Assembly (NCBI RefSeq): GCF_028278985.1 | Contig: NZ_JANQTA010000002.1 | Coordinates: forward strand, 1-64,000 | Source of the DNA: Candidatus Nitrosopumilus sp. | GTDB lineage: Archaea; Thermoproteota; Nitrososphaeria; Nitrososphaerales; Nitrosopumilaceae | Direction of reading: 5' to 3' | DNA: 64,000 bases | In this document: positions 1 through 64,000 of the stretch, in pieces | Layout of the letters: each line of letters begins with the position of its first letter | Position numbering within the stretch: position 1 is the first letter of the stretch | Translations under genes and position numbers: made by a program | Notes under the pieces: model-generated | The model's input: the letters and a program-made list of their open reading frames with translations, nothing else | The model's database searches: none | Told to the model about the DNA's origin: nothing

Positions 1-595
1 AGTACTTACAACTGTCATCATCTTGGTGTCTTCAGTTGTACTCGGTTCTGGTGTTGTACTTTACGGAACATCATTGTTCCAAGGGGGTACACAAACAGAA
101 AACATTACTGTTTCAGGAACCAAAGTATGGGTACACTCAACTGATTCAACAGGTTTAGCTTGGGGTGCCGCAGGTATCAGAAATACAGGAGACAAAGTTG
201 TCGCTATTGATACAATCACAGTTAGAGGAGCAAATATTCCATTTTCACAATGGTATCCTGATACAGATGTATCTACAACAGTCTTCCAAACTGCATTGAA
301 TCATACAGGTTGGGCTGCTGCTCCTAGTCCAGCAATGTCAAAAATAGGTTCTTGTGCAAGTAATACCAACTACCTATGTATCGATGTTGATTCATGGGGT
401 GGTAATTCTGACATAATTGAGGCAACAGCAGCATCAGGACCAGTTTCACTTGATCCTGGACAATCTGCTATTGTATACTTCAAGATGAATAATGGAACCA
501 TTACTTCACTTGACTCAGGTATCTCTACTACTGTCAGTGTCTTCGCAGGTACAGCAGGCGGTCCACAAAGCGTAACCGTAATTGGAAAATCCTAG
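1..595 (+). CDS. Type IV pilin/archaellin-like protein, 5' end cut by window edge
   Basis: The reading frame is open from base 2, so the start lies left of the window. The first ~27 visible residues are a hydrophobic helix (VLTTVIILVSSVVLGSGVVL then YGTSLF), the hallmark of archaeal class III signal/pilin N-termini, followed by a Ser/Thr/Gly-rich, beta-rich extracellular domain with a Cys pair (SCASNTNYLC). Such proteins are cut by a prepilin peptidase and assembled into filaments by a FlaI/FlaJ motor, and all three partners lie directly downstream (716-3702 and 6391-7119). The N-terminal helix is nearly identical to that of the protein at 61675-62133. Whether this is the archaellin or an adhesion pilin cannot be decided from this fragment. 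Confidence 0.8.
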   Translation, partial: VLTTVIILVSSVVLGSGVVLYGTSLFQGGTQTENITVSGTKVWVHSTDSTGLAWGAAGIRNTGDKVVAIDTITVRGANIPFSQWYPDTDVSTTVFQTALNHTGWAAAPSPAMSKIGSCASNTNYLCIDVDSWGGNSDIIEATAASGPVSLDPGQSAIVYFKMNNGTITSLDSGISTTVSVFAGTAGGPQSVTVIGKS

Positions 596-622
596 GCAAG
601 AGGATTTTTTTTAAAACTTGCC
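595..622 (+). terminator. Hairpin at the end of the pilin gene
   Basis: GGCAAG (595-600, starting in the stop codon) pairs with CTTGCC (617-622) across a T-rich loop, and further T-rich runs follow. This is a plausible terminator that isolates the abundant pilin transcript from the secretion ATPase gene, which has its own promoter at 656-701. Confidence 0.45.
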
Positions 623-655
623 CAAAAATCTTTTTCAAATTTTCTAAAAATCAAC

Positions 656-701
656 ATTGTATGTACTAGAATGTTTCATACTGTTCAATATATCACAAAA
701 A
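656..701 (+). promoter_or_regulatory. 46-bp promoter element, copy 1 (exactly repeated at 3702-3747)
   Basis: These 46 bases recur without mismatch at 3702-3747. They contain a TATA-like AATATATC (688-695) about 26 nt before the ATG at 716, so the transcript is probably leaderless, and an upstream part with two small inverted repeats: GTATG (659-663)/CATAC (677-681), and GAA-TGT-TTC (669-677). From first base to start codon is 60 nt in both copies. Confidence 0.7.
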
Positions 702-715
702 TTTAATTTTTTTTT

Positions 716-2251
716 ATGGGTAAAAAGAAAGAGGAACAGGGATTAGAGACTTTTCTAAAAAGTGAATTTCTAGATGAAATGCAACATACTGTCACTAAAG
801 GTTCAAAAATTATTGAAAAATATGCTCTAAAAGCTCCATTTAGTTATGCAAATATTGTTCAAGATCAAGAGACTGGAAGTATCTCATACCAAGTTGATGA
901 ATCAAAACTAAACCAATCAGAGCAGATAATTTATAATCAATTATATCGATTAATTGAAGAAAATCTAGATTCGCCAGAAAATATTGAAAAAGATTTTGGT
1001 TTTTTATCTTTTGTAAATAAAATCTTAAAAGAAAATGAAAAATTGTTTGCTGATCATCCACTTGCAAGTCTTGAAAAAGTAAAATATTATTTGGAACGTA
1101 ATGTTGACGGCTTTGGAAATATTGATCCAATCATGCAAGATCCAAACATAGAAGATGTAAGTTGTAGCGGAATTAACACACCAATTTACGTTTGGCACAG
1201 AAAGTATGATAGCATCGGATGTAACGTTTCATTTGAAGATGAAGATCTAAATGCCTTTGTATCTAGAGTTGTTTTTAGAGCAGGAAAACACATCAGTTCC
1301 GCATATCCCATTACTGATTTAGCTTTGCAAGGAAACCATAGAATTTCTGTATTATATCAAAAAGAAGTCACTCCAAAAGGAACTAGTTTTACAATAAGAA
1401 AGTTCAAACAAGATCCTTATTCAATTATAGATTTGATTTCATTTGGAACAATCGATGTAGATGTTGCAGCATATTTGTGGATGATGATGGAATCTAAAAT
1501 GTCAATCATGGTAATTGGTTCTACAGGTAGTGGAAAAACTACCATTCTAAATGCAATTACAGGATTAGTAAATCCAGATTTCAAGATATTTTCAGTTGAA
1601 GATGTAGCTGAAATTAACATCAAGCATGAAAATTGGTTCAGTCTTGTTTCAAGAGTAGGATTTGGAAATAGCGGTGAAGGTGAAATTGGATTATATGATT
1701 TAATCAAATCAGGTGTTAGACATAGACCAGACTATATCATAGTTGGGGAAATCAGAGGTTCAGAGGCATATGTAATGTTTCAGGCAATGGCTACAGGTCA
1801 CGGTGGATTATGTACAATGCATGCAGATAGTCTTGCATCGGCAAGCAAAAGATTACAACAAAAACCAATGGACATTCCACCATCATATATGGCATTGATG
1901 AATTGTGCAATTGTAATTCGTAGAGTGACAGGCCAAGATGGAAAAAGTACAAGAAGAGCAATTTCAGTTGAAGAAATTCAAACAGCAACTACATCTCACA
2001 ATGTTTTCAAATGGGATCCGAAATCAGATTATTTTGCACCTCAATTAGAAAGTAGTGAAGGGTTGAAAAATATTAGTGAACAAACAGGCAAATCATTAGA
2101 TGAAATTTTTGAAGAATATGAAAATCGTAAAGTTGTTTTGAAATGGTTAGTACAACGAGGAATTAGACGATATGATCAAGTTGCAGAAACAATTGGAAAA
2201 TATTATCGAGATCCAAATTCTCTTTTGAATAAAATTAGATACGGAGATTAA
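716..2251 (+). CDS. flaI: Archaellum/type IV pilus secretion ATPase (FlaI/ArlI, TadA/VirB11 family)
   Basis: A 511-residue hexameric secretion ATPase that powers assembly of pilin or archaellin filaments at the cytoplasmic membrane. An N-terminal alpha/beta domain (about 1-230) is followed by the RecA-like core with Walker A GSTGSGKTT (~268), the Asp box (SVEDVAEI), an Arg-rich VGEIRGSEAY stretch (Walker B region) and the His box TGHGGLCTMHADS. Length and motif order fit the family. The gene has no Shine-Dalgarno site and starts just behind a TATA box, so it is probably leaderless. It is followed after 2 nt by the membrane platform gene, an operon seen in nearly all archaeal pilus loci. Archaellum versus adhesion pilus is undecided because no flaF/G/H genes are visible. 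Confidence 0.93.
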   Translation: MGKKKEEQGLETFLKSEFLDEMQHTVTKGSKIIEKYALKAPFSYANIVQDQETGSISYQVDESKLNQSEQIIYNQLYRLIEENLDSPENIEKDFGFLSFVNKILKENEKLFADHPLASLEKVKYYLERNVDGFGNIDPIMQDPNIEDVSCSGINTPIYVWHRKYDSIGCNVSFEDEDLNAFVSRVVFRAGKHISSAYPITDLALQGNHRISVLYQKEVTPKGTSFTIRKFKQDPYSIIDLISFGTIDVDVAAYLWMMMESKMSIMVIGSTGSGKTTILNAITGLVNPDFKIFSVEDVAEINIKHENWFSLVSRVGFGNSGEGEIGLYDLIKSGVRHRPDYIIVGEIRGSEAYVMFQAMATGHGGLCTMHADSLASASKRLQQKPMDIPPSYMALMNCAIVIRRVTGQDGKSTRRAISVEEIQTATTSHNVFKWDPKSDYFAPQLESSEGLKNISEQTGKSLDEIFEEYENRKVVLKWLVQRGIRRYDQVAETIGKYYRDPNSLLNKIRYGD

Positions 2252-2253
2252 CC

Positions 2254-3702
2254 ATGTCTTTTTTAAAAAAATTTGAAGCTGAAGATAAGAAGAAGAAAAC
2301 TAATAAAAAAATTGAGGCAGAGTTACCTTTTTTCATGACAATTGTAACATTACTTGCCACCAGTGGATTTGGGCCATATACTATTTTTATAAAAATTAAG
2401 GATTTAGAACTATTACCAAATACTAGACTAGAATCTTTGAAAATTTTAAAAAAAATTGACATTTTAGGAAAAGATCCTTTGATGGTTATGGCTGAAACTA
2501 AAGAAAAAGGAGTTTCTAGTTTTGGAGAATTTCTCAACGGATGGGTTTCTGCAATTCAAAGCGGAGGAGATGTAGTAAATTATCTAACAACTAAAATGAA
2601 TAATGGATTTGAAATTTATGAATCACAACAAAAAGAAATTGCAGAGCGAGTTAAGACATTAGTTGAAACTTACATGACCATGCAAATTGTAGTTTTAGCA
2701 GTATACATCATTATTACTGCTACTTCTTCAGGGGGAGTAGCAGGGGCTACTACTAGTTCTGATTCTGATCCTTTGATTATAGTAATTGTTTTGCCTCCCG
2801 TGGTTTCATCATTGTTTTTGTTTATTGCTCACAAACTTAATCGTCCAAAAGTTGAAGAATTACCATGGCAAAAAATTTTAATTTTTGGAATCCCAGGTGT
2901 GATGGCGGCAGTAGCTATCATGATCTTAGATATAATACCAGATTATGCACTATACATACTAGGGATTACTTTAGTTGCATCAACAATTTGGCCTGCAATG
3001 CAGTTTAAGAGTAAATACAAATTTGCAATTGATGCAGAAAATGCGACATCTCAAATTATGAGAGACGTAGCTGAAGCTAGAAAAGCAGGATTGGGGCCAG
3101 AGAAATGTGTAGTTAAAGCAACTAGCAGAAATGATTTTTCATCATTTAATCCAGTGGCAAATGGCATATCTAACAAATTACAATGGGGAATGTCTTTAGA
3201 TGATATATTTCAATTTCTTAAAAATGAGACTAAAGACTTTCAAATTTTAATTAATTTCAAAGTCTTGTTTGAAGTTATTTCTGCAGGAGGGGGAAATGTT
3301 AACACGCTAAACACTCTTGCAAAGGTTTCTGAAAAAATGAGAAACATTGAGCATACAAAAAGAGAGATGTTAAAACCATATGTGATGGTAGGGTTCATGC
3401 TAATTGCAATTACAGGATTTACAACATTATTAGTAATAGAATCACTTACTAGTTTAGAAGCTCAATTAGAAACAAATGAAGAAAAAAGAGTACTTATGGA
3501 GGCCGATGCTAAAGATAGATTCCAATTATTAGGAATTGCAATACTGATTCAATCTTGGATTGCAGGATTATTCTTAGGTAAAATCACAACTGGTTCGTAT
3601 TCTGGAGGTTTTCTTTACTCCGCATTACTCTTAGTAATTACAATAGGTGCAATTCTGGTTATTGAGCTAAAAATATTTAGTGTGTCTGCTATTTTCGGAT
3701 AA
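2254..3702 (+). CDS. flaJ: Archaellum/type IV pilus membrane platform protein (FlaJ/TadC, T2SSF family)
   Basis: A 482-residue polytopic protein that forms the membrane platform on which the ATPase encoded just upstream acts. Two T2SSF-like cytoplasmic helical domains (about 60-140 and 265-370) alternate with membrane segments: IVVLAVYIIITA near 150, a block at ~175-250, VMVGFMLIAITGF near 385 and two at the C-terminus. The N-terminus is Lys-rich and soluble. It is translationally close to the ATPase (2-nt gap), so the two are one transcription unit. Its stop overlaps the first base of the second 46-bp promoter copy. Confidence 0.9.
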   Translation: MSFLKKFEAEDKKKKTNKKIEAELPFFMTIVTLLATSGFGPYTIFIKIKDLELLPNTRLESLKILKKIDILGKDPLMVMAETKEKGVSSFGEFLNGWVSAIQSGGDVVNYLTTKMNNGFEIYESQQKEIAERVKTLVETYMTMQIVVLAVYIIITATSSGGVAGATTSSDSDPLIIVIVLPPVVSSLFLFIAHKLNRPKVEELPWQKILIFGIPGVMAAVAIMILDIIPDYALYILGITLVASTIWPAMQFKSKYKFAIDAENATSQIMRDVAEARKAGLGPEKCVVKATSRNDFSSFNPVANGISNKLQWGMSLDDIFQFLKNETKDFQILINFKVLFEVISAGGGNVNTLNTLAKVSEKMRNIEHTKREMLKPYVMVGFMLIAITGFTTLLVIESLTSLEAQLETNEEKRVLMEADAKDRFQLLGIAILIQSWIAGLFLGKITTGSYSGGFLYSALLLVITIGAILVIELKIFSVSAIFG

Positions 3703-3747
3703 TTGTATGTACTAGAATGTTTCATACTGTTCAATATATCACAAAAA
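3702..3747 (+). promoter_or_regulatory. 46-bp promoter element, copy 2
   Basis: Exact copy of 656-701. Its TATA-like segment is centred near 3736, which places transcription start at about 3762, where an in-frame GTG lies. The spacing from the first base of the repeat to that GTG is 60 nt, the same as from copy 1 to the ATPase ATG. An upstream ATG at 3717 lies inside the element itself and is therefore unlikely to be the start. Confidence 0.7.
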
Positions 3748-3761
3748 AAGAGATTTTCAGT

Positions 3762-6362
3762 GTGTATTTAAAAATAATTACGGTGATGCTATTATTTGTA
3801 GGATTTACCATGCCAGCATTTGCACAATCCACTAATGAATTTGATTATAAGATTCATCCTGAAAAAATATTGGAAAATACTGTTGGTACAATACAGGTCT
3901 TTGTTAGTTCAAATCAAATAATGATTCCCCAACAAATTTCTGAATTGAAGGCAGTTAGTTCAGATACAGATGTAATTAAAATTTTAGAAATTAAAGAAAA
4001 TAACAGTAAATTCTCAAATGAAATAATGATAAAAGCAGAGAAATCTGGAATTGCCACAATAGCTCTTGCGGCTCCCGGAATCCCTTCTAAGGAAATTGCC
4101 ATAGAAGTTTTCAACAATAATAATCTTCCAACACAATTAATGATCAAAGCTACTCCAGAAGAATTTCCAATAGATGGACCTAAAACAGGATACATAGCAG
4201 TTCAATTTGCAACAACAGGAGGCCTTCCAACTGCTGTTCAGGAAGATAAAGTAATAAAAATTGAAACCCCAAATACAGATGTTATCAAAATTTTAAATCC
4301 AGAAATAACTGTTGAGAATGGAAATTACTATGGTTATACTAAATTTGAAATTATTGGGTATGGAGATGCAATAATTTTTGCTGAATCAGATAATATGAGA
4401 AAAGTTAGTCAAATTGTTAAAGTGTTAGAACCTGAAGAAACATTAGAAGTTAAGTTAACAATAATTCCGGACAAATTCAATAGTTACACTGGAACCAAAG
4501 GATTTGCAATTGTTCAATTAGTTGATTCAGGTGGAATTCCAGTTCAAGCAGAAGAAGATATTGTTTTAAAATTAGAAGTTGATAATCCTGATGTTGGAGT
4601 GAATACCAGTAGTGACTTGGAAGAGGTAACCTTTGCATCAGATAGGGTAACAATCAAAAAAGGAGAATATTCAGCATATACTACATTTACCCCTAGACCA
4701 AATCTAGCAGATGTTTCTAATTTATCAGAACAAACTTTTCAAATGTTTGTATCAGTTGAAAATTACCTGGCTAGTGGTACTTCATTTACAGTTGCACATG
4801 ATGAAATCGCAGCTTTAGAAGGTGCTGGTCCAGCAATCACTCAAACACTGCCCTTTCTAACTACAGGTAAAAATGAGATTATTGGTGTTACTTATTTTGA
4901 AACAGAGATTGAGGTTTCAAGAAAAATTGAAAATACCGATGAGAGACAAACTATGTTAGTTACGGTTCCAGTAACTGCCAAAGACAATTATGAACTAGGA
5001 ATTTCATCATCGGACACTAATGTGCTTAATCCAGACAATGTAGTGATGGAGAAAGGAAACAATGCAGTACTACTAACTGGAAAAACAGGCACTATAACAA
5101 CTTCCTCTGATTTAGAAATTTACATTACAGATAATGATGGTGTAAAAACTGTATCTCCTCAACCAAACGGACCTTCAGAAGATTCTATCGATCTAAAAAT
5201 CGAACCCTTGTTGCCAATGATAATGGTTGATAGTGAATTCCCCTTACTTAGTTATTTAGAAGAATCATCTTCAGATGAAAATGAAGAAGTAGTTACTACC
5301 GAAAGTGAAGAGGATGAAGGGGTAAACTTTAGACAAGGACCCACATTATTTGTTGAAGATGGAATATTGACTTTTTCTGCAAATGACATTATCGATATTG
5401 AACCAATCAATGTAAAGAAAAATCAAGAATACTCATTGACCTTTGAAACAATTGAAGAAATTGGAAGTACCACTATTGAAGCTCAGCTTGGAAAAATAAC
5501 CGGAAATGCAGAATTAACAAGCCACACAACTGATCCCACAACAATCTACTTAGGATTTGTAGATAATATGGTGACTAATGACAAACATTTGGCTACAATT
5601 CAATTACTTGATTCAGTTGGAAATCCAGTTTATACTAATAAGGATGTAATAATTAATTTGGTTTCAAATAATGAAAATGTTTTAGATTTACCTGAAATAA
5701 TTACAATTAAAGAAGGAGAATATTTTAAAACAGTTGAAATCGAAACTTTTTCAGAAGGGAAAGCTGAAATTGCAATTTTATCACAGGATTTGCCCTTATC
5801 TAAATATGAAATTAATACTGTAGAAATCAATCCCACAGTAAATTTTGATTTTCTTGGAAACGTAAATTGGAATGAAAGAGTTGAAGGAAAATTAACTATG
5901 ACAATTCCGGAAATCGATACAACGTTAAATGGATTTGATGTAAGTTGGGAAGTCTCTGGAGGAGAAATTTTATCTGAAGATAAAGTGACAAATGAATTAG
6001 GTATAGCTACAATCAACATAGTGCCAAATCAAGGAGAAACTTTGTCTGTTACTGGAAAGATTTCAACAGGACCATTTGGAGATGCATTAGCATCAAAGCA
6101 AGTAGCTATTCAAAATATTCCGGTAGTAGAAACATCGGAATCAGAAGCAACACCTTTGGAGACAAATTCACAAAATACTCTGAATTTAGGATTTGAGCTT
6201 GATACATTCACGTTATTACTAATTATAATTCCAGTAGTAATTGGTGGATCATTATTCTTCTTAAAGAAAACAGATAGAATGGAATTGATTACTGAAAGAT
6301 TACCTATTGGTGAAAAAATCGAAGAGATTAAAGAAAGAATATCAGATATTAGAGACAGATAG
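3762..6362 (+). CDS. Secreted, membrane-anchored protein with repeated Ig-like/invasin-type domains
   Basis: From the GTG at 3762 the product is 866 residues. It begins with a clean signal peptide (VYLKIITVMLLFVGFTMPAFAQ, likely cleaved after AFA) and ends with a membrane anchor (about 15 residues around LLLIIIPVVIGGSLFFL) and a charged cytoplasmic tail. In between, a unit recurs at least three times: GG(I/L)P or GNP, then an ED/KD pair, a run of alternating hydrophobics, and a (V/T)x(N)xDV/NV turn. This resembles Big/invasin-type beta-sandwich repeats. An acidic linker (EEVVTTESEEDEG) sits near the middle. An ATG at 3717 would add 15 residues but falls within the promoter repeat. Sharing a promoter with the pilus motor suggests a surface partner of the filament; its exact role is unknown. 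Confidence 0.8.
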   Translation: MYLKIITVMLLFVGFTMPAFAQSTNEFDYKIHPEKILENTVGTIQVFVSSNQIMIPQQISELKAVSSDTDVIKILEIKENNSKFSNEIMIKAEKSGIATIALAAPGIPSKEIAIEVFNNNNLPTQLMIKATPEEFPIDGPKTGYIAVQFATTGGLPTAVQEDKVIKIETPNTDVIKILNPEITVENGNYYGYTKFEIIGYGDAIIFAESDNMRKVSQIVKVLEPEETLEVKLTIIPDKFNSYTGTKGFAIVQLVDSGGIPVQAEEDIVLKLEVDNPDVGVNTSSDLEEVTFASDRVTIKKGEYSAYTTFTPRPNLADVSNLSEQTFQMFVSVENYLASGTSFTVAHDEIAALEGAGPAITQTLPFLTTGKNEIIGVTYFETEIEVSRKIENTDERQTMLVTVPVTAKDNYELGISSSDTNVLNPDNVVMEKGNNAVLLTGKTGTITTSSDLEIYITDNDGVKTVSPQPNGPSEDSIDLKIEPLLPMIMVDSEFPLLSYLEESSSDENEEVVTTESEEDEGVNFRQGPTLFVEDGILTFSANDIIDIEPINVKKNQEYSLTFETIEEIGSTTIEAQLGKITGNAELTSHTTDPTTIYLGFVDNMVTNDKHLATIQLLDSVGNPVYTNKDVIINLVSNNENVLDLPEIITIKEGEYFKTVEIETFSEGKAEIAILSQDLPLSKYEINTVEINPTVNFDFLGNVNWNERVEGKLTMTIPEIDTTLNGFDVSWEVSGGEILSEDKVTNELGIATINIVPNQGETLSVTGKISTGPFGDALASKQVAIQNIPVVETSESEATPLETNSQNTLNLGFELDTFTLLLIIIPVVIGGSLFFLKKTDRMELITERLPIGEKIEEIKERISDIRDR

Positions 6363-6390
6363 AATTCTATGTATTTAGTCAATCATTTTT

Positions 6391-7119
6391 TTGAATGAAA
6401 GAAATAATCAAGAGGTTTGTTGTGAAGGTATGATTGATTTTCCATATGAAACAAGCGGAATATTTTTAGCTCTTACGATGTTAGTTGTAGGCTCAATAAT
6501 TGATGTATGGAAAAGAGAAATTCATGATTATTTTTGGATGGGTTTTGGCGGAGTAGGATTTTCACTAGTTTTTCTTAGCTCAGATATAGTAGGAAATTTG
6601 GTAATAATGGGGTTTTCATTAATTGTTGCACCATTTGTGATTTTAATGTGGAGAATGGGTTTGTTTGGAGGTGCTGATGCATTTGCATTAATTGCATTAG
6701 CGGTGATTGCACCTTTGGCAACTTTTGGGGAAAATATAGTAACTCCATTTACAACATTATCAAATGCGGCAATTCTGTTTGTCATTCCATTTATTGTGAA
6801 TTTTATTAGAAATATTATCTCCCAAGCCAAAGGAAAAGATATCTTTGAAGGGTTCGAAGAGACAACATCTAAGAAAGTTCTTGCAATGTTGATGGGATAT
6901 AAAGCAAAAAACCCAAAGTTTGCTTTTTCGATTGAAAAAACAGTTAAAGGAAAAAAGAAGTTAGATTTGAAGATTCATCATGCAGAAAACCAAGAATTTT
7001 GCACTACACCTGATACTTGGATTACCCCGGGAATCCCATATTTGCTACTTATTACAGCTGGATTCATTATTCAATTAGTATATGGAGACATTATAGTTTC
7101 AAGATTTCTTGGAATGTAA
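6391..7119 (+). CDS. Prepilin/preflagellin peptidase (A24, GxGD aspartyl protease)
   Basis: A polytopic membrane protease that removes class III signal peptides from pilins or archaellins. The two catalytic aspartates are visible: SIIDVWKREIHD near residue 38 and the GGAD (GxGD motif) in LFGGADAFAL near residue 90. At least five hydrophobic segments are present, the last at the C-terminus, and a soluble insert (about 150-210) separates the last two. The start is uncertain: TTG at 6391 gives 242 residues, while ATG at 6430 (13 codons later) begins just before the first membrane helix and may be the real one. It completes the pilus set with the ATPase and platform upstream. Confidence 0.85.
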   Translation: MNERNNQEVCCEGMIDFPYETSGIFLALTMLVVGSIIDVWKREIHDYFWMGFGGVGFSLVFLSSDIVGNLVIMGFSLIVAPFVILMWRMGLFGGADAFALIALAVIAPLATFGENIVTPFTTLSNAAILFVIPFIVNFIRNIISQAKGKDIFEGFEETTSKKVLAMLMGYKAKNPKFAFSIEKTVKGKKKLDLKIHHAENQEFCTTPDTWITPGIPYLLLITAGFIIQLVYGDIIVSRFLGM

Positions 7120-7153
7120 TTGATCTGTAATATCCAATAACACACACCCCCTT

Positions 7154-8143
7154 ATGTTATCATTTAATGTGACAGTATCAATGACAATTACAGAAACAGT
7201 CGAAGAAGGGATGTTTCAGACAGAAAATCCAATTAATGAGCTAAATAGAATGCTTGTAAGATACGATTTAACACCAAATCAGGCTAAAGTATACTTGTTT
7301 TTAAGTAAAATTGGCATCAAGACTGCCTCTGAAATTGCCAAAGCACTCAAACTACCTAGAACCGAAACATATCATCTACTATCAACTCTACAGCAAAAAG
7401 GAATAATCTTTTCAGTATTTGGGAAACCTACTAAATTTAATGCAGTAGGAATTGAAGAATCCTTAGAGATTTTAATCAATAATGAAAAAAATAGAATTAG
7501 TGAATTAGAATCTGGAAAAGAAGCAATAACAAGACTATGGAATGTCATCCCAAAATATAGTGAGTCAAACAGTGATGATCAAGAAAACAAATTCCAATCA
7601 TTACAAGGAAGAAATTCAATTCTGGTAAAATTAGAACAAATGGTCAAAGAATCTAAAGAAAACATTTTGGTGTTGGGAACCGAATTAGACTTTAAGCGAT
7701 TTTATTATACAGAATTTACTGATTTGCTCAACAAGACAAAATCAGATTTAAAAATTCTTACTGATTTATCTCCAGAAGAATCACATGTATTTGAAGACAT
7801 TCCAGTAAAGAAAATAAAGAAAATTGAAGATAAAAACAGAGAAGACTTTTGTTTTATTATTAAAGATAATTCTGAAGTGATTTTCTTTATTTCAAATAAA
7901 GAAGTAAAAGATATGTTGGCAGTCTGGACTGATTCTAAAGCATTTGTTACCACTCTAAGATCACTATTTAGTCTAATGTGGAAAAAATCTCACCATATTG
8001 ATGAAACTGATGCTGAATCAATTTTAGGTTCTGAAATCACATATGAACATAGATTAAGAGAAATTGAACAAGAAAAAATGATTCTAAACTATTTACAAGA
8101 AAACTTTCAATTGTTAGAAAATAACGGAGGAATTAGAAAATGA
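7154..8143 (+). CDS. TrmB-like transcriptional regulator
   Basis: A 329-residue protein with a TrmB-type winged helix at about 30-95 (LTPNQAKVYLFLSKIG...SEIAKALKLPRTETYHLLSTLQQKG), a short helical linker, and an effector-like C-terminal region (about 155-275) of alternating strands and helices similar to the phospholipase D-like half of TrmB proteins. TrmB relatives usually sense sugars or other small ligands, but the ligand here is not evident. The stop overlaps the response regulator start by 4 nt, so regulator, receiver and histidine kinase form one operon next to the pilus locus. The first 20 residues are weakly supported, and a later ATG (7181 or 7211) may be the start. Confidence 0.8.
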   Translation: MLSFNVTVSMTITETVEEGMFQTENPINELNRMLVRYDLTPNQAKVYLFLSKIGIKTASEIAKALKLPRTETYHLLSTLQQKGIIFSVFGKPTKFNAVGIEESLEILINNEKNRISELESGKEAITRLWNVIPKYSESNSDDQENKFQSLQGRNSILVKLEQMVKESKENILVLGTELDFKRFYYTEFTDLLNKTKSDLKILTDLSPEESHVFEDIPVKKIKKIEDKNREDFCFIIKDNSEVIFFISNKEVKDMLAVWTDSKAFVTTLRSLFSLMWKKSHHIDETDAESILGSEITYEHRLREIEQEKMILNYLQENFQLLENNGGIRK

Positions 8144-8541
8144 GTAAATCAAAACAAAAAGAAGAAGTAAAAAGTTACAATGTTCTAATCGTTGATGATA
8201 ATGAACAAATCACAAAAATGTTAACTACATTTTTAGAATTAAAAGAACACAAATGCACAGTAGCAAATGATGGAAGAGAGGGACTTGCAGCTATTAAAGA
8301 AAACAAGTACGATGTAGTTCTTTTAGACCTTGCTATGCCGGAGTTTGACGGCTATGCAGTAATAAAAGATCTTGAGGATAATGACTTGTTAAAAGAACAC
8401 AAAATCATAGTCTTTACTGCATCAACTATCACTCAAGAAGAATTAGATGAATTAGTAAACAGAGGAGTTACATCCTATGTCCTCAAACCAATTGACATTG
8501 ATCAATTATTGGCAAAAATTATTGAAACTGCTGATTCATAA
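8140..8541 (+). CDS. Single-domain response regulator (CheY-like receiver)
   Basis: A receiver domain without an output domain. It has the acidic pair in VLIVDDNEQ, the phospho-acceptor Asp in VVLLDLAMPEFDGYA, the conserved Thr in IIVFTAST and the Lys in YVLKPID. It overlaps the TrmB-like gene by 4 nt and is followed 17 nt later by a histidine kinase, which is its likely phosphodonor. Whether its target is a protein such as the TrmB-like regulator or the pilus motor is not visible. Confidence 0.92.
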   Translation: MSKSKQKEEVKSYNVLIVDDNEQITKMLTTFLELKEHKCTVANDGREGLAAIKENKYDVVLLDLAMPEFDGYAVIKDLEDNDLLKEHKIIVFTASTITQEELDELVNRGVTSYVLKPIDIDQLLAKIIETADS

Positions 8542-8558
8542 GGACGGAGAAATCTAAA

Positions 8559-9653
8559 TTGCTTCCAATAAAGCATACGTTGTTTTTAGTATCAGGAGTA
8601 TCAAGTTTCATCATTTTCTATATGGGTATTGTCAATTACCTAACATCTGTTGAAGGAGTTACTGGAGTAATTTTGCTTATCTTTTCGGTATTTGTTGCAA
8701 CAGGTACTTTACTAGGAACAGTCTATATTTCCAGAAGTATTACAAAACCAATTGAGAAATTAGCTCAAAACATGACCGAATTTTCAAAACATAACAAAAT
8801 GACAGGAAAGAATCAAATCAAAACTAATGTCAAAGAAATTTTTGAATTAAATGAGAATTTTGAAAGTATGGGAGAAAAAGTAGAGACAACAATAGAAGTT
8901 CAAAATGAATATGTACAAAAGTTGAAAGATATGGATAGGAAAAAATTAGAATTTTCATCCATGGTATCTCATGAACTAAAAACACCTCTAGTCCCAATAC
9001 TTGGGTATGTTCAAATGTTGCAAAAAAAAGAATTGTTGGGAGATTTGAATGAAAAACAAACTGAAGCAGTAAATGAAATTTATTCATCAACTGTAAAATT
9101 ACAAAGACTAGTTGGAGATATCCTCACTACACAAAAATTAGATTTAGGAAAACTTGATTTTAATCAAGAAGAGATCAAAGTATCAGAATTATTAGAAAGT
9201 ATCATCAAAGAATTTACTCCAATAACAGAAGAAAAGAAAATTTTGCTCAACTTGGAAATGTTTGAGGATGTAAAGATATTCAGTGATAGAGATAGAATTA
9301 ATCAGGTATTTTCCAATTTAATCAAAAATGCAATTGATTTTGTCACTTCAGGCTCAGGAGTAGTTACAATCGGTTGTAGAGAAGACAAGGAATTTGTTAA
9401 ATTCTTTGTTCAAGACAATGGTGTCGGAATTTCAGATGAAAATCAGAAAGAGATTTTCAAGAAATTCTATCAAATTGACACCTCAACTAGTAGAAAAAGA
9501 AGCGGTAGTGGTCTAGGATTAGCTATCTGTAAGGGAATTATTGAAGGATTAGGAGGTCAAATATGGGTTAAAAGTGAAGAAAAAGTTCAAACAACATTTT
9601 TCTTTAAAATCCCAAAAAAACCTTTAACGATCACTGCAAAGGCTACAGAATAA
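8559..9653 (+). CDS. Membrane sensor histidine kinase (HAMP-HisKA-HATPase)
   Basis: Residues 1-70 hold two membrane helices with a very short loop between them, so sensing is probably in the membrane or cytoplasm. A HAMP-like linker (SRSITKPIEKLAQNMTEF) follows, then HisKA with the phospho-accepting His in SHELKTPLVPILGYVQML (~145), and a HATPase domain with N box (NLIKNAIDF), G1 box (DNGVGI), F box and G2 box (GSGLGLAI). The start is a TTG preceded by a purine-rich GGACGGAG, one of the few sites here that could act as a ribosome binding site. It is the third gene of the TrmB-receiver-kinase operon. Confidence 0.92.
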   Translation: MLPIKHTLFLVSGVSSFIIFYMGIVNYLTSVEGVTGVILLIFSVFVATGTLLGTVYISRSITKPIEKLAQNMTEFSKHNKMTGKNQIKTNVKEIFELNENFESMGEKVETTIEVQNEYVQKLKDMDRKKLEFSSMVSHELKTPLVPILGYVQMLQKKELLGDLNEKQTEAVNEIYSSTVKLQRLVGDILTTQKLDLGKLDFNQEEIKVSELLESIIKEFTPITEEKKILLNLEMFEDVKIFSDRDRINQVFSNLIKNAIDFVTSGSGVVTIGCREDKEFVKFFVQDNGVGISDENQKEIFKKFYQIDTSTSRKRSGSGLGLAICKGIIEGLGGQIWVKSEEKVQTTFFFKIPKKPLTITAKATE

Positions 9654-9744
9654 AACAAACAAATTTTTCTTTTAACCTTTACGCACAATAAAACCGGATA
9701 ATTTCTTCGCGGATTTTAAATGAAAAAATATCAAAAATATCTTA

Positions 9745-10662
9745 ATGAGAAAGAATAGGTATGGGCTTTACTCATTTGCAATATTTGCATTACTAGTAAG
9801 TTCAATCTCTACTCCTGTGTTTGCCGAAGTAACTACACTAACAACAAACCAAAATTCATTTTTGAAAGGAGATAGGATCACTTTTTCAGGAAATGTTGAG
9901 ATGGGTGATACAGGATTAATCACTATTGTAATTAGAGACAATAATGAAAAATTTGTAATGCTATCTCAAGCAATTATCAATTCAGATAATACTTTTGAAA
10001 AGATTGTTGATATTGATAACAAATTCTCAAATCATGGTTTCCATAATGCAACAGGATTTATCCTAAACATGTCAAAAGGAGTCACATCTAGTTTTGGTGT
10101 TTCACAAACTGGCGTACATCTAATATCTCAAGAAGTAATTGAGGAAGAACCAATTCCAGAGCCAGTTGTAGAGAAGGGGTTAGCTGATTTTGTTGATTTG
10201 AATAAAGAACCTGTGTATTATGTGGAAAGATACTATACAGAACCAGCATACAAGAGTTGGTTTGATAGAAACTACCCTGGAATGACTATAGAAGAAGCAG
10301 TAGGATATGAGGGAGAGATTGTACAGTTTACATCCAAAGTTAAAGATATCATAGATACTGAAATTATTCCTGAAGCTGAGGCAATTTCAGTATCAACAAC
10401 TGAAGAAGAAAATGATAATCCTGAAATTGCACAAATAGTATTAGCCATTGCAGGATTGGGAATATTATTTGGAGCAGTATATGGAATCAAACAAAAAGTA
10501 GATGATAACTCAAAACAAATTTCCATTAATAGAGATACCATTAGAAAAAAAATAATTCATCCAATCATTGGAGATTCTCCAAAAGATATTCTTCAAACAA
10601 GATTAGCTAAAGGTGAGATTTCAGTTGAAGAATTTGAAAGGTTATCTGAAAAATTAAGGTAG
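9745..10662 (+). CDS. Secreted membrane-anchored protein with C-terminal SHOCT-like tail
   Basis: A signal peptide (LYSFAIFALLVSSISTPVFAE) precedes a beta-rich domain of about 110 residues (NQNSFLKGDRITFSGNVEM..., a carboxypeptidase-regulatory or Ig-like fold by pattern). An acidic Pro/Glu linker, a helical region, and one membrane helix near 235-255 (IVLAIAGLGILFGAVYGI) follow. The cytoplasmic end (DILQTRLAKGEISVEEFERL) matches the short SHOCT pattern. A TATA-like stretch 25-30 nt upstream suggests a leaderless transcript. This architecture is common among archaeal surface proteins; the function is unknown. Confidence 0.75.
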   Translation: MRKNRYGLYSFAIFALLVSSISTPVFAEVTTLTTNQNSFLKGDRITFSGNVEMGDTGLITIVIRDNNEKFVMLSQAIINSDNTFEKIVDIDNKFSNHGFHNATGFILNMSKGVTSSFGVSQTGVHLISQEVIEEEPIPEPVVEKGLADFVDLNKEPVYYVERYYTEPAYKSWFDRNYPGMTIEEAVGYEGEIVQFTSKVKDIIDTEIIPEAEAISVSTTEEENDNPEIAQIVLAIAGLGILFGAVYGIKQKVDDNSKQISINRDTIRKKIIHPIIGDSPKDILQTRLAKGEISVEEFERLSEKLR

Positions 10663-12018
10663 TTTTGTAGTGATTATTTCAGTAGAACGAGTTTGTAATG
10701 TTGGAAGAGTTTGTTGTTTTAGATCATTAAAGAATTTCTCAATCATTTGAATTCCTGAAACTATCTTTGGAGCATTGTTTTTTACAAATTCTATTCTATC
10801 TGATGCATTCTTTGGTTTATTTTCAATATATTCATCAAAAACTTGAGCGCCATCATAATCTACAAATGCTATTCTTGCACTAAAGTCATTTCTCTCTAAA
10901 ACTAGACTGTCTCCACCTACAATTGCTGTGTGATATGGATGAACGATTAGTGCTTCAGATAATTTCTGAGACGTGTTAATTTTTGCCTCATGTAATACTG
11001 AAGAAAATCCATTAAAATCAGCTAGAAGATAAAATGTAGATTCTGGTTTTGTTGCTTTAACACCATCAATTGATGATAATGCATGATAAGTATAATCACC
11101 CATAATATGATGAATGTTTCTTGTAACTTCAAAATATTCATCCATTTCTCTACTAATTTCAAATCCTGCAACTGCAGCATGTTGAATTGGTGTCGTTACT
11201 GATGTGTATTCAGTTGCAAGGATTTTCTTAAACTGTGCTTTCAAATCCATAGCATGTTGTGGCATAATCACATATCCTAACCTATAGCCACCAGCAGCAT
11301 GGGATTTTGATAATCCATTTGTAACAAATGTTCCTTCAGGGTAAATCTTTCCCATACTAACAAATTTAGAAAACTCATATGTTGTTTGAGCATAAATTTC
11401 ATCAGAGATTACTGCAATGTTTAACTCTCTACAAACATCAGCAATTGCTTCGAGTTCAGATTTATCATAAAGCATCCCAGTTGGGTTGTGAGGATTATTT
11501 AAGATGAGAATTTTTTGTCTGTCTTGCAATCGTAATGCTAATTTTCTCAGGTCTTGTGGCGCAATTTTCTTATTTGCTCTTGTTGGTAACATGTGATAAT
11601 TTTTCTTCAAAAATCTGATTTGAGGAAGATATCCTAACCATGCAGGGGTTGGGAGAATTACAGTACCGTGTAAAATTTCTAATAAATTAAAAATCAATTC
11701 TTTGGTTCCAGGGCCTACAAAAATTCTATCTGGAGATACATCTATTCCAAAATAATGTTTATTGTATTTTGAAATTGCATTTCTCAATTCAGGAATTCCA
11801 GATACTGCTGCATATTCTCCCTTGTGGGCATTTTTGATCAATGCACCTTGAACTAATCTAGGTACAGGAAATGGTGATTGACCGAATGCAAAGCCGTAGA
11901 ATCCAAATCCACATTCAGGATGAGTACAATTTGAGTGAAATTCTTGCAAAAATGTGTTCAATTTTAGGTTCTCAGGCATCTCTATGTCTTCTACCTGCTG
12001 GTCTACTACGAATCTCAA
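10654..12018 (-). CDS. PLP-dependent class I/II aminotransferase
   Basis: A fold-type I aminotransferase of 454 residues. The NNPHNPTG motif, the ISDEIYAQTTYE segment that binds the pyridine ring, and the PLP lysine in NGLSKSHAAGGYRLGYV are visible, and a later Arg for the substrate carboxylate is expected in the C-terminal half (DFSARIAFVD). The substrate cannot be named from sequence; aspartate, alanine or aromatic amino acids are possible. It is convergent with and overlaps the upstream plus-strand gene by 9 nt. At 454 residues it is longer than typical (~390), mainly through N- and C-terminal extensions. Confidence 0.85.
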   Translation of the reverse strand: MRFVVDQQVEDIEMPENLKLNTFLQEFHSNCTHPECGFGFYGFAFGQSPFPVPRLVQGALIKNAHKGEYAAVSGIPELRNAISKYNKHYFGIDVSPDRIFVGPGTKELIFNLLEILHGTVILPTPAWLGYLPQIRFLKKNYHMLPTRANKKIAPQDLRKLALRLQDRQKILILNNPHNPTGMLYDKSELEAIADVCRELNIAVISDEIYAQTTYEFSKFVSMGKIYPEGTFVTNGLSKSHAAGGYRLGYVIMPQHAMDLKAQFKKILATEYTSVTTPIQHAAVAGFEISREMDEYFEVTRNIHHIMGDYTYHALSSIDGVKATKPESTFYLLADFNGFSSVLHEAKINTSQKLSEALIVHPYHTAIVGGDSLVLERNDFSARIAFVDYDGAQVFDEYIENKPKNASDRIEFVKNNAPKIVSGIQMIEKFFNDLKQQTLPTLQTRSTEIITTKLP

Positions 12019-12087
12019 CGGCTAGTATTTTCCATTTTGATTATTACATTAAACGTGAATTAGATGGCATTAACAAGTTAGCATTTG

Positions 12088-14013
12088 TTAACCTAGTCTA
12101 GGAATTTCTTCTAATATTTGAGGATTTTCTAAAGAAGACAAATCACCCAATTCTTTTCCTAGTAATTTTGATTTTAGTAATCGTCTTAGGATTTTTCCAG
12201 TTCTTGTTTTTGGCAAATCAGATATTTGGTAGATGTGCTTTGGTCTAGCTAATTTTCCAATTTTTTCAGATACAAAATTTGAAATTTCATCAGTTAGATT
12301 TTCGTTTGTTTTTTCATCTGGAACAAAAAATAATACAATTGCTTCTCCAGTAATTTCGTCAGGGATTGCAATTGAAGCGGCATCAGATATTTTTGTATGG
12401 GAAATAACCGTATGTTCAATTTCAGCAGTACTCAAACGATGTCCTGAAACATTAATGACATCATCAGTTCGTCCACGCATATACCATAGATTGTCTTTAT
12501 CTACGAAAACGTAATCTCCATGAAACCAAATATTTTCAAATCGTGACCAATATGTTTCAATGAATCTTTCATTGTCATTTAGTAATCCTCTAGTCATTCC
12601 AGGCCATGGTGATTTTATTACAAGATATCCATTTTCATTTCTTACAGGATTTTGATCATCATCAACTACATCTAAGTGCATTCCAGGAACAGGAATTCCA
12701 ACAGTTGATGGTTTTAGTTTCATTCCAGGAAATACAGATAACATAGCACCACCAATTTCAGTTCCTCCAGATAAATTCATAATAGGAATTTTCTTGTTTC
12801 CAATTTTTTCAAATAACCACCACCAAGAATCCTCATCCAGTGGTTCACCAGTAGTAGGAATATTTCTGATTTTATCTAATGAATATGTTTCAAGTGGCTC
12901 TTCATTATTTTTCTTAAACAATCTTGTCGCAGTAGGAGAAATTCCAAATATTGTTGCATGATAATCAGATAGCATTTTCCAAATACGTTCAGAATTTGGA
13001 AAATCTAATGCACCATCATAAATTACTGAACTTGCTCCCATTATCAACAAACCATAAACATTCCATACCAATCCTGTAATCCATCCAATATCAGCAGGCC
13101 AAAATAACACATCATTTGAGCGTAAATCTATCAAATATGCAGCCTGATGACCAGCAAATACGGAAAAACCACCATGTGTATGGACTACTCCTTTTGGTTT
13201 TCCAGTGGTGCCTGAAGTATACAAAATAAACAATGGCTCTTCAGAATCCATAATTTCTGTAGGGCAATTATCAGATTGAGATGAAATTAAATCAGAATAA
13301 AAAATTAGTTTATTGGATTTTTCATAAGAATCAATATTCTTGTAATTTACAACAATAGTTTTTTCAACTGATGTATCTTCCAAAGCTTTGTTTACAGAAT
13401 TTTTTTGAGAGATAGGTTTCCCTTTTCTGTGAAAACCATCAGAAACAAATAAAATTTTAGCATTACAGTCTTTTAGTCTAACATGCAATGATTCAGTGCT
13501 GTATCCTGAAAAAATCACAGTTTGAATGGCACCAATTTTTGCTGAAGCCAAAATAGCTACAATTGCTTCTTCAATCATAGGAAGATAAATTGCAACAACA
13601 TCGCCTCGTTTTACACCAAGGGATTTTAGACCATTTGCTAATTTTGATACTTGTTGATCAAGTTCAAAATATGTTAGAGTTTTTACGGTATTATCTTCTG
13701 AAACAAAATGATATGCAATTTTATCTGATGTTTCTTTGACAAATTTTTCAACAGAAGAAGAATAGATGTTTGTTTTTCCATCAATAAACCATTTTGACCA
13801 CATTATCCCTTTTGAAGAATCTAAAATTTTTGAATAAGGAGAATTCCAGACTATTCCAACATCTTTTGAAACTGCTTCCCAATACCATTCTAGATCATTT
13901 TTTGATTTTTCAGATAATTCATCTAAAGATGAAATTCCATATTGTTTCATGAATTTGTGTATGTTTGATTCTTTGATTTGTTGCTCTGTTGGAATAAATT
14001 CAAACTTTGACAA
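12088..14013 (-). CDS. AMP-forming acyl-CoA synthetase (acetyl-CoA synthetase-like)
   Basis: A 641-residue ANL-superfamily enzyme that activates a short carboxylate with ATP and CoA. It has the ACAS N-terminal region (DLEWYWEAVSKDVGIVW), the P-loop-like LFILYTSGTTGKPKGVVHTHGG (~265), NLSGGTEIG, the hinge HGDYVFVD...MRGRTDDVINVSGHRL, and the acetyl-accepting Lys in LPKTRTGKILRRLL near the C-terminus. Length and order fit acetyl-/propionyl-CoA synthetases. In this group it could act in acetate assimilation or supply the 3-hydroxypropionate/4-hydroxybutyrate cycle; sequence alone does not settle the substrate. Confidence 0.88.
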   Translation of the reverse strand: MSKFEFIPTEQQIKESNIHKFMKQYGISSLDELSEKSKNDLEWYWEAVSKDVGIVWNSPYSKILDSSKGIMWSKWFIDGKTNIYSSSVEKFVKETSDKIAYHFVSEDNTVKTLTYFELDQQVSKLANGLKSLGVKRGDVVAIYLPMIEEAIVAILASAKIGAIQTVIFSGYSTESLHVRLKDCNAKILFVSDGFHRKGKPISQKNSVNKALEDTSVEKTIVVNYKNIDSYEKSNKLIFYSDLISSQSDNCPTEIMDSEEPLFILYTSGTTGKPKGVVHTHGGFSVFAGHQAAYLIDLRSNDVLFWPADIGWITGLVWNVYGLLIMGASSVIYDGALDFPNSERIWKMLSDYHATIFGISPTATRLFKKNNEEPLETYSLDKIRNIPTTGEPLDEDSWWWLFEKIGNKKIPIMNLSGGTEIGGAMLSVFPGMKLKPSTVGIPVPGMHLDVVDDDQNPVRNENGYLVIKSPWPGMTRGLLNDNERFIETYWSRFENIWFHGDYVFVDKDNLWYMRGRTDDVINVSGHRLSTAEIEHTVISHTKISDAASIAIPDEITGEAIVLFFVPDEKTNENLTDEISNFVSEKIGKLARPKHIYQISDLPKTRTGKILRRLLKSKLLGKELGDLSSLENPQILEEIPRLG

Positions 14014-14052
14014 TTACCAACTGTCTCTCAAAGCAAGTAAAAAAAGTTCAGA

Positions 14053-14316
14053 TTAAGAAATATCAATACCAAGACGTCTAGCGCATGCTATTGCTGATTT
14101 TCCATCATCTTCAGAAATTCCAGCCCTTTCAAATTGCTTAGTTCTGTCATTTCCTGTAAATCTGGTATTTTCATGATAATACTCTCGTAAAATGGGGCCA
14201 ATTTGCTCATCTAATTGAGTTTTTGTAGCCTCATTCATGCCTGCCTGTAAAATAGTCGCATCAGATGTAGCTAAAATTTTGATAAATTCAATGTTTTCTA
14301 GTGATAATTCAGACAT
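14053..14316 (-). CDS. Small conserved-looking protein after gatB, function unknown
   Basis: An 87-residue soluble protein, not recognised. The stop of gatB abuts its start (shared base 14316), so it belongs to the aspS-gatCAB transcription unit. It is predicted mostly helical, with charged middle segments (PILREYYHENTRFTGNDRTKQFE) and a C-terminal helix ending ACARRLGIDIS. Its position suggests a link to tRNA-dependent amidation or translation, but that rests on context only. Confidence 0.7.
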   Translation of the reverse strand: MSELSLENIEFIKILATSDATILQAGMNEATKTQLDEQIGPILREYYHENTRFTGNDRTKQFERAGISEDDGKSAIACARRLGIDIS

Positions 14317-15722
14317 CAGACTCCAATCTCTTTTTTGAGCAAATCAAGTGTTAATTTAGGATCTGCTTTTCCTTTGGTCTTTTGCATTACTTTTCCTACC
14401 AAGAAATTAACGGTTTGAGGGTTTGATTTTGCTTGCTCTACTGCTTGAAATTCTTCAGAAATTACTTCTCGAATAATTTTTATTAATTCAGATTCATCAG
14501 ATACATTTCCTAAATCTAATTCAGATATAATATGAGACAAATCCTTTCCTGTTTTTACAATCTCATATAATGCATTTTTTGCAGAGTTTCTTGAAATTTT
14601 ATTTGATTGAATGGTTTCTGCTAAATCTTTAAGATGTTTTGGCGTAATTTTTGATGCCTCTCGTTTTTCTCTTGTATCAACTAGGCCCATCAAGTCAGTT
14701 GTGATAATATTTGCAATTTCTTTTGCAGTAGACTCTGAATGTGATTCTTCAAATAAATCAGAATAAAATTTGTCTGAAGATAAAACATCAGCAACTTGTG
14801 AAGGAATGTTGTACTTTGATACATATCGTTCTTTTTTAGAACTAATGCTTTCGGGCATTTCAGATTTTAACTTGTCATGAATTTCAGATTCAATTGTGAC
14901 CCAAGGGATATCTCCTTCTAAAAAGTATCTGTAATCTAATGCTTCTTCTTTTGAACGAGATGAGATTGTAATTTTTCTTTTATCATCCCAATGTCGCGTC
15001 TCTTGTGCAATTTCAATTTCTCTTGAATGAAGGCTTTCTTGTCTAGTAATTTCAAAATGAACTGCTTTTTCTAAATCATGAAATGAACCAATGTTTTTAA
15101 TTTCAACTTTTTTGCCACCTTCAATTGAAACATTTGCGTCAGCTCTCATTGCGCCTTCCAAGCTAGGATCAGATACACCAAGATTTTCTAGTAAATCAGA
15201 TAGTATGTTCAAAAATTCTCTAACTTGTTTTGGACCATCAAAATCTGGCTCTGTTACAATTTCTACTAATGGGGTTCCTGCACGGTTATAATCAACTAAT
15301 GTAATCTGATTTTTTGATGAACTTCCTTCGTAAATCAGGCGTCCTGGGTCTTCTTCAAGTTGAATTCTAGTGATTCTAATCTCCTTATCGCCAACCATTA
15401 CAGAACCAGTGCCACCAATACTGGTATCTCCATAGATATTCAATTGAGTAATTTGGAAGTTTTTTGGCAAATCAGGATAGAAGTAATTTTTTCTAAAAAA
15501 AGCAATTTTTTTAGGAGTACTGCAATTTAGAGCCATTGCAATCATTGTTGCCTTCTTTACTGCTTCTTGATTTAATCTAGGCAAACTTCCAGGCAGTCCC
15601 ATGCATACAGGACAGATATTTTCATTTATTTCAAATTCTCGATAGTTTGCCTTACATGGACAAAATAATTTGCTTTGAAGATTTGTTAATTGGCAGTGAA
15701 TTTCCAAACCAATTTTTGTCAT
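14316..15722 (-). CDS. gatB: Asp-tRNA(Asn)/Glu-tRNA(Gln) amidotransferase subunit B
   Basis: The tRNA-binding, kinase-like subunit of GatCAB, which phosphorylates the Asp or Glu on mischarged tRNA before amidation. The N-terminal GLEIHCQL, the FFRKNYFYPDLPKNFQI segment and the metal-site Cys cluster (CPC...CPVC near 22-41) are visible, and the YqeY-like tail domain ends at the C-terminus (VGKVMQKTKGKADPKL). At 468 residues it has normal length. It overlaps gatA by 4 nt, and the operon order is aspS-gatC-gatA-gatB. Confidence 0.95.
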   Translation of the reverse strand: MTKIGLEIHCQLTNLQSKLFCPCKANYREFEINENICPVCMGLPGSLPRLNQEAVKKATMIAMALNCSTPKKIAFFRKNYFYPDLPKNFQITQLNIYGDTSIGGTGSVMVGDKEIRITRIQLEEDPGRLIYEGSSSKNQITLVDYNRAGTPLVEIVTEPDFDGPKQVREFLNILSDLLENLGVSDPSLEGAMRADANVSIEGGKKVEIKNIGSFHDLEKAVHFEITRQESLHSREIEIAQETRHWDDKRKITISSRSKEEALDYRYFLEGDIPWVTIESEIHDKLKSEMPESISSKKERYVSKYNIPSQVADVLSSDKFYSDLFEESHSESTAKEIANIITTDLMGLVDTREKREASKITPKHLKDLAETIQSNKISRNSAKNALYEIVKTGKDLSHIISELDLGNVSDESELIKIIREVISEEFQAVEQAKSNPQTVNFLVGKVMQKTKGKADPKLTLDLLKKEIGV

Positions 15723-17164
15723 AATGGTACCTCCGGAAGTTTTACTGTCTGTTCAAGTGCATAAGCTGCTTGCAATAGCATCTTATCATTCATGGAATTT
15801 GCCAATAATTGAATTCCAATTGGTAATCCATTTGAAACCGCATATGGCACTGATATTGCAGGTTTTCCAGTAAGATTTGCAGTTACAGTGTTAATGTCTA
15901 CTAGAAATAGGGAAACAGGATCATCAATCTTCTCACCAATCTTAAATGGTAAAATTGGAACAGTTGGAGCAATTAACAAATCAAATTTTTTGAATGCCTC
16001 ATCAATTTCTTTGGTTAATTTACTTTTGACTTTTAGTGCTTTAAGAAAATATTTCCCTGCTTGTCCTGCAGATGGAACAAATCCTCCTAAAATCATTCTT
16101 CTTGTAACTTCAGGTCCAAACTTTTTCCTAGCTTTTTCAATGTAAGAGTTAAACTCGTAACCTTCAACTGGGAAATCATAACCATATCTCAAGTTATCAT
16201 ATCTTGCAAGATTACTTCCTGCTTCAGTTGCTGTAATTGTATAATATGCAGCAACTGAATATTTTACCATATCAAGTGATACTTCTTCGCATGTTGCACC
16301 AAGACTTTCAAGTTTTGAGATAGCATCTTTTGTTGCAGACATTACTGCAGGATCAGTACCTTCAGCAATCATTTCTTTGATGATGCCTATCTTTTTACCC
16401 TCAATTCCAGCCTCAATTTCTCCTAGATAGTCTTCATTGTGATTATCAACAGTAGTGTTATCATTAGGATCAAGACCAGTAATCAGATTTAGTAGAAATG
16501 CAGTATCCTTTACTGTTCTAGTCAAGGGTCCAATCTGTTCAATACTGTTTGCATATGAAATTAACCCAAATCTGCTAATCAATCCATAAGTTGGCTTGTA
16601 ACCCACATTACCACAAAAGCTTGCAGGGTTTCTAACAGAGCCACCCGTATCAGAACCTAATGATGCAATGCATTCAAAAGCACTTACAGAAACTGCACTT
16701 CCGCCTGAAGACCCTCCTGGAATATATTCTGTGTTCCAGGGATTTTTGCTAGGACCATATGCACTAAACTCAGTAGTTAACCCCATTGCAAATTCATCCA
16801 TGTTTGCTTTTCCAATGAAAATTGCATCTTGTTGTTTTAATTTTGAAATTACAGTTGCATCGTATGGTGCGACAAAATTCTCCAACATTTTTGATGCACA
16901 AGTAGTAGTGCTATTTTTGATACACATGTTATCTTTAATGGATATAGGCATTCCAAAACATGCGCCTACTTTATCTCCAGATTTTATTTTCTTATCAATC
17001 TCTTTTGCTTGATTTACAGCATCATCATTTACTGAAAGAAATGCATGTAGTTTGTCATCAACAGATTTTATTCTATCAAGTGTTGTAGATACAAAATCTT
17101 CAGCAGAGATAGTTCCATTTTGTACTTGTTGTACATATTCTAAAGCAGAAATTTTAAGATTCAT
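15719..17164 (-). CDS. gatA: Asp-tRNA(Asn)/Glu-tRNA(Gln) amidotransferase subunit A (amidase)
   Basis: The glutaminase subunit of GatCAB, releasing ammonia from glutamine for transfer to the activated aminoacyl-tRNA. The amidase-signature triad is present: Lys in PISIKDNM, cis-Ser in the GSDTGGSVRNPASF segment, and the nucleophile Ser in IPGGSSGGSAVSV. Length (481) is normal. It shares one base with gatC and overlaps gatB by 4 nt, so the three subunits are translationally coupled. Confidence 0.96.
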   Translation of the reverse strand: MNLKISALEYVQQVQNGTISAEDFVSTTLDRIKSVDDKLHAFLSVNDDAVNQAKEIDKKIKSGDKVGACFGMPISIKDNMCIKNSTTTCASKMLENFVAPYDATVISKLKQQDAIFIGKANMDEFAMGLTTEFSAYGPSKNPWNTEYIPGGSSGGSAVSVSAFECIASLGSDTGGSVRNPASFCGNVGYKPTYGLISRFGLISYANSIEQIGPLTRTVKDTAFLLNLITGLDPNDNTTVDNHNEDYLGEIEAGIEGKKIGIIKEMIAEGTDPAVMSATKDAISKLESLGATCEEVSLDMVKYSVAAYYTITATEAGSNLARYDNLRYGYDFPVEGYEFNSYIEKARKKFGPEVTRRMILGGFVPSAGQAGKYFLKALKVKSKLTKEIDEAFKKFDLLIAPTVPILPFKIGEKIDDPVSLFLVDINTVTANLTGKPAISVPYAVSNGLPIGIQLLANSMNDKMLLQAAYALEQTVKLPEVPL

Positions 17165-17430
17165 CAGGACATCTTTGGTGCTCTTACATAGGTGCCTTTG
17201 TAGTGGTTTAATTTTTCAATTAGTTTTTCATCAAATGGAATGTATTCATCATTTCTTAAATTTGAAATTGAAATTTCTTGTGTAGCAATCTCTTCATCTT
17301 CAACACCAGCAGAATCTAAAATATCAAAATAATCAATCATGGCATGAACTTTATCCACATATTCTTTATGATCAGTTACTTCAATTTTCATTAATTTAGC
17401 AACTTTTTGAATTTCTTCTTCAGTAACCAT
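17164..17430 (-). CDS. gatC: Asp-tRNA(Asn)/Glu-tRNA(Gln) amidotransferase subunit C
   Basis: The 88-residue linker subunit that wraps GatA and GatB. The typical opening VTEEEIQKVAKLMKIEV and the DYFDILDSAGVED region fit GatC, although the protein ends in a basic tail (KLNHYKGTYVRAPKM). It sits 9 nt after aspS and shares its final base with gatA. Confidence 0.92.
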   Translation of the reverse strand: MVTEEEIQKVAKLMKIEVTDHKEYVDKVHAMIDYFDILDSAGVEDEEIATQEISISNLRNDEYIPFDEKLIEKLNHYKGTYVRAPKMS

Positions 17431-17439
17431 TCACAACAC

Positions 17440-18750
17440 CTAAGGTGTTAATCTGTCAACATCTCTTGGATAAAATGTTACATCTCGGATGTTTTCTGTG
17501 CCTGTAAGAGCCATAATTAGTCTCTCAAGACCAATTCCACACCCAGCATGTGGGGGAACACCATAATCAAATGCTCCAAGATGATACTCAAATGCATCAG
17601 TGTTCATTCCTTTATTCTTCATTCTTTCAGCTAGCTCTCCTCTTTTTTCAATTCTTGTACTGCCAGAAGATAATTCAAGATCACCAAACATCAAGTCAAA
17701 GGATTCAGAAATCTTTGGATTAGACTTGCTGTCTTTAACATAGAATGGTTTTGGTGCTAAGGGCCAATCTTTGATAAAATAAAATCCTTCAAGACCAATT
17801 TTTTTGAGGTTTGATGGGTAAAGATCATCTCCCCATTCTGTTTTTGCACCAGCTTTTTGCATTTTATCAACTAAATCATCATAGGAATATTGTGGAATTG
17901 ATTCAGGAATTTCAGGTACTGTAAATTCGGTATCAGAGTTTTCTTTTACATAATCCTGTACAGTTTTAATAGAAATTTTGATTATATCTTCAATTCTTTG
18001 CATTACATCGTTGTAATCAACAAATGCTTCTTCCAAATCAATTGAAATTGCTTCAGCTAAATGTCGATTAGTTCTTGATGGTTCTGCTCTAAAGATAGGT
18101 GCAATTTCAAAAACTTTTTCAAAACTCATTGTTAATTGTTCTTTGTACAATTGTGGGCTTTGAGCTAAAAATGCCTCTTTGTTGTAATAAAAGATTGGGA
18201 ACAATGCAGCTCCACCTTCAGTAGCAGTTGCAATCATTTTAGGGGTATTGATTTCAGTGAATTGTTGTTCATTAAAGTAATCTCTTACTGATTTTAAGAC
18301 AAGACTTCGCGTATTGAAAATATGTTGTAATACTTTACGTCGTAAATCAATGGGTCTTACTTCTAATCTAGTATCAATATTTTTGACAGTCTTTGCCACA
18401 GACTCAAATGGAGGAATTTTTTCAACTTCTGAAAATACACGTAATTCTGAGGGTACAATTTCATATCCTACAGGAGATTTTTCAGAGACTTTTACCTTAC
18501 CAACAATAGCAATTGAAGAGTGAGATTTTAGAGAAGAGATTTTTTCACGAACGTCATCAGGACAATCTCCTTTCTTTGCAACAATTGGCAAATCGCCATA
18601 CTTGTCTCTAATTGTTGCAAAACTGATGTTTCCATGTCCACGAATAGTAACAACCCAGCCCATAATGGTAACATCTTGCCCATCTGTAGAAGAAGATAGA
18701 TCTTTAGAATAATGAGATCTTCTTAAATTTCCTAATTCAGTTTCGATCAT
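17440..18750 (-). CDS. aspS: Archaeal-type aspartyl-tRNA synthetase
   Basis: A class IIb synthetase of 436 residues. An N-terminal OB-fold anticodon-binding domain (about 1-100, MGWVVTIRGHGNISFATIRD) is followed by the catalytic core with motif 2 (FRAEPSRTNRHLAEAISIDLEEAF) and motif 3 (GCGIGLERLIMAL). Co-transcription with gatCAB suggests a non-discriminating enzyme that also charges tRNA-Asn with Asp, which GatCAB then amidates. That is an inference from context and is known for many archaea lacking AsnRS. Confidence 0.95.
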   Translation of the reverse strand: MIETELGNLRRSHYSKDLSSSTDGQDVTIMGWVVTIRGHGNISFATIRDKYGDLPIVAKKGDCPDDVREKISSLKSHSSIAIVGKVKVSEKSPVGYEIVPSELRVFSEVEKIPPFESVAKTVKNIDTRLEVRPIDLRRKVLQHIFNTRSLVLKSVRDYFNEQQFTEINTPKMIATATEGGAALFPIFYYNKEAFLAQSPQLYKEQLTMSFEKVFEIAPIFRAEPSRTNRHLAEAISIDLEEAFVDYNDVMQRIEDIIKISIKTVQDYVKENSDTEFTVPEIPESIPQYSYDDLVDKMQKAGAKTEWGDDLYPSNLKKIGLEGFYFIKDWPLAPKPFYVKDSKSNPKISESFDLMFGDLELSSGSTRIEKRGELAERMKNKGMNTDAFEYHLGAFDYGVPPHAGCGIGLERLIMALTGTENIRDVTFYPRDVDRLTP

Positions 18751-18860
18751 AATTTACATACTCCATATTTCATGGTGTAATTAATTTTTATACAAAATAG
18801 TGCACTAAAACCGTAATTTTCATAATGCTTATAGCCAGTAGTAAATTGAGGCAAATTAAG

Positions 18861-19046
18861 ATGGACATACTAATCGGTTTAGTTATTGCAATGTTCATAA
18901 TCACAGCAGGTTATGTTGGATATCATGCATCTCAAGCTCCTGTAGAAGCAGGAGGTCACAGCATTACAATTGAACCTGAGACGCTTGAAGAGAATTTCTC
19001 AATTTTAGAATTAGAGAAGGTAATTGTTTCAAAAGTAATTCATTAA
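18861..19046 (+). CDS. Small single-span membrane protein, function unknown
   Basis: Sixty-one residues from the ATG at 18861, beginning with one membrane helix (MDILIGLVIAMFIITAGYVG) and a short, acidic external or cytoplasmic tail. I chose 18861 rather than 18825 because a TATA-like GCTTATAG lies about 28 nt upstream and the helix then begins at residue 2. The two preceding basic codon stretches look non-coding. It is divergent from aspS and followed by another small gene and purP. Confidence 0.6.
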   Translation: MDILIGLVIAMFIITAGYVGYHASQAPVEAGGHSITIEPETLEENFSILELEKVIVSKVIH

Positions 19047-19084
19047 GACACATTACATAAATTGCCTGGGAATATACCATTTTC

Positions 19085-19294
19085 ATGACACTATCTGATA
19101 AGGAAAAACTAGTTGCAGTGATTTCTAATGGGGTTTCAGTTTTCTCACTATTGCAAGAAAGAGGGGAATTACCTCAAAATGCAACCATGTATGATTTTGT
19201 TCTCAAAGTTATTCCCGAAGATCTCAAAGAAGGATTATCAGTTGAATTAATTGATGAAGTTTTCCAATATGTCACATCCGCACATAGTTCATAA
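19085..19294 (+). CDS. Small acidic protein, function unknown
   Basis: A 69-residue soluble protein, probably helical (LSDKEKLVAVISNGVSVFSLLQ...DFVLKVIPEDLKEGLSVELIDEVFQYV). Not recognised. It lies 27 nt upstream of purP on the same strand, so co-transcription is likely. Codon use matches its neighbours. Confidence 0.6.
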   Translation: MTLSDKEKLVAVISNGVSVFSLLQERGELPQNATMYDFVLKVIPEDLKEGLSVELIDEVFQYVTSAHSS

Positions 19295-19321
19295 AGTACA
19301 AAAATCTAGGTTAAACATACA

Positions 19322-20347
19322 ATGAACTCTATTGCAACTCTTGGTTCTCACTGTTCATTACAAGTCCTAAAAGGGGCAAAAGATGAAGGTCTTAAAACAC
19401 TGCTAGTTTGTGAGAAAAGACGTGAAAAATTATACAAGAGATTTCCATTTATTGATGAATTAATCATAGTAGATTCTTTTAAAGAAGTTCTTGATCAAAA
19501 ATGCCAATCAATTTTAGAACAAAACAACGCCGTATTGATTCCTCACGGAACTCTAATTGCTCAAATGAGTTCAGACGAGATTGAATCAATCAAGACTCCA
19601 GTTTTTGGAAATAAATGGATTCTCAGATGGGAATCAGACAGAGAGATGAAAGAGAAACTCATGAGAGAAGCAAATCTTCCAATGCCAAAACCTGTAACTA
19701 ATCCAAGTGAAATTGAAAAACTATCCATTGTAAAAAGACAAGGCGCAGCTGGTGGAAAAGGCTACTTTATGGCAGCAAATGAAGAGGATTACAATACTAA
19801 AAGAAACCAGTTGATTGCTGAAGGAGTAATTTCCAAAGATGAAACATTATACATTCAAGAATATGCTGCAGGTGTTTTGGCTTATTTGACATTTTTCTAT
19901 TCTCCACTAAAAGAAGAATTGGAATTTTACGGAGTTGATCAAAGACATGAATCAGATATTGAAGGTCTAGGAAGAATTCCTGCTGAACAACAACTAAAAT
20001 CAGACAAGGTACCATCATTCAATGTTATTGGAAATAGTCCACTTGTGTTGCGTGAATCATTACTAGATGAAGTATATACAATGGGAGAAAATTTTGTTGA
20101 AGCTGCAAAAAGAGTTGTGGCACCTGGCATGAATGGCCCATTTTGTATAGAGGGAGTGTATGATGAAAATGCAAAATTCACATCATTTGAATTTTCAGCT
20201 AGAATTGTAGCAGGTTCAAACATCTACATGGATGGCTCACCATATTACTCTCTATTATTCAATGAAACAATGAGTATGGGAAAAAGAATTGCAAGAGAAG
20301 TAAAACTTGCATCAGAATCAAATCAAGTAGATAAAATTACTACTTAG
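19322..20347 (+). CDS. purP: Formate-dependent FAICAR synthetase PurP
   Basis: The archaeal enzyme that uses formate and ATP to formylate AICAR in the penultimate step of IMP synthesis. The N-terminal domain (IATLGSHCSLQVLKGAKDEGL) and the ATP-grasp core with the glycine-rich VKRQGAAGGKGYFMA and a terminal EFSARIVAGSN metal/phosphate segment match PurP. Length (341) is typical. It overlaps the convergent phnE by 8 nt at its 3' end. Confidence 0.9.
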   Translation: MNSIATLGSHCSLQVLKGAKDEGLKTLLVCEKRREKLYKRFPFIDELIIVDSFKEVLDQKCQSILEQNNAVLIPHGTLIAQMSSDEIESIKTPVFGNKWILRWESDREMKEKLMREANLPMPKPVTNPSEIEKLSIVKRQGAAGGKGYFMAANEEDYNTKRNQLIAEGVISKDETLYIQEYAAGVLAYLTFFYSPLKEELEFYGVDQRHESDIEGLGRIPAEQQLKSDKVPSFNVIGNSPLVLRESLLDEVYTMGENFVEAAKRVVAPGMNGPFCIEGVYDENAKFTSFEFSARIVAGSNIYMDGSPYYSLLFNETMSMGKRIAREVKLASESNQVDKITT

Positions 20348-21131
20348 ACTCAGTAGTTACTTCCATACCATGTTGAGATTTTACAATATACTTATCTCTA
20401 ATCTTAACACTAACCCAATCAATTGCTAGCACAGTGATCAATACAACAATCATGAATATTGCAGCTTTGCCATATTCAAAGAATTTAATGTAATTGATAA
20501 TATAGAATCCAATACCACCTGCACCAACTAATCCTAGTATGCTGGTTTGTCTTACATTATAGTCAAACATGTAGAGAACTTGACTTAACAAGTGAGAAGC
20601 AGATTCAGGAATTACAACATATCGAATTAGTTGCCATTTTGAAACACCAATAGAACTTACTGCATCCATAGGATCTGCATCAATTGTTTCAATTGCTTCA
20701 TACTGTAATTTTGCAACAAAACCTAGAGTATACATGATAATGGCTAATACTCCTGCAAAAGGACCAAGACCCACCATAATTACAAATAAAATTGCCCATA
20801 AAATGGAAGGAAAAGTACGAATTGCTGCTAATAATGCTCTGATTGGTGCATAAACATACTTGCTGTTCAAATTTCTTGCAGCAAGTAAACTAAGTGGTAA
20901 TGCTAATGCTACACCAACAACAGTTCCAATAAATGCCATCTGAATAGTTTCAACCATTGCCCATAGTGCAGTAGGAATATGTTTTGGTTCAACAAGCAAC
21001 ATTTCCTCTAAAACAATCCCAAGATTTGGCAATCCTTCAACAAATTCAATTGGATTTGCTTCTACGTTGTAAGATGCTACTACTAAAAGTGCAATTATTA
21101 CACCAATAATGATATTATTTTTTGGTGTCAT
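20340..21131 (-). CDS. phnE: Phosphonate/phosphate ABC transporter permease PhnE
   Basis: A 263-residue inner-membrane permease with about six membrane segments and the EAA-type loop (EAIETIDADPMDAVSSIGVSKWQLIRYVVIPE, conserved Gly at SIG) that docks the ATPase. The RTFPSILWAILFV and RQTSILGLVGAGGIG stretches are typical of PhnE. It is the last gene of phnD-phnC-phnE and overlaps phnC by 17 nt. A single permease gene implies a homodimer. Confidence 0.93.
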   Translation of the reverse strand: MTPKNNIIIGVIIALLVVASYNVEANPIEFVEGLPNLGIVLEEMLLVEPKHIPTALWAMVETIQMAFIGTVVGVALALPLSLLAARNLNSKYVYAPIRALLAAIRTFPSILWAILFVIMVGLGPFAGVLAIIMYTLGFVAKLQYEAIETIDADPMDAVSSIGVSKWQLIRYVVIPESASHLLSQVLYMFDYNVRQTSILGLVGAGGIGFYIINYIKFFEYGKAAIFMIVVLITVLAIDWVSVKIRDKYIVKSQHGMEVTTESK

Positions 21132-21945
21132 CGGAATACATCTCCATGATTTCTTCTGTAGTCATATTACCTGTTTGAAAATCAACAATTTTGTCACCTT
21201 CAACACCAATTTCAAGAACTTTGTTACCTTCTTTGATTACCGCAACACGATTAGCATATTCTAGTGCAAGTTGCATATCGTGATGAACCATAATGGCAGT
21301 AAGATTGATTCGTTTCTGAGCATCTGCAATCAAATCCATTATTTCTCTTGCAGTCACATGATCAAGTTCTGAAACAATTTCATCTGCTAGTAGAATTTTG
21401 GGCTTTTGCATTAATGCACGGGCAATAGCCACCCTTCGTTTTTCACCACCACTTAACATGTAGGCTTTTCTATCTTCTTTTCCAGATAATCCAACCTGTT
21501 TAATGATTTTTTTAGCTTCAGAGACTTCGTTTTCTGGAAATTTTTTAAACATTGATTGAATTTTACTTAATCTTGGCAAACATCCAATTATGACATTCTC
21601 TAGTACTGTGAGATTTTTTACAAGACCAAGATTCTGAGGAATGTAACCAATAGTATGCATCATTTTTTTGAATTTTTTTTCATTCATGTTTGGAGTCATA
21701 TAATCAATTTTGATTGTACCATTACTTGGAATCATCATTCCATTCATTAATTTCAATAAAGTAGATTTTCCAGAACCTGATTGACCCACTATTGCATAGT
21801 TTGTCCCTCTATCGATTGAGAGATTGATATGATCTAATGCAAAATTCTTTGAATCATATGATGTAGAGACATCATTCATCTGAATAATTTTCTTTGTAGA
21901 AATTAATGAAAAAGAAGGAGTATTGGTCATCTGAATTTGTTTCAT
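21115..21945 (-). CDS. phnC: Phosphonate/phosphate ABC transporter ATPase PhnC
   Basis: An ABC ATPase with Walker A VGQSGSGKSTLLKLM (~55), Q-loop IGYIPQNLGLV, signature YMLSGGEKRRVAIARAL, Walker B KILLADEIVSELD and the H-loop VHHD. Asp-Glu is replaced by DEIVSELD, the usual PhnC form. Seventeen nt separate it from phnD and it overlaps phnE. The N-terminal ~18 residues before IIQMNDVSTSYD look dispensable, so a later start is possible. Confidence 0.93.
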   Translation of the reverse strand: MKQIQMTNTPSFSLISTKKIIQMNDVSTSYDSKNFALDHINLSIDRGTNYAIVGQSGSGKSTLLKLMNGMMIPSNGTIKIDYMTPNMNEKKFKKMMHTIGYIPQNLGLVKNLTVLENVIIGCLPRLSKIQSMFKKFPENEVSEAKKIIKQVGLSGKEDRKAYMLSGGEKRRVAIARALMQKPKILLADEIVSELDHVTAREIMDLIADAQKRINLTAIMVHHDMQLALEYANRVAVIKEGNKVLEIGVEGDKIVDFQTGNMTTEEIMEMYSDDTKK

Positions 21946-21962
21946 GTTCAGATATCCAGTTT

Positions 21963-23051
21963 TTATTTGCTCTTGTTGTATTTGTCTAGAATCAACTGAT
22001 CAAGACCTGTTAATGCGTTAATGAAGTTACCAAACTCACCAATGTGCATAGTTGTAGTTGTAGGAACAAGTGCTTCTGCACCATACAAGTCCTTTAGAAT
22101 GTAATTGTGCTCATCATAATTGAGTTCAATTAATGCATCAACTAATGCGTTTTTGGTAGAATCAGACATGTCTGCACTAACCATGAATACGTGAGAAGGA
22201 ACTGGACCAATTGTGGTAACTGGACGCAATTTCTTTTGATCCTCTAATTCAAGGTATTTTGCAGGTGCAATATCAGAGCCAAATGCAACATCAACATTAC
22301 CATTAAGGAGTAATTCTAATGCTGCCTTGTATCCACCAGCAAAAGTATAACTTTCAAAGTTTTTTGCTAAAGCGGATTCTAATGCTACAATATCGTCACC
22401 TTCGATTGTGACATGTCCATCAGTCACTAAGGTTCCCATTGGTCTAACAAAACCAGAAGATCCAGTAATGCTAGTAAATGCTACTTTTTTGCCAACAGCA
22501 TCTTCAATGTTTTGAAGAGAGTCATTGTCAGCTAATGTCCAAACTGTTGCTTGATAATTTACTTTACCTTTAACAAGTTCAGCCAAAACTGCTTCTGCTC
22601 CTGTTCTTTCATGGGTAATCCATGCAGGGCCTGTATCCATAAAGGCAGCATCAATGTGACCAAACTTCATTCCTTCAATTATGGTTTCATAATTGGTTGG
22701 TACAACGATTTCAACATCAACACCTAATTCAGCTTCAAGGAATTTTTCTAAAGCTTCAGCCTTAGGAGTTAATTCATCAGCCTTTTCAACTGGAATAAAT
22801 CCAATTGTTAGTGTGTCAACATCGACAGATTTTGAATCAGATGAAACATTGATGATACCATTTTCTACAAGAAACTCAATTCCGTTTAGAAAAGTTGCAT
22901 CATCTACGGCACCCTCTGCCCACCAACCAGCATTGGTTTTAATCCAATCAGGAAGAGAACCTTGTGCTTGAGCGGTTTGTGTCAATGGAATTGTTGCCAT
23001 GCCAATAGCTGCAAATGCAACAACAAATGCCATGATTGTTTTTTGTTTCAT
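21963..23051 (-). CDS. phnD: Phosphonate/phosphite/phosphate-binding protein PhnD with N-terminal WIKxxAxWWA module
   Basis: An extracytoplasmic binding protein of 362 residues. After a signal peptide (AFVVAFAAIGMATIPLTQTAQAQ) comes a ~40-residue module with SLPDWIKTNAGWWAEGAVDD and GIEFLVENGIINV, a motif found repeatedly in thaumarchaeal envelope proteins. The PhnD fold then follows from about residue 75 (LTIGFIPVEKADELTPKAEALEKFLE), with the ligand-site TSITGSSGFVRP and DVAFGSD segments. There is no lipobox Cys. Substrate could be a phosphonate, phosphite or phosphate. Its promoter (23082-23131) carries the operator shared with the wHTH pair. Confidence 0.92.
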   Translation of the reverse strand: MKQKTIMAFVVAFAAIGMATIPLTQTAQAQGSLPDWIKTNAGWWAEGAVDDATFLNGIEFLVENGIINVSSDSKSVDVDTLTIGFIPVEKADELTPKAEALEKFLEAELGVDVEIVVPTNYETIIEGMKFGHIDAAFMDTGPAWITHERTGAEAVLAELVKGKVNYQATVWTLADNDSLQNIEDAVGKKVAFTSITGSSGFVRPMGTLVTDGHVTIEGDDIVALESALAKNFESYTFAGGYKAALELLLNGNVDVAFGSDIAPAKYLELEDQKKLRPVTTIGPVPSHVFMVSADMSDSTKNALVDALIELNYDEHNYILKDLYGAEALVPTTTTMHIGEFGNFINALTGLDQLILDKYNKSK

Positions 23052-23081
23052 GATTACTGAAAAAATTAGGTCTAGCTAAAT

Positions 23082-23131
23082 TATTTAAACGGGTTTTTCA
23101 TTCTAAATTGACATTCTAAATCTCTAGAATG
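23082..23131 (-). promoter_or_regulatory. phnDCE promoter with CATTCTA-N6-TAGAATG operator
   Basis: On the minus strand a TATA box lies at 23082-23092 (plus strand TATTTAAACGG), about 35 nt from the phnD ATG. Just upstream is a perfect 20-bp palindrome, CATTCTA (23112-23118), six bases, TAGAATG (23125-23131), plus an extra direct half-site CATTCTAAAT at 23099-23108. The same TATA decamer and palindrome layout precede the wHTH genes at 24107-24151. Confidence 0.65.
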
Positions 23132-23139
23132 AGAACAAG

Positions 23140-23301
23140 TTATACTAATTTCTCTATATGGACAATGTCATCTTCAGTGCCGAAGTAGCGCTTTTCATGG
23201 CAACTCTCACAAACTAACCATTCAGGCTCATATGAACTCCCTTTTGCAGGCCTATATCGGATTTTATACATTGGCGTATGAGATTTGTTGCATGTATCCA
23301 T
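23140..23301 (-). CDS. 53-residue zinc-finger microprotein
   Basis: A short frame between phnD and the wHTH genes. The product starts MDTCNKSHTPMYKIRYRP and contains a later WLVCESCHEKRYFGTEDD, giving Cys4-His8 and CxxCH as probable zinc ligands. A TATA box (TTATATATCA on the minus strand, plus 23322-23331) lies about 26 nt before the ATG, so the message is probably leaderless. Codon use and the metal-ligand spacing argue for a real gene. Function unknown; its 3' end lies close to the phnD operator. Confidence 0.7.
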   Translation of the reverse strand: MDTCNKSHTPMYKIRYRPAKGSSYEPEWLVCESCHEKRYFGTEDDIVHIEKLV

Positions 23302-23394
23302 ATAACCAAAAGTGGGATTTTGATATATAATTTAATTACAAAAGTTTCATTTCTGGAAAAAAACTACTTTTGTCAGTAATTTTTCATACATAAT

Positions 23395-23745
23395 CTACAG
23401 GCTCGATTTTGGATTATCTGTATTTGGATAGAGATTAAGACTAGGTTCCAAATTATCCAAAGTTATTTCCACTTTACCTATTCTACTTCGATACATTTTG
23501 ATTTTTTTCCCCTCAGGAGAAATAACGAATCTATCTACTTCAGCTAATGCCAAATCTTCCAAAGTTGACAGGGTCTTGTAAACAGTAGATATTGAGATTT
23601 TGAGTTCTTCTGCAATTTGTGTTGCATCTTTTGATTCATTTTTGACTGAAAACAAGACTGAGCGAGTACAAACATTACTTAATGATTCAATAATTTTTTG
23701 AGTAATGTCAAATTCAGATAATTGGATAATGTTAGGTTTAGACAT
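23395..23745 (-). CDS. Winged-helix regulator, second of a tandem paralogous pair
   Basis: A 116-residue single-domain wHTH protein. Helices FDITQKIIESLSN and TRSVLFSVKNESKDATQIAEEL precede the recognition helix (ISISTVYKTLSTLEDLALAEV) and a wing ending KKIKMYRSRIGKVEI. It is clearly a duplicate of the gene 4 nt upstream (23750-24082), with matching DITQK, STVYKxLxxLE and YRSRI blocks. Four nt between them and equal size suggest co-expression and possibly a heterodimer. No ligand domain is present. Confidence 0.85.
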   Translation of the reverse strand: MSKPNIIQLSEFDITQKIIESLSNVCTRSVLFSVKNESKDATQIAEELKISISTVYKTLSTLEDLALAEVDRFVISPEGKKIKMYRSRIGKVEITLDNLEPSLNLYPNTDNPKSSL

Positions 23746-23749
23746 AGAA

Positions 23750-24082
23750 TCACTTGTTTGGAATTAATGTTAATGATGGTTCGGGTTTTTTAATTGAAAT
23801 GTCTGCCTTGCTAATTCTACTTCGATAAACTTTGTATTTTCTACCTTTATCAGATAACATCCACTTTTCAACCTCAATTAATGTTAGTTCTTCAAGATCT
23901 GCTAGTTTTTTGTAAACAGAGCTTAGAGGGATTTTGAGTTTTACAGAAAGTTCAGCAGCAGTGTTTCCTTTACGAATTATAGAAAATAGAATAGCTCTTG
24001 ATTCAGTATCAGCTAATGCTTCAATTACTTTTTGAGTAATATCATATTTTTTTAATTGAGGTAATGTTAACTTTCTAGACAT
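23750..24082 (-). CDS. Winged-helix regulator, first of a tandem paralogous pair
   Basis: A 110-residue wHTH protein (YDITQKVIEALADTESRAILFS, recognition region IPLSSVYKKLADLEEL, wing with KYKVYRSRISKADI), paralogous to the next gene downstream. Its promoter carries the same palindrome as the phnD promoter, so the pair probably controls itself and phnDCE. It could also act on the neighbouring cbtBA genes; only the operator match supports the phn link. Confidence 0.85.
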   Translation of the reverse strand: MSRKLTLPQLKKYDITQKVIEALADTESRAILFSIIRKGNTAAELSVKLKIPLSSVYKKLADLEELTLIEVEKWMLSDKGRKYKVYRSRISKADISIKKPEPSLTLIPNK

Positions 24083-24106
24083 TAAATTTCAAAACAATGG
24101 ATGATG

Positions 24107-24151
24107 TATTTAAACGGAATCCTATGATTCTCATTCTATAGATTTAGAATA
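24107..24151 (-). promoter_or_regulatory. Promoter of the wHTH pair with operator matching phnD's
   Basis: The TATA sequence TATTTAAACGG (plus strand, 24107-24117) is identical to that of phnD and lies about 29 nt from the wHTH ATG. CATTCTA (24132-24138), six bases, TAGAATA (24145-24151) matches the phnD palindrome in arm sequence and spacing, with one changed end base. It sits 1 nt from the end of the cbtA gene. Confidence 0.65.
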
Positions 24152-24152
24152 T

Positions 24153-24884
24153 CTATGTGTAAGATTCAGGTATTTGCTTATGTGGACGAAATTTGTTCCA
24201 AAATAATCCCAAAATCAAGCCTACAGATACCCAAAAAGTAGATACCCCAAGAACTGACATTAATCTAAATTCATTTACCAAATCCATAGGGGCAGTTACC
24301 TCATCAGGATTTTCTGGCATTGCAAAAAACACTGAGGATATGAAAACAGCATATCCAATTAATGCAACCAACTTTTTGTTTGATTTGAATTTCTTTGATA
24401 ATTGGTAAAATCCAACTGCACCAAAACCCGAGATTGCAATAAATGATAAATATAAAATTGCACGTAAAACGACAGTTTCACCATCCCCAACAGTAGGAGG
24501 ATTTGCCGGATATTTGAGGAAAGGAATTAGATATAGAGTAAACCACATTATTCCTGCAAGCAAAAATGCTTTCTTTACATCAGTATTTCCAGGTAATGCA
24601 TGTCTAGATAATGCATAGACTATTCCAAATAAAGCACCAATAGAAGTTCCCAAAATTGCACCAGCTAAAACTTGTCCTCCTTTTTGCCAATCACGATATG
24701 CATCATATTCTACCCAAAATTGCGGAGTGTCCTCTTCTTCACCTGACTCAAACAAGTTTTGATTTTCAATTCCTATTGCCTCATCAAGGTAAGGCTCAAC
24801 AATTCCTAAATTTACAATTCCATGAATTGTGCCAGATATAGCACCTGAAACCAAAACAATAGCTAAGAACAATACAGTTTTCAA
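24153..24884 (-). CDS. cbtA: Probable cobalt transporter subunit CbtA
   Basis: A 243-residue integral membrane protein with six to seven hydrophobic segments. The opening VLFLAIVLVSGAISGTIHGIVN, the YDAYRDWQKGGQVLAGAILG loop and the SRHALPG segment resemble CbtA of predicted B12-linked cobalt transporters. It follows the small cbtB gene by 11 nt. Cobalt supply for cobalamin is the likely role, since this group makes B12 and uses it. Its stop lies next to the wHTH operator. Confidence 0.82.
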   Translation of the reverse strand: MKTVLFLAIVLVSGAISGTIHGIVNLGIVEPYLDEAIGIENQNLFESGEEEDTPQFWVEYDAYRDWQKGGQVLAGAILGTSIGALFGIVYALSRHALPGNTDVKKAFLLAGIMWFTLYLIPFLKYPANPPTVGDGETVVLRAILYLSFIAISGFGAVGFYQLSKKFKSNKKLVALIGYAVFISSVFFAMPENPDEVTAPMDLVNEFRLMSVLGVSTFWVSVGLILGLFWNKFRPHKQIPESYT

Positions 24885-24895
24885 ATTAAAGACAC

Positions 24896-25111
24896 CTAAT
24901 GGCAGGGAAATCCTGCGGCATGTCTCATGTCATGAGTTAGTTCATGAATGTAAAGATCCTCAAAAGCTTGCTCCCCTAAAACAACGCTAAAGGTGTGACC
25001 TTGATCATATCCAACAACAAACAATCCTGCTACAAATATTGCTGCTAAAACCACAATTCCCAAAATAGGAGTTGATGATTTTGAAATTGTTACGTTATTT
25101 GTATGAGACAA
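24896..25111 (-). CDS. cbtB: Probable cobalt transporter subunit CbtB
   Basis: A 71-residue protein with one membrane helix (ILGIVVLAAIFVAGLFVVGYDQGH) and the C-terminal His/Cys signature HELTHDMRHAAGFPCH typical of CbtB, probably a metal-collecting tail. The start is a TTG at 25111, supported by a TATA box (25133-25140) 25 nt upstream, so leaderless. Metal transport role follows from the family and from cbtA directly downstream. Confidence 0.85.
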   Translation of the reverse strand: MSHTNNVTISKSSTPILGIVVLAAIFVAGLFVVGYDQGHTFSVVLGEQAFEDLYIHELTHDMRHAAGFPCH

Positions 25112-25154
25112 TATGGGCCATCTTTATTCAAATTATATAAGTTGTTGGATAGAG

Positions 25155-25180
25155 CATCCAATTTATATATTCTAGGCATG
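25155..25180. promoter_or_regulatory. Candidate metal-regulon motif, copy near cbtB
   Basis: CATCCAATTTA, then TATATTC, then TAGGCATG closely matches 39472-39498 near znuA, with about three differences and a one-base gap. It lies 44 nt upstream of the cbtB start, while the other copy lies 46 nt upstream of znuA. It also contains a plus-strand TATA-like core, so it could instead start a transcript toward the response regulator at 25270. Confidence 0.5.
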
Positions 25181-25269
25181 CAAAAAAATATCATAATTTT
25201 TTAAAATTGTTAGTTTGAGATCTAACATACTGTTCTTTTTGATGTATATTTTCTTAGAGAAATTAGAAA

Positions 25270-26043
25270 ATGAGTACATCGGACACAAAGACAAATGGAA
25301 ATTATGAAAATCAAATTTCTGAGATTATTCAAGGAGAATTAATCGAAGTTTATGGGGCAAACGGTTATAGATCAATAATGCAGACAATGAAAAACATTTG
25401 TGGAAAATCAGAAAAAGAAATTATTACAAACTATGAGTTATTTGCAGAATTAGCAGAAGGTGTTTTTGGAAGATTAGCAGATGGGAAAATTTTAGACCCA
25501 ATAAAAAAACAAATTGAAAAAATTGGTGAAGAAAATATCCAACAAGTAGAGAAAACAGAAGTTAAAAAACCAATGAAATTGTTAATTGCTGATGATGAAC
25601 CTGAAATTTTGGAATTATACAAAGTATTCTTAGAATCCAAAGGTAAAGAAACGACTCTCACAACAGATGGAAAAAAATGCATAGATGCATACAAAAAAGA
25701 CTTTGCTGAGAATAATTCAAGTAGTTTTGATTTGGTAATACTTGATCAAAAAATGCCATTTATGACGGGTTTGCAAGCAGCAACGGAAATTCTAAAAATT
25801 AATCCACAACAAAGAATACTATTTGCATCAGGTTATTTAGAAAAAACCCTACTTGAAATTTTATCAAGATTAGACCGAGCCATTGCAGTTATTGAAAAAC
25901 CATTTTCATTAGATGTTCTAAACCACATGGTTGACAATACCACTATGTTTGAAAAATTAGATAAAGTGAACATCAATCAAACAGAAAAAGAAATTGATGA
26001 AAAAATGGCTGAAGCCATGACCATCATACAAAATCAATTCTAA
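25270..26043 (+). CDS. Response regulator with an N-terminal accessory domain
   Basis: A 257-residue protein. Residues 1-90 form an unrecognised helical domain (GELIEVYGANGYRSIMQTMKNICGKSEKEII...LAEGVFGRLADGKI), followed by a receiver domain with IADDEPEI, phospho-acceptor Asp in LVILDQKMPF and Lys in VIEKPFS, then a short helical tail. It has no DNA-binding output domain. A TATA-like TGTATATTTTC lies 25 nt before the ATG. The N-terminal domain before a receiver is unusual; in this group such domains may be the output or sensor part. Confidence 0.85.
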   Translation: MSTSDTKTNGNYENQISEIIQGELIEVYGANGYRSIMQTMKNICGKSEKEIITNYELFAELAEGVFGRLADGKILDPIKKQIEKIGEENIQQVEKTEVKKPMKLLIADDEPEILELYKVFLESKGKETTLTTDGKKCIDAYKKDFAENNSSSFDLVILDQKMPFMTGLQAATEILKINPQQRILFASGYLEKTLLEILSRLDRAIAVIEKPFSLDVLNHMVDNTTMFEKLDKVNINQTEKEIDEKMAEAMTIIQNQF

Positions 26044-26092
26044 AAATATTTCATCTAAGAAAGTATTTACCTGAAATCATTTTTCAAAAATT

Positions 26093-26734
26093 ATGTCAAA
26101 GGCTTTCTTGGCAATTCCAATAGCAATAGGGATTATTGCAGGCTTGTTTTTGGCATTTTACCCAGAGTCAGAAAATGAATCGAAATTACTTACAAAATCA
26201 AATTTGATTGAAAATGGTTCTCCAATTTTAGGTAATTCAGGTGCTCCTATTACAATTTTAGAGTGGGGAGATTATCAATGCACTTATTGTTACAGATTCC
26301 ATCAAAATACTCTTGATACAATAAATCAAGATTTTATTGAAACAGGCAAGGTAAAACTTGTTTTCAAAGATTTTCCATTAAATGGTCCTGATTCACTATT
26401 AGCTGCTGAAGCATCATACTGTGCTGAAGATCAAGGCAAGTATTGGGAATATCACGATGAGTTATACAAAAACTGGGGAGGAGAAAGAACAGGATGGATT
26501 ACTAGAGTTGCCCTCGATAAATTTGCCCAAAATGTCAATTTAGAACTTGAAGAATTCAATAATTGTTTAGATGAGAAAAAGTATCAAAATAGAGTTATTG
26601 CTATTCACGAGTTTGGAAAAGAAATTGGAATTGATGCCACACCATCATTTCTAGTATTCAATGATGAGAAAATCATCAAAATTAGAGGAAACCAGCCTTT
26701 AGAAGTTTTTTTGAAAACTATTGATGATTTGTAA
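26093..26734 (+). CDS. DsbA-family thiol-disulfide oxidoreductase, membrane-anchored
   Basis: A 213-residue protein with an N-terminal membrane anchor (FLAIPIAIGIIAGLFLAFYP) and a thioredoxin-like domain containing the active site WGDYQCTYCYRFH (CxxC) and the cis-Pro loop DATPSFLVF. The inserted helical region and a second Cys pair (YCAEDQ...NCLDEKK) fit the DsbA/Fe-S DSBA group. It probably oxidises or isomerises disulfides of exported proteins outside the membrane. It lies 44 nt before the aRF1 gene and may share its transcript. Confidence 0.88.
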   Translation: MSKAFLAIPIAIGIIAGLFLAFYPESENESKLLTKSNLIENGSPILGNSGAPITILEWGDYQCTYCYRFHQNTLDTINQDFIETGKVKLVFKDFPLNGPDSLLAAEASYCAEDQGKYWEYHDELYKNWGGERTGWITRVALDKFAQNVNLELEEFNNCLDEKKYQNRVIAIHEFGKEIGIDATPSFLVFNDEKIIKIRGNQPLEVFLKTIDDL

Positions 26735-26766
26735 TCAAATCAATCAAAATTAATACAGCATAAAAA

Positions 26767-26771
26767 GGAGG
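26767..26771 (+). promoter_or_regulatory. Strong Shine-Dalgarno site of the release factor gene
   Basis: GGAGG sits 7 nt before the ATG at 26779. Such a full site is rare here, where most genes appear leaderless, and it suggests that the release factor is translated as an internal cistron, probably with the DsbA-like gene upstream. Confidence 0.75.
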
Positions 26772-26778
26772 AAAACAA

Positions 26779-28059
26779 ATGGGTAAAATTAACATCGAAA
26801 AACAAGATTCGGTAAAACTATACAAAATTAGGAAAACCCTTGAGGAATTATCACAGAAATCAGGTAGAGGAACAGAGCTAATTACAGTATACATTCCAAA
26901 AGGAAAACAGCTTCACGAAATTATAGGAACTTTACAACAAGAACAAGGAACTGCAGATAACATCAAATCAGATCTTACAAGATCACATGTAGTTGATTCT
27001 TTAGGAAAAGTTGTTCAGAGGTTGAAACTATACAAAAAAACTCCAGAAAGAGGATTGGTAATGTTTTGTGGTGCATTGCCACCTGAAGAGGGAGGTCCGC
27101 TTGGCAGTGAAGTTGTAACTGTTTGGGAAGTAGACCCTCCAAAAGATTTGAATCAGTACCTCTATCGATGTGATGATCATTTCCATGTAGATATTCTAAA
27201 AGACATGCTAAAAGATGACAATCTAATTGGATTTTTGTCAATTGATTCTAAAGATGCGGGTTGGGGGTTATTGCACGGAGACAAAATTGAAGTTCTATCG
27301 CAAACAGGGTCAGGTGTTGCAGGAAAACACAGGCAAGGAGGGCAATCTGCAAAAAGATTCCAAAAACTTCGAGAAATGGAATTAACATATTATTTTAACA
27401 GAGTTGCTCAAACTACAAGAGAATATTTTATTGATATCTATCCAGTCAAAGGATTGATTGTTTCAGGACCTGGACCAACTAAGGAAGATTTCATTAATGG
27501 AAATTACCTCGAATACAGATTACAAAATAACATCATTGCAACAATAGATGCATCATATTCTGGAGCAGAAGGAATCAGAGAAGCATTTGCAAAATCAGCA
27601 GACATCCTAGGCAACTTTAGAATGGTAGAAGAGAAAAAACTCATCGAAGATCTATTTAGAGAAATTAACGGAAATACAGGAAAAGGATCATACGGATTAA
27701 GTGAAGTAATAGAATTTCTAAAAAACAATGTTGTTCAAACCCTAATTATCAACGATAATACAAATTTGATTAGAATTGAAGCAACCTGTAAAAGATGTCA
27801 AAATTCTAGAGAAGAGATTCTTGAAAGACCACTAGTAATTCCCAAAAAAACAGAATTTACAAGTAATCCTTGCCCAAGTTGTAAAGCCATGGAAGTAGAG
27901 GTAATAGAACAAGATATTGTGGATTATCTCGAATTACTTGCAGCCAAGACTGGTTCTCAGTTAGAGGTTATTTCAGGTAGTGCAGAACACGGGCATATGC
28001 TTGAGAGTTTAGGTAAAATTGGTGCAATTCTAAGATACAATCCAGGGCATACTAAGTAA
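26779..28059 (+). CDS. prf1: Peptide chain release factor aRF1
   Basis: The omnipotent archaeal release factor of 426 residues. Stop-codon recognition motif NIKS (TADNIKSDLTRS, ~58), a YxCxxxF-like YRCDDHFHV, and the peptidyl-hydrolysis motif GGQ in AGKHRQGGQSAKRF (~185) are all present. The C-terminal domain carries two CxxC zinc knuckles (TCKRCQNSR and NPCPSCKAM). Its end overlaps the convergent HIT gene by 8 nt. Confidence 0.97.
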   Translation: MGKINIEKQDSVKLYKIRKTLEELSQKSGRGTELITVYIPKGKQLHEIIGTLQQEQGTADNIKSDLTRSHVVDSLGKVVQRLKLYKKTPERGLVMFCGALPPEEGGPLGSEVVTVWEVDPPKDLNQYLYRCDDHFHVDILKDMLKDDNLIGFLSIDSKDAGWGLLHGDKIEVLSQTGSGVAGKHRQGGQSAKRFQKLREMELTYYFNRVAQTTREYFIDIYPVKGLIVSGPGPTKEDFINGNYLEYRLQNNIIATIDASYSGAEGIREAFAKSADILGNFRMVEEKKLIEDLFREINGNTGKGSYGLSEVIEFLKNNVVQTLIINDNTNLIRIEATCKRCQNSREEILERPLVIPKKTEFTSNPCPSCKAMEVEVIEQDIVDYLELLAAKTGSQLEVISGSAEHGHMLESLGKIGAILRYNPGHTK

Positions 28060-28459
28060 GTAATTTTTTAATTTTTGATGCAAGTTCAGAGAGTTCTTCA
28101 TCTTTTGAAATCTGTCTCTTTGTCCAAATTGTACCCTTGCTATTGTATCTTGGAATAATATGAATATGTACATGAGGAATGATTTGTTTTGCTGCCCTTC
28201 CATTATTTTGAGCCAAACTAAATGCATCAGCGCTTGCTGCCTCCAAAATTGCATTTGCAATCTTTGGAACAATTGAGAACAGATTACCTACTTCTTGAGA
28301 ATCCATATCTGTAATTCGTTCATAATGCTTTCTTGGAATCACAAGGGCATGTCCAACATCTATTGGATATTTATCTAAAAATGCAACATGGTGTTCATCT
28401 TCATAAATAAAGTGACCATCTCTTTTTCCATCTAAGATCTCACAAAAAATACAGCCCAT
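28052..28459 (-). CDS. HIT-family hydrolase
   Basis: A 135-residue histidine-triad protein. Zinc-like Cys pair MGCIFCEIL at the start, YPIDVGHALVIPRKH in the middle, and the catalytic triad HVHIHIIPRY at about residue 95. It hydrolyses or transfers nucleotide monophosphates from dinucleotides or adenylated proteins; the true substrate is unknown. Convergent with aRF1. Confidence 0.92.
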   Translation of the reverse strand: MGCIFCEILDGKRDGHFIYEDEHHVAFLDKYPIDVGHALVIPRKHYERITDMDSQEVGNLFSIVPKIANAILEAASADAFSLAQNNGRAAKQIIPHVHIHIIPRYNSKGTIWTKRQISKDEELSELASKIKKLLT

Positions 28460-28563
28460 AAATTTTCCAATATCTGATTTTATTTATTGGTTTTAATCAA
28501 AATGAACAATAATCAAAAAACATCGAATGGTTAATTAGGGCAAATTTTTGAATTTGATTAACT

Positions 28564-29160
28564 ATGGGCCGAAAAGAAAGACGTGAGCGAGAGCAAAAAC
28601 GTGAAAACTTTGCTGCAAAACATAAGACTCAACAAAGAAAGCAGACAATGATTGCAGTTGGTGTTTTAGGTGTTATTGCAGCAATTGTAGGATATTCAGC
28701 AATTCTGTTTATGGACATTTCAGATTCAGCTGTAGGCGGCCCAGAAAATGCTGGTGCATTAGGTAGTGACCACGCACATGCAGCAATTTTGGTAAAAATA
28801 TTTGGAGATGAGTTTGACTTTTCAGCTCCAGCATATCAAATCAAATCAAGCTGGATTCACTTTGAAGGACGAGATGGTTCCACAATTCACAAACATGCAA
28901 CAGGTGTCACGTTAGGATATCTCTTTGAAACACTATCTCTAGGTATGGATGATCAATGTTTTGAATTCCAAGATGGTAGAAGTTTCTGTACCAACGATGA
29001 TTACAAATTAGTCTATTACATTAATGGACAACAAGTATCAGATATCAGAGATTATGAAATTATGGAAGACGATAGAATTCTAATTTCATATGGTGCTGAA
29101 ACTCCTGAAGAACTTGAAGGACAGTTATTACAATTAGAAAACCAAGAATTAATCAAATAA
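28564..29160 (+). CDS. Membrane-anchored protein with histidine-rich extracytoplasmic domain, function unknown
   Basis: A 198-residue protein. A strongly basic cytoplasmic start (MGRKERREREQKRENFAAKHK) is followed by one membrane helix (MIAVGVLGVIAAIVGYSAILF) and an extracytoplasmic domain with SDHAHAAILVKIFGDEFDFS, WIHFEGRDGSTIHKHATG and two Cys (QCFEFQ, SFCTND). The paired HxH and HKH segments suggest metal binding. It is not a recognised cupredoxin. It lies beside zinc-ribbon genes. Confidence 0.72.
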   Translation: MGRKERREREQKRENFAAKHKTQQRKQTMIAVGVLGVIAAIVGYSAILFMDISDSAVGGPENAGALGSDHAHAAILVKIFGDEFDFSAPAYQIKSSWIHFEGRDGSTIHKHATGVTLGYLFETLSLGMDDQCFEFQDGRSFCTNDDYKLVYYINGQQVSDIRDYEIMEDDRILISYGAETPEELEGQLLQLENQELIK

Positions 29161-29162
29161 GA

Positions 29163-29357
29163 TTATTCATCTTTTGCAGTAAATTGAGCCATTTTATCAA
29201 ATAGCATATAGTAACCACATTTACTGCATCGAAGAACTGTTAGTTCTGTTGTAAGAAATTCCTTGTCTTCAAATCTGCCGCTAAGTTTTACATTTTCACC
29301 AGCAATTTCTGCTTTGTTACTTTGGCAGACAGGACAATGAAGGGCTTTTTGTTCCAT
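29163..29357 (-). CDS. 64-residue zinc-ribbon protein
   Basis: Two CxxC knuckles, ALHCPVCQSNKAE near the start and LRCSKCGYYMLFD near the end, separated by about 30 residues, give a classical zinc ribbon. No other domain. Convergent with the previous gene (2-nt gap). Such proteins often bind nucleic acids or partner proteins; the role is unknown. Confidence 0.78.
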   Translation of the reverse strand: MEQKALHCPVCQSNKAEIAGENVKLSGRFEDKEFLTTELTVLRCSKCGYYMLFDKMAQFTAKDE

Positions 29358-29397
29358 AATTAATTTTTAAATTGAATCAATTTAAACTCAGAGTTTT

Positions 29398-29577
29398 TCA
29401 GTAACCTTCTTCATTAAAATCAGGTTCTTTTTCGACTTTTTCAAATGACATATCTGGTTTTTGACATGATTCACATTTCTCCATAATACCAAATTCATTT
29501 TTGATTTTACCTTTGCCATCACATCTAAAGCAAACCAACAAAATTATTTTGATCCAATAGAAATTAAGGATTTTCAT
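29398..29577 (-). CDS. 59-residue zinc-ribbon microprotein
   Basis: A short frame with a hydrophobic start (MKILNFYWIKIILLV), then CFRCDGKGKIKNEFG and KCESCQKPDM, i.e. two CxxC pairs with a DnaJ-zinc-finger-like CDGKG turn. The acidic tail ends NEEGY. It lies between ilvD and the zinc ribbon at 29163. The ligand pattern supports a real gene; the exact start is less certain. Confidence 0.65.
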   Translation of the reverse strand: MKILNFYWIKIILLVCFRCDGKGKIKNEFGIMEKCESCQKPDMSFEKVEKEPDFNEEGY

Positions 29578-29644
29578 AATAATGTAATTTGTACATCTAG
29601 AATCTTGATAAAGTCTAAATTATAGCAAGCAAGAATTCAGTATC

Positions 29645-31321
29645 ATGGAAATATCTAGTCAAAATGTAGTTGGTGGAACAGCACGGGCTCCTCACAGAGC
29701 AATGTACAAAGCCATGGGATTAGATGATAATGATCTTAGTAAGCCATTCATCGGTGTTTGTCATACAGGTAATGAAGCAACACCATGTAACATTTTACTA
29801 CCTTCCTTAGCAGAACATGCAAAACAAGGAGTTGCAGAAAATGGTGCAACACCAAGAATATTTTCAACTATTGCAGTAAGTGACGGAATTGCAATGGGAC
29901 ATGAAGGAATGAAATCTTCTCTGATTTCAAGAGAAGTTATTGCAGACTCGATTGAACTCATGGTAAGAGCACATCAGTATGATGCAGTTGTAGGTATTGC
30001 TGGTTGTGACAAGAGTTTACCCGGAACAATGATGGCAATGGCCAGATTAAATCTTCCATCAGTCTTTGTTTACGGCGGAACAATTATGCCAGGAATTTTA
30101 GATGGAAAAGAACTCACAGTAGTTGATGTCTATGAGGCAGTTGGAGCTTATGATGCAGGACAAATTTCACTTGAAATGTTAAAAGATATTGAAAATACTG
30201 CATGTCCAAATTCAGGTTCATGTGGAGGAATGTTTACTGCAAACACAATGGCATCAATTTCTGAAGCAATAGGTCTTGCATTGCCTGGAAGCGCTAGTCC
30301 TCCTGCTGAAGATGAAAGAAGACAAAAAATGGTCTATGACACAGGAGCTGCTTGTTCAAAATTATTAGAAATTGGAATTAAACCACGTGAAATTATGACC
30401 TATGAAGCATTTGAAAATGCAATTACAATGTTAAATGCAGTTGGGGGTTCAACTAACGGAATTTTGCATTTGTTATCAATGGCAAACGAAGCTAGAGTCA
30501 AATTAACTTATGATGATTTTGAGAGAATTAGAAAAAAGACACCACATATTGCAGACATGAAACCAGGGGGAAATTATGTAATGAACAGTCTTGATAAAAT
30601 TGGGGGAATTCCATTTGTTCTAAAGAAATTAGCAAATCAAGGATTACTTAATGGAGATTGTATTACAGTCACAGGAAAGACAATTCAGCAGAATTTGGAT
30701 TCAATGAATATTCCAGAACCTGAACAATCAATTATCAGGCCAGTGGGTAACCCTATTCATTCAGTTGGAACAGCAGTAATTCTAAAAGGAACACTTGCAC
30801 CTGAAGGAGCTGTAATCAAAACAGCAGGAGTTGAAATGACAAAATTTAGAGGTAAAGCTAGAGTGTTTGATAGAGAAGAGTATGCATTTGATGCTGTTTC
30901 CAAAGGAGAAATTGATGAAGGTCATGTTGTTGTTATCAGATATGAAGGACCAAAAGGAGGTCCAGGAATGAGAGAAATGCTTGCAACTACTGCAGCACTT
31001 GTAGGTCAAGGATTAGGAAAAAAAGTTGCAATGGTAACTGATGGTAGATTTTCAGGTGGAACTAGAGGTTTCATGGTAGGACATGTTGCACCAGAAGCAT
31101 ACGTAGGTGGACCAATTGCTTTGATTAAAGATGATGATGAAATCACCATCGACACAGAAACTACAGTAATTGACCTCCATGTATCTGAAGAAGAGTTGGC
31201 AAAAAGAAAGGCAGAATGGAAAAAGCCTGAACCAAATTACACATCAGGAGCATTGGCAAAATATGCTTCACTTGTAGGCTCTTCAGCCCAGGGAGCAATC
31301 ACAACTCCAAAATTTGATTAA
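29645..31321 (+). CDS. ilvD: Dihydroxy-acid dehydratase
   Basis: A 558-residue Fe-S dehydratase that converts dihydroxy-isovalerate and dihydroxy-methylvalerate to the keto acids of valine and isoleucine. Cys ligands appear in [25 protein letters not shown] and [14 protein letters not shown], and the C-terminal [19 protein letters not shown] is typical. A TATA box (TAAATTATAG, ~29616-29625) lies 25 nt before the ATG, which implies a leaderless transcript. No other ilv genes are adjacent. Confidence 0.96.
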
Positions 31322-31528
31322 ATGATCAATTTGTCCACAAACTTTATAGATCGCGATCACAAAAATGATTCAGAGATAGCAGGAAGAAAATCAAATTAAC
31401 TTTATCAAATTACTGTTATCTACTAAAGGTTACAAAAAAGTAAATGTTTTTGAAAGTAATGTAATCATAAGTTATTCAAAAAAAATAGATTTAGTCTAAA
31501 GAAACAATGTAAGCACAAAGCAGTTTTT

Positions 31529-32446
31529 CTAAGAAGATGAAAAATTCAAAGGATAAATCGCATCAGTTGGGAAAGGAGGTTCTGGTAAAGCCTTTGTATG
31601 TTGGAGTTTTAGTTGCAATTCTGCTTTAGCCTTATTAATTGCATCTTGCTCTTTAACCTGAATACCTTCAGATTCGGTAAAAAAATCATAGATATGAAAT
31701 GTTGTGCTTATCATTACAGAGGTAGGGTCTCCAATAACTGTATGAGTTAAGGATTCAGCAGGAGGGATTGGAGTGTCACAATCTTTACCATCCCAGGCCC
31801 AGTCCTGAGTTATTGACAAATGAGTTCTAACATAAAGTGGTCCAGAGAAAATAATTCTATAATGGACAAATCTTAGCGTAGATGTTTGCAAAAAAGTTTC
31901 TACATGTTGTCGCACAGTTTCAGCAGACATATTAGCTGTAGTTGAAGCTGAAAATGCTCCTGAGGTAACAGCTGCTGACAATTCTGCAGATACACCTGCT
32001 CTCAATGCCCATTCCAAATGACTCTTAAGTTCTACAGTAGTAGTAACTTCATCTGGAATTACCAGCACATCTAATGCAGATGCATCAATAACAGTTGTTT
32101 CTACTGTTCTTCTACCAACTACTACAAAACGACAGTCTTTCCTAGTTATAGAGCGAAGTCGAGGTGGTTCAGTAAAAACTACCTTAGAATTTTCATCTCT
32201 ATCAATTTCTCCATCATTAAGATCTAGCGGAGTTGTTAATTTGGTATTTGAATTATCTTTTCTGTTTAATACATCGTAAATGAAATATGACATATCTGCA
32301 ATAGCAGATTTAGTTCCTGCAGGCATAGAAAGGGTACTAAGAAATTCTATTGGATTTTTTTCAAATTCTAGTTTTTTCTTAGGATCATTTTTTAGGAATT
32401 CTGAAAATTCATGAATTGTATGAATAGTTTCATTTTCATATGCCAT
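31529..32446 (-). CDS. Unrecognised protein with leader-like N-terminus, possible accessory gene
   Basis: A 305-residue protein with no match I recognise. Residues 8-45 (FSEFLKNDPKKKLEFEKNP, then IEFLSTLSMPAGT) resemble the NHLP/Nif11-type leader pattern of modified-peptide precursors, but the protein is far too long for a simple precursor. A Thr/Ser/Ala-rich central part (AGVSAELSAAVTSGAFSAST) and a beta-rich C-terminal half with IIFSGPLYVRTHLSITQDW follow. No signal peptide. It is 74 nt after a second unknown gene on the same strand, and the pair interrupts otherwise conserved surroundings. Confidence 0.65.
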   Translation of the reverse strand: MAYENETIHTIHEFSEFLKNDPKKKLEFEKNPIEFLSTLSMPAGTKSAIADMSYFIYDVLNRKDNSNTKLTTPLDLNDGEIDRDENSKVVFTEPPRLRSITRKDCRFVVVGRRTVETTVIDASALDVLVIPDEVTTTVELKSHLEWALRAGVSAELSAAVTSGAFSASTTANMSAETVRQHVETFLQTSTLRFVHYRIIFSGPLYVRTHLSITQDWAWDGKDCDTPIPPAESLTHTVIGDPTSVMISTTFHIYDFFTESEGIQVKEQDAINKAKAELQLKLQHTKALPEPPFPTDAIYPLNFSSS

Positions 32447-32520
32447 GTAAATATTTCATAAAATAAGATATTAAACATTTCTGAAAATAATAAAAGGCCA
32501 AAAATTATTAAATCAATTAA

Positions 32521-33708
32521 TTATGTACAGACCTTTTTTGCCTCGACTTGATAGGTCCAAACTCCACCATGGCTGTATGCCCGTCTCCAAAACTCGATTC
32601 TGCTTGGGTCACCGCGCCTTTCATTTACAATATATGAAAATCTGTTTGCACTTATTAATCTGTAAGGAACACTTGGAAAAGTAAAAATGCTTGAGAATCT
32701 TACATTTTGCTTTAGACTTCCTGACACCGTCATATTGATTTCTCCCATATGATCATCACTAAGCCCTAACCAAGCAATTATGCCAAGAAATGCATCGATT
32801 ACCCCTTCTTCGATATTTGGAGGTAATACCAACTGATATTGGCCAATCAAAAATGGAGTAATGTATGTTGATGCTTTCTTTAGAGTATCTTCATAAGCTG
32901 AAAAATCATGCTCCCAAAATTGTATACTTGTTCCAAAATCTACTCTACATTGGGAATTTGGTTTTATCTTAGCTAGTTCAAATCCAATTGGATGCATTTC
33001 TGTAGAGGCTTCATAGGATTGATATCCAGAAGAATTTTGTGGCCATTGTCTAGTTTTAAGCTCTTGTACTTCTGTTCCTGCTGAAGCAGCTTGAACATAA
33101 ACTTCGTCAGTTCCTGTTGTTCCCCAGTCTTGCGAATCATCAATTCTCATCCATGCTAAAAGTATGGAAATATGATCACAGCATTGAGAATTATCTTTAT
33201 CCACATGTTCACCATAAATTGTAGGTGGCGGCGTATCTCCAGAATCATTTTCATTGTTGATAGGTTGGTCTCCAAGTAATTTACGCAAAGTTTCTCTTTC
33301 AATTTCTGCTACAGAAAATTTGTTTTCAAGATCTAAAACTCCATCTTTTATTACGTATCCGTTATTTTTGTTATCAAACCATGTATCTACTGATGATAGT
33401 TGTTCAACAACCTTCATACTTTGTAATTTTTGTACCAAATCAGGATACTCAGGATCTAATTTAATGTCTGTACCTGCATATGTGCCAGTAATTTCGGATT
33501 GTTCTTTTTTTGACATTCGATGATAAGACATATCAATTAAGCTAAGAAGTTCTTCCATGGCTCCTCCTTGTTCTTCCACTAATTTTTCAATTGCTTGGCA
33601 AAAATGATCATTTTTATCATTACCATATAGGTATCGTCGTATTCCCGATAGCACTGCTTGAATAAACCATTCCCCTTGAAGGGAATATCCATATTTATTC
33701 ATAAACAC
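32521..33708 (-). CDS. Unrecognised 395-residue protein, possible accessory gene
   Basis: A soluble protein with an N-terminal helical region (EWFIQAVLSGIRRYLYGNDKNDHFCQAIEKLVEEQ), an acidic Pro-rich linker (NENDSGDTPPPTIYG) and a beta-rich C-terminal half. The block WMRIDDSQDW, GTDEVYVQAAS has the look of a calcium-binding beta-sandwich. The last ~60 residues are basic and aromatic (RGDPSRIEFWRRAYSHGGVW). GC appears higher than its neighbours, which fits transfer. The partner gene at 31529-32446 lies downstream. No function can be assigned. Confidence 0.7.
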   Translation of the reverse strand: MFMNKYGYSLQGEWFIQAVLSGIRRYLYGNDKNDHFCQAIEKLVEEQGGAMEELLSLIDMSYHRMSKKEQSEITGTYAGTDIKLDPEYPDLVQKLQSMKVVEQLSSVDTWFDNKNNGYVIKDGVLDLENKFSVAEIERETLRKLLGDQPINNENDSGDTPPPTIYGEHVDKDNSQCCDHISILLAWMRIDDSQDWGTTGTDEVYVQAASAGTEVQELKTRQWPQNSSGYQSYEASTEMHPIGFELAKIKPNSQCRVDFGTSIQFWEHDFSAYEDTLKKASTYITPFLIGQYQLVLPPNIEEGVIDAFLGIIAWLGLSDDHMGEINMTVSGSLKQNVRFSSIFTFPSVPYRLISANRFSYIVNERRGDPSRIEFWRRAYSHGGVWTYQVEAKKVCT

Positions 33709-33804
33709 TTAATTTCATAAAATTATATAAAGTTGACTAAAAATCTATTTTTTAGATCCATGTTGTTCCCAAAGAGCTGAAAAGATTTACTTTTTCTCAC
33801 ACTG

Positions 33805-34023
33805 TTGTCTACTACAGGTTTTCATTTAGTAATTATTTTATGTACATTAGTCTATTTTCTAGTAATGGGGTTCAAGAAAGGCATTCACAAATGTGTAGAA
33901 TGTGAAAGGAAAATTGAAGAAGATCCAGACGATACGGGAATGTGCAGTAAATGCGGTGCTGCTGAAACTAGACTAGAAAAAACAATGTACAAAGAACTGC
34001 TTGATGAAGGAAACTTTCCTTAA
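33805..34023 (+). CDS. Small membrane-anchored zinc-ribbon protein
   Basis: Seventy-two residues from a TTG start: one membrane helix (FHLVIILCTLVYFLVMGF) and then a zinc ribbon (HKCVECERKIEEDPDDTGMCSKCGAAE). An ATG at 33865 would remove the helix and leave a 52-residue soluble ribbon. I prefer the longer form because the helix is well formed, but no clear TATA box decides it. Confidence 0.6.
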   Translation: MSTTGFHLVIILCTLVYFLVMGFKKGIHKCVECERKIEEDPDDTGMCSKCGAAETRLEKTMYKELLDEGNFP

Positions 34024-34050
34024 TCTAAAGAAATCATTTAGAGGAAAAAT

Positions 34051-34827
34051 TTACAATGTTTTTCGATGTTTATACAGAGCATATATCATAAACATGTTTG
34101 AAACATCCCATAAGATAGTGACAGGATGTGCATCATAATATGCACCAAAAATTTCTAAATTACAATACCAAATATCACCAACCGTATTTAGCATTAGGCC
34201 AATCACCAGAAGCAACCAAACAGCTCCAAGAACTCCTTGTTTGAAAATAGATGCGCCTAAAACTGTAAAAGATAGAACAACAGATGCTGCAATGACAAAA
34301 ATAAATCCATAGTAAAAGTCAAAAGAAAATTCTGCATCAGGAATATTAAATGATAAAATAACATATGCAGAAACGGCAATTATCGGAATTAGAGGAAGCC
34401 AGATTTTTTGGAATGTAGTGAATTTTGAATGAAAAAATTTGATATTAAAAACTAAATGGCCTAAAGTGAGGGGATATAATGCAAAAAAGAACACATCTGC
34501 GATAGAAGGGTATGGTTCAATGCCCAATAATTCAAGAGTATAATAAAGAATTTCAGCAATGAGATAACAAACAAATCCTAAGCCTAAAGACAGATATGCC
34601 TTTGATAAAATTCCAGGATGGTATTGTTTTGCAGTAACAAAAGAAAAGAAAGCCACTGTTCCAGGAAGTACTACAGAAACACCAAAAACAATTGGAAATA
34701 ATTCTTCATCAGTTATAGAATTAAAAACAAAATAAAGAACTAACCCAATTACTACAATTAATCCAATTACTGGTCGATTTAATGGATTTGTTAATCGATC
34801 GGGAACAACATCAGGCCCACTCATCAA
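34051..34827 (-). CDS. Seven- to eight-span membrane protein, function unknown
   Basis: A 258-residue protein with membrane segments spread from residue 20 to the C-terminus, conserved-looking short motifs (YPSIADVFFFALYPL between helices 3 and 4; GDIWYCNLEIFGAYYDAHPVTILWDV near the end). This layout resembles the seven-helix sensor-like modules found at the front of some signalling enzymes, but here there is no attached output domain. It could be a receptor partner or transporter. Confidence 0.7.
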   Translation of the reverse strand: MMSGPDVVPDRLTNPLNRPVIGLIVVIGLVLYFVFNSITDEELFPIVFGVSVVLPGTVAFFSFVTAKQYHPGILSKAYLSLGLGFVCYLIAEILYYTLELLGIEPYPSIADVFFFALYPLTLGHLVFNIKFFHSKFTTFQKIWLPLIPIIAVSAYVILSFNIPDAEFSFDFYYGFIFVIAASVVLSFTVLGASIFKQGVLGAVWLLLVIGLMLNTVGDIWYCNLEIFGAYYDAHPVTILWDVSNMFMIYALYKHRKTL

Positions 34828-34901
34828 AAGTCAAAGAAATTAGTTATTGAATAATCTTTTGTGATGTTACGATCATATTCAGAAATCAGTCTGAATACAA
34901 A

Positions 34902-34994
34902 TTAGGATTCTTCTTGTAAACAGTGAACACACATTTTTTTTGATAAAACTTCAAACCATGTGAAATGATGAACATATCCCTCTTTGCACCCCAT
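34902..34994 (-). CDS. 30-residue zinc microprotein
   Basis: A very short frame, MGCKEGYVHHFTWFEVL then SKKMCVHCLQEES, with Cys3, His9-His10 and CxxC as a complete set of zinc ligands. A TATA-like CATAATTT lies about 24 nt before the ATG on the minus strand, giving a leaderless message. Too short for statistical gene finding, but ligand spacing and promoter position agree. It lies in the gap between the membrane protein and the helicase. Confidence 0.5.
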   Translation of the reverse strand: MGCKEGYVHHFTWFEVLSKKMCVHCLQEES

Positions 34995-35059
34995 GAAGTT
35001 TGGAGCAAATTATGACTATCAAAGATGAAGGTCAAAACCAGTATCGATCAAAGCCAATT

Positions 35060-36742
35060 TTACTCAAGATCTTCTAACCCCAGAACATCATAGTAGGCCT
35101 TTGGGATCATTTGTTGAGCCTTGAAAAATACATTGTTTACTGCAGTATCAAGAACATATGTTCGGGCCCAGTCATCTTCACTCCTTATAGAGCGCCCAAA
35201 TCCTTGCAAAATTTTTGTCAGAGTTTGAGAAGTATACCATAAAGGGAATTTTTCCATTTTTGCTCTTGTTCTTTTTTCAGTGTAATTTGGATAAGGCACT
35301 TTGGCTATGATTTGAAATCTTGACAAATCATCTTTCAAATCAACTCCCTCCCACAAGGATGATGAGAGTAAGACTCCAGTAGGGTCAGTTGCGTGCTCAG
35401 AAATCACCTCATCTTGAGTTTTTCCATCTTTATTTACACTATGACAAATCCTAACTCTTTTGGTATTCTTGGGAGAAAGGTATCGTAGTATTTTCTGACA
35501 TCGAGGAATAGAAGAAGTCAGAATTAGTCCTCTTTCAGTAGAATGCTCATCTAAAATTCTATCAATTACTTTGATTACTTCAATTTCATCTTCATTTGTA
35601 GAACCATAACTAAGACGTCTTATGTTCAAAAGATCAACTTTACGATTCTCTAATGCAAATGGAGATTTATCGGTGTCAACAAACCCAACTTCATCTTTGT
35701 CAAAACCCATATTTTCACAAAAGCTTGTTTTGTCAATTGTAGCAGACATGAAAATTTGATGTTCAGTTTCAAAAAATGTTTTTGCAAATTTAGAAATGTC
35801 TACAGGTTTTACAGATATGGTTCTGAAATTTCCATTAAGGTCTTTAACAGGATCATTTACGACAAAATTATCTTTGTCTGAGGAAATATCAATTTTGGCT
35901 TGAGCTGCTCTATCATAACGTCTTTCTAATTTTGTAATTAATTCATAATCAGGATTGTTTTGAAATGCTGCACTTTCTTTGATGTCTTTGATTTGTTTTG
36001 CATACGAATATGCAATATCATCAGTTAATTTTATCATTGAATCCAAATCAGTAAAATTGTATTTTTCAGTATTTAGACGGCATTCATCTACCTGACCGCT
36101 AAAAATATCAAATCCTACAAACTGAATTATTTGATCTTCAATTTTGTGTGCCTCATCAAAAATAGAGACTTTTCTATCAAGATATTCTTCAAACAGTTTT
36201 TTATTAAATTTCATGATTTGAAAAAAAGCATGATAATTCCATAGCGAATGTTTAGAGACTAGTGCCTCATATTTTTGAAGATAGTAATGACAAGATTCTG
36301 AATCAAATGAATTTTCTTCGACTTGCTGAATTGTAGGCTTGAATTTACATACTTCAATTACCTCTTTACCGTTTTTGCTAGTTCTTTCTTGGCATTGTCC
36401 CATGTCACATGTAAGACCCCAACGCATGGCACGTCTTGGATTATCCACTTTTTCAGCAGACATTAATTTCAAACACGGAAAATTTTGTTTTCCCTTTACA
36501 GGTTTGAGAAAAGGAATATCTTTGATGTACTGATCCTGTAAATGCTTAGAGGCAGTAACCGTAAAGGAGCTATCAAAATGATTAGACACAGCTGCACCAA
36601 CAAGGGATTTTCCTACTCCAGTTGGAGCACACAAGATAATTTTTTTGTAACCAGATTTTAATTTCTCTTCTATCTCGCCAAGTATTTCTTTTTGAATTTC
36701 TCTCGGGGTAAAATTTGAGGGGAATTTTTCTAAAAGAGACAG
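35060..36742 (-). CDS. XPD/Rad3/DinG-family Fe-S DNA helicase with non-canonical start
   Basis: A superfamily 2 helicase with Walker A CAPTGVGKSLVGAAV, four candidate Fe-S cysteines (FPCLKL, TCDMGQC, EVCKFK/SCHYY), the DEAH box (IFDEAHKIED), and C-terminal helicase motifs ending LQGFGRSIRSEDDWARTYVLD. The first ATG/GTG/TTG in frame is a TTG at 36634 only three codons before Walker A, which would delete the Q-motif-like LEKFPSNFTPREIQKEIL. The frame stays open upstream to 36760 with no canonical start. A CTG at 36742, 24 nt behind a TATA-like TTTAATATT, gives 560 residues and the full N-terminus, so I use it; an ATA at 36748 is the alternative. Confidence 0.85.
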   Translation of the reverse strand: MSLLEKFPSNFTPREIQKEILGEIEEKLKSGYKKIILCAPTGVGKSLVGAAVSNHFDSSFTVTASKHLQDQYIKDIPFLKPVKGKQNFPCLKLMSAEKVDNPRRAMRWGLTCDMGQCQERTSKNGKEVIEVCKFKPTIQQVEENSFDSESCHYYLQKYEALVSKHSLWNYHAFFQIMKFNKKLFEEYLDRKVSIFDEAHKIEDQIIQFVGFDIFSGQVDECRLNTEKYNFTDLDSMIKLTDDIAYSYAKQIKDIKESAAFQNNPDYELITKLERRYDRAAQAKIDISSDKDNFVVNDPVKDLNGNFRTISVKPVDISKFAKTFFETEHQIFMSATIDKTSFCENMGFDKDEVGFVDTDKSPFALENRKVDLLNIRRLSYGSTNEDEIEVIKVIDRILDEHSTERGLILTSSIPRCQKILRYLSPKNTKRVRICHSVNKDGKTQDEVISEHATDPTGVLLSSSLWEGVDLKDDLSRFQIIAKVPYPNYTEKRTRAKMEKFPLWYTSQTLTKILQGFGRSIRSEDDWARTYVLDTAVNNVFFKAQQMIPKAYYDVLGLEDLE

Positions 36743-36841
36743 GGTTATCCTTCTTTCAAATCAATATTAAAAGCATGAAGGTTCTTGTAATATCATAATT
36801 CTTGTAATCTAATTTAATACATAGTGAGATCTCTGTAATTC

Positions 36842-37159
36842 ATGGAATTACTAGACGACAAAATGAGGATTTGGATTGAAAGTGCAAAATTTGTAAAACC
36901 AGTTCCAGGAGTTTATGTCCTGTATAGTAGAAGTAAAGAACCAATCTATATTGGTGAGACAAATAATTTAGAAGAGACATTTACAAAATATGTAGATCAA
37001 GATTTTGATGGAAACGAATGCAAACAGAAAACTGCGTCATATCAGCGAGAATTTACAGACAATCCTAAAGAAAGGCAAGCACAGTTAATTGAAGATTTCA
37101 AAAATGAGTATGGAAAATTGCCATCATGTAATTCTCAAATTGAAGTAGAAACACAGTGA
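36842..37159 (+). CDS. GIY-YIG domain protein
   Basis: A 105-residue protein with the GIY-YIG nuclease pattern in PGVYVLYSRSKEPIYIGETNNLEE (residues 24-46), then a helical region with Lys/Glu-rich segments. The fold is normally a DNA-cutting domain; the catalytic Arg and Glu expected later are not clearly placed, so activity is uncertain. It lies next to the XPD-like helicase on the opposite strand. Confidence 0.7.
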   Translation: MELLDDKMRIWIESAKFVKPVPGVYVLYSRSKEPIYIGETNNLEETFTKYVDQDFDGNECKQKTASYQREFTDNPKERQAQLIEDFKNEYGKLPSCNSQIEVETQ

Positions 37160-37218
37160 CATTCATTGCAATGCACTGAAGACATACTGGATTAATACAA
37201 AAAAATCAAAGTTACTCT

Positions 37219-37464
37219 ATGTCCAATGCAATGATTTATGCAGGAATTGCAATAGGTGTGGCAGCTATGGCAGGGATAATGGTTTATGCACACGATAATC
37301 AACAAAATTATCTTCCTGAGGATGCAGTGCTAGCACCTGCTTCAGAACAAGGCTCATTTTCGTCAGAAGATGGATTGATTGAATTGAATAAAGAACAATG
37401 GCATGAAGACCCATTTGGCGACAGAGCAGCTGAAGTAAGAGCAGAATACAAATCTGGTGGTTAA
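37219..37464 (+). CDS. Small single-span membrane protein
   Basis: An 81-residue protein with one N-terminal helix (MIYAGIAIGVAAMAGIMVYA) and an acidic soluble tail containing WHEDPFGDRAAEVRAEYKSGG. An ATG at 37219 (MSNAM) starts the helix. The tail has an evenly charged look and no Cys. Not recognised. Confidence 0.6.
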   Translation: MSNAMIYAGIAIGVAAMAGIMVYAHDNQQNYLPEDAVLAPASEQGSFSSEDGLIELNKEQWHEDPFGDRAAEVRAEYKSGG

Positions 37465-37537
37465 TCCACAAGTTTCTTTTTATTCTATAATCTTAGAATC
37501 TTAGAAATTTTTTATCTTAGATTGCCGTAATAATACA

Positions 37538-37675
37538 ATGCATCAATGCTACTACTGTGAGCAGATGTTTGATTCAAAAGAAGAGTTATTTGAACATGTG
37601 GAGATTCATTCAGATATTGAACGAAATAATGAGATAATGAACAGAAAAAAAGAAGCTGCAAAAAAGAACAAGTAA
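37538..37675 (+). CDS. 45-residue C2H2 zinc-finger microprotein
   Basis: MHQCYYCEQMFDSKEELFEH then VEIH gives C-x2-C-x12-H-x3-H, the classical C2H2 zinc finger, followed by a short coiled, Lys-rich tail. A single finger usually binds DNA weakly, so it may bind protein or RNA. No good TATA box is visible, but the frame, Cys/His spacing and stop position agree. Confidence 0.75.
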   Translation: MHQCYYCEQMFDSKEELFEHVEIHSDIERNNEIMNRKKEAAKKNK

Positions 37676-37693
37676 GAATAATGAAAAATTTTA

Positions 37694-37963
37694 TCACAAG
37701 TATTTGATCATTGTAGTTTCATCTACAACATTGTCAATCGAGACTAGACCAAAATCATAGAAGGGATACAAGACTTTGTATTCTTTCATAAAGCTCCATG
37801 CAACATCATTATTTTGAAATTTTGTACGTAAATCATCAAGAAATATGATTTGGCCTTCAGTATCATAAACAACAATTTCATACGAGTTTTTCTTTTGTAT
37901 CTGATGATTCTTTCTAATCCAAACAAAAATCCAAGGAATTAAGAAAGTATAAACTGCAACCAT
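37694..37963 (-). CDS. Small membrane protein, function unknown
   Basis: An 89-residue protein starting with a membrane helix (VYTFLIPWIFVWI), followed by a soluble domain with NSYEIVVYDTEGQIIFLDDL. It faces the C2H2 microprotein and follows znuA on the same strand. Not recognised. Confidence 0.6.
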   Translation of the reverse strand: MVAVYTFLIPWIFVWIRKNHQIQKKNSYEIVVYDTEGQIIFLDDLRTKFQNNDVAWSFMKEYKVLYPFYDFGLVSIDNVVDETTMIKYL

Positions 37964-38022
37964 CGAAAGTAATCCAAAAAAACTTGAAGGACTTTGAATT
38001 AGTCAATGCCTCAACAGATTAG

Positions 38023-39426
38023 TTATTGACATTCAAGTGCTATCTTCAAAACATCTAGATTATGTTCCATCTTATCAAGATAAGTAATGTTTTTTCCAAT
38101 CTCATTTTGGGCTAGAGTTTCAATAGGACTCAGTACCAATACTTCTACTCCTGCTTCTTCTGCAATAACTTCTGCAAGTCTAGGATCAACTATTTCTTCA
38201 GAAAAGATTACCTTGATGTCATTTTCTTCTACAAAGTTGACAAACTTTGCAATCTTTGCAGCTGATGCTTCTGCATGTGGTGCCATACCACTAAGAGCCA
38301 GAACCTTGAAGTCATGTCGTTCTGCAAGATATGTAAATGCATTATGATATGGAACAATAGTGTCTTTGCTACATGAAGATAGTGAGGATTTGATGTTCAT
38401 ATCCAACTCATCTAATTTTTGATTGTAGGCAAATGCGTTGGCTTGATACTGTTCTTTGTTTTGTGGATCAGCCTGAATCAAGCCATCTCTAATGTTGTTT
38501 ACTTGTTGCTTTACCAATACTGGGTCTAGCCAAATATGTGGATCAAATTCGACGGCATGGTGATGATGATGGTGATGACCATGTCCTCCGTCAGGTTCTT
38601 GCATTACTGGTTCAACATCAATTTTGGATGCATCTTTAAAGAAATGCTCATCTGCTTCAAACTCAAAAGGCATGTGTTCTGTAAAGAATGCATATTTACC
38701 ATCTTTTTCTATATTTACACTAAAAACTGTCATCTCTTTTGATTCATCAAAATTAAGAAGATATGCTACTTCTTTTGCAACTAATTCGTTACCATCATTT
38801 TTGGATTCAATATTATCTGATTCCAATAAGGTTTCAGCCAATTCTTCTGAAGACTCTATATCATCAGATTCAAGAATAATCATTTTCATTGCAGGATCTG
38901 CATAATCACCATCAACTTTTGCAAATGACCATGTGTATGTTCCTGCAGCAACATCAAAGACACCTGCCCATTCAAATGCATGTCCTTCAGGCTTGATCAA
39001 TTCTACACCTTCTGATGCTTTAATGAACAAAACATTGTCAAACTCTCCAGAAGTAATCATTTGATCTACATATGGCTCCATACCTAATCCGTTGTATACT
39101 AAAACACTTGCATCTTTCATAGATTCAATTTCTTGTGGACGAGGTTCCCAATCATGTGCTTCAACTCCAGATGGCATAAATTGTTCAACTATAGCAACAT
39201 CACCTGCTACATTTCTTGTAAATTCATAATATGGATAAAACGATGCATATGCAATTATCTTTGTATCTTGTACGTTAGTAATTTCTTGATTAGTTTGATC
39301 AACCAAATCATTCATTGTCTGAGAATTTTCAGATTCGCCGGAGTACATTGTTACTGCAATTATTACTGCAATGGCTACTGCAGCTACTCCTCCACCTATT
39401 GCATAAATTGAAGAATTCTTACTCAT
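38023..39426 (-). CDS. znuA: ZnuA-like metal-binding ABC transporter protein with an inserted domain
   Basis: A 467-residue cluster A-I solute-binding protein for zinc or manganese. It begins with a signal anchor (IYAIGGGVAAVAIAVIIAV). The N-lobe contains SFYPYYEFTRNVAGD and EAHDWEPRPQEIE, and the C-lobe PHAEASAAKIAKFV and IFSEEIVDPR. The usual His-rich loop GGHGHHHHHHHAVEFDPHIWLDP is present, but between the lobes an extra segment of ~130 residues (TYTWSFAKVDGDY to EHMPFEFEADEHFF) is inserted. No permease or ATPase is adjacent, so it must use components encoded elsewhere. Confidence 0.87.
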   Translation of the reverse strand: MSKNSSIYAIGGGVAAVAIAVIIAVTMYSGESENSQTMNDLVDQTNQEITNVQDTKIIAYASFYPYYEFTRNVAGDVAIVEQFMPSGVEAHDWEPRPQEIESMKDASVLVYNGLGMEPYVDQMITSGEFDNVLFIKASEGVELIKPEGHAFEWAGVFDVAAGTYTWSFAKVDGDYADPAMKMIILESDDIESSEELAETLLESDNIESKNDGNELVAKEVAYLLNFDESKEMTVFSVNIEKDGKYAFFTEHMPFEFEADEHFFKDASKIDVEPVMQEPDGGHGHHHHHHHAVEFDPHIWLDPVLVKQQVNNIRDGLIQADPQNKEQYQANAFAYNQKLDELDMNIKSSLSSCSKDTIVPYHNAFTYLAERHDFKVLALSGMAPHAEASAAKIAKFVNFVEENDIKVIFSEEIVDPRLAEVIAEEAGVEVLVLSPIETLAQNEIGKNITYLDKMEHNLDVLKIALECQ

Positions 39427-39429
39427 GAG

Positions 39430-39457
39430 TTATTAAGAATTTTCAAATTCTTAATAA
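39430..39457. promoter_or_regulatory. 28-bp perfect palindrome 3 nt before the znuA start
   Basis: TTATTAAGAATTT (39430-39442), two bases, AAATTCTTAATAA (39445-39457): both 13-bp arms match exactly. It covers the region where the znuA TATA box and transcription start should lie, as expected for a repressor. A metal-responsive repressor such as a Fur/Zur or DtxR protein would fit, but the true ligand is unknown. Confidence 0.65.
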
Positions 39458-39471
39458 GTCTTTGGAGATAC

Positions 39472-39498
39472 CATCCAATTTAAATACTCATAGGCATG
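39472..39498. promoter_or_regulatory. Candidate metal-regulon motif, copy near znuA
   Basis: CATCCAATTTAAATACTC, then ATAGGCATG, nearly identical to 25155-25180. It is 46 nt upstream of the znuA start and also contains the plus-strand TATA box (TTTAAATA, 39480-39486) of the regulator at 39509. It may therefore act on both divergent genes. Confidence 0.5.
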
Positions 39499-39508
39499 AA
39501 AGGAAATA

Positions 39509-40150
39509 TTGCATCAGCAGATCAAACTCTTGCAAAAAGTTATCACAAAAAAAGGAAATAGTAAATCTTTAACGTTTAGTACGCCGCACGTTCTAAAATC
39601 GATTTTACTTTTATCATCTCAACAGTATGTTAGTCGTGCAAGTTTTTGTCAAGAACTAAAAATTGGTGAAGGTGCGGTACGAACATTAATTTCACATCTA
39701 AAAGAAGCTGGATTGGTAGAATCAATTAAAGCTGGAACATTTCTAACAAAAAAAGGAAAAAGATTTGCAGAATATTTCCGAGAAATTATGCCATCACAAA
39801 CATTTCTAAAAAAATGTTGTCTAACAAATGGAAAACACAATTCTGCCATTTTGTTAAAGAGTGCATTTATTGACGACATTGGAAATGGAATGCAACAAAG
39901 AGATTATGCAATAATATATGGTGCAAGTGATTCTTTGACTTTGATTTACAGAAAAGGGGAATTTGTTTTTTGTGGAGACAAAGTTGTTTGTTTTCCAGAT
40001 GAACCAGAAATCCGAGATGACCTTATTCAAGCACTTGAACCAGAAGAAGAAGATATTGTAATTATTACTTCATCTGATGATAAGTTTGTTGCAGATATTT
40101 CATCTATCAATACAGCATTATTGACAATAGGAGCTCATGAAAAACATTAG
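39509..40150 (+). CDS. Winged-helix regulator with unknown C-terminal domain (DUF4443-like)
   Basis: A 213-residue protein with a wHTH at about 25-85 (HVLKSILLLSSQQYVSRASFCQEL, recognition region EGAVRTLISHLKEAGLVES) and a C-terminal alpha/beta domain with a Cys pair (LKKCCLTNGKHN), RDYAIIYGASDS and VFCGDKVVCF. Cys/His residues there could bind a metal. It faces znuA across the palindrome at 39430-39457, so it may be the zinc regulator. The start is a TTG, supported by a TATA box about 27 nt upstream. The DUF4443 assignment is from memory of the pattern. Confidence 0.75.
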   Translation: MHQQIKLLQKVITKKGNSKSLTFSTPHVLKSILLLSSQQYVSRASFCQELKIGEGAVRTLISHLKEAGLVESIKAGTFLTKKGKRFAEYFREIMPSQTFLKKCCLTNGKHNSAILLKSAFIDDIGNGMQQRDYAIIYGASDSLTLIYRKGEFVFCGDKVVCFPDEPEIRDDLIQALEPEEEDIVIITSSDDKFVADISSINTALLTIGAHEKH

Positions 40151-40312
40151 AGCTTATTTGTTCTTTGATCAATAAAGGATTTTCAAAAATTAATTAAAAA
40201 CATATTTTGAATTTAATTTTGAAAGTAATTCAATTATCAATGATTTTCAGTCTAAACCAGCTACTAAAACAAAAATGAGATTCAGAACAAATCAAAGATG
40301 AATTAAAAGTTT

Positions 40313-40405
40313 AGAATAAGAAAGCATGCAAGTTTGGCCAAATCATCGACTCTTTGGGAGTTACATATCACCAAACAGGCAACCTCATGCTTTCTTGTTT
40401 ATTCT
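40313..40405 (+). ncRNA. Nested-hairpin RNA candidate, strand tentative
   Basis: Four nested stems form one arm: AGAATAA (40313)/TTATTCT (40399), GAAAGCATG (40320)/CATGCTTTC (40386), GTTTGG (40332)/CCAAAC (40371) and ACTC (40349)/GAGT (40358). The only large bulge in the outer part is TTGT on the 3' side. Such ordering is unlikely by chance in an AT-rich gap. Function and strand are unknown. Confidence 0.5.
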
Positions 40406-40523
40406 TGACTAGTATTTTGAATAATTCATAAAATAAAATGAGTCGTAATATTTGCTCAAAATGGGTTGAAAAAACGATCCATTTTCAACTAGAAAAATTG
40501 AGCCTAATTTTACCTAGATTTGA

Positions 40524-40544
40524 TGTGTGTTCAAATTACACACA
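40524..40544 (+). terminator. Hairpin with T-rich tail
   Basis: TGTGTGT (40524-40530), seven-base loop, ACACACA (40538-40544), followed by a T-rich stretch (TTTTCTTTTAGTCTTTTTT). It resembles an intrinsic terminator of a plus-strand transcript, possibly for the nested-hairpin RNA upstream. Confidence 0.4.
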
Positions 40545-40588
40545 CGTTTTCTTTTAGTCTTTTTTACATTAATCAAATTGAGTCATCC

Positions 40589-40650
40589 GTTTGACGGCGT
40601 TCCTACGTTTGCCTTAACCGACCATACCCTAGATTCATTTGCCGTCAAAC
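40589..40650. ncRNA. GC-rich 10-bp-stem hairpin RNA candidate
   Basis: GTTTGACGGC (40589-40598) pairs perfectly with GCCGTCAAAC (40641-40650) around a 42-nt loop. The element is visibly richer in GC than its flanks, which is typical of structured RNA in an AT-rich genome. It ends 14 nt before the TATA box of the gene at 40694, so a DNA-level operator role is also possible. An ACA at 40649-40651 next to the stem recalls H/ACA guides, but no guide pocket is evident. Confidence 0.45.
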
Positions 40651-40693
40651 ACTTTCTCTTATCAAAATATTTTTGTATGAAAATGTCGAGTAA

Positions 40694-40903
40694 ATGATCT
40701 TGCTGATAATTTGTAAGGGCACTAAAGAAGGCTCAGAATTAAAAAAATGTGATTTTCTCTATGACGGACAGTGGGGGGATGCTAAATTACAAGAACATCA
40801 AAAATTGCATGAATCACAATTAAAAAATAATTCTTGCTGGCTTGGCTTTGATACGCCTCAATCTTTTGGTAAGTTTAGCGGACGAGATGGAAAAAGGAAT
40901 TAG
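40694..40903 (+). CDS. Small protein with zinc-ligand-like residues
   Basis: A 69-residue frame with KKCDFLYDGQWGDAKLQEHQ then KLHESQ (one Cys, two His spaced like a degenerate C2H2 finger) and an aromatic/Gly-rich end (CWLGFDTPQSFGKFSGRDG). A TATA-like AAAATATTTTT lies about 25 nt before the ATG, which implies leaderless expression. Not recognised. Confidence 0.5.
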   Translation: MILLIICKGTKEGSELKKCDFLYDGQWGDAKLQEHQKLHESQLKNNSCWLGFDTPQSFGKFSGRDGKRN

Positions 40904-40951
40904 GACTTGCAAAAACTCAATAATTTTATGTTAATCTAATCAGATGTAATT

Positions 40952-41485
40952 ATGAGTGAAAAAGATCTTGTAGTTTGGTCTAAAGATCGACTACTATCAT
41001 GGTCTGATTTTAAAGCAGAATCAAATCCTGCAGTTTATGAGGATTCTCACAGTTACATCAGATATCATTATACTTGGACTGTGAATTCTGAAAAAATGGG
41101 ACGTGAGATATTGTTCTACATTGAAGATCTCCAGATTCATGTTCATTTTCATAAGTTACTATCTTGGGTACGAGAATCAGAAATAACAGATTCATTACTA
41201 TTACATGAACAAGGGCATTTTGATTTAGCTGAAAAAATACGTCATGAAAATGTTCAAAAAATTATTGATGTATTTTATGATAAAAAATTTGCAACTAGAG
41301 GGCAGAATGAGGAGCAAAGAAAACAAAATGCAAAAGAAGATTCAGGAATATTGATTTCTCAAGAAGTTGAAAAATTAGAAAAAATTCTTTCTCAGAAAAG
41401 AAAAGAATATGATTCTCTAACTGAATATGGAAATAATCAGTCTGAACAACAAAAATTCAATCAAGCCTTTGCGGCCATCCATTAA
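40952..41485 (+). CDS. DUF922-like putative metalloprotease
   Basis: A 177-residue soluble protein. VWSKDRLLSWSDFKAESNP near the start and the HEQGHFDLAEKI motif at about residue 90 match the DUF922 pattern, where HExxH-like residues suggest a zinc peptidase. The C-terminal third is a coiled coil (EVEKLEKILSQKRKEYDSL). Bacterial members are usually exported, but no signal peptide is visible here, so this one would be cytoplasmic. Substrate unknown. Confidence 0.7.
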   Translation: MSEKDLVVWSKDRLLSWSDFKAESNPAVYEDSHSYIRYHYTWTVNSEKMGREILFYIEDLQIHVHFHKLLSWVRESEITDSLLLHEQGHFDLAEKIRHENVQKIIDVFYDKKFATRGQNEEQRKQNAKEDSGILISQEVEKLEKILSQKRKEYDSLTEYGNNQSEQQKFNQAFAAIH

Positions 41486-41540
41486 TTTTGTCTTGCACTG
41501 TATACAGTCTTTTTAATTACAATTTATGAAAAATCTGTTC

Positions 41541-41690
41541 ATGGAAACAGCCAAACTGCCTAAATTCAACTGGGATGAGGTATCTGAACTAAATTCAGGA
41601 CATACTTCTTCAGAATGGGGAAATCCGGTCAGAAAATCAATTACAAAAAATCTTGTTTCATACAAGGTTATCTGGGAAACTCAGGATTGA
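41541..41690 (+). CDS. 49-residue protein, function unknown
   Basis: METAKLPKFNWDEVSELNSG at the start and a basic middle part. An in-frame ATG at 41526 (MKNLF) would add five residues; a TATA-like TTTTTAATTA ~26 nt before 41541 supports the shorter form. It overlaps the convergent gene at 41681 by 10 nt. Not recognised. Confidence 0.5.
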   Translation: METAKLPKFNWDEVSELNSGHTSSEWGNPVRKSITKNLVSYKVIWETQD

Positions 41691-41947
41691 TTTTCAATAA
41701 TTTTATTTTCTGGAATAGAATTGATGTAATTTACAAGACTTCGATAATATTTTAAATGAAAATCCAAATCTCTGATTTCTGTTTGCTTTAATTCTTCTAA
41801 TTCGGGACCAAAATCGCGTGTATCTGATTGAATGTGATTTAATGTATTTTCGTTTACTTCAATCATGTGGAATAAACTGTGTAATACTTCTCCTTTAGTT
41901 AGAGTATTCTCGCACGATTTTTTTAGTAATAATTCTACCCAATCCAT
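41681..41947 (-). CDS. Small helical protein, function unknown
   Basis: An 88-residue, mostly helical soluble protein (WVELLLKKSCENTLTKGEVL, HMIEVNENTLNHIQ). Not recognised. It is preceded on its own strand by the hairpin at 41956-42009. Confidence 0.6.
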   Translation of the reverse strand: MDWVELLLKKSCENTLTKGEVLHSLFHMIEVNENTLNHIQSDTRDFGPELEELKQTEIRDLDFHLKYYRSLVNYINSIPENKIIENQS

Positions 41948-41955
41948 ATCTAATG

Positions 41956-42017
41956 AGAGCAGAATTGTTATTTGGATTCCAGAATTTGTAAAAACCTAAC
42001 AACAGCTCTAATTTTTT
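41956..42017 (+). terminator. Two-part hairpin followed by a T8 run
   Basis: AGAGC (41956)/GCTCT (42005) and TTGTTA (41965)/TAACAA (41997) form two stacked stems with a small internal loop, followed by AATTTTTTTT. On the plus strand this resembles a terminator at the end of a small RNA; on the minus strand it lies upstream of the 41947 gene. No plus-strand gene ends nearby. Confidence 0.4.
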
Positions 42018-42121
42018 TTAGTTTAGGCTCCCAGGCAGTATAATCACAAAAGTGGAATTTTTGGCTTAGAACAAATTTTCATTGTTACCTATTAATTTCA
42101 GACCAATTTTAGAAATTATAG

Positions 42122-42199
42122 ATGAATTCACGATTTTACATTTGGATGGGAATTTCGATAGCAGCATTAATTGCAGGTTTTGCATTACTGTATTCTTAG
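42122..42199 (+). CDS. 25-residue single-helix membrane peptide
   Basis: MNSRFYIWMGISIAALIAGF followed by ALLYS: one membrane helix and almost nothing else. A TATA-like TATTAATTT lies about 30 nt upstream. It overlaps the end of the convergent protease gene by 4 nt. Small, so only moderately supported; similar tiny membrane peptides are common in archaea. Confidence 0.4.
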   Translation: MNSRFYIWMGISIAALIAGFALLYS

Positions 42200-43098
42200 A
42201 AAGAAATTTCAAAGTTAGGACTACATCCAAGTTCTTTGATTATTTCATTATATCTAGAAATCAGTTGGTTTTGTTCTTCAATAATTGTATTTAATTTCTC
42301 AGTTTCACGTGTCAGAACATCATAAGCTCTTTGAGCTTTTTGGTATTCATCATTTGATAGAGTTTTTCCTTCATAGTACTGATATTGTTTAAGATATTCC
42401 TCATATTGTGATTCAGTTCTAGAAATTTTTGTTTCAAGTGTTGAAATTTCTTCTAAAATTATTTTTTGCTCTTGCAACAATCCTTGTTGTCCAACATAAA
42501 GTTCTTCAAATCGATTTGGAATGTCATACCCTAATGTGTTAAATGATGTTTGGGGATTGATTGTTGAATACATCAAATGTCCTTCTTCTGCAGTATGTCC
42601 TAATCCTAAGGCATGTCCAATCTCATGCATCAAAATATTTGCAACCATGTTTTCATCACTTTGAACAAAATTTCCATGGCAATCTTCTACACCAATTGAG
42701 ATATCCAAAACACAGTGACTAAGAATTCCAAATAGAACAGTATTACATGTTGCAAGACCAGTATGAGTTGAAGATGCAAATTTTTGCCAACGAATCTCTA
42801 TGTTTGGAGTGTCAGATTCTACAAATTTCATTCCAGGGTTGGCAGATTCCCATTGTTCAATTGCTATATCTAGGGCAGAATGTGGAATACTAAAATCAGG
42901 AACATCAGGTACTTTTTGGATAGAGTAATAGACAATTTCGTCATCAGTTGGGGAAATAGAATCTGCAAATTGTTGAACTTTTTCAGCAGTTGGAGTCAAT
43001 CCCATAGATTCACTTTGAGATTTTAGTGGGATTAGATCCAAATACCAAATCATGCCAAAGAGGGCAACTACAATTATGCCTACAAGGACACCTTTCAA
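42196..43098 (-). CDS. Matrixin-like metzincin protease, membrane-anchored
   Basis: A 300-residue protein with an N-terminal membrane helix (MKGVLVGIIVVALFGMIWYL) and a metzincin domain carrying HEIGHALGLGHTAEEGHLMYST: HExxHxxGxxH zinc site plus the Met-turn-like LMYST. Two Cys pairs precede it (TCNTVLFGILSHCVLD, VEDCHGN). The C-terminal third is a long coiled coil (EISTLETKISRTESQYEEYLKQ). The protease probably faces outside the membrane and may act on surface proteins. Length and motif fit M10-type peptidases. Confidence 0.86.
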   Translation of the reverse strand: MKGVLVGIIVVALFGMIWYLDLIPLKSQSESMGLTPTAEKVQQFADSISPTDDEIVYYSIQKVPDVPDFSIPHSALDIAIEQWESANPGMKFVESDTPNIEIRWQKFASSTHTGLATCNTVLFGILSHCVLDISIGVEDCHGNFVQSDENMVANILMHEIGHALGLGHTAEEGHLMYSTINPQTSFNTLGYDIPNRFEELYVGQQGLLQEQKIILEEISTLETKISRTESQYEEYLKQYQYYEGKTLSNDEYQKAQRAYDVLTRETEKLNTIIEEQNQLISRYNEIIKELGCSPNFEISF

Positions 43099-43233
43099 TA
43101 GAGTTTTTGAGTTTATTTACTAACTAAAAGTTTCTACTAATTTAGGCTCAATATTAGATGCAGATAATTTTTGAAATGATCAATTTTTTTACACATCTCA
43201 GATTTTATGAATTATTTTCCTACTTGTAGTATT

Positions 43234-43304
43234 GCCATAGATTAGCTGGGAATTGGTAATCGCGTATCTACGTAATCGGCATAGATTACCAAATCATCTG
43301 TGGC
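43234..43304. ncRNA. Two-stem hairpin RNA candidate
   Basis: Lower stem GCCATAGAT (43234)/ATCTGTGGC (43296), with one G-U type pair, internal loop of 10 nt on one side and 3 on the other, then a perfect 9-bp upper stem TTGGTAATC (43253)/GATTACCAA (43284). More GC-rich than the flanks. It lies between two genes that are transcribed apart, so it is not a terminator for either. Confidence 0.5.
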
Positions 43305-43349
43305 CAAGATTTCAAAAGTAAAATAAACTAAGTACATTTTCAATAGATC

Positions 43350-43553
43350 ATGACAGAGTGTCCAACCTGTAAACTATCAATGGAATCACATTCATCAGCA
43401 GAACTTATGGAATGTTGTATGAAACAAGTTGGAGACGGATTTCCTGCTGAAATTAACGGAATTTGCCCAAACTGTAAACATGAATTAGAAAAACACACAG
43501 ATGTGGAGTTGGCAGAATGTACTATAGAATTCCTAAAATCAGGGCTCACATAA
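43350..43553 (+). CDS. 67-residue protein of two tandem zinc-binding repeats
   Basis: The unit CP(T/N)CKxxxExHxxxELxEC occurs twice: CPTCKLSMESHSSAELMEC and CPNCKHELEKHTDVELAEC. Each has CxxC, a His and a Cys, i.e. its own complete metal site. The internal duplication is clear, which supports the frame. It is followed after 20 nt by an acidic unknown protein and probably shares its transcript. Confidence 0.75.
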   Translation: MTECPTCKLSMESHSSAELMECCMKQVGDGFPAEINGICPNCKHELEKHTDVELAECTIEFLKSGLT

Positions 43554-43573
43554 TTTGAGATTAGGTAATTCAA

Positions 43574-44158
43574 ATGGAACAATCAACTAGAAAATTAATT
43601 GAAAAGTATTCTCCAATGTGGACAAATAAACAAATCTGGGAATTTGATCAACTAAACGAAGATCTAACTTTTGATTTGCTATATGTTGAACCAGGAGAAA
43701 AAATAGGTTCATGGAATTCCAAATTAGGATACAAGGATTCTGTTCTAAGGGATACAGTTGTAAGATCATTTGATCACTTGTCTGAAGGATGCAGATTACT
43801 TGTTGCAAATAAAGGAAAAGAGAAGATAGAAGAAAACCATATCCCATATTTGATGGGAGTATTTGCCGACATGATGATTGATGAAGAAATTTGTTTGAAT
43901 TTTGATTTAGAGAATGATTGTTTTTCTGTAGAAATAGACTCTGATGCAGACATTATTGATTGTAAAGAATTTTTTGAAGAATTTTATCATTTAGCTACTG
44001 GATTCAATTATGATATTGATACTGGAATTCCAGAGGATGAGACAGAAGCTGAAATGTATCTAACAAGACTACAAGAAGAATTTGATGAAAAAATGTTAGA
44101 TAAATTAGGAGACAAATATCTGCCTGGAAACAATGATCCAGATACAATTAATTCATAG
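43574..44158 (+). CDS. Acidic 194-residue protein, function unknown
   Basis: A soluble acidic protein with MWTNKQIWEFDQLNEDLTFD and a Glu/Asp-rich C-terminal half (GIPEDETEAEMYLTRLQEEF). It lies between the zinc-repeat protein (20 nt upstream) and a basic winged-helix protein (17 nt downstream), so the three probably form an operon. Opposite charges of this protein and the next (129 residues, strongly basic) hint at an interaction. Not recognised. Confidence 0.65.
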   Translation: MEQSTRKLIEKYSPMWTNKQIWEFDQLNEDLTFDLLYVEPGEKIGSWNSKLGYKDSVLRDTVVRSFDHLSEGCRLLVANKGKEKIEENHIPYLMGVFADMMIDEEICLNFDLENDCFSVEIDSDADIIDCKEFFEEFYHLATGFNYDIDTGIPEDETEAEMYLTRLQEEFDEKMLDKLGDKYLPGNNDPDTINS

Positions 44159-44175
44159 AGATAAGGATAAAAAAT

Positions 44176-44565
44176 ATGTCCCAAAGACCTTTTAGAAAAT
44201 TTAATCAGAAGAGAAAGCCACTCACCACAGAACAAAAAGTTGAAAAATTTGTTTTGAGAAATTCTGATAACGGATATTTTACAAAAATTTCAACAATTTC
44301 TAAGAAATTTGAAATTTCCGAAGACAGAACATGGGATGTTATCGGAGAGTTACTTACAGATGGAAAAATTGAATCCATTCATGATGAGTTCTCAGGAGAA
44401 ATGAAGTTATGTCAAACTGGTAAGACATATGTCATTTTAAATTCAGAACAAAAAAGAAAAAGAGTATCAAGAAAAAAATTTCATAAAAAATCAAAACCAA
44501 AAAAATCTGATGATGACATCATGCCCTCACAATGTCATCCAGTAATCAAGCCAAAAGAGGATTAA
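44176..44565 (+). CDS. Basic protein with winged-helix-like middle
   Basis: A 129-residue strongly basic protein. Residues 18-75 (TEQKVEKFVLRNSDNGYFTKISTISKKFEIS...WDVIGELLTDGKIESI) form a probable winged helix, and the C-terminus is very Lys/Arg-rich (KKFHKKSKPKKSDDD). Nucleic acid binding is likely. The next zinc microprotein starts 1 nt after its stop. Confidence 0.65.
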   Translation: MSQRPFRKFNQKRKPLTTEQKVEKFVLRNSDNGYFTKISTISKKFEISEDRTWDVIGELLTDGKIESIHDEFSGEMKLCQTGKTYVILNSEQKRKRVSRKKFHKKSKPKKSDDDIMPSQCHPVIKPKED

Positions 44566-44566
44566 A

Positions 44567-44713
44567 TTGAAACAATGTAAATTATGTGGCACCCCATTAG
44601 GTAAAGAACCAACTAGTGAAGAGTTAGAAAAACATTGGAAGAAACATCATGATTGGCATTGGGAATCAAATAAAGACAAGACCCCTGAAGATGCAATTTT
44701 GAAAAAGCGATAG
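44567..44713 (+). CDS. 48-residue zinc-finger microprotein
   Basis: MKQCKLCGTPLGKEPTSEEL then EKHWKKHHDWHW: CxxC followed by His residues spaced like a C2H2 finger. TTG start one base after the previous stop; no own promoter is needed. Its stop codon forms the first base of the hairpin at 44713-44768. Confidence 0.65.
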   Translation: MKQCKLCGTPLGKEPTSEELEKHWKKHHDWHWESNKDKTPEDAILKKR

Positions 44714-44768
44714 ACGTCTTGGAATAGTAGTCGTTTATAGCATGCCTAGACTACTACACGAAGGCGTC
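44713..44768 (+). ncRNA. Two-stem hairpin directly after a stop codon
   Basis: Lower stem GACGTCTT (44713)/AAGGCGTC (44761), one G-U type pair, a 4/4 internal loop (GGAA/CACG), then a perfect 8-bp upper stem TAGTAGTC (44725)/GACTACTA (44749) and a 16-nt loop. It could be a 3' end structure of the operon at 43350-44713 or the start of a separate RNA. No T-run follows. Confidence 0.5.
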
Positions 44769-44821
44769 AGTATTAATTCAGGCTCGAATTATAAAAGAAA
44801 GATCAACCAAAGTACAAACAA

Positions 44822-44902
44822 ATGTTTGATTTTAGTAAGAAAATAAAATTAATTTTAAGAATTTTTAACAGGTCATTTATCAATAATAAATTCCAAAATT
44901 AA
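44822..44902 (+). CDS. Possible 26-residue cationic peptide
   Basis: MFDFSKKIKLILRIFNRSFI then NNKFQN: basic and amphipathic. A TATA-like ATTATAAAAG lies about 30 nt upstream. This is the only support; it may be chance. Confidence 0.22.
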   Translation: MFDFSKKIKLILRIFNRSFINNKFQN

Positions 44903-44914
44903 GCATGAAGGTGA

Positions 44915-45055
44915 TTGACCATACGAGATGATTTTGCAGAATACACAAAATGTGTTTCATGTCATCAAGCACTGCTTCATTGTGACTGCAACTGTCCATT
45001 TTGTGGAAAACGAGAAGAATGTGATTGTGAAACTATGCCTATCGTTATCCCATAA
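44915..45055 (+). CDS. 46-residue Cys-rich microprotein
   Basis: From a TTG start: YTKCVSCHQALLHCDCNCPF followed by CGKREECDCE, with at least eight Cys arranged as CxxC and CxC pairs, enough for two zinc sites or a cluster. A TATA-like AATAATAAATT lies about 27 nt upstream, so leaderless. The ligand density makes a non-coding origin unlikely. Confidence 0.65.
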   Translation: MTIRDDFAEYTKCVSCHQALLHCDCNCPFCGKREECDCETMPIVIP

Positions 45056-45149
45056 TTATCCTTCAGGCTCGATGAAAAATTATTTTTCATGTAAAAGATG
45101 ACAAAAAATTTACTTTGTTTCAATAATACTCATTTTTTCAAAAGAGCCA

Positions 45150-45383
45150 ATGTCAACAATTGAAGCATATGATATCAAAGCCAGAAAAAAGGTATCAATG
45201 AAAAACCCACAACCATATTTGATGAAAAATGGAACATGGGCACTAAAAGGAACTAGTGCAGAAACAGGAATAAAATTATTCAAAATTGTAGGCAAAACTA
45301 AACCTGAAATAAAAAATTCCCGTTTCTCAGCATTCATGAATATATTTACAAGTAGACAGTGTGAATGTGAAAAAATTTGCTAG
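45150..45383 (+). CDS. Small protein with C-terminal Cys cluster
   Basis: Seventy-seven residues. A beta-rich part (IEAYDIKARKKVSMKNPQPY, ETGIKLFKIVGK) and a short end with RQCECEKIC, a CxCxxxC group. A TATA-like CAATAATA lies about 26 nt upstream. Not recognised. Confidence 0.55.
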   Translation: MSTIEAYDIKARKKVSMKNPQPYLMKNGTWALKGTSAETGIKLFKIVGKTKPEIKNSRFSAFMNIFTSRQCECEKIC

Positions 45384-45483
45384 TTCAAATTTTTTTATTT
45401 TAAAATTAAGACATAGTGGCGATCATCTAAGTAATTGCTAAAGGACATTCAAGAATTAAATTTGAATTAATTTTAGAAAAAAC

Positions 45484-45960
45484 ATGTCTTTTGAGATTGA
45501 GTGGAAAAGAAATTTTTATGGAATTTCCTGGGCATACGAGAAAGACAGATTGGTAATTTCAACTGTATTTGAAGATAAAAGAGAAGCAATGATAGTTGCT
45601 AAAGAAGTTGAAGATTGGAGTGACAAGTTCACCAGATTAACAATTATTGAAAAAGAAAACGATGAATTTGCAATTTGCTGTTATCAAGACCCCCAAATTT
45701 CTAAAAAAGAAAGCCATATTGGCCTGTTTAGAACAGGTATGAGACAAAGTGGGGGATATGAACAAGCCAAGCCAATGGTTGAAGAAAAATCACCATTATT
45801 ACAAATTGCATATGCAGCAGATGTCAGAGACATGAATACATATGAACAAATCTCAAGACTAGTTCCAATGCGCAAGTGTAGAATTATTTCTGAAAAAGAT
45901 TTGAAAAAGCAAGAGTACTTTTACGAAAAAACTGCAAACGTGGAAAATAAACAAAAATGA
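45484..45960 (+). CDS. 158-residue protein, function unknown
   Basis: A soluble protein with aromatic and charged residues (WKRNFYGISWAYEKDRLVIS, EVEDWSDKFTRLTII). A possible alpha/beta fold; no motif recognised. A perfect 9-bp hairpin (GATTCAAAT/ATTTGAATC, 45964-45986) follows its stop and may end the transcript. Confidence 0.6.
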   Translation: MSFEIEWKRNFYGISWAYEKDRLVISTVFEDKREAMIVAKEVEDWSDKFTRLTIIEKENDEFAICCYQDPQISKKESHIGLFRTGMRQSGGYEQAKPMVEEKSPLLQIAYAADVRDMNTYEQISRLVPMRKCRIISEKDLKKQEYFYEKTANVENKQK

Positions 45961-46115
45961 TGAGATTCAAATCAGAAATTTGAATCAAACATCATCTATG
46001 GTCGGTATCATCTAAAGGAAAAATCGAATTTAAAGAATCACTACTGATTTGTTAGTAGAATTAATACTGATAAATCGTTCATTCGCGTTAAATAGAAATT
46101 TCTCCAACATCCAAT

Positions 46116-46187
46116 ATGCAAGAAAACAATCACCAAACATCATGGGAAGATGCAATAGGAATTTCATGGTTGATATCTGATGAATGA
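46116..46187 (+). CDS. Possible 23-residue peptide
   Basis: MQENNHQTSWEDAIGISWLI then SDE. A TATA-like GTTAAATAG lies about 27 nt upstream, which is the only support. May be a remnant. Confidence 0.22.
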   Translation: MQENNHQTSWEDAIGISWLISDE

Positions 46188-46306
46188 TTTAAAAAAACAA
46201 GAGTTCACATGCAGTCCAAAGTGTTGGTGTCATCTTAAAACAAAAAACAACACAAAGGAAATTTAATTTTAGATAGATTCATTAGAATGAATTAATAATT
46301 TTGAAT

Positions 46307-46468
46307 ATGCATTGTGATGACAAACGAATGATGTTTGTTTTAAAACAAGAAATTGAAAAAACTTGGAACTTATTAAAAGAGAGTGATTTCAGTGATCAAA
46401 AATCAATCACAGAATTAAATGAATTAATCAAAGAATATTTTGAATACAAAAAGATGGAGTCTGTCTAA
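46307..46468 (+). CDS. 53-residue helical protein
   Basis: MHCDDKRMMFVLKQEIEKTW followed by two amphipathic helices (KSITELNELIKEYFEYKK). Cys3 and His2 lie at the N-terminus. Not recognised; frame and codon use are consistent. It overlaps the convergent short frame at 46465 by 4 nt. Confidence 0.45.
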   Translation: MHCDDKRMMFVLKQEIEKTWNLLKESDFSDQKSITELNELIKEYFEYKKMESV

Positions 46469-46548
46469 TTATCAAAAGTGTCGTCTGATGAAGGTTTTCC
46501 AAAGATTCTATCAATCCATTTGAAAAAAGGGCATTTTCCATCATACAT
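46465..46548 (-). CDS. Possible 27-residue protein
   Basis: MYDGKCPFFKWIDRIFGKPS then SDDTFDN. A TATA-like TTATTTTTAAGG lies about 27 nt before the ATG on the minus strand, which implies leaderless expression. Moderate to weak support. Confidence 0.33.
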   Translation of the reverse strand: MYDGKCPFFKWIDRIFGKPSSDDTFDN

Positions 46549-46628
46549 GCCACTAATACGTTAATTATCCTTAAAAATAATTCTGTGTTCAAGAAAAATT
46601 TTTTAGTAAAAATATTAACTTTGAAGAG

Positions 46629-46760
46629 ATGTCAGGCATAGAGCATACAAAGGAATGCAAATACAGAATGGCCAATGATATGCCACACACTAACTGTTAT
46701 TGTAAATGTCACAAAATTATCATGGCTGAATCATCAAAGTTAGAATCAAGAACTTTTTGA
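46629..46760 (+). CDS. 43-residue Cys/His-rich microprotein
   Basis: MSGIEHTKECKYRMANDMPH followed by TNCYCKCHK gives a His, a Cys and a CxCxCH cluster, enough for a zinc site. It overlaps the convergent gene at 46746 by 15 nt. Function unknown. Confidence 0.55.
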   Translation: MSGIEHTKECKYRMANDMPHTNCYCKCHKIIMAESSKLESRTF

Positions 46761-46973
46761 AGAATTAAAATTATCAATTATTTCAGTAATATTTGAAAGA
46801 ATTGTTTTTTTGATATCCTCTTTTTTCATTCCAGATGTAGACATTAACTTCATTTGATCCATCAAGGCAAAGTGGACTCTTCCTTGCAGATAATCTACAA
46901 TTCCATATCCATTTTTAGGGAATTCTGTAACAAATAGATCATGCTCTGATAAGTCTTTAGAACTATCACTCAT
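46746..46973 (-). CDS. 75-residue protein, function unknown
   Basis: A small helical protein (YGIVDYLQGRVHFALMDQMKLM, MKKEDIKKTILSNITEIIDN). Not recognised. It is followed on the same strand, upstream, by the Cys-rich gene at 47008. Confidence 0.6.
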   Translation of the reverse strand: MSDSSKDLSEHDLFVTEFPKNGYGIVDYLQGRVHFALMDQMKLMSTSGMKKEDIKKTILSNITEIIDNFNSSKSS

Positions 46974-47007
46974 GTTTCAAATAAGCTAAAAACTAGTTAT
47001 AAAATTT

Positions 47008-47199
47008 CTAAATTTTGTTATTTGATGGACTTTCATAGCCTATAGATCTCATAGCAGCACATGGTTTGTTTCCCTTAGTCCAGCATTTACAAGAGCAAGA
47101 AACGGCCAATCCAGTTTCTAAATCTTTAACAACTTTATGGAAATAACCTTCTCTTACTTTAGATTCAACATCAACTGTTTCAAATCTTTCTGAGGTCAT
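47008..47199 (-). CDS. 63-residue SWIM-like zinc protein
   Basis: FHKVVKDLETGLAVSCSCKC then WTKGNKPCAAMRSIGY. The CxCxC...C order resembles a SWIM finger (CxCx_nCxH), lacking the final His. Such domains bind DNA or protein. No further domain. Confidence 0.65.
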   Translation of the reverse strand: MTSERFETVDVESKVREGYFHKVVKDLETGLAVSCSCKCWTKGNKPCAAMRSIGYESPSNNKI

Positions 47200-47277
47200 A
47201 ATCAGTCTAAAATGATTTTGGACTTAAGGTTATCCTCCATACCAAATATTCATTAAACAAATGAATACAGATTTTTC

Positions 47278-47628
47278 ATGACAGAATTCGTTCACAAAAC
47301 TTACGATAAGATCTATGTTCGTGATATGATCAAATTGGATTTGGATGATCTGATCAGCATGATGTCATCACTAGAATCTGCTAATGCCTATTGGGTAGAT
47401 GGTGTTTTGTTTGCAAGTTTTGCCATGACAGAATCTGAAGAATTGGCAAAAAAAGAGATGCAAAATGAGATGTATTTGGATAAAATAATTTTTGCAATAT
47501 ATGACAACTATTCAATAACTGTCAAATCATCTACGAATCTTGAAATTGGTGTACTAAACATGAGTAAAAGCAAGTTATACAGAGAACTAATCTCATGGTT
47601 AAAAAAACAAGAAATCTGGTCTGAATAA
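47278..47628 (+). CDS. 116-residue protein, function unknown
   Basis: A soluble alpha/beta protein (YDKIYVRDMIKLDLDDLISMMSSLESANAYWVDGVLFASF) with a charged middle. Not recognised. TATA-like AAATATT lies about 31 nt upstream. Confidence 0.6.
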   Translation: MTEFVHKTYDKIYVRDMIKLDLDDLISMMSSLESANAYWVDGVLFASFAMTESEELAKKEMQNEMYLDKIIFAIYDNYSITVKSSTNLEIGVLNMSKSKLYRELISWLKKQEIWSE

Positions 47629-47675
47629 ATTCAAGAACGTATTCACTTACATAAGGTAATTTTTAGTCAAACGAT

Positions 47676-47978
47676 ATGATATCATTTGAAAATAGAGTAC
47701 TCTATGAATACAAGATAAAGACATCAAAGATAGATACGCTTGTAAAATCAATAACGACACACAGGGATCCTAAAAGTCAAGAGTGCATAGATGCTTCAAA
47801 ATTCTTAGATGTGCTGATTTCAGAGATTGATCAATTTTACAAATCAAATGATGATATTTTATCCAATAATGGAAAAAGACCACACCCTAGATCAGGTTTA
47901 CCAGAAGTAAAAAAATGGAATGAGAATGTGGAAAAATTTTTTGAAAAGAATCCAAGACGTAGACCAAGATCCAAATAA
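47676..47978 (+). CDS. 100-residue protein with basic tail
   Basis: A helical protein ending in a strongly basic stretch (RPHPRSGLPEVKKWNENVEKFFEKNPRRRPRSK). Nucleic-acid binding is possible through the tail. Not recognised. Same strand as its neighbours on both sides. Confidence 0.55.
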   Translation: MISFENRVLYEYKIKTSKIDTLVKSITTHRDPKSQECIDASKFLDVLISEIDQFYKSNDDILSNNGKRPHPRSGLPEVKKWNENVEKFFEKNPRRRPRSK

Positions 47979-48011
47979 TTGAAATACTAAAAAATCAAAA
48001 TTAGATTAGAA

Positions 48012-48206
48012 ATGGAAACCCCAAATGAAATTAATTCTGTTTATTGGGATGAGAAAACAAAATCATGGCAGTACAAAATTGTCAAAGTAGAAGAATATCA
48101 CGGATTTACAGAATGTCAGCATTGTAGAAGACCAATGTCACATAACATAAAATCAGATGGGGAATTCAAAGTTGTTTATGTCAAATGTGCATGTTCTAGA
48201 AGTTAG
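48012..48206 (+). CDS. 64-residue zinc-ribbon protein
   Basis: EIN-rich start with SVYWDEKTKSWQYKIVKVEE, then FTECQHCRRPM and VKCACSRS, i.e. CxxC and CxC as likely zinc ligands. It abuts the convergent nuclease gene by 1 nt. Function unknown. Confidence 0.65.
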   Translation: METPNEINSVYWDEKTKSWQYKIVKVEEYHGFTECQHCRRPMSHNIKSDGEFKVVYVKCACSRS

Positions 48207-48207
48207 T

Positions 48208-48891
48208 TTAGGATAAATTATTGATATAATATTTCTCAATTCTTTCATTCATTGGTTCAACATAATCATCACATGTTTTGATAAATTCCTGGCGTGTATT
48301 TTTTTCACTGCTGACTAGAATTACTACTTGGTTAATTTTTTGCCCAGTTACTTCTTCAAACATTTGCGCATAGCAAGTTGTTTGTAAATAGTATTCGTAC
48401 ATGTACTCATCAACCTGAGGTTTTCTCTTAGTTTTGTAATCAATTATAGAGAGTTCTCCATTGTATTTTGCAATCAAATCACTAGTTCCTGCAACTTTTA
48501 ATTTATCAGAATACATTCTTTGTTCAATACAAACCACTTCTGAAATATTTTCTAAATATGGCTTTAGATTATGAAAATGTGCAATTGGCAATAAATCAAA
48601 TTCTTCAATAGCCAAAGAATTGCTAAGGTAATCATCGATAATTTGATGGGATTGTGTGCCTATATCTTGTGCCTGAGCAGTGATATATTCATGAGCCGGC
48701 TCATTCTCTTTCCAAGAAGCAAGACTGTTCTTTTTCTCATCTGATGCAGTTGCTGAAAGTATAGTGTTTACAGATGGGTAAACATTATCAAATTTTGTTT
48801 TATACCAATGGCCATCTTCTCGATCTAGCAATGTGGGTTCACGAGTTTTTAACATTTGAGAAAAATTTACCATGTGCAATCTGAATTTCAT
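48208..48891 (-). CDS. PD-(D/E)XK superfamily nuclease (RecB/MGME1-like)
   Basis: A 227-residue protein with YPSVNTILSATASDEKKN near 40, a helical part with GTQSHQIIDDYL, and the nuclease core VAGTSDLIAKYNGELSIIDYKTKRK, in which GTSD and DYK are the metal-binding and catalytic residues, followed by YYLQTTCYAQMFEE (the usual QxxxY helix). This is the RecB-type exonuclease pattern, as in phage exonucleases and MGME1. It is not flanked by a helicase. It might serve in repair or in defence. Confidence 0.8.
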   Translation of the reverse strand: MKFRLHMVNFSQMLKTREPTLLDREDGHWYKTKFDNVYPSVNTILSATASDEKKNSLASWKENEPAHEYITAQAQDIGTQSHQIIDDYLSNSLAIEEFDLLPIAHFHNLKPYLENISEVVCIEQRMYSDKLKVAGTSDLIAKYNGELSIIDYKTKRKPQVDEYMYEYYLQTTCYAQMFEEVTGQKINQVVILVSSEKNTRQEFIKTCDDYVEPMNERIEKYYINNLS

Positions 48892-48912
48892 TGTAATTTA
48901 ATGGTTAAAAAA

Positions 48913-49329
48913 TTATTTTAGCATATTTTGAAATTTATCAAACTCGGATTTAGTTTTAACAAATTGATCAGTATTAATTTTTAAGGAAAATAATTGATCC
49001 ATTTCAGAATTTATGATGCAGATAATGTCATTAAATATTAAAGTGTCAATTAATTGCTCATTTGGATAAACAGTATATTCAAAAGATTTGTCTTCAGAAG
49101 AGATTATTAATTTGAATCCAATTAACAATCCAATTTCTTCATCTTTGTTTAGAAATCCGACAAGTTTTGCTTTTACATGTGGGTTATCCAATAGAGATTC
49201 AAAATCTGACAATTTAGAATTGGGGTCAATAATACATGAAACTGGATTTTTCTGGATATGTAATACCATAGATTTGTGTGTAGGAACAAACTCTTCTGGA
49301 TTTGGCATTTTATCTAATGGCACAAACAT
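48913..49329 (-). CDS. 138-residue protein, function unknown
   Basis: A beta-rich soluble protein (KSMVLHIQKNPVSCIIDPNS, VKAKLVGFLNKDEEIGLLIGFKLI) without recognised motif. Lies 21 nt upstream of the nuclease gene on the same strand, so the two may be co-transcribed. Confidence 0.6.
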   Translation of the reverse strand: MFVPLDKMPNPEEFVPTHKSMVLHIQKNPVSCIIDPNSKLSDFESLLDNPHVKAKLVGFLNKDEEIGLLIGFKLIISSEDKSFEYTVYPNEQLIDTLIFNDIICIINSEMDQLFSLKINTDQFVKTKSEFDKFQNMLK

Positions 49330-49382
49330 GATTTGATTAGGTCGGATAAAAAATTATTAGAAAAAAAAGAAAAAATTAGGAG

Positions 49383-49574
49383 TTACTGTAATGAATAATG
49401 AACATCACAAAAGAGAACCGTTCCATGTGGCAAAGTTTTGGCAGTAATACGATGACCATCTTGTAGTCCTTTTCCACAAACATAACATTCTACTAGAGAA
49501 ACTGACGATTGTGTAGTTTTTTGATTTGAAACTTGATGCATCTTGTGTAAGATTGCATGTTTTACCTCCTGCAT
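49383..49574 (-). CDS. 63-residue zinc protein with an operator upstream
   Basis: Ligands CYVCGKGLQDGHRIT and LFCDVHYSLQ form a treble-clef-like CxxC...CxxH. The promoter (49599-49625) combines a minus-strand TATA box 25-31 nt before the ATG with a palindrome at 49609-49625 that overlaps the BRE position, so this gene appears tightly regulated. Role unknown. Confidence 0.65.
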   Translation of the reverse strand: MQEVKHAILHKMHQVSNQKTTQSSVSLVECYVCGKGLQDGHRITAKTLPHGTVLFCDVHYSLQ

Positions 49575-49598
49575 GATACCATGTATAAGATCAAATAT

Positions 49599-49625
49599 GA
49601 TATAAAGGTACCGTACTATACGGTA
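49599..49625 (-). promoter_or_regulatory. Promoter of 49383-49574 with a 17-bp palindromic operator
   Basis: Plus-strand GATATAAAGG at 49599-49608 is the TATA region (read on the minus strand). TACCGTA (49609-49615), CTA, TACGGTA (49619-49625) is a perfect inverted repeat directly upstream. The palindrome is too far from the trpE TATA box (83 nt) to be the likely trp operator. Confidence 0.6.
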
Positions 49626-49691
49626 ACCTGTCTAGGCATAAAATATCAACAAATTCAGACAAAAAATTAGTTCCAGAGTAATTCTAATCAG

Positions 49692-49699
49692 TTTAAATA
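49692..49699 (+). promoter_or_regulatory. TATA box of the trp operon
   Basis: TTTAAATA lies about 30 nt upstream of the trpE GTG at 49726, so the mRNA is probably leaderless or nearly so, leaving no room for an attenuator leader. No clear inverted repeat overlaps it. Confidence 0.5.
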
Positions 49700-49725
49700 A
49701 TAAACCAAATTAATTTCGTCTATGG

Positions 49726-51075
49726 GTGGACATCTTTGGAAACTCTCAACCGAATGTAATACCCCTAGAGTTAACTGAAAACCAATTTCAAATTTATAAC
49801 AAAATTTCTAGAAATTATGAGCACTCTTTTCTCTTTGAATCATTAACTGGTCCCGAAGTTTTGGCTGAGACATCAGTGATGGGATTTGATCCTAAAAAAA
49901 TCATCAAAGGGTATTCAGATAGAATAGAAATCATTTCAAAAGACAAAACAGAAACAATCCAAACAGATGATCCATTCTCTGAAATTAAAAAATTGTTAAA
50001 GAAATCAGGTGATCAAAGTTATCGATATCTTGGAGGAGCAGTAGGAGTTGTTAATTATGATGCAATCAGATTAGTAGAAAATATTCCTGATTCAAATTCT
50101 TCAATTCAACCACTAATGGAATTTGGAATATATGATGATGGAATACTGTATGATAATGTACACAAAAAATTATTTTATTTTTATTATGATGAGAATCGAT
50201 TTGAACAATTCAAAATATCTGAAGATGAATTTAGTGATTATAAAGCAACAGAGGCCATCCCAAATTCAGATAATGAAGAATTTGCAGAAATGGTAAACAA
50301 GGCAAAAAAATACATTCATGATGGAGATATATTCCAAGTAGTACTCTCAAGAAAATTTGCTTTTGAATCATCAGGAGACGATTTGACATTATACAAAACT
50401 TTGAGAAAACTAAATCCTTCACCATACATGTATCATTTGAAACAAAACCAAAAAACTATCATAGGTGCATCTCCAGAAATGCTAGTTCGTATAACAAATG
50501 ATAAAGTGGAAACATTCCCAATTGCAGGAACAAGAAAAATCACTGATGATGAAGAGAAGAACAAAAGATTTGCCGAAGAGTTACTTAATGACGAAAAAGA
50601 GTTAGCAGAGCATACAATGTTAGTAGATTTAGGAAGAAATGATATTGGAAGAGTATGCAAATTTGGTACAGTCCACCCTGAATCCTTAATGCAAATCAAG
50701 CGATTTAGTCATGTTCAGCATATTGTTACTCACGTAGTAGGCAATTTAGCCTCAAAAAATGACATGTTTGATGCCTTTAAGGCAGTTTTTCCTGCAGGTA
50801 CTGTTTCAGGCGCACCAAAAGTAAGAGCCATGGAAATAATTGATGAATTAGAAAACGAAGCAAGAGGACCATATGCTGGAGCCGTTGGATATTTTTCATA
50901 CAATGGATGCTGTGATTTTGCAATTGCCATAAGAAGTATTTTCATTGAAGATGGTAAGGGATTTGTTCAATCAGGAGCAGGAATTGTTTCAGATTCAATT
51001 GCAGAAAATGAATTCAAAGAAACAGAACACAAAGCAGGGGCAATGCTTCAAGCATTAAAGGAGGCATCAAATTGA
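49726..51075 (+). CDS. trpE: Anthranilate synthase component I
   Basis: A 449-residue chorismate-using enzyme of tryptophan synthesis. The feedback-like motif HSFLFESLTGPEVLAETSVMGF sits at about residue 25; the catalytic part contains DGDIFQVVLSRKF, FPIAGTRKI, HTMLVDLGRNDIGRV and PAGTVSGAPKVRAMEI. GTG start. It works with trpG, which overlaps it by 4 nt. An ATG at 49722 is out of frame. Confidence 0.96.
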   Translation: MDIFGNSQPNVIPLELTENQFQIYNKISRNYEHSFLFESLTGPEVLAETSVMGFDPKKIIKGYSDRIEIISKDKTETIQTDDPFSEIKKLLKKSGDQSYRYLGGAVGVVNYDAIRLVENIPDSNSSIQPLMEFGIYDDGILYDNVHKKLFYFYYDENRFEQFKISEDEFSDYKATEAIPNSDNEEFAEMVNKAKKYIHDGDIFQVVLSRKFAFESSGDDLTLYKTLRKLNPSPYMYHLKQNQKTIIGASPEMLVRITNDKVETFPIAGTRKITDDEEKNKRFAEELLNDEKELAEHTMLVDLGRNDIGRVCKFGTVHPESLMQIKRFSHVQHIVTHVVGNLASKNDMFDAFKAVFPAGTVSGAPKVRAMEIIDELENEARGPYAGAVGYFSYNGCCDFAIAIRSIFIEDGKGFVQSGAGIVSDSIAENEFKETEHKAGAMLQALKEASN

Positions 51076-51662
51076 AATTTTTAATCATTGATAATTACGA
51101 TTCATTTGTTTTCAATATCGCTCAATATTTGGGGGAAATTGATGTGGATTCAGATGTAATACGAAATGACAAAATTACATTAGATGAAATCAAAAAATCA
51201 AATTACGATGCAATTATAATTTCTCCAGGTCCTGGAACGCCTGAAGATAAAAAATACTTTGGAGTTTGTAGTGATGTAATCAAAGACATGGGAAAAGAAA
51301 CACCAATTCTTGGAGTTTGCTTAGGACATCAAGGTATCATTCATGCATTTGGAGGTAAAGTGACAAATGCAGGATGTGTTAGACATGGGAAAACAAGCCC
51401 AGTAAACCATGAAAATTCTGAATTATTCAAAGATGTAAAGAATCCATTTAGAGCAACTAGATATCATAGCTTAGTAGGTGACAAAACAATAATCCCAGAC
51501 ATTCTAGAAGTTACAGCAACTGCAGCAGATGATGGAGAAATAATGGCAATAAGACATAAAGAATTTCTAATTGAAGGAGTTCAATTTCATCCAGAATCAA
51601 TTATGACTGAAGATGGAAAAAAGATTTTAGAGAATTTTGTAAATCAGGTGAAAAGTAAATGA
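51072..51662 (+). CDS. trpG: Anthranilate synthase component II (glutamine amidotransferase)
   Basis: A class I GATase of 196 residues supplying ammonia to TrpE. Nucleophile Cys in ILGVCLGHQGIIHAFGG, oxyanion motif SPGPGTPEDKK, and catalytic His/Glu in VQFHPESIMTEDG. Overlaps trpE and trpD by 4 nt each. Confidence 0.95.
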   Translation: MKFLIIDNYDSFVFNIAQYLGEIDVDSDVIRNDKITLDEIKKSNYDAIIISPGPGTPEDKKYFGVCSDVIKDMGKETPILGVCLGHQGIIHAFGGKVTNAGCVRHGKTSPVNHENSELFKDVKNPFRATRYHSLVGDKTIIPDILEVTATAADDGEIMAIRHKEFLIEGVQFHPESIMTEDGKKILENFVNQVKSK

Positions 51663-52699
51663 TTGCAGAAATAATTTCAAAGTTACAAAATAAAACAGAT
51701 CTTACATACGATGAGATTAACAATGCCATGACAGACATTCTTTCTGGAAATACAACCCTAGAAGAAAATATGGAGTTTTTGTCAAATCTTACTGAAAAAG
51801 GAGAAACAGATGACGAGTTACTCGGTATGCTTGATAAAATGCAGGAATTATCACTAAAAATTGAGCCTAAAACAGACGGAACCATCATTGACATGTGTGG
51901 AACAGGAGGAGACAAACTTCAGACATTCAATATCTCAACTACAGCATCATTTGTGGTAGCTGCTGCAGGAGGTAAAGTTGCAAAACATGGAAATCGTTCT
52001 AGTTCAGGGGTTTCAGGTAGTGCAGATATTTTCGAATATTTTGGATATGACTTAAATCAAGAACCAGTAAAAATTGCCGAAACTCTAGAAAAACACAATA
52101 TTTGCTTCATGTTTGCACAGAAATTCCATCCAGCTATGAAACATGTTGGACCAGCAAGAAAGCAATTAGGAAAAAGAACAGCATTCAATCTTTTAGGACC
52201 ACTGTCAAATCCTGCAAATGTAAAAAACCAACTAGTCGGAGTTTTTTCAATTGAGTATCTTGATAGGCTTCCTGCCATACTAAAAAGAAAAGGAGCTGAA
52301 AATATCATGACAGTTCGTTCTGATGATGGAATGGATGAATTTTCAACTAGTTCAACTAATAGAGTATGCATTCTAAGAGATGATAAAGTCCTGATGAACG
52401 CAATTGAACCAGAAGTAGTTGGATTGCACAAATCTAATCTCAAAGATATTCAAATTAAAACAAAAGAAGACGCAATTGGTTCATTTGTTGGAGTATTAAA
52501 CAACACAGCAAATAAAGCAATGATTGAAACATGTGCATTAAATGCAGCAGGGGGATTGATTGTATCTAACAAGACTACAAACTTTGAAGAAGCAGTTGAA
52601 ATGGCATTAAATACAATTGATAGTGGAGCAGCATTCAAATTGTTAGAGAATTTTGTTCAAGATACAGGAGACATTTCAAAATTAAAGGAGATTGCATAA
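51659..52699 (+). CDS. trpD: Anthranilate phosphoribosyltransferase
   Basis: A 346-residue enzyme transferring phosphoribose from PRPP to anthranilate. PRPP-site glycine motif MCGTGGDKLQTFNISTTASF, KHGNRSSSGVSGSAD, and ARKQLGKRTAFNLLGPLSNPA are present. Shares one base with trpC. Confidence 0.96.
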   Translation: MIAEIISKLQNKTDLTYDEINNAMTDILSGNTTLEENMEFLSNLTEKGETDDELLGMLDKMQELSLKIEPKTDGTIIDMCGTGGDKLQTFNISTTASFVVAAAGGKVAKHGNRSSSGVSGSADIFEYFGYDLNQEPVKIAETLEKHNICFMFAQKFHPAMKHVGPARKQLGKRTAFNLLGPLSNPANVKNQLVGVFSIEYLDRLPAILKRKGAENIMTVRSDDGMDEFSTSSTNRVCILRDDKVLMNAIEPEVVGLHKSNLKDIQIKTKEDAIGSFVGVLNNTANKAMIETCALNAAGGLIVSNKTTNFEEAVEMALNTIDSGAAFKLLENFVQDTGDISKLKEIA

Positions 52700-53475
52700 T
52701 GGCTGAAAATATTTTAAAAAAATTAGTTAACAACTCTCAAACAGCAATAGATGATGGAACATATGATGTAGATGTTAATCTTGAAAAGTCTAGTAAAGAC
52801 TTTGTTCAAATTATCAATTCAAATCCCCATCCAACTCTGTTAACTGAAATCAAATTTTCATCACCATCATTAGGGAAAATCAGGACAATTTCCGACCCGG
52901 CAAGCGTAGCAAAACAGATGATTTCTGGAGGCTCAAAAGCTCTCTCAATTCTAACCCAACCACATTTGTTCAACGGATCACCAGAATATTTTATCAAAGT
53001 TAGAGGGGCAGTTGATGTTCCACTATTAATGAAAGACATCATGATTGATAAAATCCAAATTGATGCTGCTGAAAAAATAGGTGCAGATTACATGTTGCTA
53101 ATTCAATCATTATTTGATAATGGATTTCTAGATGAAATTGACGAGTTTATAGACTATGGACACAAAAAAGGATTAAAGATATTACTTGAAGTTCATACTG
53201 AAAATGAATTCAAAAATGCATTAGAAACAAATGCAGATCTAATTGGAATCAATAACAGGAACTTGGATACTTTGGAGATTGATCTTAAAACTACTGAAAA
53301 AGTTCTTGAAAATTTTGATGGTTCTCGTCCAATCTTATCTGAAAGTGGAATTGAAACACCAGAAGACATACAGTATTTGAAAAAATGTGGTGCCAAAGCA
53401 TTCTTGATAGGATCAAGCATTATGAAAAGTGACAACATTGAAGAACAAGTAAGGAGATTGGTGAAAGCATATTGA
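52699..53475 (+). CDS. trpC: Indole-3-glycerol-phosphate synthase
   Basis: A TIM barrel of 258 residues. Catalytic Lys in [14 protein letters not shown], Glu in [10 protein letters not shown], and the phosphate-binding end [29 protein letters not shown]. It is monofunctional: no TrpF domain is fused, and no trpF lies in the operon. Overlaps trpB by 4 nt. Confidence 0.94.
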
Positions 53476-54659
53476 AATATCCTAAAAATGGTAAATTTGG
53501 AGAATTTGGAGGAAAATTTATTCCAGAAACACTTGTTCCAGCTGTTGAGGAATTAGAAGAAAATTATTTGAAATTCAAAAACAATAAAGAATTCAAAAAA
53601 GAATTAGACTATTATCTCAAAGTTTATGCTGGAAGACCCACTCCATTATACTATGCAAAAAATCTCTCAGAAAAATTAGGTGGTGCAAGAATCTATCTAA
53701 AAAGAGAAGATTTGCTTCATGGAGGAGCACATAAAATCAACAATACGTTAGGTCAGGCCCTTTTAGCAAAAAAAATGAAAAAGAAGAGAATCATTGCTGA
53801 AACAGGAGCTGGACAACATGGAGTAGCAACAGCAATGGCATGTGCTGCACTTGGAATGAAGGCCGAAGTATACATGGGATACAAAGACACCATTCGTCAA
53901 AAACTCAATGTGTTTAGAATGAATTTACTTGGTTCACAAGTACATCCGGTAAAATCAGGCTCAAAAACCCTCAAAGATGCAATTAACGAGGCAATAAGGG
54001 ATTGGATTACCAATGTTGAAACAACATACTATCTTCTAGGTTCAGCTGTTGGACCTCATCCATATCCTGTTATGGTTAGAGATTTTCAAAGTGTTATTGG
54101 AAATGAAATAAAATCACAAATGAAAAAAATTAACAGAACTCCAGATAATGTTATTGCTTGTGTTGGAGGAGGTTCAAATGCAATCGGAACATTTTATCCA
54201 CTAGTAGATACTAATGCAGAAATCATCGGAGTAGAAGCTGCTGGACATGGAATAAAATCAAATAAACATTCTGCAACATTATCTGCAGGAAGTAAAGGAG
54301 TTCTTCATGGAATGATGACATATTTGTTACAAGATGATGAAGGTCAAATTACTGAGACACATAGTATTTCAGCAGGATTAGATTATCCAGGTGTAGGACC
54401 TGAACATTCTTACTTTAAAGATACAAAACGTGTAAAATATCATGCAGCAACAGACACGGAAGTTATTGATGCATTTTTGATGTTAACTAGAACAGAAGGA
54501 ATCATTCCAGCATTAGAATCAGCACATGCAATTGCAGAAGCTATCAAAGTTGCAAAGAAAGGAAAAAAATCAGAATCAATCGTTGTTACACTTTCTGGAA
54601 GAGGAGATAAAGACGTCGAAGAAGTGCAAAATTATTTGAATAAAAATGTCAAGGATTAA
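53472..54659 (+). CDS. trpB: Tryptophan synthase beta chain
   Basis: A PLP enzyme of 395 residues (TrpB1 type). PLP-lysine motif [34 protein letters not shown], the phosphate-binding [14 protein letters not shown], and GPEHSYFKD are all present. Condenses indole with serine; its partner TrpA is encoded by the next gene, which overlaps it by 14 nt. Confidence 0.97.
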
Positions 54660-55446
54660 AGAAAAATTTACAGAGCTAAATGCAAGAAATCAAAAAGCTT
54701 TGATTTCCTATATCATGACAGGATATCCAAATGAAAAATCAACACTTGCAACTGTAAGAGGATTGGTTAAAGGAGGAGTAGATATTATTGAATTAGGATT
54801 TCCATTTTCAGATCCTCTAGCAGATGGTCCTGTAATCCAAAATGCAAGCACAATTTCACTTGAAAAAGGCACAAAAATTAGTAAATTCTTCAACATTGTC
54901 AAAAAAATCAGAAAAGAGACAGATATTCCGCTTGTATTGATGACATATACCAATATTCTATATCACAAAGGATTTTCAAAATTCATCACTGATGCAAAAA
55001 AAGCTGGTATTGACGGATTCATTCTACCTGACATGTCCATTGAAGAATCAAAAGAATATCTTAAAGCCACAAAAAATTATGCCGATACAATATTCTTAAT
55101 CTCACCAAACACCAACAAAACAAGAATAGATAAAATTGCAAAAGCATCTTCGGGATTTTTGTATCTTGTTGCGGTGTTTGGAACAACCGGAGTAAAAACT
55201 GGAATTAAAAAATACACGTTAGATGCAATCAAAAAAGTCAAAAAACAAACTAAAGGGAAAATTCCAGTGGGGATTGGTTTTGGTGTTTCAACACCAGAAG
55301 ATGTTAAAAAATACATCAAAGCAGGGGCAGATGCAGTGATTGTTGGTAGCGCATATTTGAAATTAATAGAAAAAACCCCAGAAAAACAATTAGAGTCAAA
55401 AATTTCATCATTTACAAAACAACTTAAAAAAGAAACAATACTCTAA
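54646..55446 (+). CDS. trpA: Tryptophan synthase alpha chain
   Basis: A TIM barrel of 266 residues that releases indole. Catalytic Glu in [20 protein letters not shown], Asp in [11 protein letters not shown], and the C-terminal [29 protein letters not shown] are visible. Last gene of trpEGDCBA; a bulged hairpin follows at 55455-55527. Confidence 0.96.
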
Positions 55447-55454
55447 TCAACCCG

Positions 55455-55527
55455 TCTAAGAAAGGTGGTTGGGTATACAGACTGTATTACGGGGAACTCT
55501 ATTTCCGCAATAACCACCATTTCTAGA
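55455..55527 (+). ncRNA. Bulged long hairpin after the trp operon
   Basis: A 15-bp arm with two single-A bulges: TCT (55455-55457), AGAAA and GGTGGTT (55459-55470) pair with AACCACC (55512-55518), TTTCT (55520-55524) and AGA (55525-55527). Inside, GGAA/TTCC (55493/55503) forms a small stem-loop. It starts 9 nt after the trpA stop. It may end or stabilise the trp transcript, or be an independent RNA; no T-run follows. Confidence 0.5.
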
Positions 55528-55631
55528 TGTTCTCAATAAAGTATAGTATATGAAAAATAAAAAAATGATGTTTAGGATTCCTAAAGTACGTTAAAAAATT
55601 TCAAAATAATTTTACATTTGTAAAGATCGTA

Positions 55632-56459
55632 TTAGAAAATAGAGAGTCTAGAACGAATCAAAAATACACTTGAAATTAAGCCAACACTCAAAATTCCAAC
55701 TGCAAGAAAACCAAATTCAGGGATCACATGAGTTCCCATGATTTTGATTTGTTTTGCATGTGGCTCAATTGGGATGATTAATTTCAAGCCTGAAGATGTT
55801 TCTTCAGTTTCAAAATCAGTCATGGTCCCATCAACCCATACTGCATTAGGGTTTTCAATTAGTTCTGAGGGTAAGACAAGAGTGATTTGATCATTTAGAG
55901 TATCTCCAGAAATAGTAAAGGTCACAGTACTTTCATCAGGATTGATGTGAACGGCACGTTGAAGATTAGTATCCAGAATGTACTTTACTTCAAAACCCAA
56001 CCCATCTTCAGTATAACCTGAACCTACACCATCAATGGATTGAACACTACCTGAATCCTCGACAACATGCACGATTCCAAACATGTATGGATGAATAATA
56101 CAGTAATAGTAGAAATCCCCAAGTTCATCAAATTTTTGAGTGAATGATTTTCCAGCAGTAAAGAAACCACTATCAATAACTCCATCCTCAACAAACTCAC
56201 CAGATTTGTAACTTTCTTCAGTTACAGTAGTTACAGTATGAAATGCAGTGTCTGCATTATGCCATTCCACAGTGTCACCAGGATGTACAGTAATTATTCC
56301 CGTTGTCACACCTGTGGATTTTTCTGACCAGAAGAACGGAGCACCAGGGTCTGATGCACCAGAAGGAATGATAATTTCATACTTTTCAGCAAATGCAACA
56401 CCATCAAAGACAAATGCAAGTGAGAATAAAATTGCCAGACCCAACAAAAATGAGCGCAT
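55632..56459 (-). CDS. Cupredoxin (plastocyanin-like) with PEFG-CTERM-type anchor
   Basis: A 275-residue exported blue-copper protein. Signal peptide (LLGLAILFSLAFVFDGVAFAE), then a cupredoxin domain with ligands His in TAFHTVTTVTE and the Cys-His-Met set in FYYYCIIHPYMFGIVHV. A beta-rich second domain follows, and the end is IPEFGFLAVGILSVGLISSVFLIRSRLS, i.e. IPEFG, membrane helix and Arg. This matches the PEFG-CTERM sorting signal of thaumarchaea. Such copper proteins probably serve as electron carriers in ammonia oxidation, which depends on copper; the link for this gene is inferred. Confidence 0.88.
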   Translation of the reverse strand: MRSFLLGLAILFSLAFVFDGVAFAEKYEIIIPSGASDPGAPFFWSEKSTGVTTGIITVHPGDTVEWHNADTAFHTVTTVTEESYKSGEFVEDGVIDSGFFTAGKSFTQKFDELGDFYYYCIIHPYMFGIVHVVEDSGSVQSIDGVGSGYTEDGLGFEVKYILDTNLQRAVHINPDESTVTFTISGDTLNDQITLVLPSELIENPNAVWVDGTMTDFETEETSSGLKLIIPIEPHAKQIKIMGTHVIPEFGFLAVGILSVGLISSVFLIRSRLSIF

Positions 56460-56536
56460 AATCTAATTGAGCATCACCTCTATTTCAATCTCATGATCGA
56501 CAAAACATACAAAAACCAGACATTCGTTTCATTAAT

Positions 56537-58135
56537 GTGCAGACGAAGTTTATTTTTGTCACAGGCGGTGTTATGTCTGGCCTTGGAAAGGGTGTTACAA
56601 CTTCATCGATTGCAAAATTATTACAATTAGCAGATCAAAAAGTTTCTTGTATCAAAATAGATCCGTATCTAAATTATGATGCAGGAACAATGAATCCAGT
56701 TGCTCATGGTGAAGTCTTTGTTACTGAAGACGGAGGCGAATGTGATATGGATATTGGAAATTATGAAAGATTTCTGAATCAAAATATTGCTAAAAGTCAC
56801 AACATTACAACTGCACAAGTATATTCTTCAGTTATTGATGCTGAAAGAAAGGGCGAATACCTGGGTGCATGTGTGCAAATAATTCCTCATGTCACAGATG
56901 AAATTAAAAACAGAATCAGAAGTATTGCAGAAAATGAAGAATTAGATTTTCTGATTGTAGAGTGTGGTGGAACTGTAGGAGATATTGAATCACTTCCATT
57001 TTTAGAAGCATTGAGGCAGATGAGAGTAGAAGAAGGACCAGAAGGAGTGATTTTTGTTCATGTTACATTGGCACCGTCACTTGATGTTGTAGGGGAACAA
57101 AAAACCAAACCAACACAACATAGTGTTCAAGAATTACGAAGAATTGGTATTCAACCTGATTTTCTTGCAGTTAGATGTACTTTACCTTTAGAAGAAAAAA
57201 CAAAAAAGAAGATTGCCATGTTCACAAATGTCACTACAAAGGATGTTCTTTCATGTCATGATGCAAAATCAATTTTCGAAGTTCCACAGATTCTATATGA
57301 TCAGGGAATTATGGATGCGATATTTACCAAATTCAACAAAGTAGGAATGGTCAATGCCTCAGCAAATTGGGACAAATGGAATAAAATTGCTGAAAACATG
57401 GTAAACCACGAAGACCAAAAAGTCAAGATTGCAATGGTTGGAAAATATGTGACATTGGCTGATAGTTATGTCAGTGTAAATCATGCTTTAAAGCACGCAG
57501 GAGCACAAATTGGAAAGTCAGTTGATATTGATTGGATAGATTCAGAATCCATTTCTGATTATAGTGTTCTCTCAAAATATGATGGAATTCTTGTTCCTGG
57601 AGGTTTTGGTACAAGAGGCTCAGAAGGAATCATTCAAACTGCTAATTTTGCCAGAGAAAACAACATACCTTATCTTGGCATATGTTTTGGATTTCAACTA
57701 GCAGCTGTAGCATTTGGAAGAAGTGTCTTAAAATTAGAAGACGCAAACTCTACTGAAATTAATGCCGACACTAAAGCACCAATTGTAGATTTACTACCCG
57801 AACAAAAAGATGTTTCAGATATGGGCGGATCATTAAGGTTGGGAGCTAACGACATACAGATTAAAGAAAACTCTAATGCACAAAAAATCTACAATTCAAA
57901 TTCAATTAGTAAACGTCACAGACACAGATATGAAATCAACAAAGAATTCATTCCAGAATTTGAAAAGAATGGTTTGATATTTTCTGCAGAAAGTGACAAT
58001 GGAAAAAGAATGGAGATGTTAGAAATTCCAGAACACAAATTCTATTTGGGAGTTCAATTCCATCCAGAATTCAACAGTAGACCAGGATTTCCAGAAGAAT
58101 CATTTGCTGCGTTTGTTAAAGCAGCCTCTGAGTAA
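56537..58135 (+). CDS. pyrG: CTP synthase
   Basis: A 532-residue enzyme that aminates UTP. Synthetase domain starts TKFIFVTGGVMSGLGKGVTTSS with the P-loop, and contains the DPYLNYDAGTMNP motif. The GATase domain contains the nucleophile Cys in YLGICFGFQLA and HPEFNSRPG near the end. Start is a GTG at 56537; the ATG at 56535 is in another frame. Confidence 0.97.
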   Translation: MQTKFIFVTGGVMSGLGKGVTTSSIAKLLQLADQKVSCIKIDPYLNYDAGTMNPVAHGEVFVTEDGGECDMDIGNYERFLNQNIAKSHNITTAQVYSSVIDAERKGEYLGACVQIIPHVTDEIKNRIRSIAENEELDFLIVECGGTVGDIESLPFLEALRQMRVEEGPEGVIFVHVTLAPSLDVVGEQKTKPTQHSVQELRRIGIQPDFLAVRCTLPLEEKTKKKIAMFTNVTTKDVLSCHDAKSIFEVPQILYDQGIMDAIFTKFNKVGMVNASANWDKWNKIAENMVNHEDQKVKIAMVGKYVTLADSYVSVNHALKHAGAQIGKSVDIDWIDSESISDYSVLSKYDGILVPGGFGTRGSEGIIQTANFARENNIPYLGICFGFQLAAVAFGRSVLKLEDANSTEINADTKAPIVDLLPEQKDVSDMGGSLRLGANDIQIKENSNAQKIYNSNSISKRHRHRYEINKEFIPEFEKNGLIFSAESDNGKRMEMLEIPEHKFYLGVQFHPEFNSRPGFPEESFAAFVKAASE

Positions 58136-58199
58136 AATCCCAAGATTGGGAAATTTCAAAATAGCGTAAATAGCTTACAAAAACAGCTAATGTAATCAG

Positions 58200-58352
58200 A
58201 TGACAGTATGCAAAGAGTGTGGGAAGGAGTTCACTTTAGGAGTAAAAGATTGCTGCTCTGAAGAATGTTTTAAGAAAAATATCAAGGAAAGATCAATCAA
58301 AGCAACAAGAGAAGACAAGTCACATACTACTAATTTTTCAAAAACAGAATAG
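58200..58352 (+). CDS. 50-residue zinc-binding microprotein
   Basis: MTVCKECGKEFTLGVKDCCS then EECF, giving CxxC and CCxxxC, a zinc ribbon, followed by a basic tail. It ends 1 nt before the end of the convergent NAD kinase gene. Not recognised further. Confidence 0.7.
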   Translation: MTVCKECGKEFTLGVKDCCSEECFKKNIKERSIKATREDKSHTTNFSKTE

Positions 58353-59351
58353 TTACTCTAGTTTGGAAATTTCATAAATTTTTTGTCGAGCATCACGAAT
58401 AGACACTTTCTTTTTGACATATCCTTTTTTTAATAAATGGCTAAGAGCCAATCTTACTGTTCTGTCAGGCAATAGAGTTTTGTTTGCAAGATCTTTTTGT
58501 GTTAATGCACCCTCATATTCCAGAGTTTTCAGTAAAAGTTTTGAGCTTGGAGGCATGCTAAGTAATTCTTCAGCAAGATGAACTTTTTTGGCTAATGCAG
58601 AGATTGCAGTAGAGTCTTTTTTTAATCGAATAATTTTTGCAGGAGGTAAAAATTGGGTACACTCAACGGTTTTGTTTACCTTGTATCTATCCAAGCCATC
58701 AAGAACTACTTCACAATGCAATCGAGCAGATATATCATCAATTTCAATAGAACTCTCATTTGAGACAATAATAGGACGTCTTGTCACATCTAGAGAGTTT
58801 ACAGATATAATTTCAAAAACTGCAGAATCTTGAAAGAGTACAGGTCCACCAGCAGACATAGAGTATGCAGAAGAACCAATAGGAGTAGAAACAATAACTC
58901 CATCACTGTTATCGTGCCAAACTTCTTCGCCATTAACACGTAAAGTATGTTCCATCAACATGGCACTCTTTGATGAAAAAACTGCAACGTCATTCAATAC
59001 AGGATAAACATTCTTGCCATCAATTTTAACTCCCAATCGAGGAACTTCTTCTATAGTGAAATTTTGTTTTTTGAGAATATTAACAAAAGACGAGAATTCT
59101 CTTAATTCAATTTGTGCCAAGAAGCCACTGGCTTCTCCTTCATTAATTCCTAAAACAGGTGATGTAGAATCAAATGTTCTGTGAAAATAATTTCTAACAC
59201 CCTTATCTCCACCCAAGACAATGATACAGTCTGCTTGTTTACTCTTTGATTTAGTAATTGTAAATGATTTGATGTCATTTTCATCAAGAATTTTTTTAAT
59301 TGTTTTTGCTGCGTTATCTGCAGTACCTGAACCATAGATTCCTATTTGCAT
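58353..59351 (-). CDS. NAD kinase-like protein fused to a C-terminal winged helix
   Basis: Residues 1-260 are an ATP-NAD kinase: VLGGDKGVRNYF (GGD at 47-49, the usual GGDG changed to GGDKG), LNDVAVFSS and DGVIVSTPIGSSAYSMSAGGPVL. Residues ~272-332 form a winged helix (SSKLLLKTLEYEGALTQKDLANKTLLPDRTVRLALSHLLKKGYV). NAD kinases do not normally carry a DNA-binding domain, so this may be a NADP-linked regulator or a self-controlling enzyme. Catalytic Asp residues are kept. Confidence 0.85.
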   Translation of the reverse strand: MQIGIYGSGTADNAAKTIKKILDENDIKSFTITKSKSKQADCIIVLGGDKGVRNYFHRTFDSTSPVLGINEGEASGFLAQIELREFSSFVNILKKQNFTIEEVPRLGVKIDGKNVYPVLNDVAVFSSKSAMLMEHTLRVNGEEVWHDNSDGVIVSTPIGSSAYSMSAGGPVLFQDSAVFEIISVNSLDVTRRPIIVSNESSIEIDDISARLHCEVVLDGLDRYKVNKTVECTQFLPPAKIIRLKKDSTAISALAKKVHLAEELLSMPPSSKLLLKTLEYEGALTQKDLANKTLLPDRTVRLALSHLLKKGYVKKKVSIRDARQKIYEISKLE

Positions 59352-59389
59352 AGTTGAAACAAACTCTCAGTACAATAAAAGAATACTCT

Positions 59390-60259
59390 CTATAAATCAC
59401 GAAATTTTACAAGATTGTAAAAGTAAGAAGCATTAGTTTGAACGGTACTTTTTCTAGGAATTTTTTGCAAACCTACATTCTTAGAGTCTAAAGCAGCCTG
59501 AGCAGCACCTCCTGCAAAACATAATGCCCACAAGAAATCTTTTTCCTTTAACATAGTACAACAAAAAGTTGAACAGAAAATATCTCCGATGCCAGTTGTA
59601 TCATGAATCTCTTTGTTTGGAAGAGTAATCGAATATACTTTGTCTTTTACAAGCAATGAAACATCTGTTTTGTTTGTAAGAAGAACATATTCAGCACCCT
59701 TTTTTTGTAATGCAACCATCATTTCATCATGTGAGCCGTTTACCATACAAGCAGCTTCTTCAGGATTAACTTTGATAGCATTAACATCAGTCAAATCAAT
59801 GTCTTTGTTTTGAAGTGAAACATTTTTTTCAGAATCAATAGTTCGTAAAAATCCTTGAGGATCTACAAAAAGGAAATTTGAATCCTTTTTGATTTGTTTG
59901 AAAATATCATCAGATACTTCATGATATATTGGACTTACAAGATGACAGTCAGCATCATTACCTGCATATTCTATTGGAGCACATTCATTTTCAAGTTTTA
60001 GTGTACGATCTGCACCTGTAATGTTTATTGCAAATTTTGTAGTTTTTGTCTCTGATTCACAGTTATCAAAATTAATCTTATTTTCAGAAAGATATTGTTT
60101 AGGAAAATCAGGGCCAAATTTTGAATACAAGTCAACATCAAATTTGAATTGCTTTGCAGTAATCCCACAATAACATGCAGCACCACCAATTTGCTCATAA
60201 TTAGAATCACCTATTGTAATAGTATCAATTGCACAATGTGAGAAAACAGATAATTTCAT
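59390..60259 (-). CDS. PfkB-family sugar/nucleoside kinase
   Basis: A 289-residue ribokinase-type kinase. N-terminal GGAACYCGITAKQF, the DxNP-like KVNPEEAACM, and the catalytic anion hole HDTTGIGDIFCSTFCCTML. Substrate unknown; adenosine, ribose or similar are possible. The start overlaps the zinc-ribbon frame at 60211-60402. Confidence 0.88.
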   Translation of the reverse strand: MKLSVFSHCAIDTITIGDSNYEQIGGAACYCGITAKQFKFDVDLYSKFGPDFPKQYLSENKINFDNCESETKTTKFAINITGADRTLKLENECAPIEYAGNDADCHLVSPIYHEVSDDIFKQIKKDSNFLFVDPQGFLRTIDSEKNVSLQNKDIDLTDVNAIKVNPEEAACMVNGSHDEMMVALQKKGAEYVLLTNKTDVSLLVKDKVYSITLPNKEIHDTTGIGDIFCSTFCCTMLKEKDFLWALCFAGGAAQAALDSKNVGLQKIPRKSTVQTNASYFYNLVKFRDL

Positions 60260-60402
60260 TTTTCTTAACTCGAGATATTACAGATTTAGTTTTTTGCATT
60301 ATTTTTGTTTGCACAATCATGGCAGAGAATCACTCCTTTTTCAATAACTAATTCAACTCCAGAACTATGACAGGAATGACACAAACCCTTCAATACTATC
60401 AA
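60211..60402 (-). CDS. 63-residue zinc-ribbon protein overlapping the kinase start
   Basis: A TTG-started frame: MIVLKGLCHSCHSSGVELVI followed by EKGVILCHDC, i.e. CxxC pairs of a zinc ribbon, then a basic stretch and a hydrophobic end. The last 49 nt overlap the kinase start in another frame. The ligand pattern is convincing; the long overlap is not, so the real end may be reached by a different start/stop arrangement. Confidence 0.42.
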
Positions 60403-60448
60403 TAGAAAATACTCGATCTATGATTAAAAGATAAAGTGATTTTATGCC

Positions 60449-60475
60449 CAATTTAGGCTCAAAATTGATTTTTTT
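60449..60475 (+). terminator. Hairpin with AGGCTC loop and T-run
   Basis: CAATTT (60449-60454), AGGCTCA, AAATTG (60462-60467), then ATTTTTTT. It looks like an intrinsic terminator on the plus strand, but no plus-strand gene precedes it. The AGGCTC loop recurs in other gaps. Confidence 0.4.
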
Positions 60476-60591
60476 GGGTAATTAACCGCAAGAATATAGA
60501 TCAAGAAAAGCCTACTTAGAGATTAAATTCAATTCAGAATCATAATACGTAGAAAAATTTATTCAACAACAGGCTAGATGAAGATAGTCTA

Positions 60592-60906
60592 TTATTTGCC
60601 CTTTTTCATGGCCTCAAATTCTTTTTCCAGTCGTATAACTTTCTCTAAAACACTGTTTACATTTTTTGTCATTTCGTGAAGTTGATTATCTTGTTGTTGT
60701 TTCAAATGAATTGTAGATTGACTTAGTGCCAAAATCATTCTCAACATAGGAAATCCAATTTTATCCAAATCACTTGTTGCAAGATCGCCCAATCCTTCAA
60801 GATATGTTTGTAATTTTTCAAAATGTTTATGTTGATTTTCCGTATCTTCAAAGGCCAGTTTTAGCATACCCACAGTTTTCTTTGCAATTTCTTCGGGATT
60901 AACCAT
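60592..60906 (-). CDS. Helical/coiled-coil protein, function unknown
   Basis: A 104-residue soluble helical protein with a C-terminal coiled coil (MTKNVNSVLEKVIRLEKEFEAMKKGK) and Lys-rich end. Not recognised. Confidence 0.6.
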   Translation of the reverse strand: MVNPEEIAKKTVGMLKLAFEDTENQHKHFEKLQTYLEGLGDLATSDLDKIGFPMLRMILALSQSTIHLKQQQDNQLHEMTKNVNSVLEKVIRLEKEFEAMKKGK

Positions 60907-60981
60907 AGTAATATAGAAAAATCCTACTAGTTAATTTTACCTGATATTACAATGCTTGATTTGTGTTGGTAATTTCTCTGT

Positions 60982-61377
60982 TTATGCATGATGAATTATC
61001 GAGAGAGCTTGGAAAAATAATCCAAGAATGACTAAAGGAATTCCAACATATTCAATTTTTTTGAAATATTTGGATCTCATTTTGGGGATCATTGCCAGAT
61101 TTTCATCTTTTAATCCTTCAATGTATTCTTTTGTTAGAATAGAATTTATCTTAAGTTCTTCTTGACTTGCTCTGATTTTTTCCATATTTACAAATATTTT
61201 TTCTATTCTTTTCTCCTTTTCAGTATCTAATCCTTTGTTTTTAACATACCATTCTCGAAATCCAGACAAAAGTATCACAAAACCAATAATCTCCAATCCA
61301 ATTCCAATTAAATTAAAAATATTTTCAATATTTGCTAAATCATGCACATTCAAGATATGAATTGTGTAATATATCAT
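60982..61377 (-). CDS. Two-span membrane protein with central coiled coil
   Basis: A 131-residue protein. Membrane helices at about 20-40 (LIGIGLEIIGFVILLSGF) and at the C-terminus (IPLVILGLFFQALSII) flank a charged coiled-coil part (LDTEKEKRIEKIFVNMEKIR). Not recognised. Confidence 0.6.
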   Translation of the reverse strand: MIYYTIHILNVHDLANIENIFNLIGIGLEIIGFVILLSGFREWYVKNKGLDTEKEKRIEKIFVNMEKIRASQEELKINSILTKEYIEGLKDENLAMIPKMRSKYFKKIEYVGIPLVILGLFFQALSIIHHA

Positions 61378-61394
61378 TTATTCAATTATTGCAA

Positions 61395-61640
61395 TTACGA
61401 TTTGCTAGGTTTGTTAAAATCGATATTTGACCTTTCAATCATTTTGATAATCCCGTCAGTTTCATTAATTTGTGTACGTTCAATTATTTCTCCCCCATAA
61501 TATTCTGTTTTTCCGTCTTTAGTGAGTTTTAATCGAGTCACCATGCCTACAACAATTTTTTGAAATTGTTGGATAGTCCATTGTGGCTGTTCAATTACAA
61601 CATGATTTCCATCCAACATTTGAATTTCAAAATGCATCAT
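61395..61640 (-). CDS. 81-residue beta-rich protein, function unknown
   Basis: A small soluble protein (MMHFEIQMLDGNHVVIEQPQ, GMVTRLKLTKDGKTEYYGG). Not recognised. Lies 17 nt before the next gene on the same strand. Confidence 0.55.
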   Translation of the reverse strand: MMHFEIQMLDGNHVVIEQPQWTIQQFQKIVVGMVTRLKLTKDGKTEYYGGEIIERTQINETDGIIKMIERSNIDFNKPSKS

Positions 61641-61674
61641 ACAGCATGTAAAAATTTTGGAGTATAAAAATAGA

Positions 61675-62133
61675 CTAATCTTTTGGACTTCCTTTGACGT
61701 ATTTTAGAATTGCAATACCACTTGCAACCAACGATCCTACTATGAATACAATTGCACCAATTGTTGTAAGAGCAGAATCAAAAGAAATTCCAAAATAAAC
61801 AGGCTCATATTTTAATTCACATTCAAGCAATACAGGTTTCACATCATTCAAAATTTCTTTTGCCTTTACAGAATTGTTGTTTAATTCAAATTCTTTTTTA
61901 GCTGTGAAGATTTTATTTTTAATTTCTTTATCACGGTCTCCAAGATCACATGTATTAGCTGTTTCATCATATGTCTCAATTGTTTGATACAAATTTTCTG
62001 ATGGAAAAATAGCCGTCCCATAAAGAACCACTCCGGAACCTAAAACAATTGAACTGGTTAGCAGAATGACAGTTGTTAACACAGTAGAAACCATGGATAC
62101 ATTTGAAAACGGTGTAGAAATAAGAGTTTGCAT
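61675..62133 (-). CDS. Pilin-like protein sharing the N-terminus of the left-edge pilin
   Basis: A 152-residue protein whose residues ~17-43 (VSTVLTTVILLTSSIVLGSG, then VVLYGTAIF) are nearly identical to the pilin helix at 1-70. The rest is different: a helical Lys/Glu-rich region with two Cys, then a second membrane helix (TIGAIVFIVGSLVASGIAIL). The shared helix suggests processing by the same prepilin peptidase, but the C-terminal helix is unlike a normal pilin. It may be a minor pilin or an assembly factor. Confidence 0.72.
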   Translation of the reverse strand: MQTLISTPFSNVSMVSTVLTTVILLTSSIVLGSGVVLYGTAIFPSENLYQTIETYDETANTCDLGDRDKEIKNKIFTAKKEFELNNNSVKAKEILNDVKPVLLECELKYEPVYFGISFDSALTTIGAIVFIVGSLVASGIAILKYVKGSPKD

Positions 62134-62231
62134 ACTTGATCAAAAGATAAAAATGATGAGATATGAATTTAATACAAAATATGATGTTTTGAATTCGAAT
62201 TATTTTAATAAACATTGAAGAATAGTCTTGT

Positions 62232-63998
62232 GTGAAGCTAAAATTTAATGAAGAGCATAAATCGATTAAATCATTTGAAGATATTGAAATATCGGATTTT
62301 TCCATACTTACAGGAAAAAATGGTTCAGGCAAAACACAATTACTTGAAGCCATTATGGACGGAAAAGTAATAGTGGAAGGAATTGATTCAGATAAAATAA
62401 AATATTTTAACGCTGCAACTTTTCAAATTCCCAAAGAAAGTCAAATATCTAATGAATCTATCAAAAGAGAAAAACTATCCATGTGGACTTCATTCATTAC
62501 TACTCCTGCAAATCGATTATCCCCCAGAGACACCTTAATACGAGCAAAAAATGCATCGTTTGGAGAAAATACACAAAGAATTGAAGATTTGTCAAAAGAA
62601 AAAAACAAACCCATACTGTTATTGGAATTAGAAGATGTTGAAAATAATCAAGAGTTATTCAATAATTTAGTACAATACGAACGTGAGATTGAATCGATAA
62701 AAAATCAAAATCACTTTGATCATCGAATAATAGAATTAGCATTTAACCTCAATAGTTTTGTTGATGAGATTACACAAGAAGAATTCATGGAAAAAATTAA
62801 TGCTCATTCATCTGAACATCATTTTTTTGCACAGGAGATAAGCAAAATATTTGTTAATTTCAATAATTTATGTAGTATAGAATATGCAAAATTAATCAAA
62901 GAAAATGAAGGGCACCAAATTATTCCAAAAGAATTCAAAGACGTTGCAGTAAAAAACGTCTTAAAAAAATATGCTGATACTTATCCTTGGGATTATCTTA
63001 ACAATCTGTTTGAATCATTTGAAGATTTTAAGTATAAGATATCCAAACCAAATGAATTTGAACTAGAGGATTTAGATGATACACAAAGTAAACAATTTAC
63101 AGCAATATTACACAATGCAGAAGATGATCTGAACATCAATTTTGATGAATTATCATCAGGTGAAAAAACACTATTGGCTATGGCACTCATGATGTTTAAC
63201 ACAGTTCTTACAAAACATTTTCCAAAATTGGTGTTGTTGGATGAGATAGATTCAGCGCTACACCCATCAATGACTCAAGATCTACTGTTTACTTTACAAA
63301 ACATATTCAAAAATCATGGAATTAAAGTAATACTAGTAACTCACTCCCCTTCAACTGTGGCGTTTGCAGAAGAAGAATCTGTTTGTATTGTGGACAGTAC
63401 ATCCGAGAATCTAATAGAAAAATCAGAACGCCAAGAGGCATTAAAGATACTAACGCAAGGATTCATGATACTTGAAGATAGCAATATCATTTTTGATGCA
63501 ATTAACAGATATGATCTCACTATATTTTCTGAAGGAAATAATGTAAAATACATAAAAACTGCAATGGAATTACAACATAACGAGCTTCTGCCAAAGGTAC
63601 ATGTTTGGGAAGGAATCGAAGGAAAAAGTAGTGTAGGACAGCTATCTATGCTATACGAATTGCTAAGTAATGTAGATTTACAGAAAAAAATTCTCATTGT
63701 ATTTGATCCTGAAGCAGAGATAAAAGTAGAAACAAATGAAGAAAAAAAGATTTTTGTGACAAAATTGAAAAGTGCTGGAAACTCATACAAAGACAGAGGA
63801 ATAGAAAGTGTACTTCCAGATTCTGCATTTGAAGGATGTTTAATTTCTGTTACTAATGAAGTAACAGGAAATGTAACAAAAAGCTTCAACGACATAAATA
63901 AAAAAACTCTTGGAGAAAAAGTAAATACTGAAAAAGATCCCACTGTTTTTGCAAACTTTAAACCATTGACTGATCAAATTGCAGAAATATTGCAGTAG
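62232..63998 (+). CDS. OLD-family ATPase with TOPRIM-like C-terminus
   Basis: A 588-residue protein. ABC-type ATPase core with Walker A TGKNGSGKTQLLEAI (~28), signature DELSSGEKTLLAMALMMF (~305), Walker B KLVLLDEIDSALHPSM and H-loop VTHSPSTVAF; the insertion between them is helical. The C-terminal part has IFSEGNNVKYIKTA (TOPRIM Glu) and ILIVFDPEAEIK (acidic pair). This is the layout of OLD nucleases, which occur in phage defence (for example GajA of Gabija) and in repair. GTG start. No helicase partner is visible before the window ends. Confidence 0.82.
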   Translation: MKLKFNEEHKSIKSFEDIEISDFSILTGKNGSGKTQLLEAIMDGKVIVEGIDSDKIKYFNAATFQIPKESQISNESIKREKLSMWTSFITTPANRLSPRDTLIRAKNASFGENTQRIEDLSKEKNKPILLLELEDVENNQELFNNLVQYEREIESIKNQNHFDHRIIELAFNLNSFVDEITQEEFMEKINAHSSEHHFFAQEISKIFVNFNNLCSIEYAKLIKENEGHQIIPKEFKDVAVKNVLKKYADTYPWDYLNNLFESFEDFKYKISKPNEFELEDLDDTQSKQFTAILHNAEDDLNINFDELSSGEKTLLAMALMMFNTVLTKHFPKLVLLDEIDSALHPSMTQDLLFTLQNIFKNHGIKVILVTHSPSTVAFAEEESVCIVDSTSENLIEKSERQEALKILTQGFMILEDSNIIFDAINRYDLTIFSEGNNVKYIKTAMELQHNELLPKVHVWEGIEGKSSVGQLSMLYELLSNVDLQKKILIVFDPEAEIKVETNEEKKIFVTKLKSAGNSYKDRGIESVLPDSAFEGCLISVTNEVTGNVTKSFNDINKKTLGEKVNTEKDPTVFANFKPLTDQIAEILQ

Positions 63999-64000
63999 GA

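Follow-up and report, generated by a model that had tools for sequence, protein, structure and literature searches.

What does the phnDCE cluster of a Nitrosopumilus-like archaeon import, and why does it share its promoter signals with two winged-helix genes, w1 and w2, that lie next to it? Ocean surveys count phnCDE of Nitrosopumilus maritimus among the phosphorus genes (PMC13018155, PMC12753310). The downstream pathway is missing, C-P lyase being reported absent; a phosphonate role has already been doubted for that reason, and Qin et al. concluded that phnCDE of ammonia-oxidising archaea (AOA) either transports some other substrate or does not function (PMC7490402). A second puzzle concerns iron, which seems to limit marine AOA in surface waters: N. 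maritimus, which needs iron, has no diagnostic, known or otherwise recognised iron transporter (PMC6776035, PMC9723733). The operator evidence described here joins these two gaps, a phnCDE with no assigned substrate and an N. maritimus with no iron transporter. The initial annotation of the locus proposed an autoregulated circuit for phosphonate or phosphate uptake; we favor, at a probability of roughly 0.6, a reading in which w1 and w2 govern an autoregulated metal (most likely iron) uptake regulon and "PhnDCE" is probably a metal importer, not a phosphonate importer.

The genome (G000; 1.69 Mb in 32 contigs) is Nitrosopumilus-like, and the window, that is, the whole stretch of 64,000 nucleotides that was analysed, is G000:C3:1-64000. 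On the minus strand the genes follow the order cbtB-cbtA, w1, w2, a small Cys-rich ORF and phnD-phnC-phnE, with the following features:

20340..21131, minus strand: phnE-like permease
21115..21945, minus strand: phnC-like ATPase
21963..23051, minus strand: phnD-like, 362 aa: substrate-binding protein whose ligand pocket is altered and whose N-terminal domain is of the NAGWWA type
23082..23092, minus strand: BRE/TATA of phnD, CCGTTTAAATA
about 23098..23108, minus strand: extra half-site of the phnD promoter, ATTTAGAATGA; its AGAAT ends 10 bp before TATA
23113..23136, minus strand: operator O2 of phnD, GTTCTCATTCTAGAGATTTAGAAT; the asymmetric 24-mer of O1, with its orientation relative to TATA reversed
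23140..23301, minus strand: Cys-rich ORF, 53 aa, CxxxH...CxxCH, between w2 and phnD
23395..23745, minus strand: w2, winged-helix regulator paralogous to w1, 116 aa
23750..24082, minus strand: w1, winged-helix regulator, 110 aa, lacking Cys and His
24107..24117, minus strand: BRE/TATA of w1, CCGTTTAAATA, 24 nt ahead of the ATG
24127..24150, plus strand: operator O1 of w1, ATTCTCATTCTATAGATTTAGAAT, which reads ATTCTAAATCTATAGAATGAGAAT on the strand of w1; kept in 80/80 related loci
24153-24884, minus strand: cbtA, constant upstream neighbour
24896-25111, minus strand: cbtB, constant upstream neighbour

w2 is probably co-transcribed with w1. The Cys-rich ORF was matched by a strict pattern in just 2 of the 80 related loci and is therefore probably dispensable for the circuit. 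The N-terminal WIKTNAGWWAEGAVDDATFLNGIEFLVENGII domain of PhnD (residues about 20-75) repeats in many other reading frames genome-wide, often in tandem; this genome has 37 matches to PhnD, nearly all to these residues, and the domain is a module, as yet without a name, that belongs to secreted proteins of Thaumarchaeota.

How specific are the shared promoter signals? As first annotated, the palindrome CATTCTA-AATCTC-TAGAATG lies ahead of phnD (23112-23131), CATTCTA-TAGATT-TAGAATA lies ahead of w1 (24132-24151), and the two promoters have a common TATA core, TATTTAAACGG (23082-23092 and 24107-24117, respectively). In the window, TTCTA-N6-TAGAA occurs three times (0.11 expected), and TATTTAAACGG is found only in these two promoters (0.05 expected). 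Across the whole genome, CATTCTA-N6-TAGAAT with zero mismatches is present at phnD, w1 and C6:40107; a refined 23-mer, TTCTYATTCTMKAGAYTTRGAAT, allowed up to three mismatches, recovers the phnD and w1 sites plus one site with three mismatches; and the composite TTCT-N8-AGAA-N8..27-TTTAAATA has exactly two matches in 1.69 Mb, the sole promoters in which operator and TATA box are combined: those of phnD and w1. Simulation of 2 Mb of DNA by a first-order Markov model puts the expected number of sites with a PWM score of at least 15 at about zero. The palindrome is thus not scattered at random. Two other sites were rejected as regulatory elements: C6:40107 falls within a coding sequence, at its end (by eye, that of a universal-stress-like protein), and the third window site (37483-37498) has gene ends on either side and no TATA. 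The palindrome at the latter position, TTCTATAATCTTAGAA, stands isolated between gene ends at 37476-37499.

The whole shared element is larger than the palindrome noted initially: it is one asymmetric 24-mer, ATTCTCATTCTATAGAYTTRGAAT, which carries three half-sites (TTCT, TTCTA and TAGAA), made up of the core TTCTA-N6-TAGAA flanked on just one side by an outer TTCT half-site. This 24-mer faces TATA in opposite orientations at w1 and phnD. The phnD promoter has an additional half-site, TTTRGAATGA, which ends 10 bp before TATA and occupies the place of the near core half in FTR1 promoters. Both operators are upstream of BRE/TATA; the TATA-to-ATG distance is about 24-31 nt, and transcripts are therefore expected to be leaderless or nearly so, with that of w1 probably leaderless.

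Is this architecture kept in relatives? The wHTH pair is retained in nearly all same-genus genomes of reasonable completeness. Upstream regions, once oriented, yield a sharp footprint; in a set of 80 related loci (flanks up to 6 kb), it is conserved ahead of w1 in 80/80 and ahead of phnD in nearly all. Genus-wide, the composite pattern marks almost only w1, phnD and FTR1, with few matches to a reversed control pattern. In its strict form, it precedes w1 in 57/80 cases, phnD in 24/53, FTR1 in 6/9 and cbtA in 3/72; it precedes none of the purP (0/57), w2 (0/79), phnC (0/52) or eRF1 (0/57) genes. When phnD is relocated away from the pair, as in G010 and G023, the operator is still there, if weak in G023. 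This phylogenetic footprinting, together with the genome-wide specificity, strongly supports the original proposal of an autoregulated circuit that links the wHTH pair to the adjacent transporter; our search of open-licence papers found no description of this regulon. At one locus (L147), phnDCE lies in inverted orientation on the opposite side of w1, and its operator remains 23 bp before its TATA box.

Who reads the operator? The structures predicted for w1 and w2 (pLDDT 84 and 82, respectively) each comprise one winged-helix domain plus two additional strands at the C-terminus; their nearest fold is Phr (2p4w), and CzrA, SmtB and NolR are also close. The TrmB domain (PF01978; cut-off 25.6 bits) scores 25.8 in w2 and 23.0 in w1, and HTH_5 (PF01022; cut-off 22) scores 22.1 in w2 with no match in w1. 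No C-terminal sugar effector-binding domain was matched in either protein; both end about 35-40 residues past the wing. w1 is devoid of Cys and His in 72/80 loci and w2 has a single Cys in most, Cys26, found in 73/77 orthologues; replacement by Tyr in three orthologues rules this residue out as an essential sensor. No Cys/His/Asp metal site of the ArsR/SmtB type is evident in either sequence. We propose that w1 and w2, as tandem small ArsR/TrmB-like regulators, would recognise ATTCTCATTCTATAGAYTTRGAAT through its three TTCT/AGAA half-sites; the binding form would probably be a w1-w2 heterodimer or dimers that cooperate, and a heterodimer is suggested because the asymmetry of the operator is conserved and the paralogues are in tandem. 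Alternatively, a different protein might bind the palindrome, with w1 and w2 as passengers: further wHTH-family paralogues are present in the genome, and G039, which has no orthologues of the pair, has the core palindrome before FTR1. Yet no operator is better conserved than w1's own, present in all 80 loci, and no regulator other than the pair is constant; we regard the passenger scenario as very unlikely. A natural test of the need for w2 is offered by G009, which has two copies of the locus (L136, L137): in each, stop codons interrupt w2, and w1 and both operators are intact. Solitary wHTH paralogues about 45% identical to w1 are encoded elsewhere (L053, L054, L055/L244, L056); those in G002 and G041 have FTR1 or a second phnD as a neighbour. 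These paralogues, and pstS as well, are repeatedly accompanied by a secreted protein of the YKMADDIEAILTFTF type.

Would w1 and w2 activate or repress? Repression is the usual logic of iron control, and repressors make up the majority of archaeal and ArsR-like regulators. The same regulon could be run by w1 and w2 as repressors which, with or without bound metal, prevent the recruitment of TBP/TFB; the nearest fold is that of the repressor Phr, and the near half-site is just 10-12 bp from TATA. Against such a mechanism, every operator is upstream of BRE/TATA and none overlaps TATA or the start site; this is the position from which TrmBL1, Tgr, Ptr2 and TFB-RF1 activate (PMC4158304). The distance from the end of the core to TATA is 23 bp at phnD (48/53 loci), 18 bp at w1 (12 bp in an alternative register) and 10 bp at FTR1 genes, where 2 of the 9 promoters are recovered only via a variant TATA; given these measured values, the idea that the distances reflect one, two and three turns of the helix was dropped. 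Because of the operator position, activation is favored over repression, by our estimate roughly 2:1, and repression seems somewhat unlikely. Most likely, w1 and w2 would activate their own gene and one high-affinity transporter by helping TBP/TFB, with positive autoregulation as the result.

If the circuit is real, which transporter does it serve? Only the transporter varies in the otherwise constant neighbourhood cbtB-cbtA-[operator]-w1-w2-[transporter]-(purP). Among the scored loci, the slot holds phnDCE in 54, FTR1 in 10-12 (the higher count takes in two loci whose contig ends after an FTR1-associated secreted gene), a ZIP permease (PF02535) in 3 and nothing in 7; thus, some genomes retain the pair with an empty slot. 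On a quick tree of cbtA+w1+w2, the phnDCE label needs nine changes, at least six of them forced by well-supported branches; therefore, the transporter has been swapped repeatedly. This tree replaced one that included purP, which is usually displaced at FTR1 loci, so that only one of these had been kept. FTR1 was identified by Pfam and has the motifs REGLE and REGFE; FTR1 genes adjoining the pair have the operator in front, which places it ahead of a dedicated iron permease in relatives, and ZIP genes have only a degenerate form. Two genomes, G002 and G018, have both transporters, and in these FTR1 sits elsewhere with its own operator, pointing to a regulon that extends in trans. Between genomes, phnD and FTR1 are almost mutually exclusive: FTR1 is present in 2/34 genomes with phnD vs 8/14 without it (Fisher p = 0.0003, a value that ignores kinship and incomplete genomes). 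In G000, which has phnDCE, FTR1 was not found. Genomes with FTR1 and without the pair did not make clean negative controls: G019 has no operator and is 69% complete, and G039 has the core palindrome mentioned above.

As the same slot and operator serve FTR1 or ZIP in relatives, "phnDCE" is probably an importer of a metal (iron or an iron complex). The regulon would serve uptake of a transition metal, most likely iron, through a PhnDCE-like ABC system in most Nitrosopumilaceae and through the iron permease FTR1 or a permease of the ZIP family in others. "PhnDCE" is thereby a candidate for the missing iron transporter of Nitrosopumilus. These observations do not support the phosphonate or phosphate role proposed initially, nor do the absence of the operator before the bona fide pstS of G000 (Pit was not found in this genome) and its presence at a gene for a secreted cupredoxin.

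Could PhnDCE nevertheless import phosphate, phosphite or phosphonate under control of the pair, with FTR1 and ZIP as unrelated neighbours in relatives? PhnE passes its equivalog cut-off (TIGR01097; 258.5 bits vs 216.7), and the substrate-binding protein passes that of the phosphate/phosphite/phosphonate subfamily; PhnD (TIGR03431; 100 bits vs 261) and PhnC (TIGR02315; 206 bits vs 266) fall below theirs. The nearest solved relative of the substrate-binding protein is the phosphite binder PtxB, and three residues of the PtxB pocket (Y55, Y100 and S132) are retained. Picocyanobacterial PhnD1 binds phosphate (PMC10284923), and a 2025 paper proposes that AOA PhnCDE may carry phosphate (PMC12753310). 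Set against the ligand residues of PtxB (PMC5700983), however, other residues of the pocket are altered in 52/52 sequences: S130G, H160Y, the capping Y208H and its partner D22, which becomes V, I, T or L; G-S-S stands for the S-T-S of the oxyanion site, Tyr for His160 and His for the capping Tyr208. The pocket may bind an oxyanion or a carboxylate-type ligand. Loss of these key oxyanion and cap residues argues against phosphorus uptake, as do the reported absence of C-P lyase (PMC7490402), a pstS free of the operator, and the fact that the operator itself, not merely the neighbourhood, moves to FTR1, in trans as well. We judge phosphorus uptake to be unlikely. The metal reading has its own difficulties, among them the kinship to PtxB with its three kept residues, the lack of an evident metal site in w1 and w2, the genomes in which the slot beside the pair is empty, and the core palindrome before FTR1 in G039. 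In Nitrosopumilus sp. b1 (L203, 6741-7724), the same slot, together with phnC and phnE, holds a substrate-binding protein that is 29% identical, has a canonical STSG loop and may carry a different ligand.

And which metal? Stray operator matches led to a secreted repeat protein that ends in a cupredoxin domain (PF00127): in G009 and G022 (L093, L095), the 24-mer is 53 bp before its ATG, and the orthologue here (L259, G000:C2 about 11671) has an operator site with a score of 20.7. This gene is a probable third member of the regulon on the evidence of its promoters. The cupredoxin gene, cbtBA as the constant neighbour, which hints at cobalt, and a ZIP permease in the slot, whose broad divalent-metal family is not iron-specific and whose operators are weak, would suit cobalt, manganese, zinc or copper in place of iron. 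However, FTR1 with REXLE motifs belongs to an iron family, and no operator of its own was found for cbtBA; a metal other than iron is improbable. We infer iron as both signal and substrate, as we do binding and activation by w1 and w2. The most specific form of the proposal, in which w1-w2 would be a heterodimeric activator responding to iron limitation, unrelated to DtxR/Fur, and AOA "PhnDCE" a new class of ABC importer for iron or iron complexes, the missing uptake system of N. maritimus, is tentative and possible rather than probable.

In three genomes (L289:1361-1380, which is G000:C3:152361; L096:2230-2253; L105:1920-1943), an apparent TFB gene is preceded, at a distance of about 85 bp, by a core palindrome that directly follows a TPR gene. 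TTTAAATA is absent at the usual spacing from all three, and the palindrome may be a regulatory site or a 3' hairpin.

If the operator logic is right, a single reassignment would fill the iron-transporter gap and correct the phosphorus label of phnCDE, and the 24-mer regulon would provide a sequence marker of metal stress for metatranscriptomes. An iron importer here would bear on much of marine nitrification.

How does the circuit compare with known systems? PhnCDE and PtxABC have the same three-gene ABC architecture and substrate-binding protein superfamily as "PhnDCE"; they differ in that the protein here falls below the PhnD cut-off, has replaced pocket and cap residues, and is swapped with FTR1 and ZIP. 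FTR1/EfeU iron permeases of AOA use the same slot and operator in relatives but are not homologous to PhnDCE and are absent from G000. The TrmB/TrmBL1, Tgr and VNG1451C regulons of Euryarchaeota (e.g., TGM TATCAC-N5-GTGATA) likewise combine an archaeal winged helix, a palindromic operator and autoregulation, with sites upstream of BRE/TATA at activated promoters (PMC4158304); unlike these, w1 and w2 lack a sugar effector-binding domain, have another operator, form a tandem pair and have metal transporters as targets. ArsR/SmtB-type regulators and Phr of Pyrococcus furiosus, winged-helix proteins of about 110 aa, are closest in fold; in contrast to them, w1 and w2 have no metal-binding Cys/His set, their sites are upstream of TATA and not over the start, and curated ArsR models are not passed, w2 being a marginal exception. 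In DtxR/IdeR/MntR and Fur systems, one regulator controls metal permeases through an inverted-repeat operator. Here the likeness is one of proposed function, whereas the protein family and operator are unrelated and w1 and w2 lack the metal sites of those regulators. The kind of regulator is ordinary; the assignment of its targets is new.
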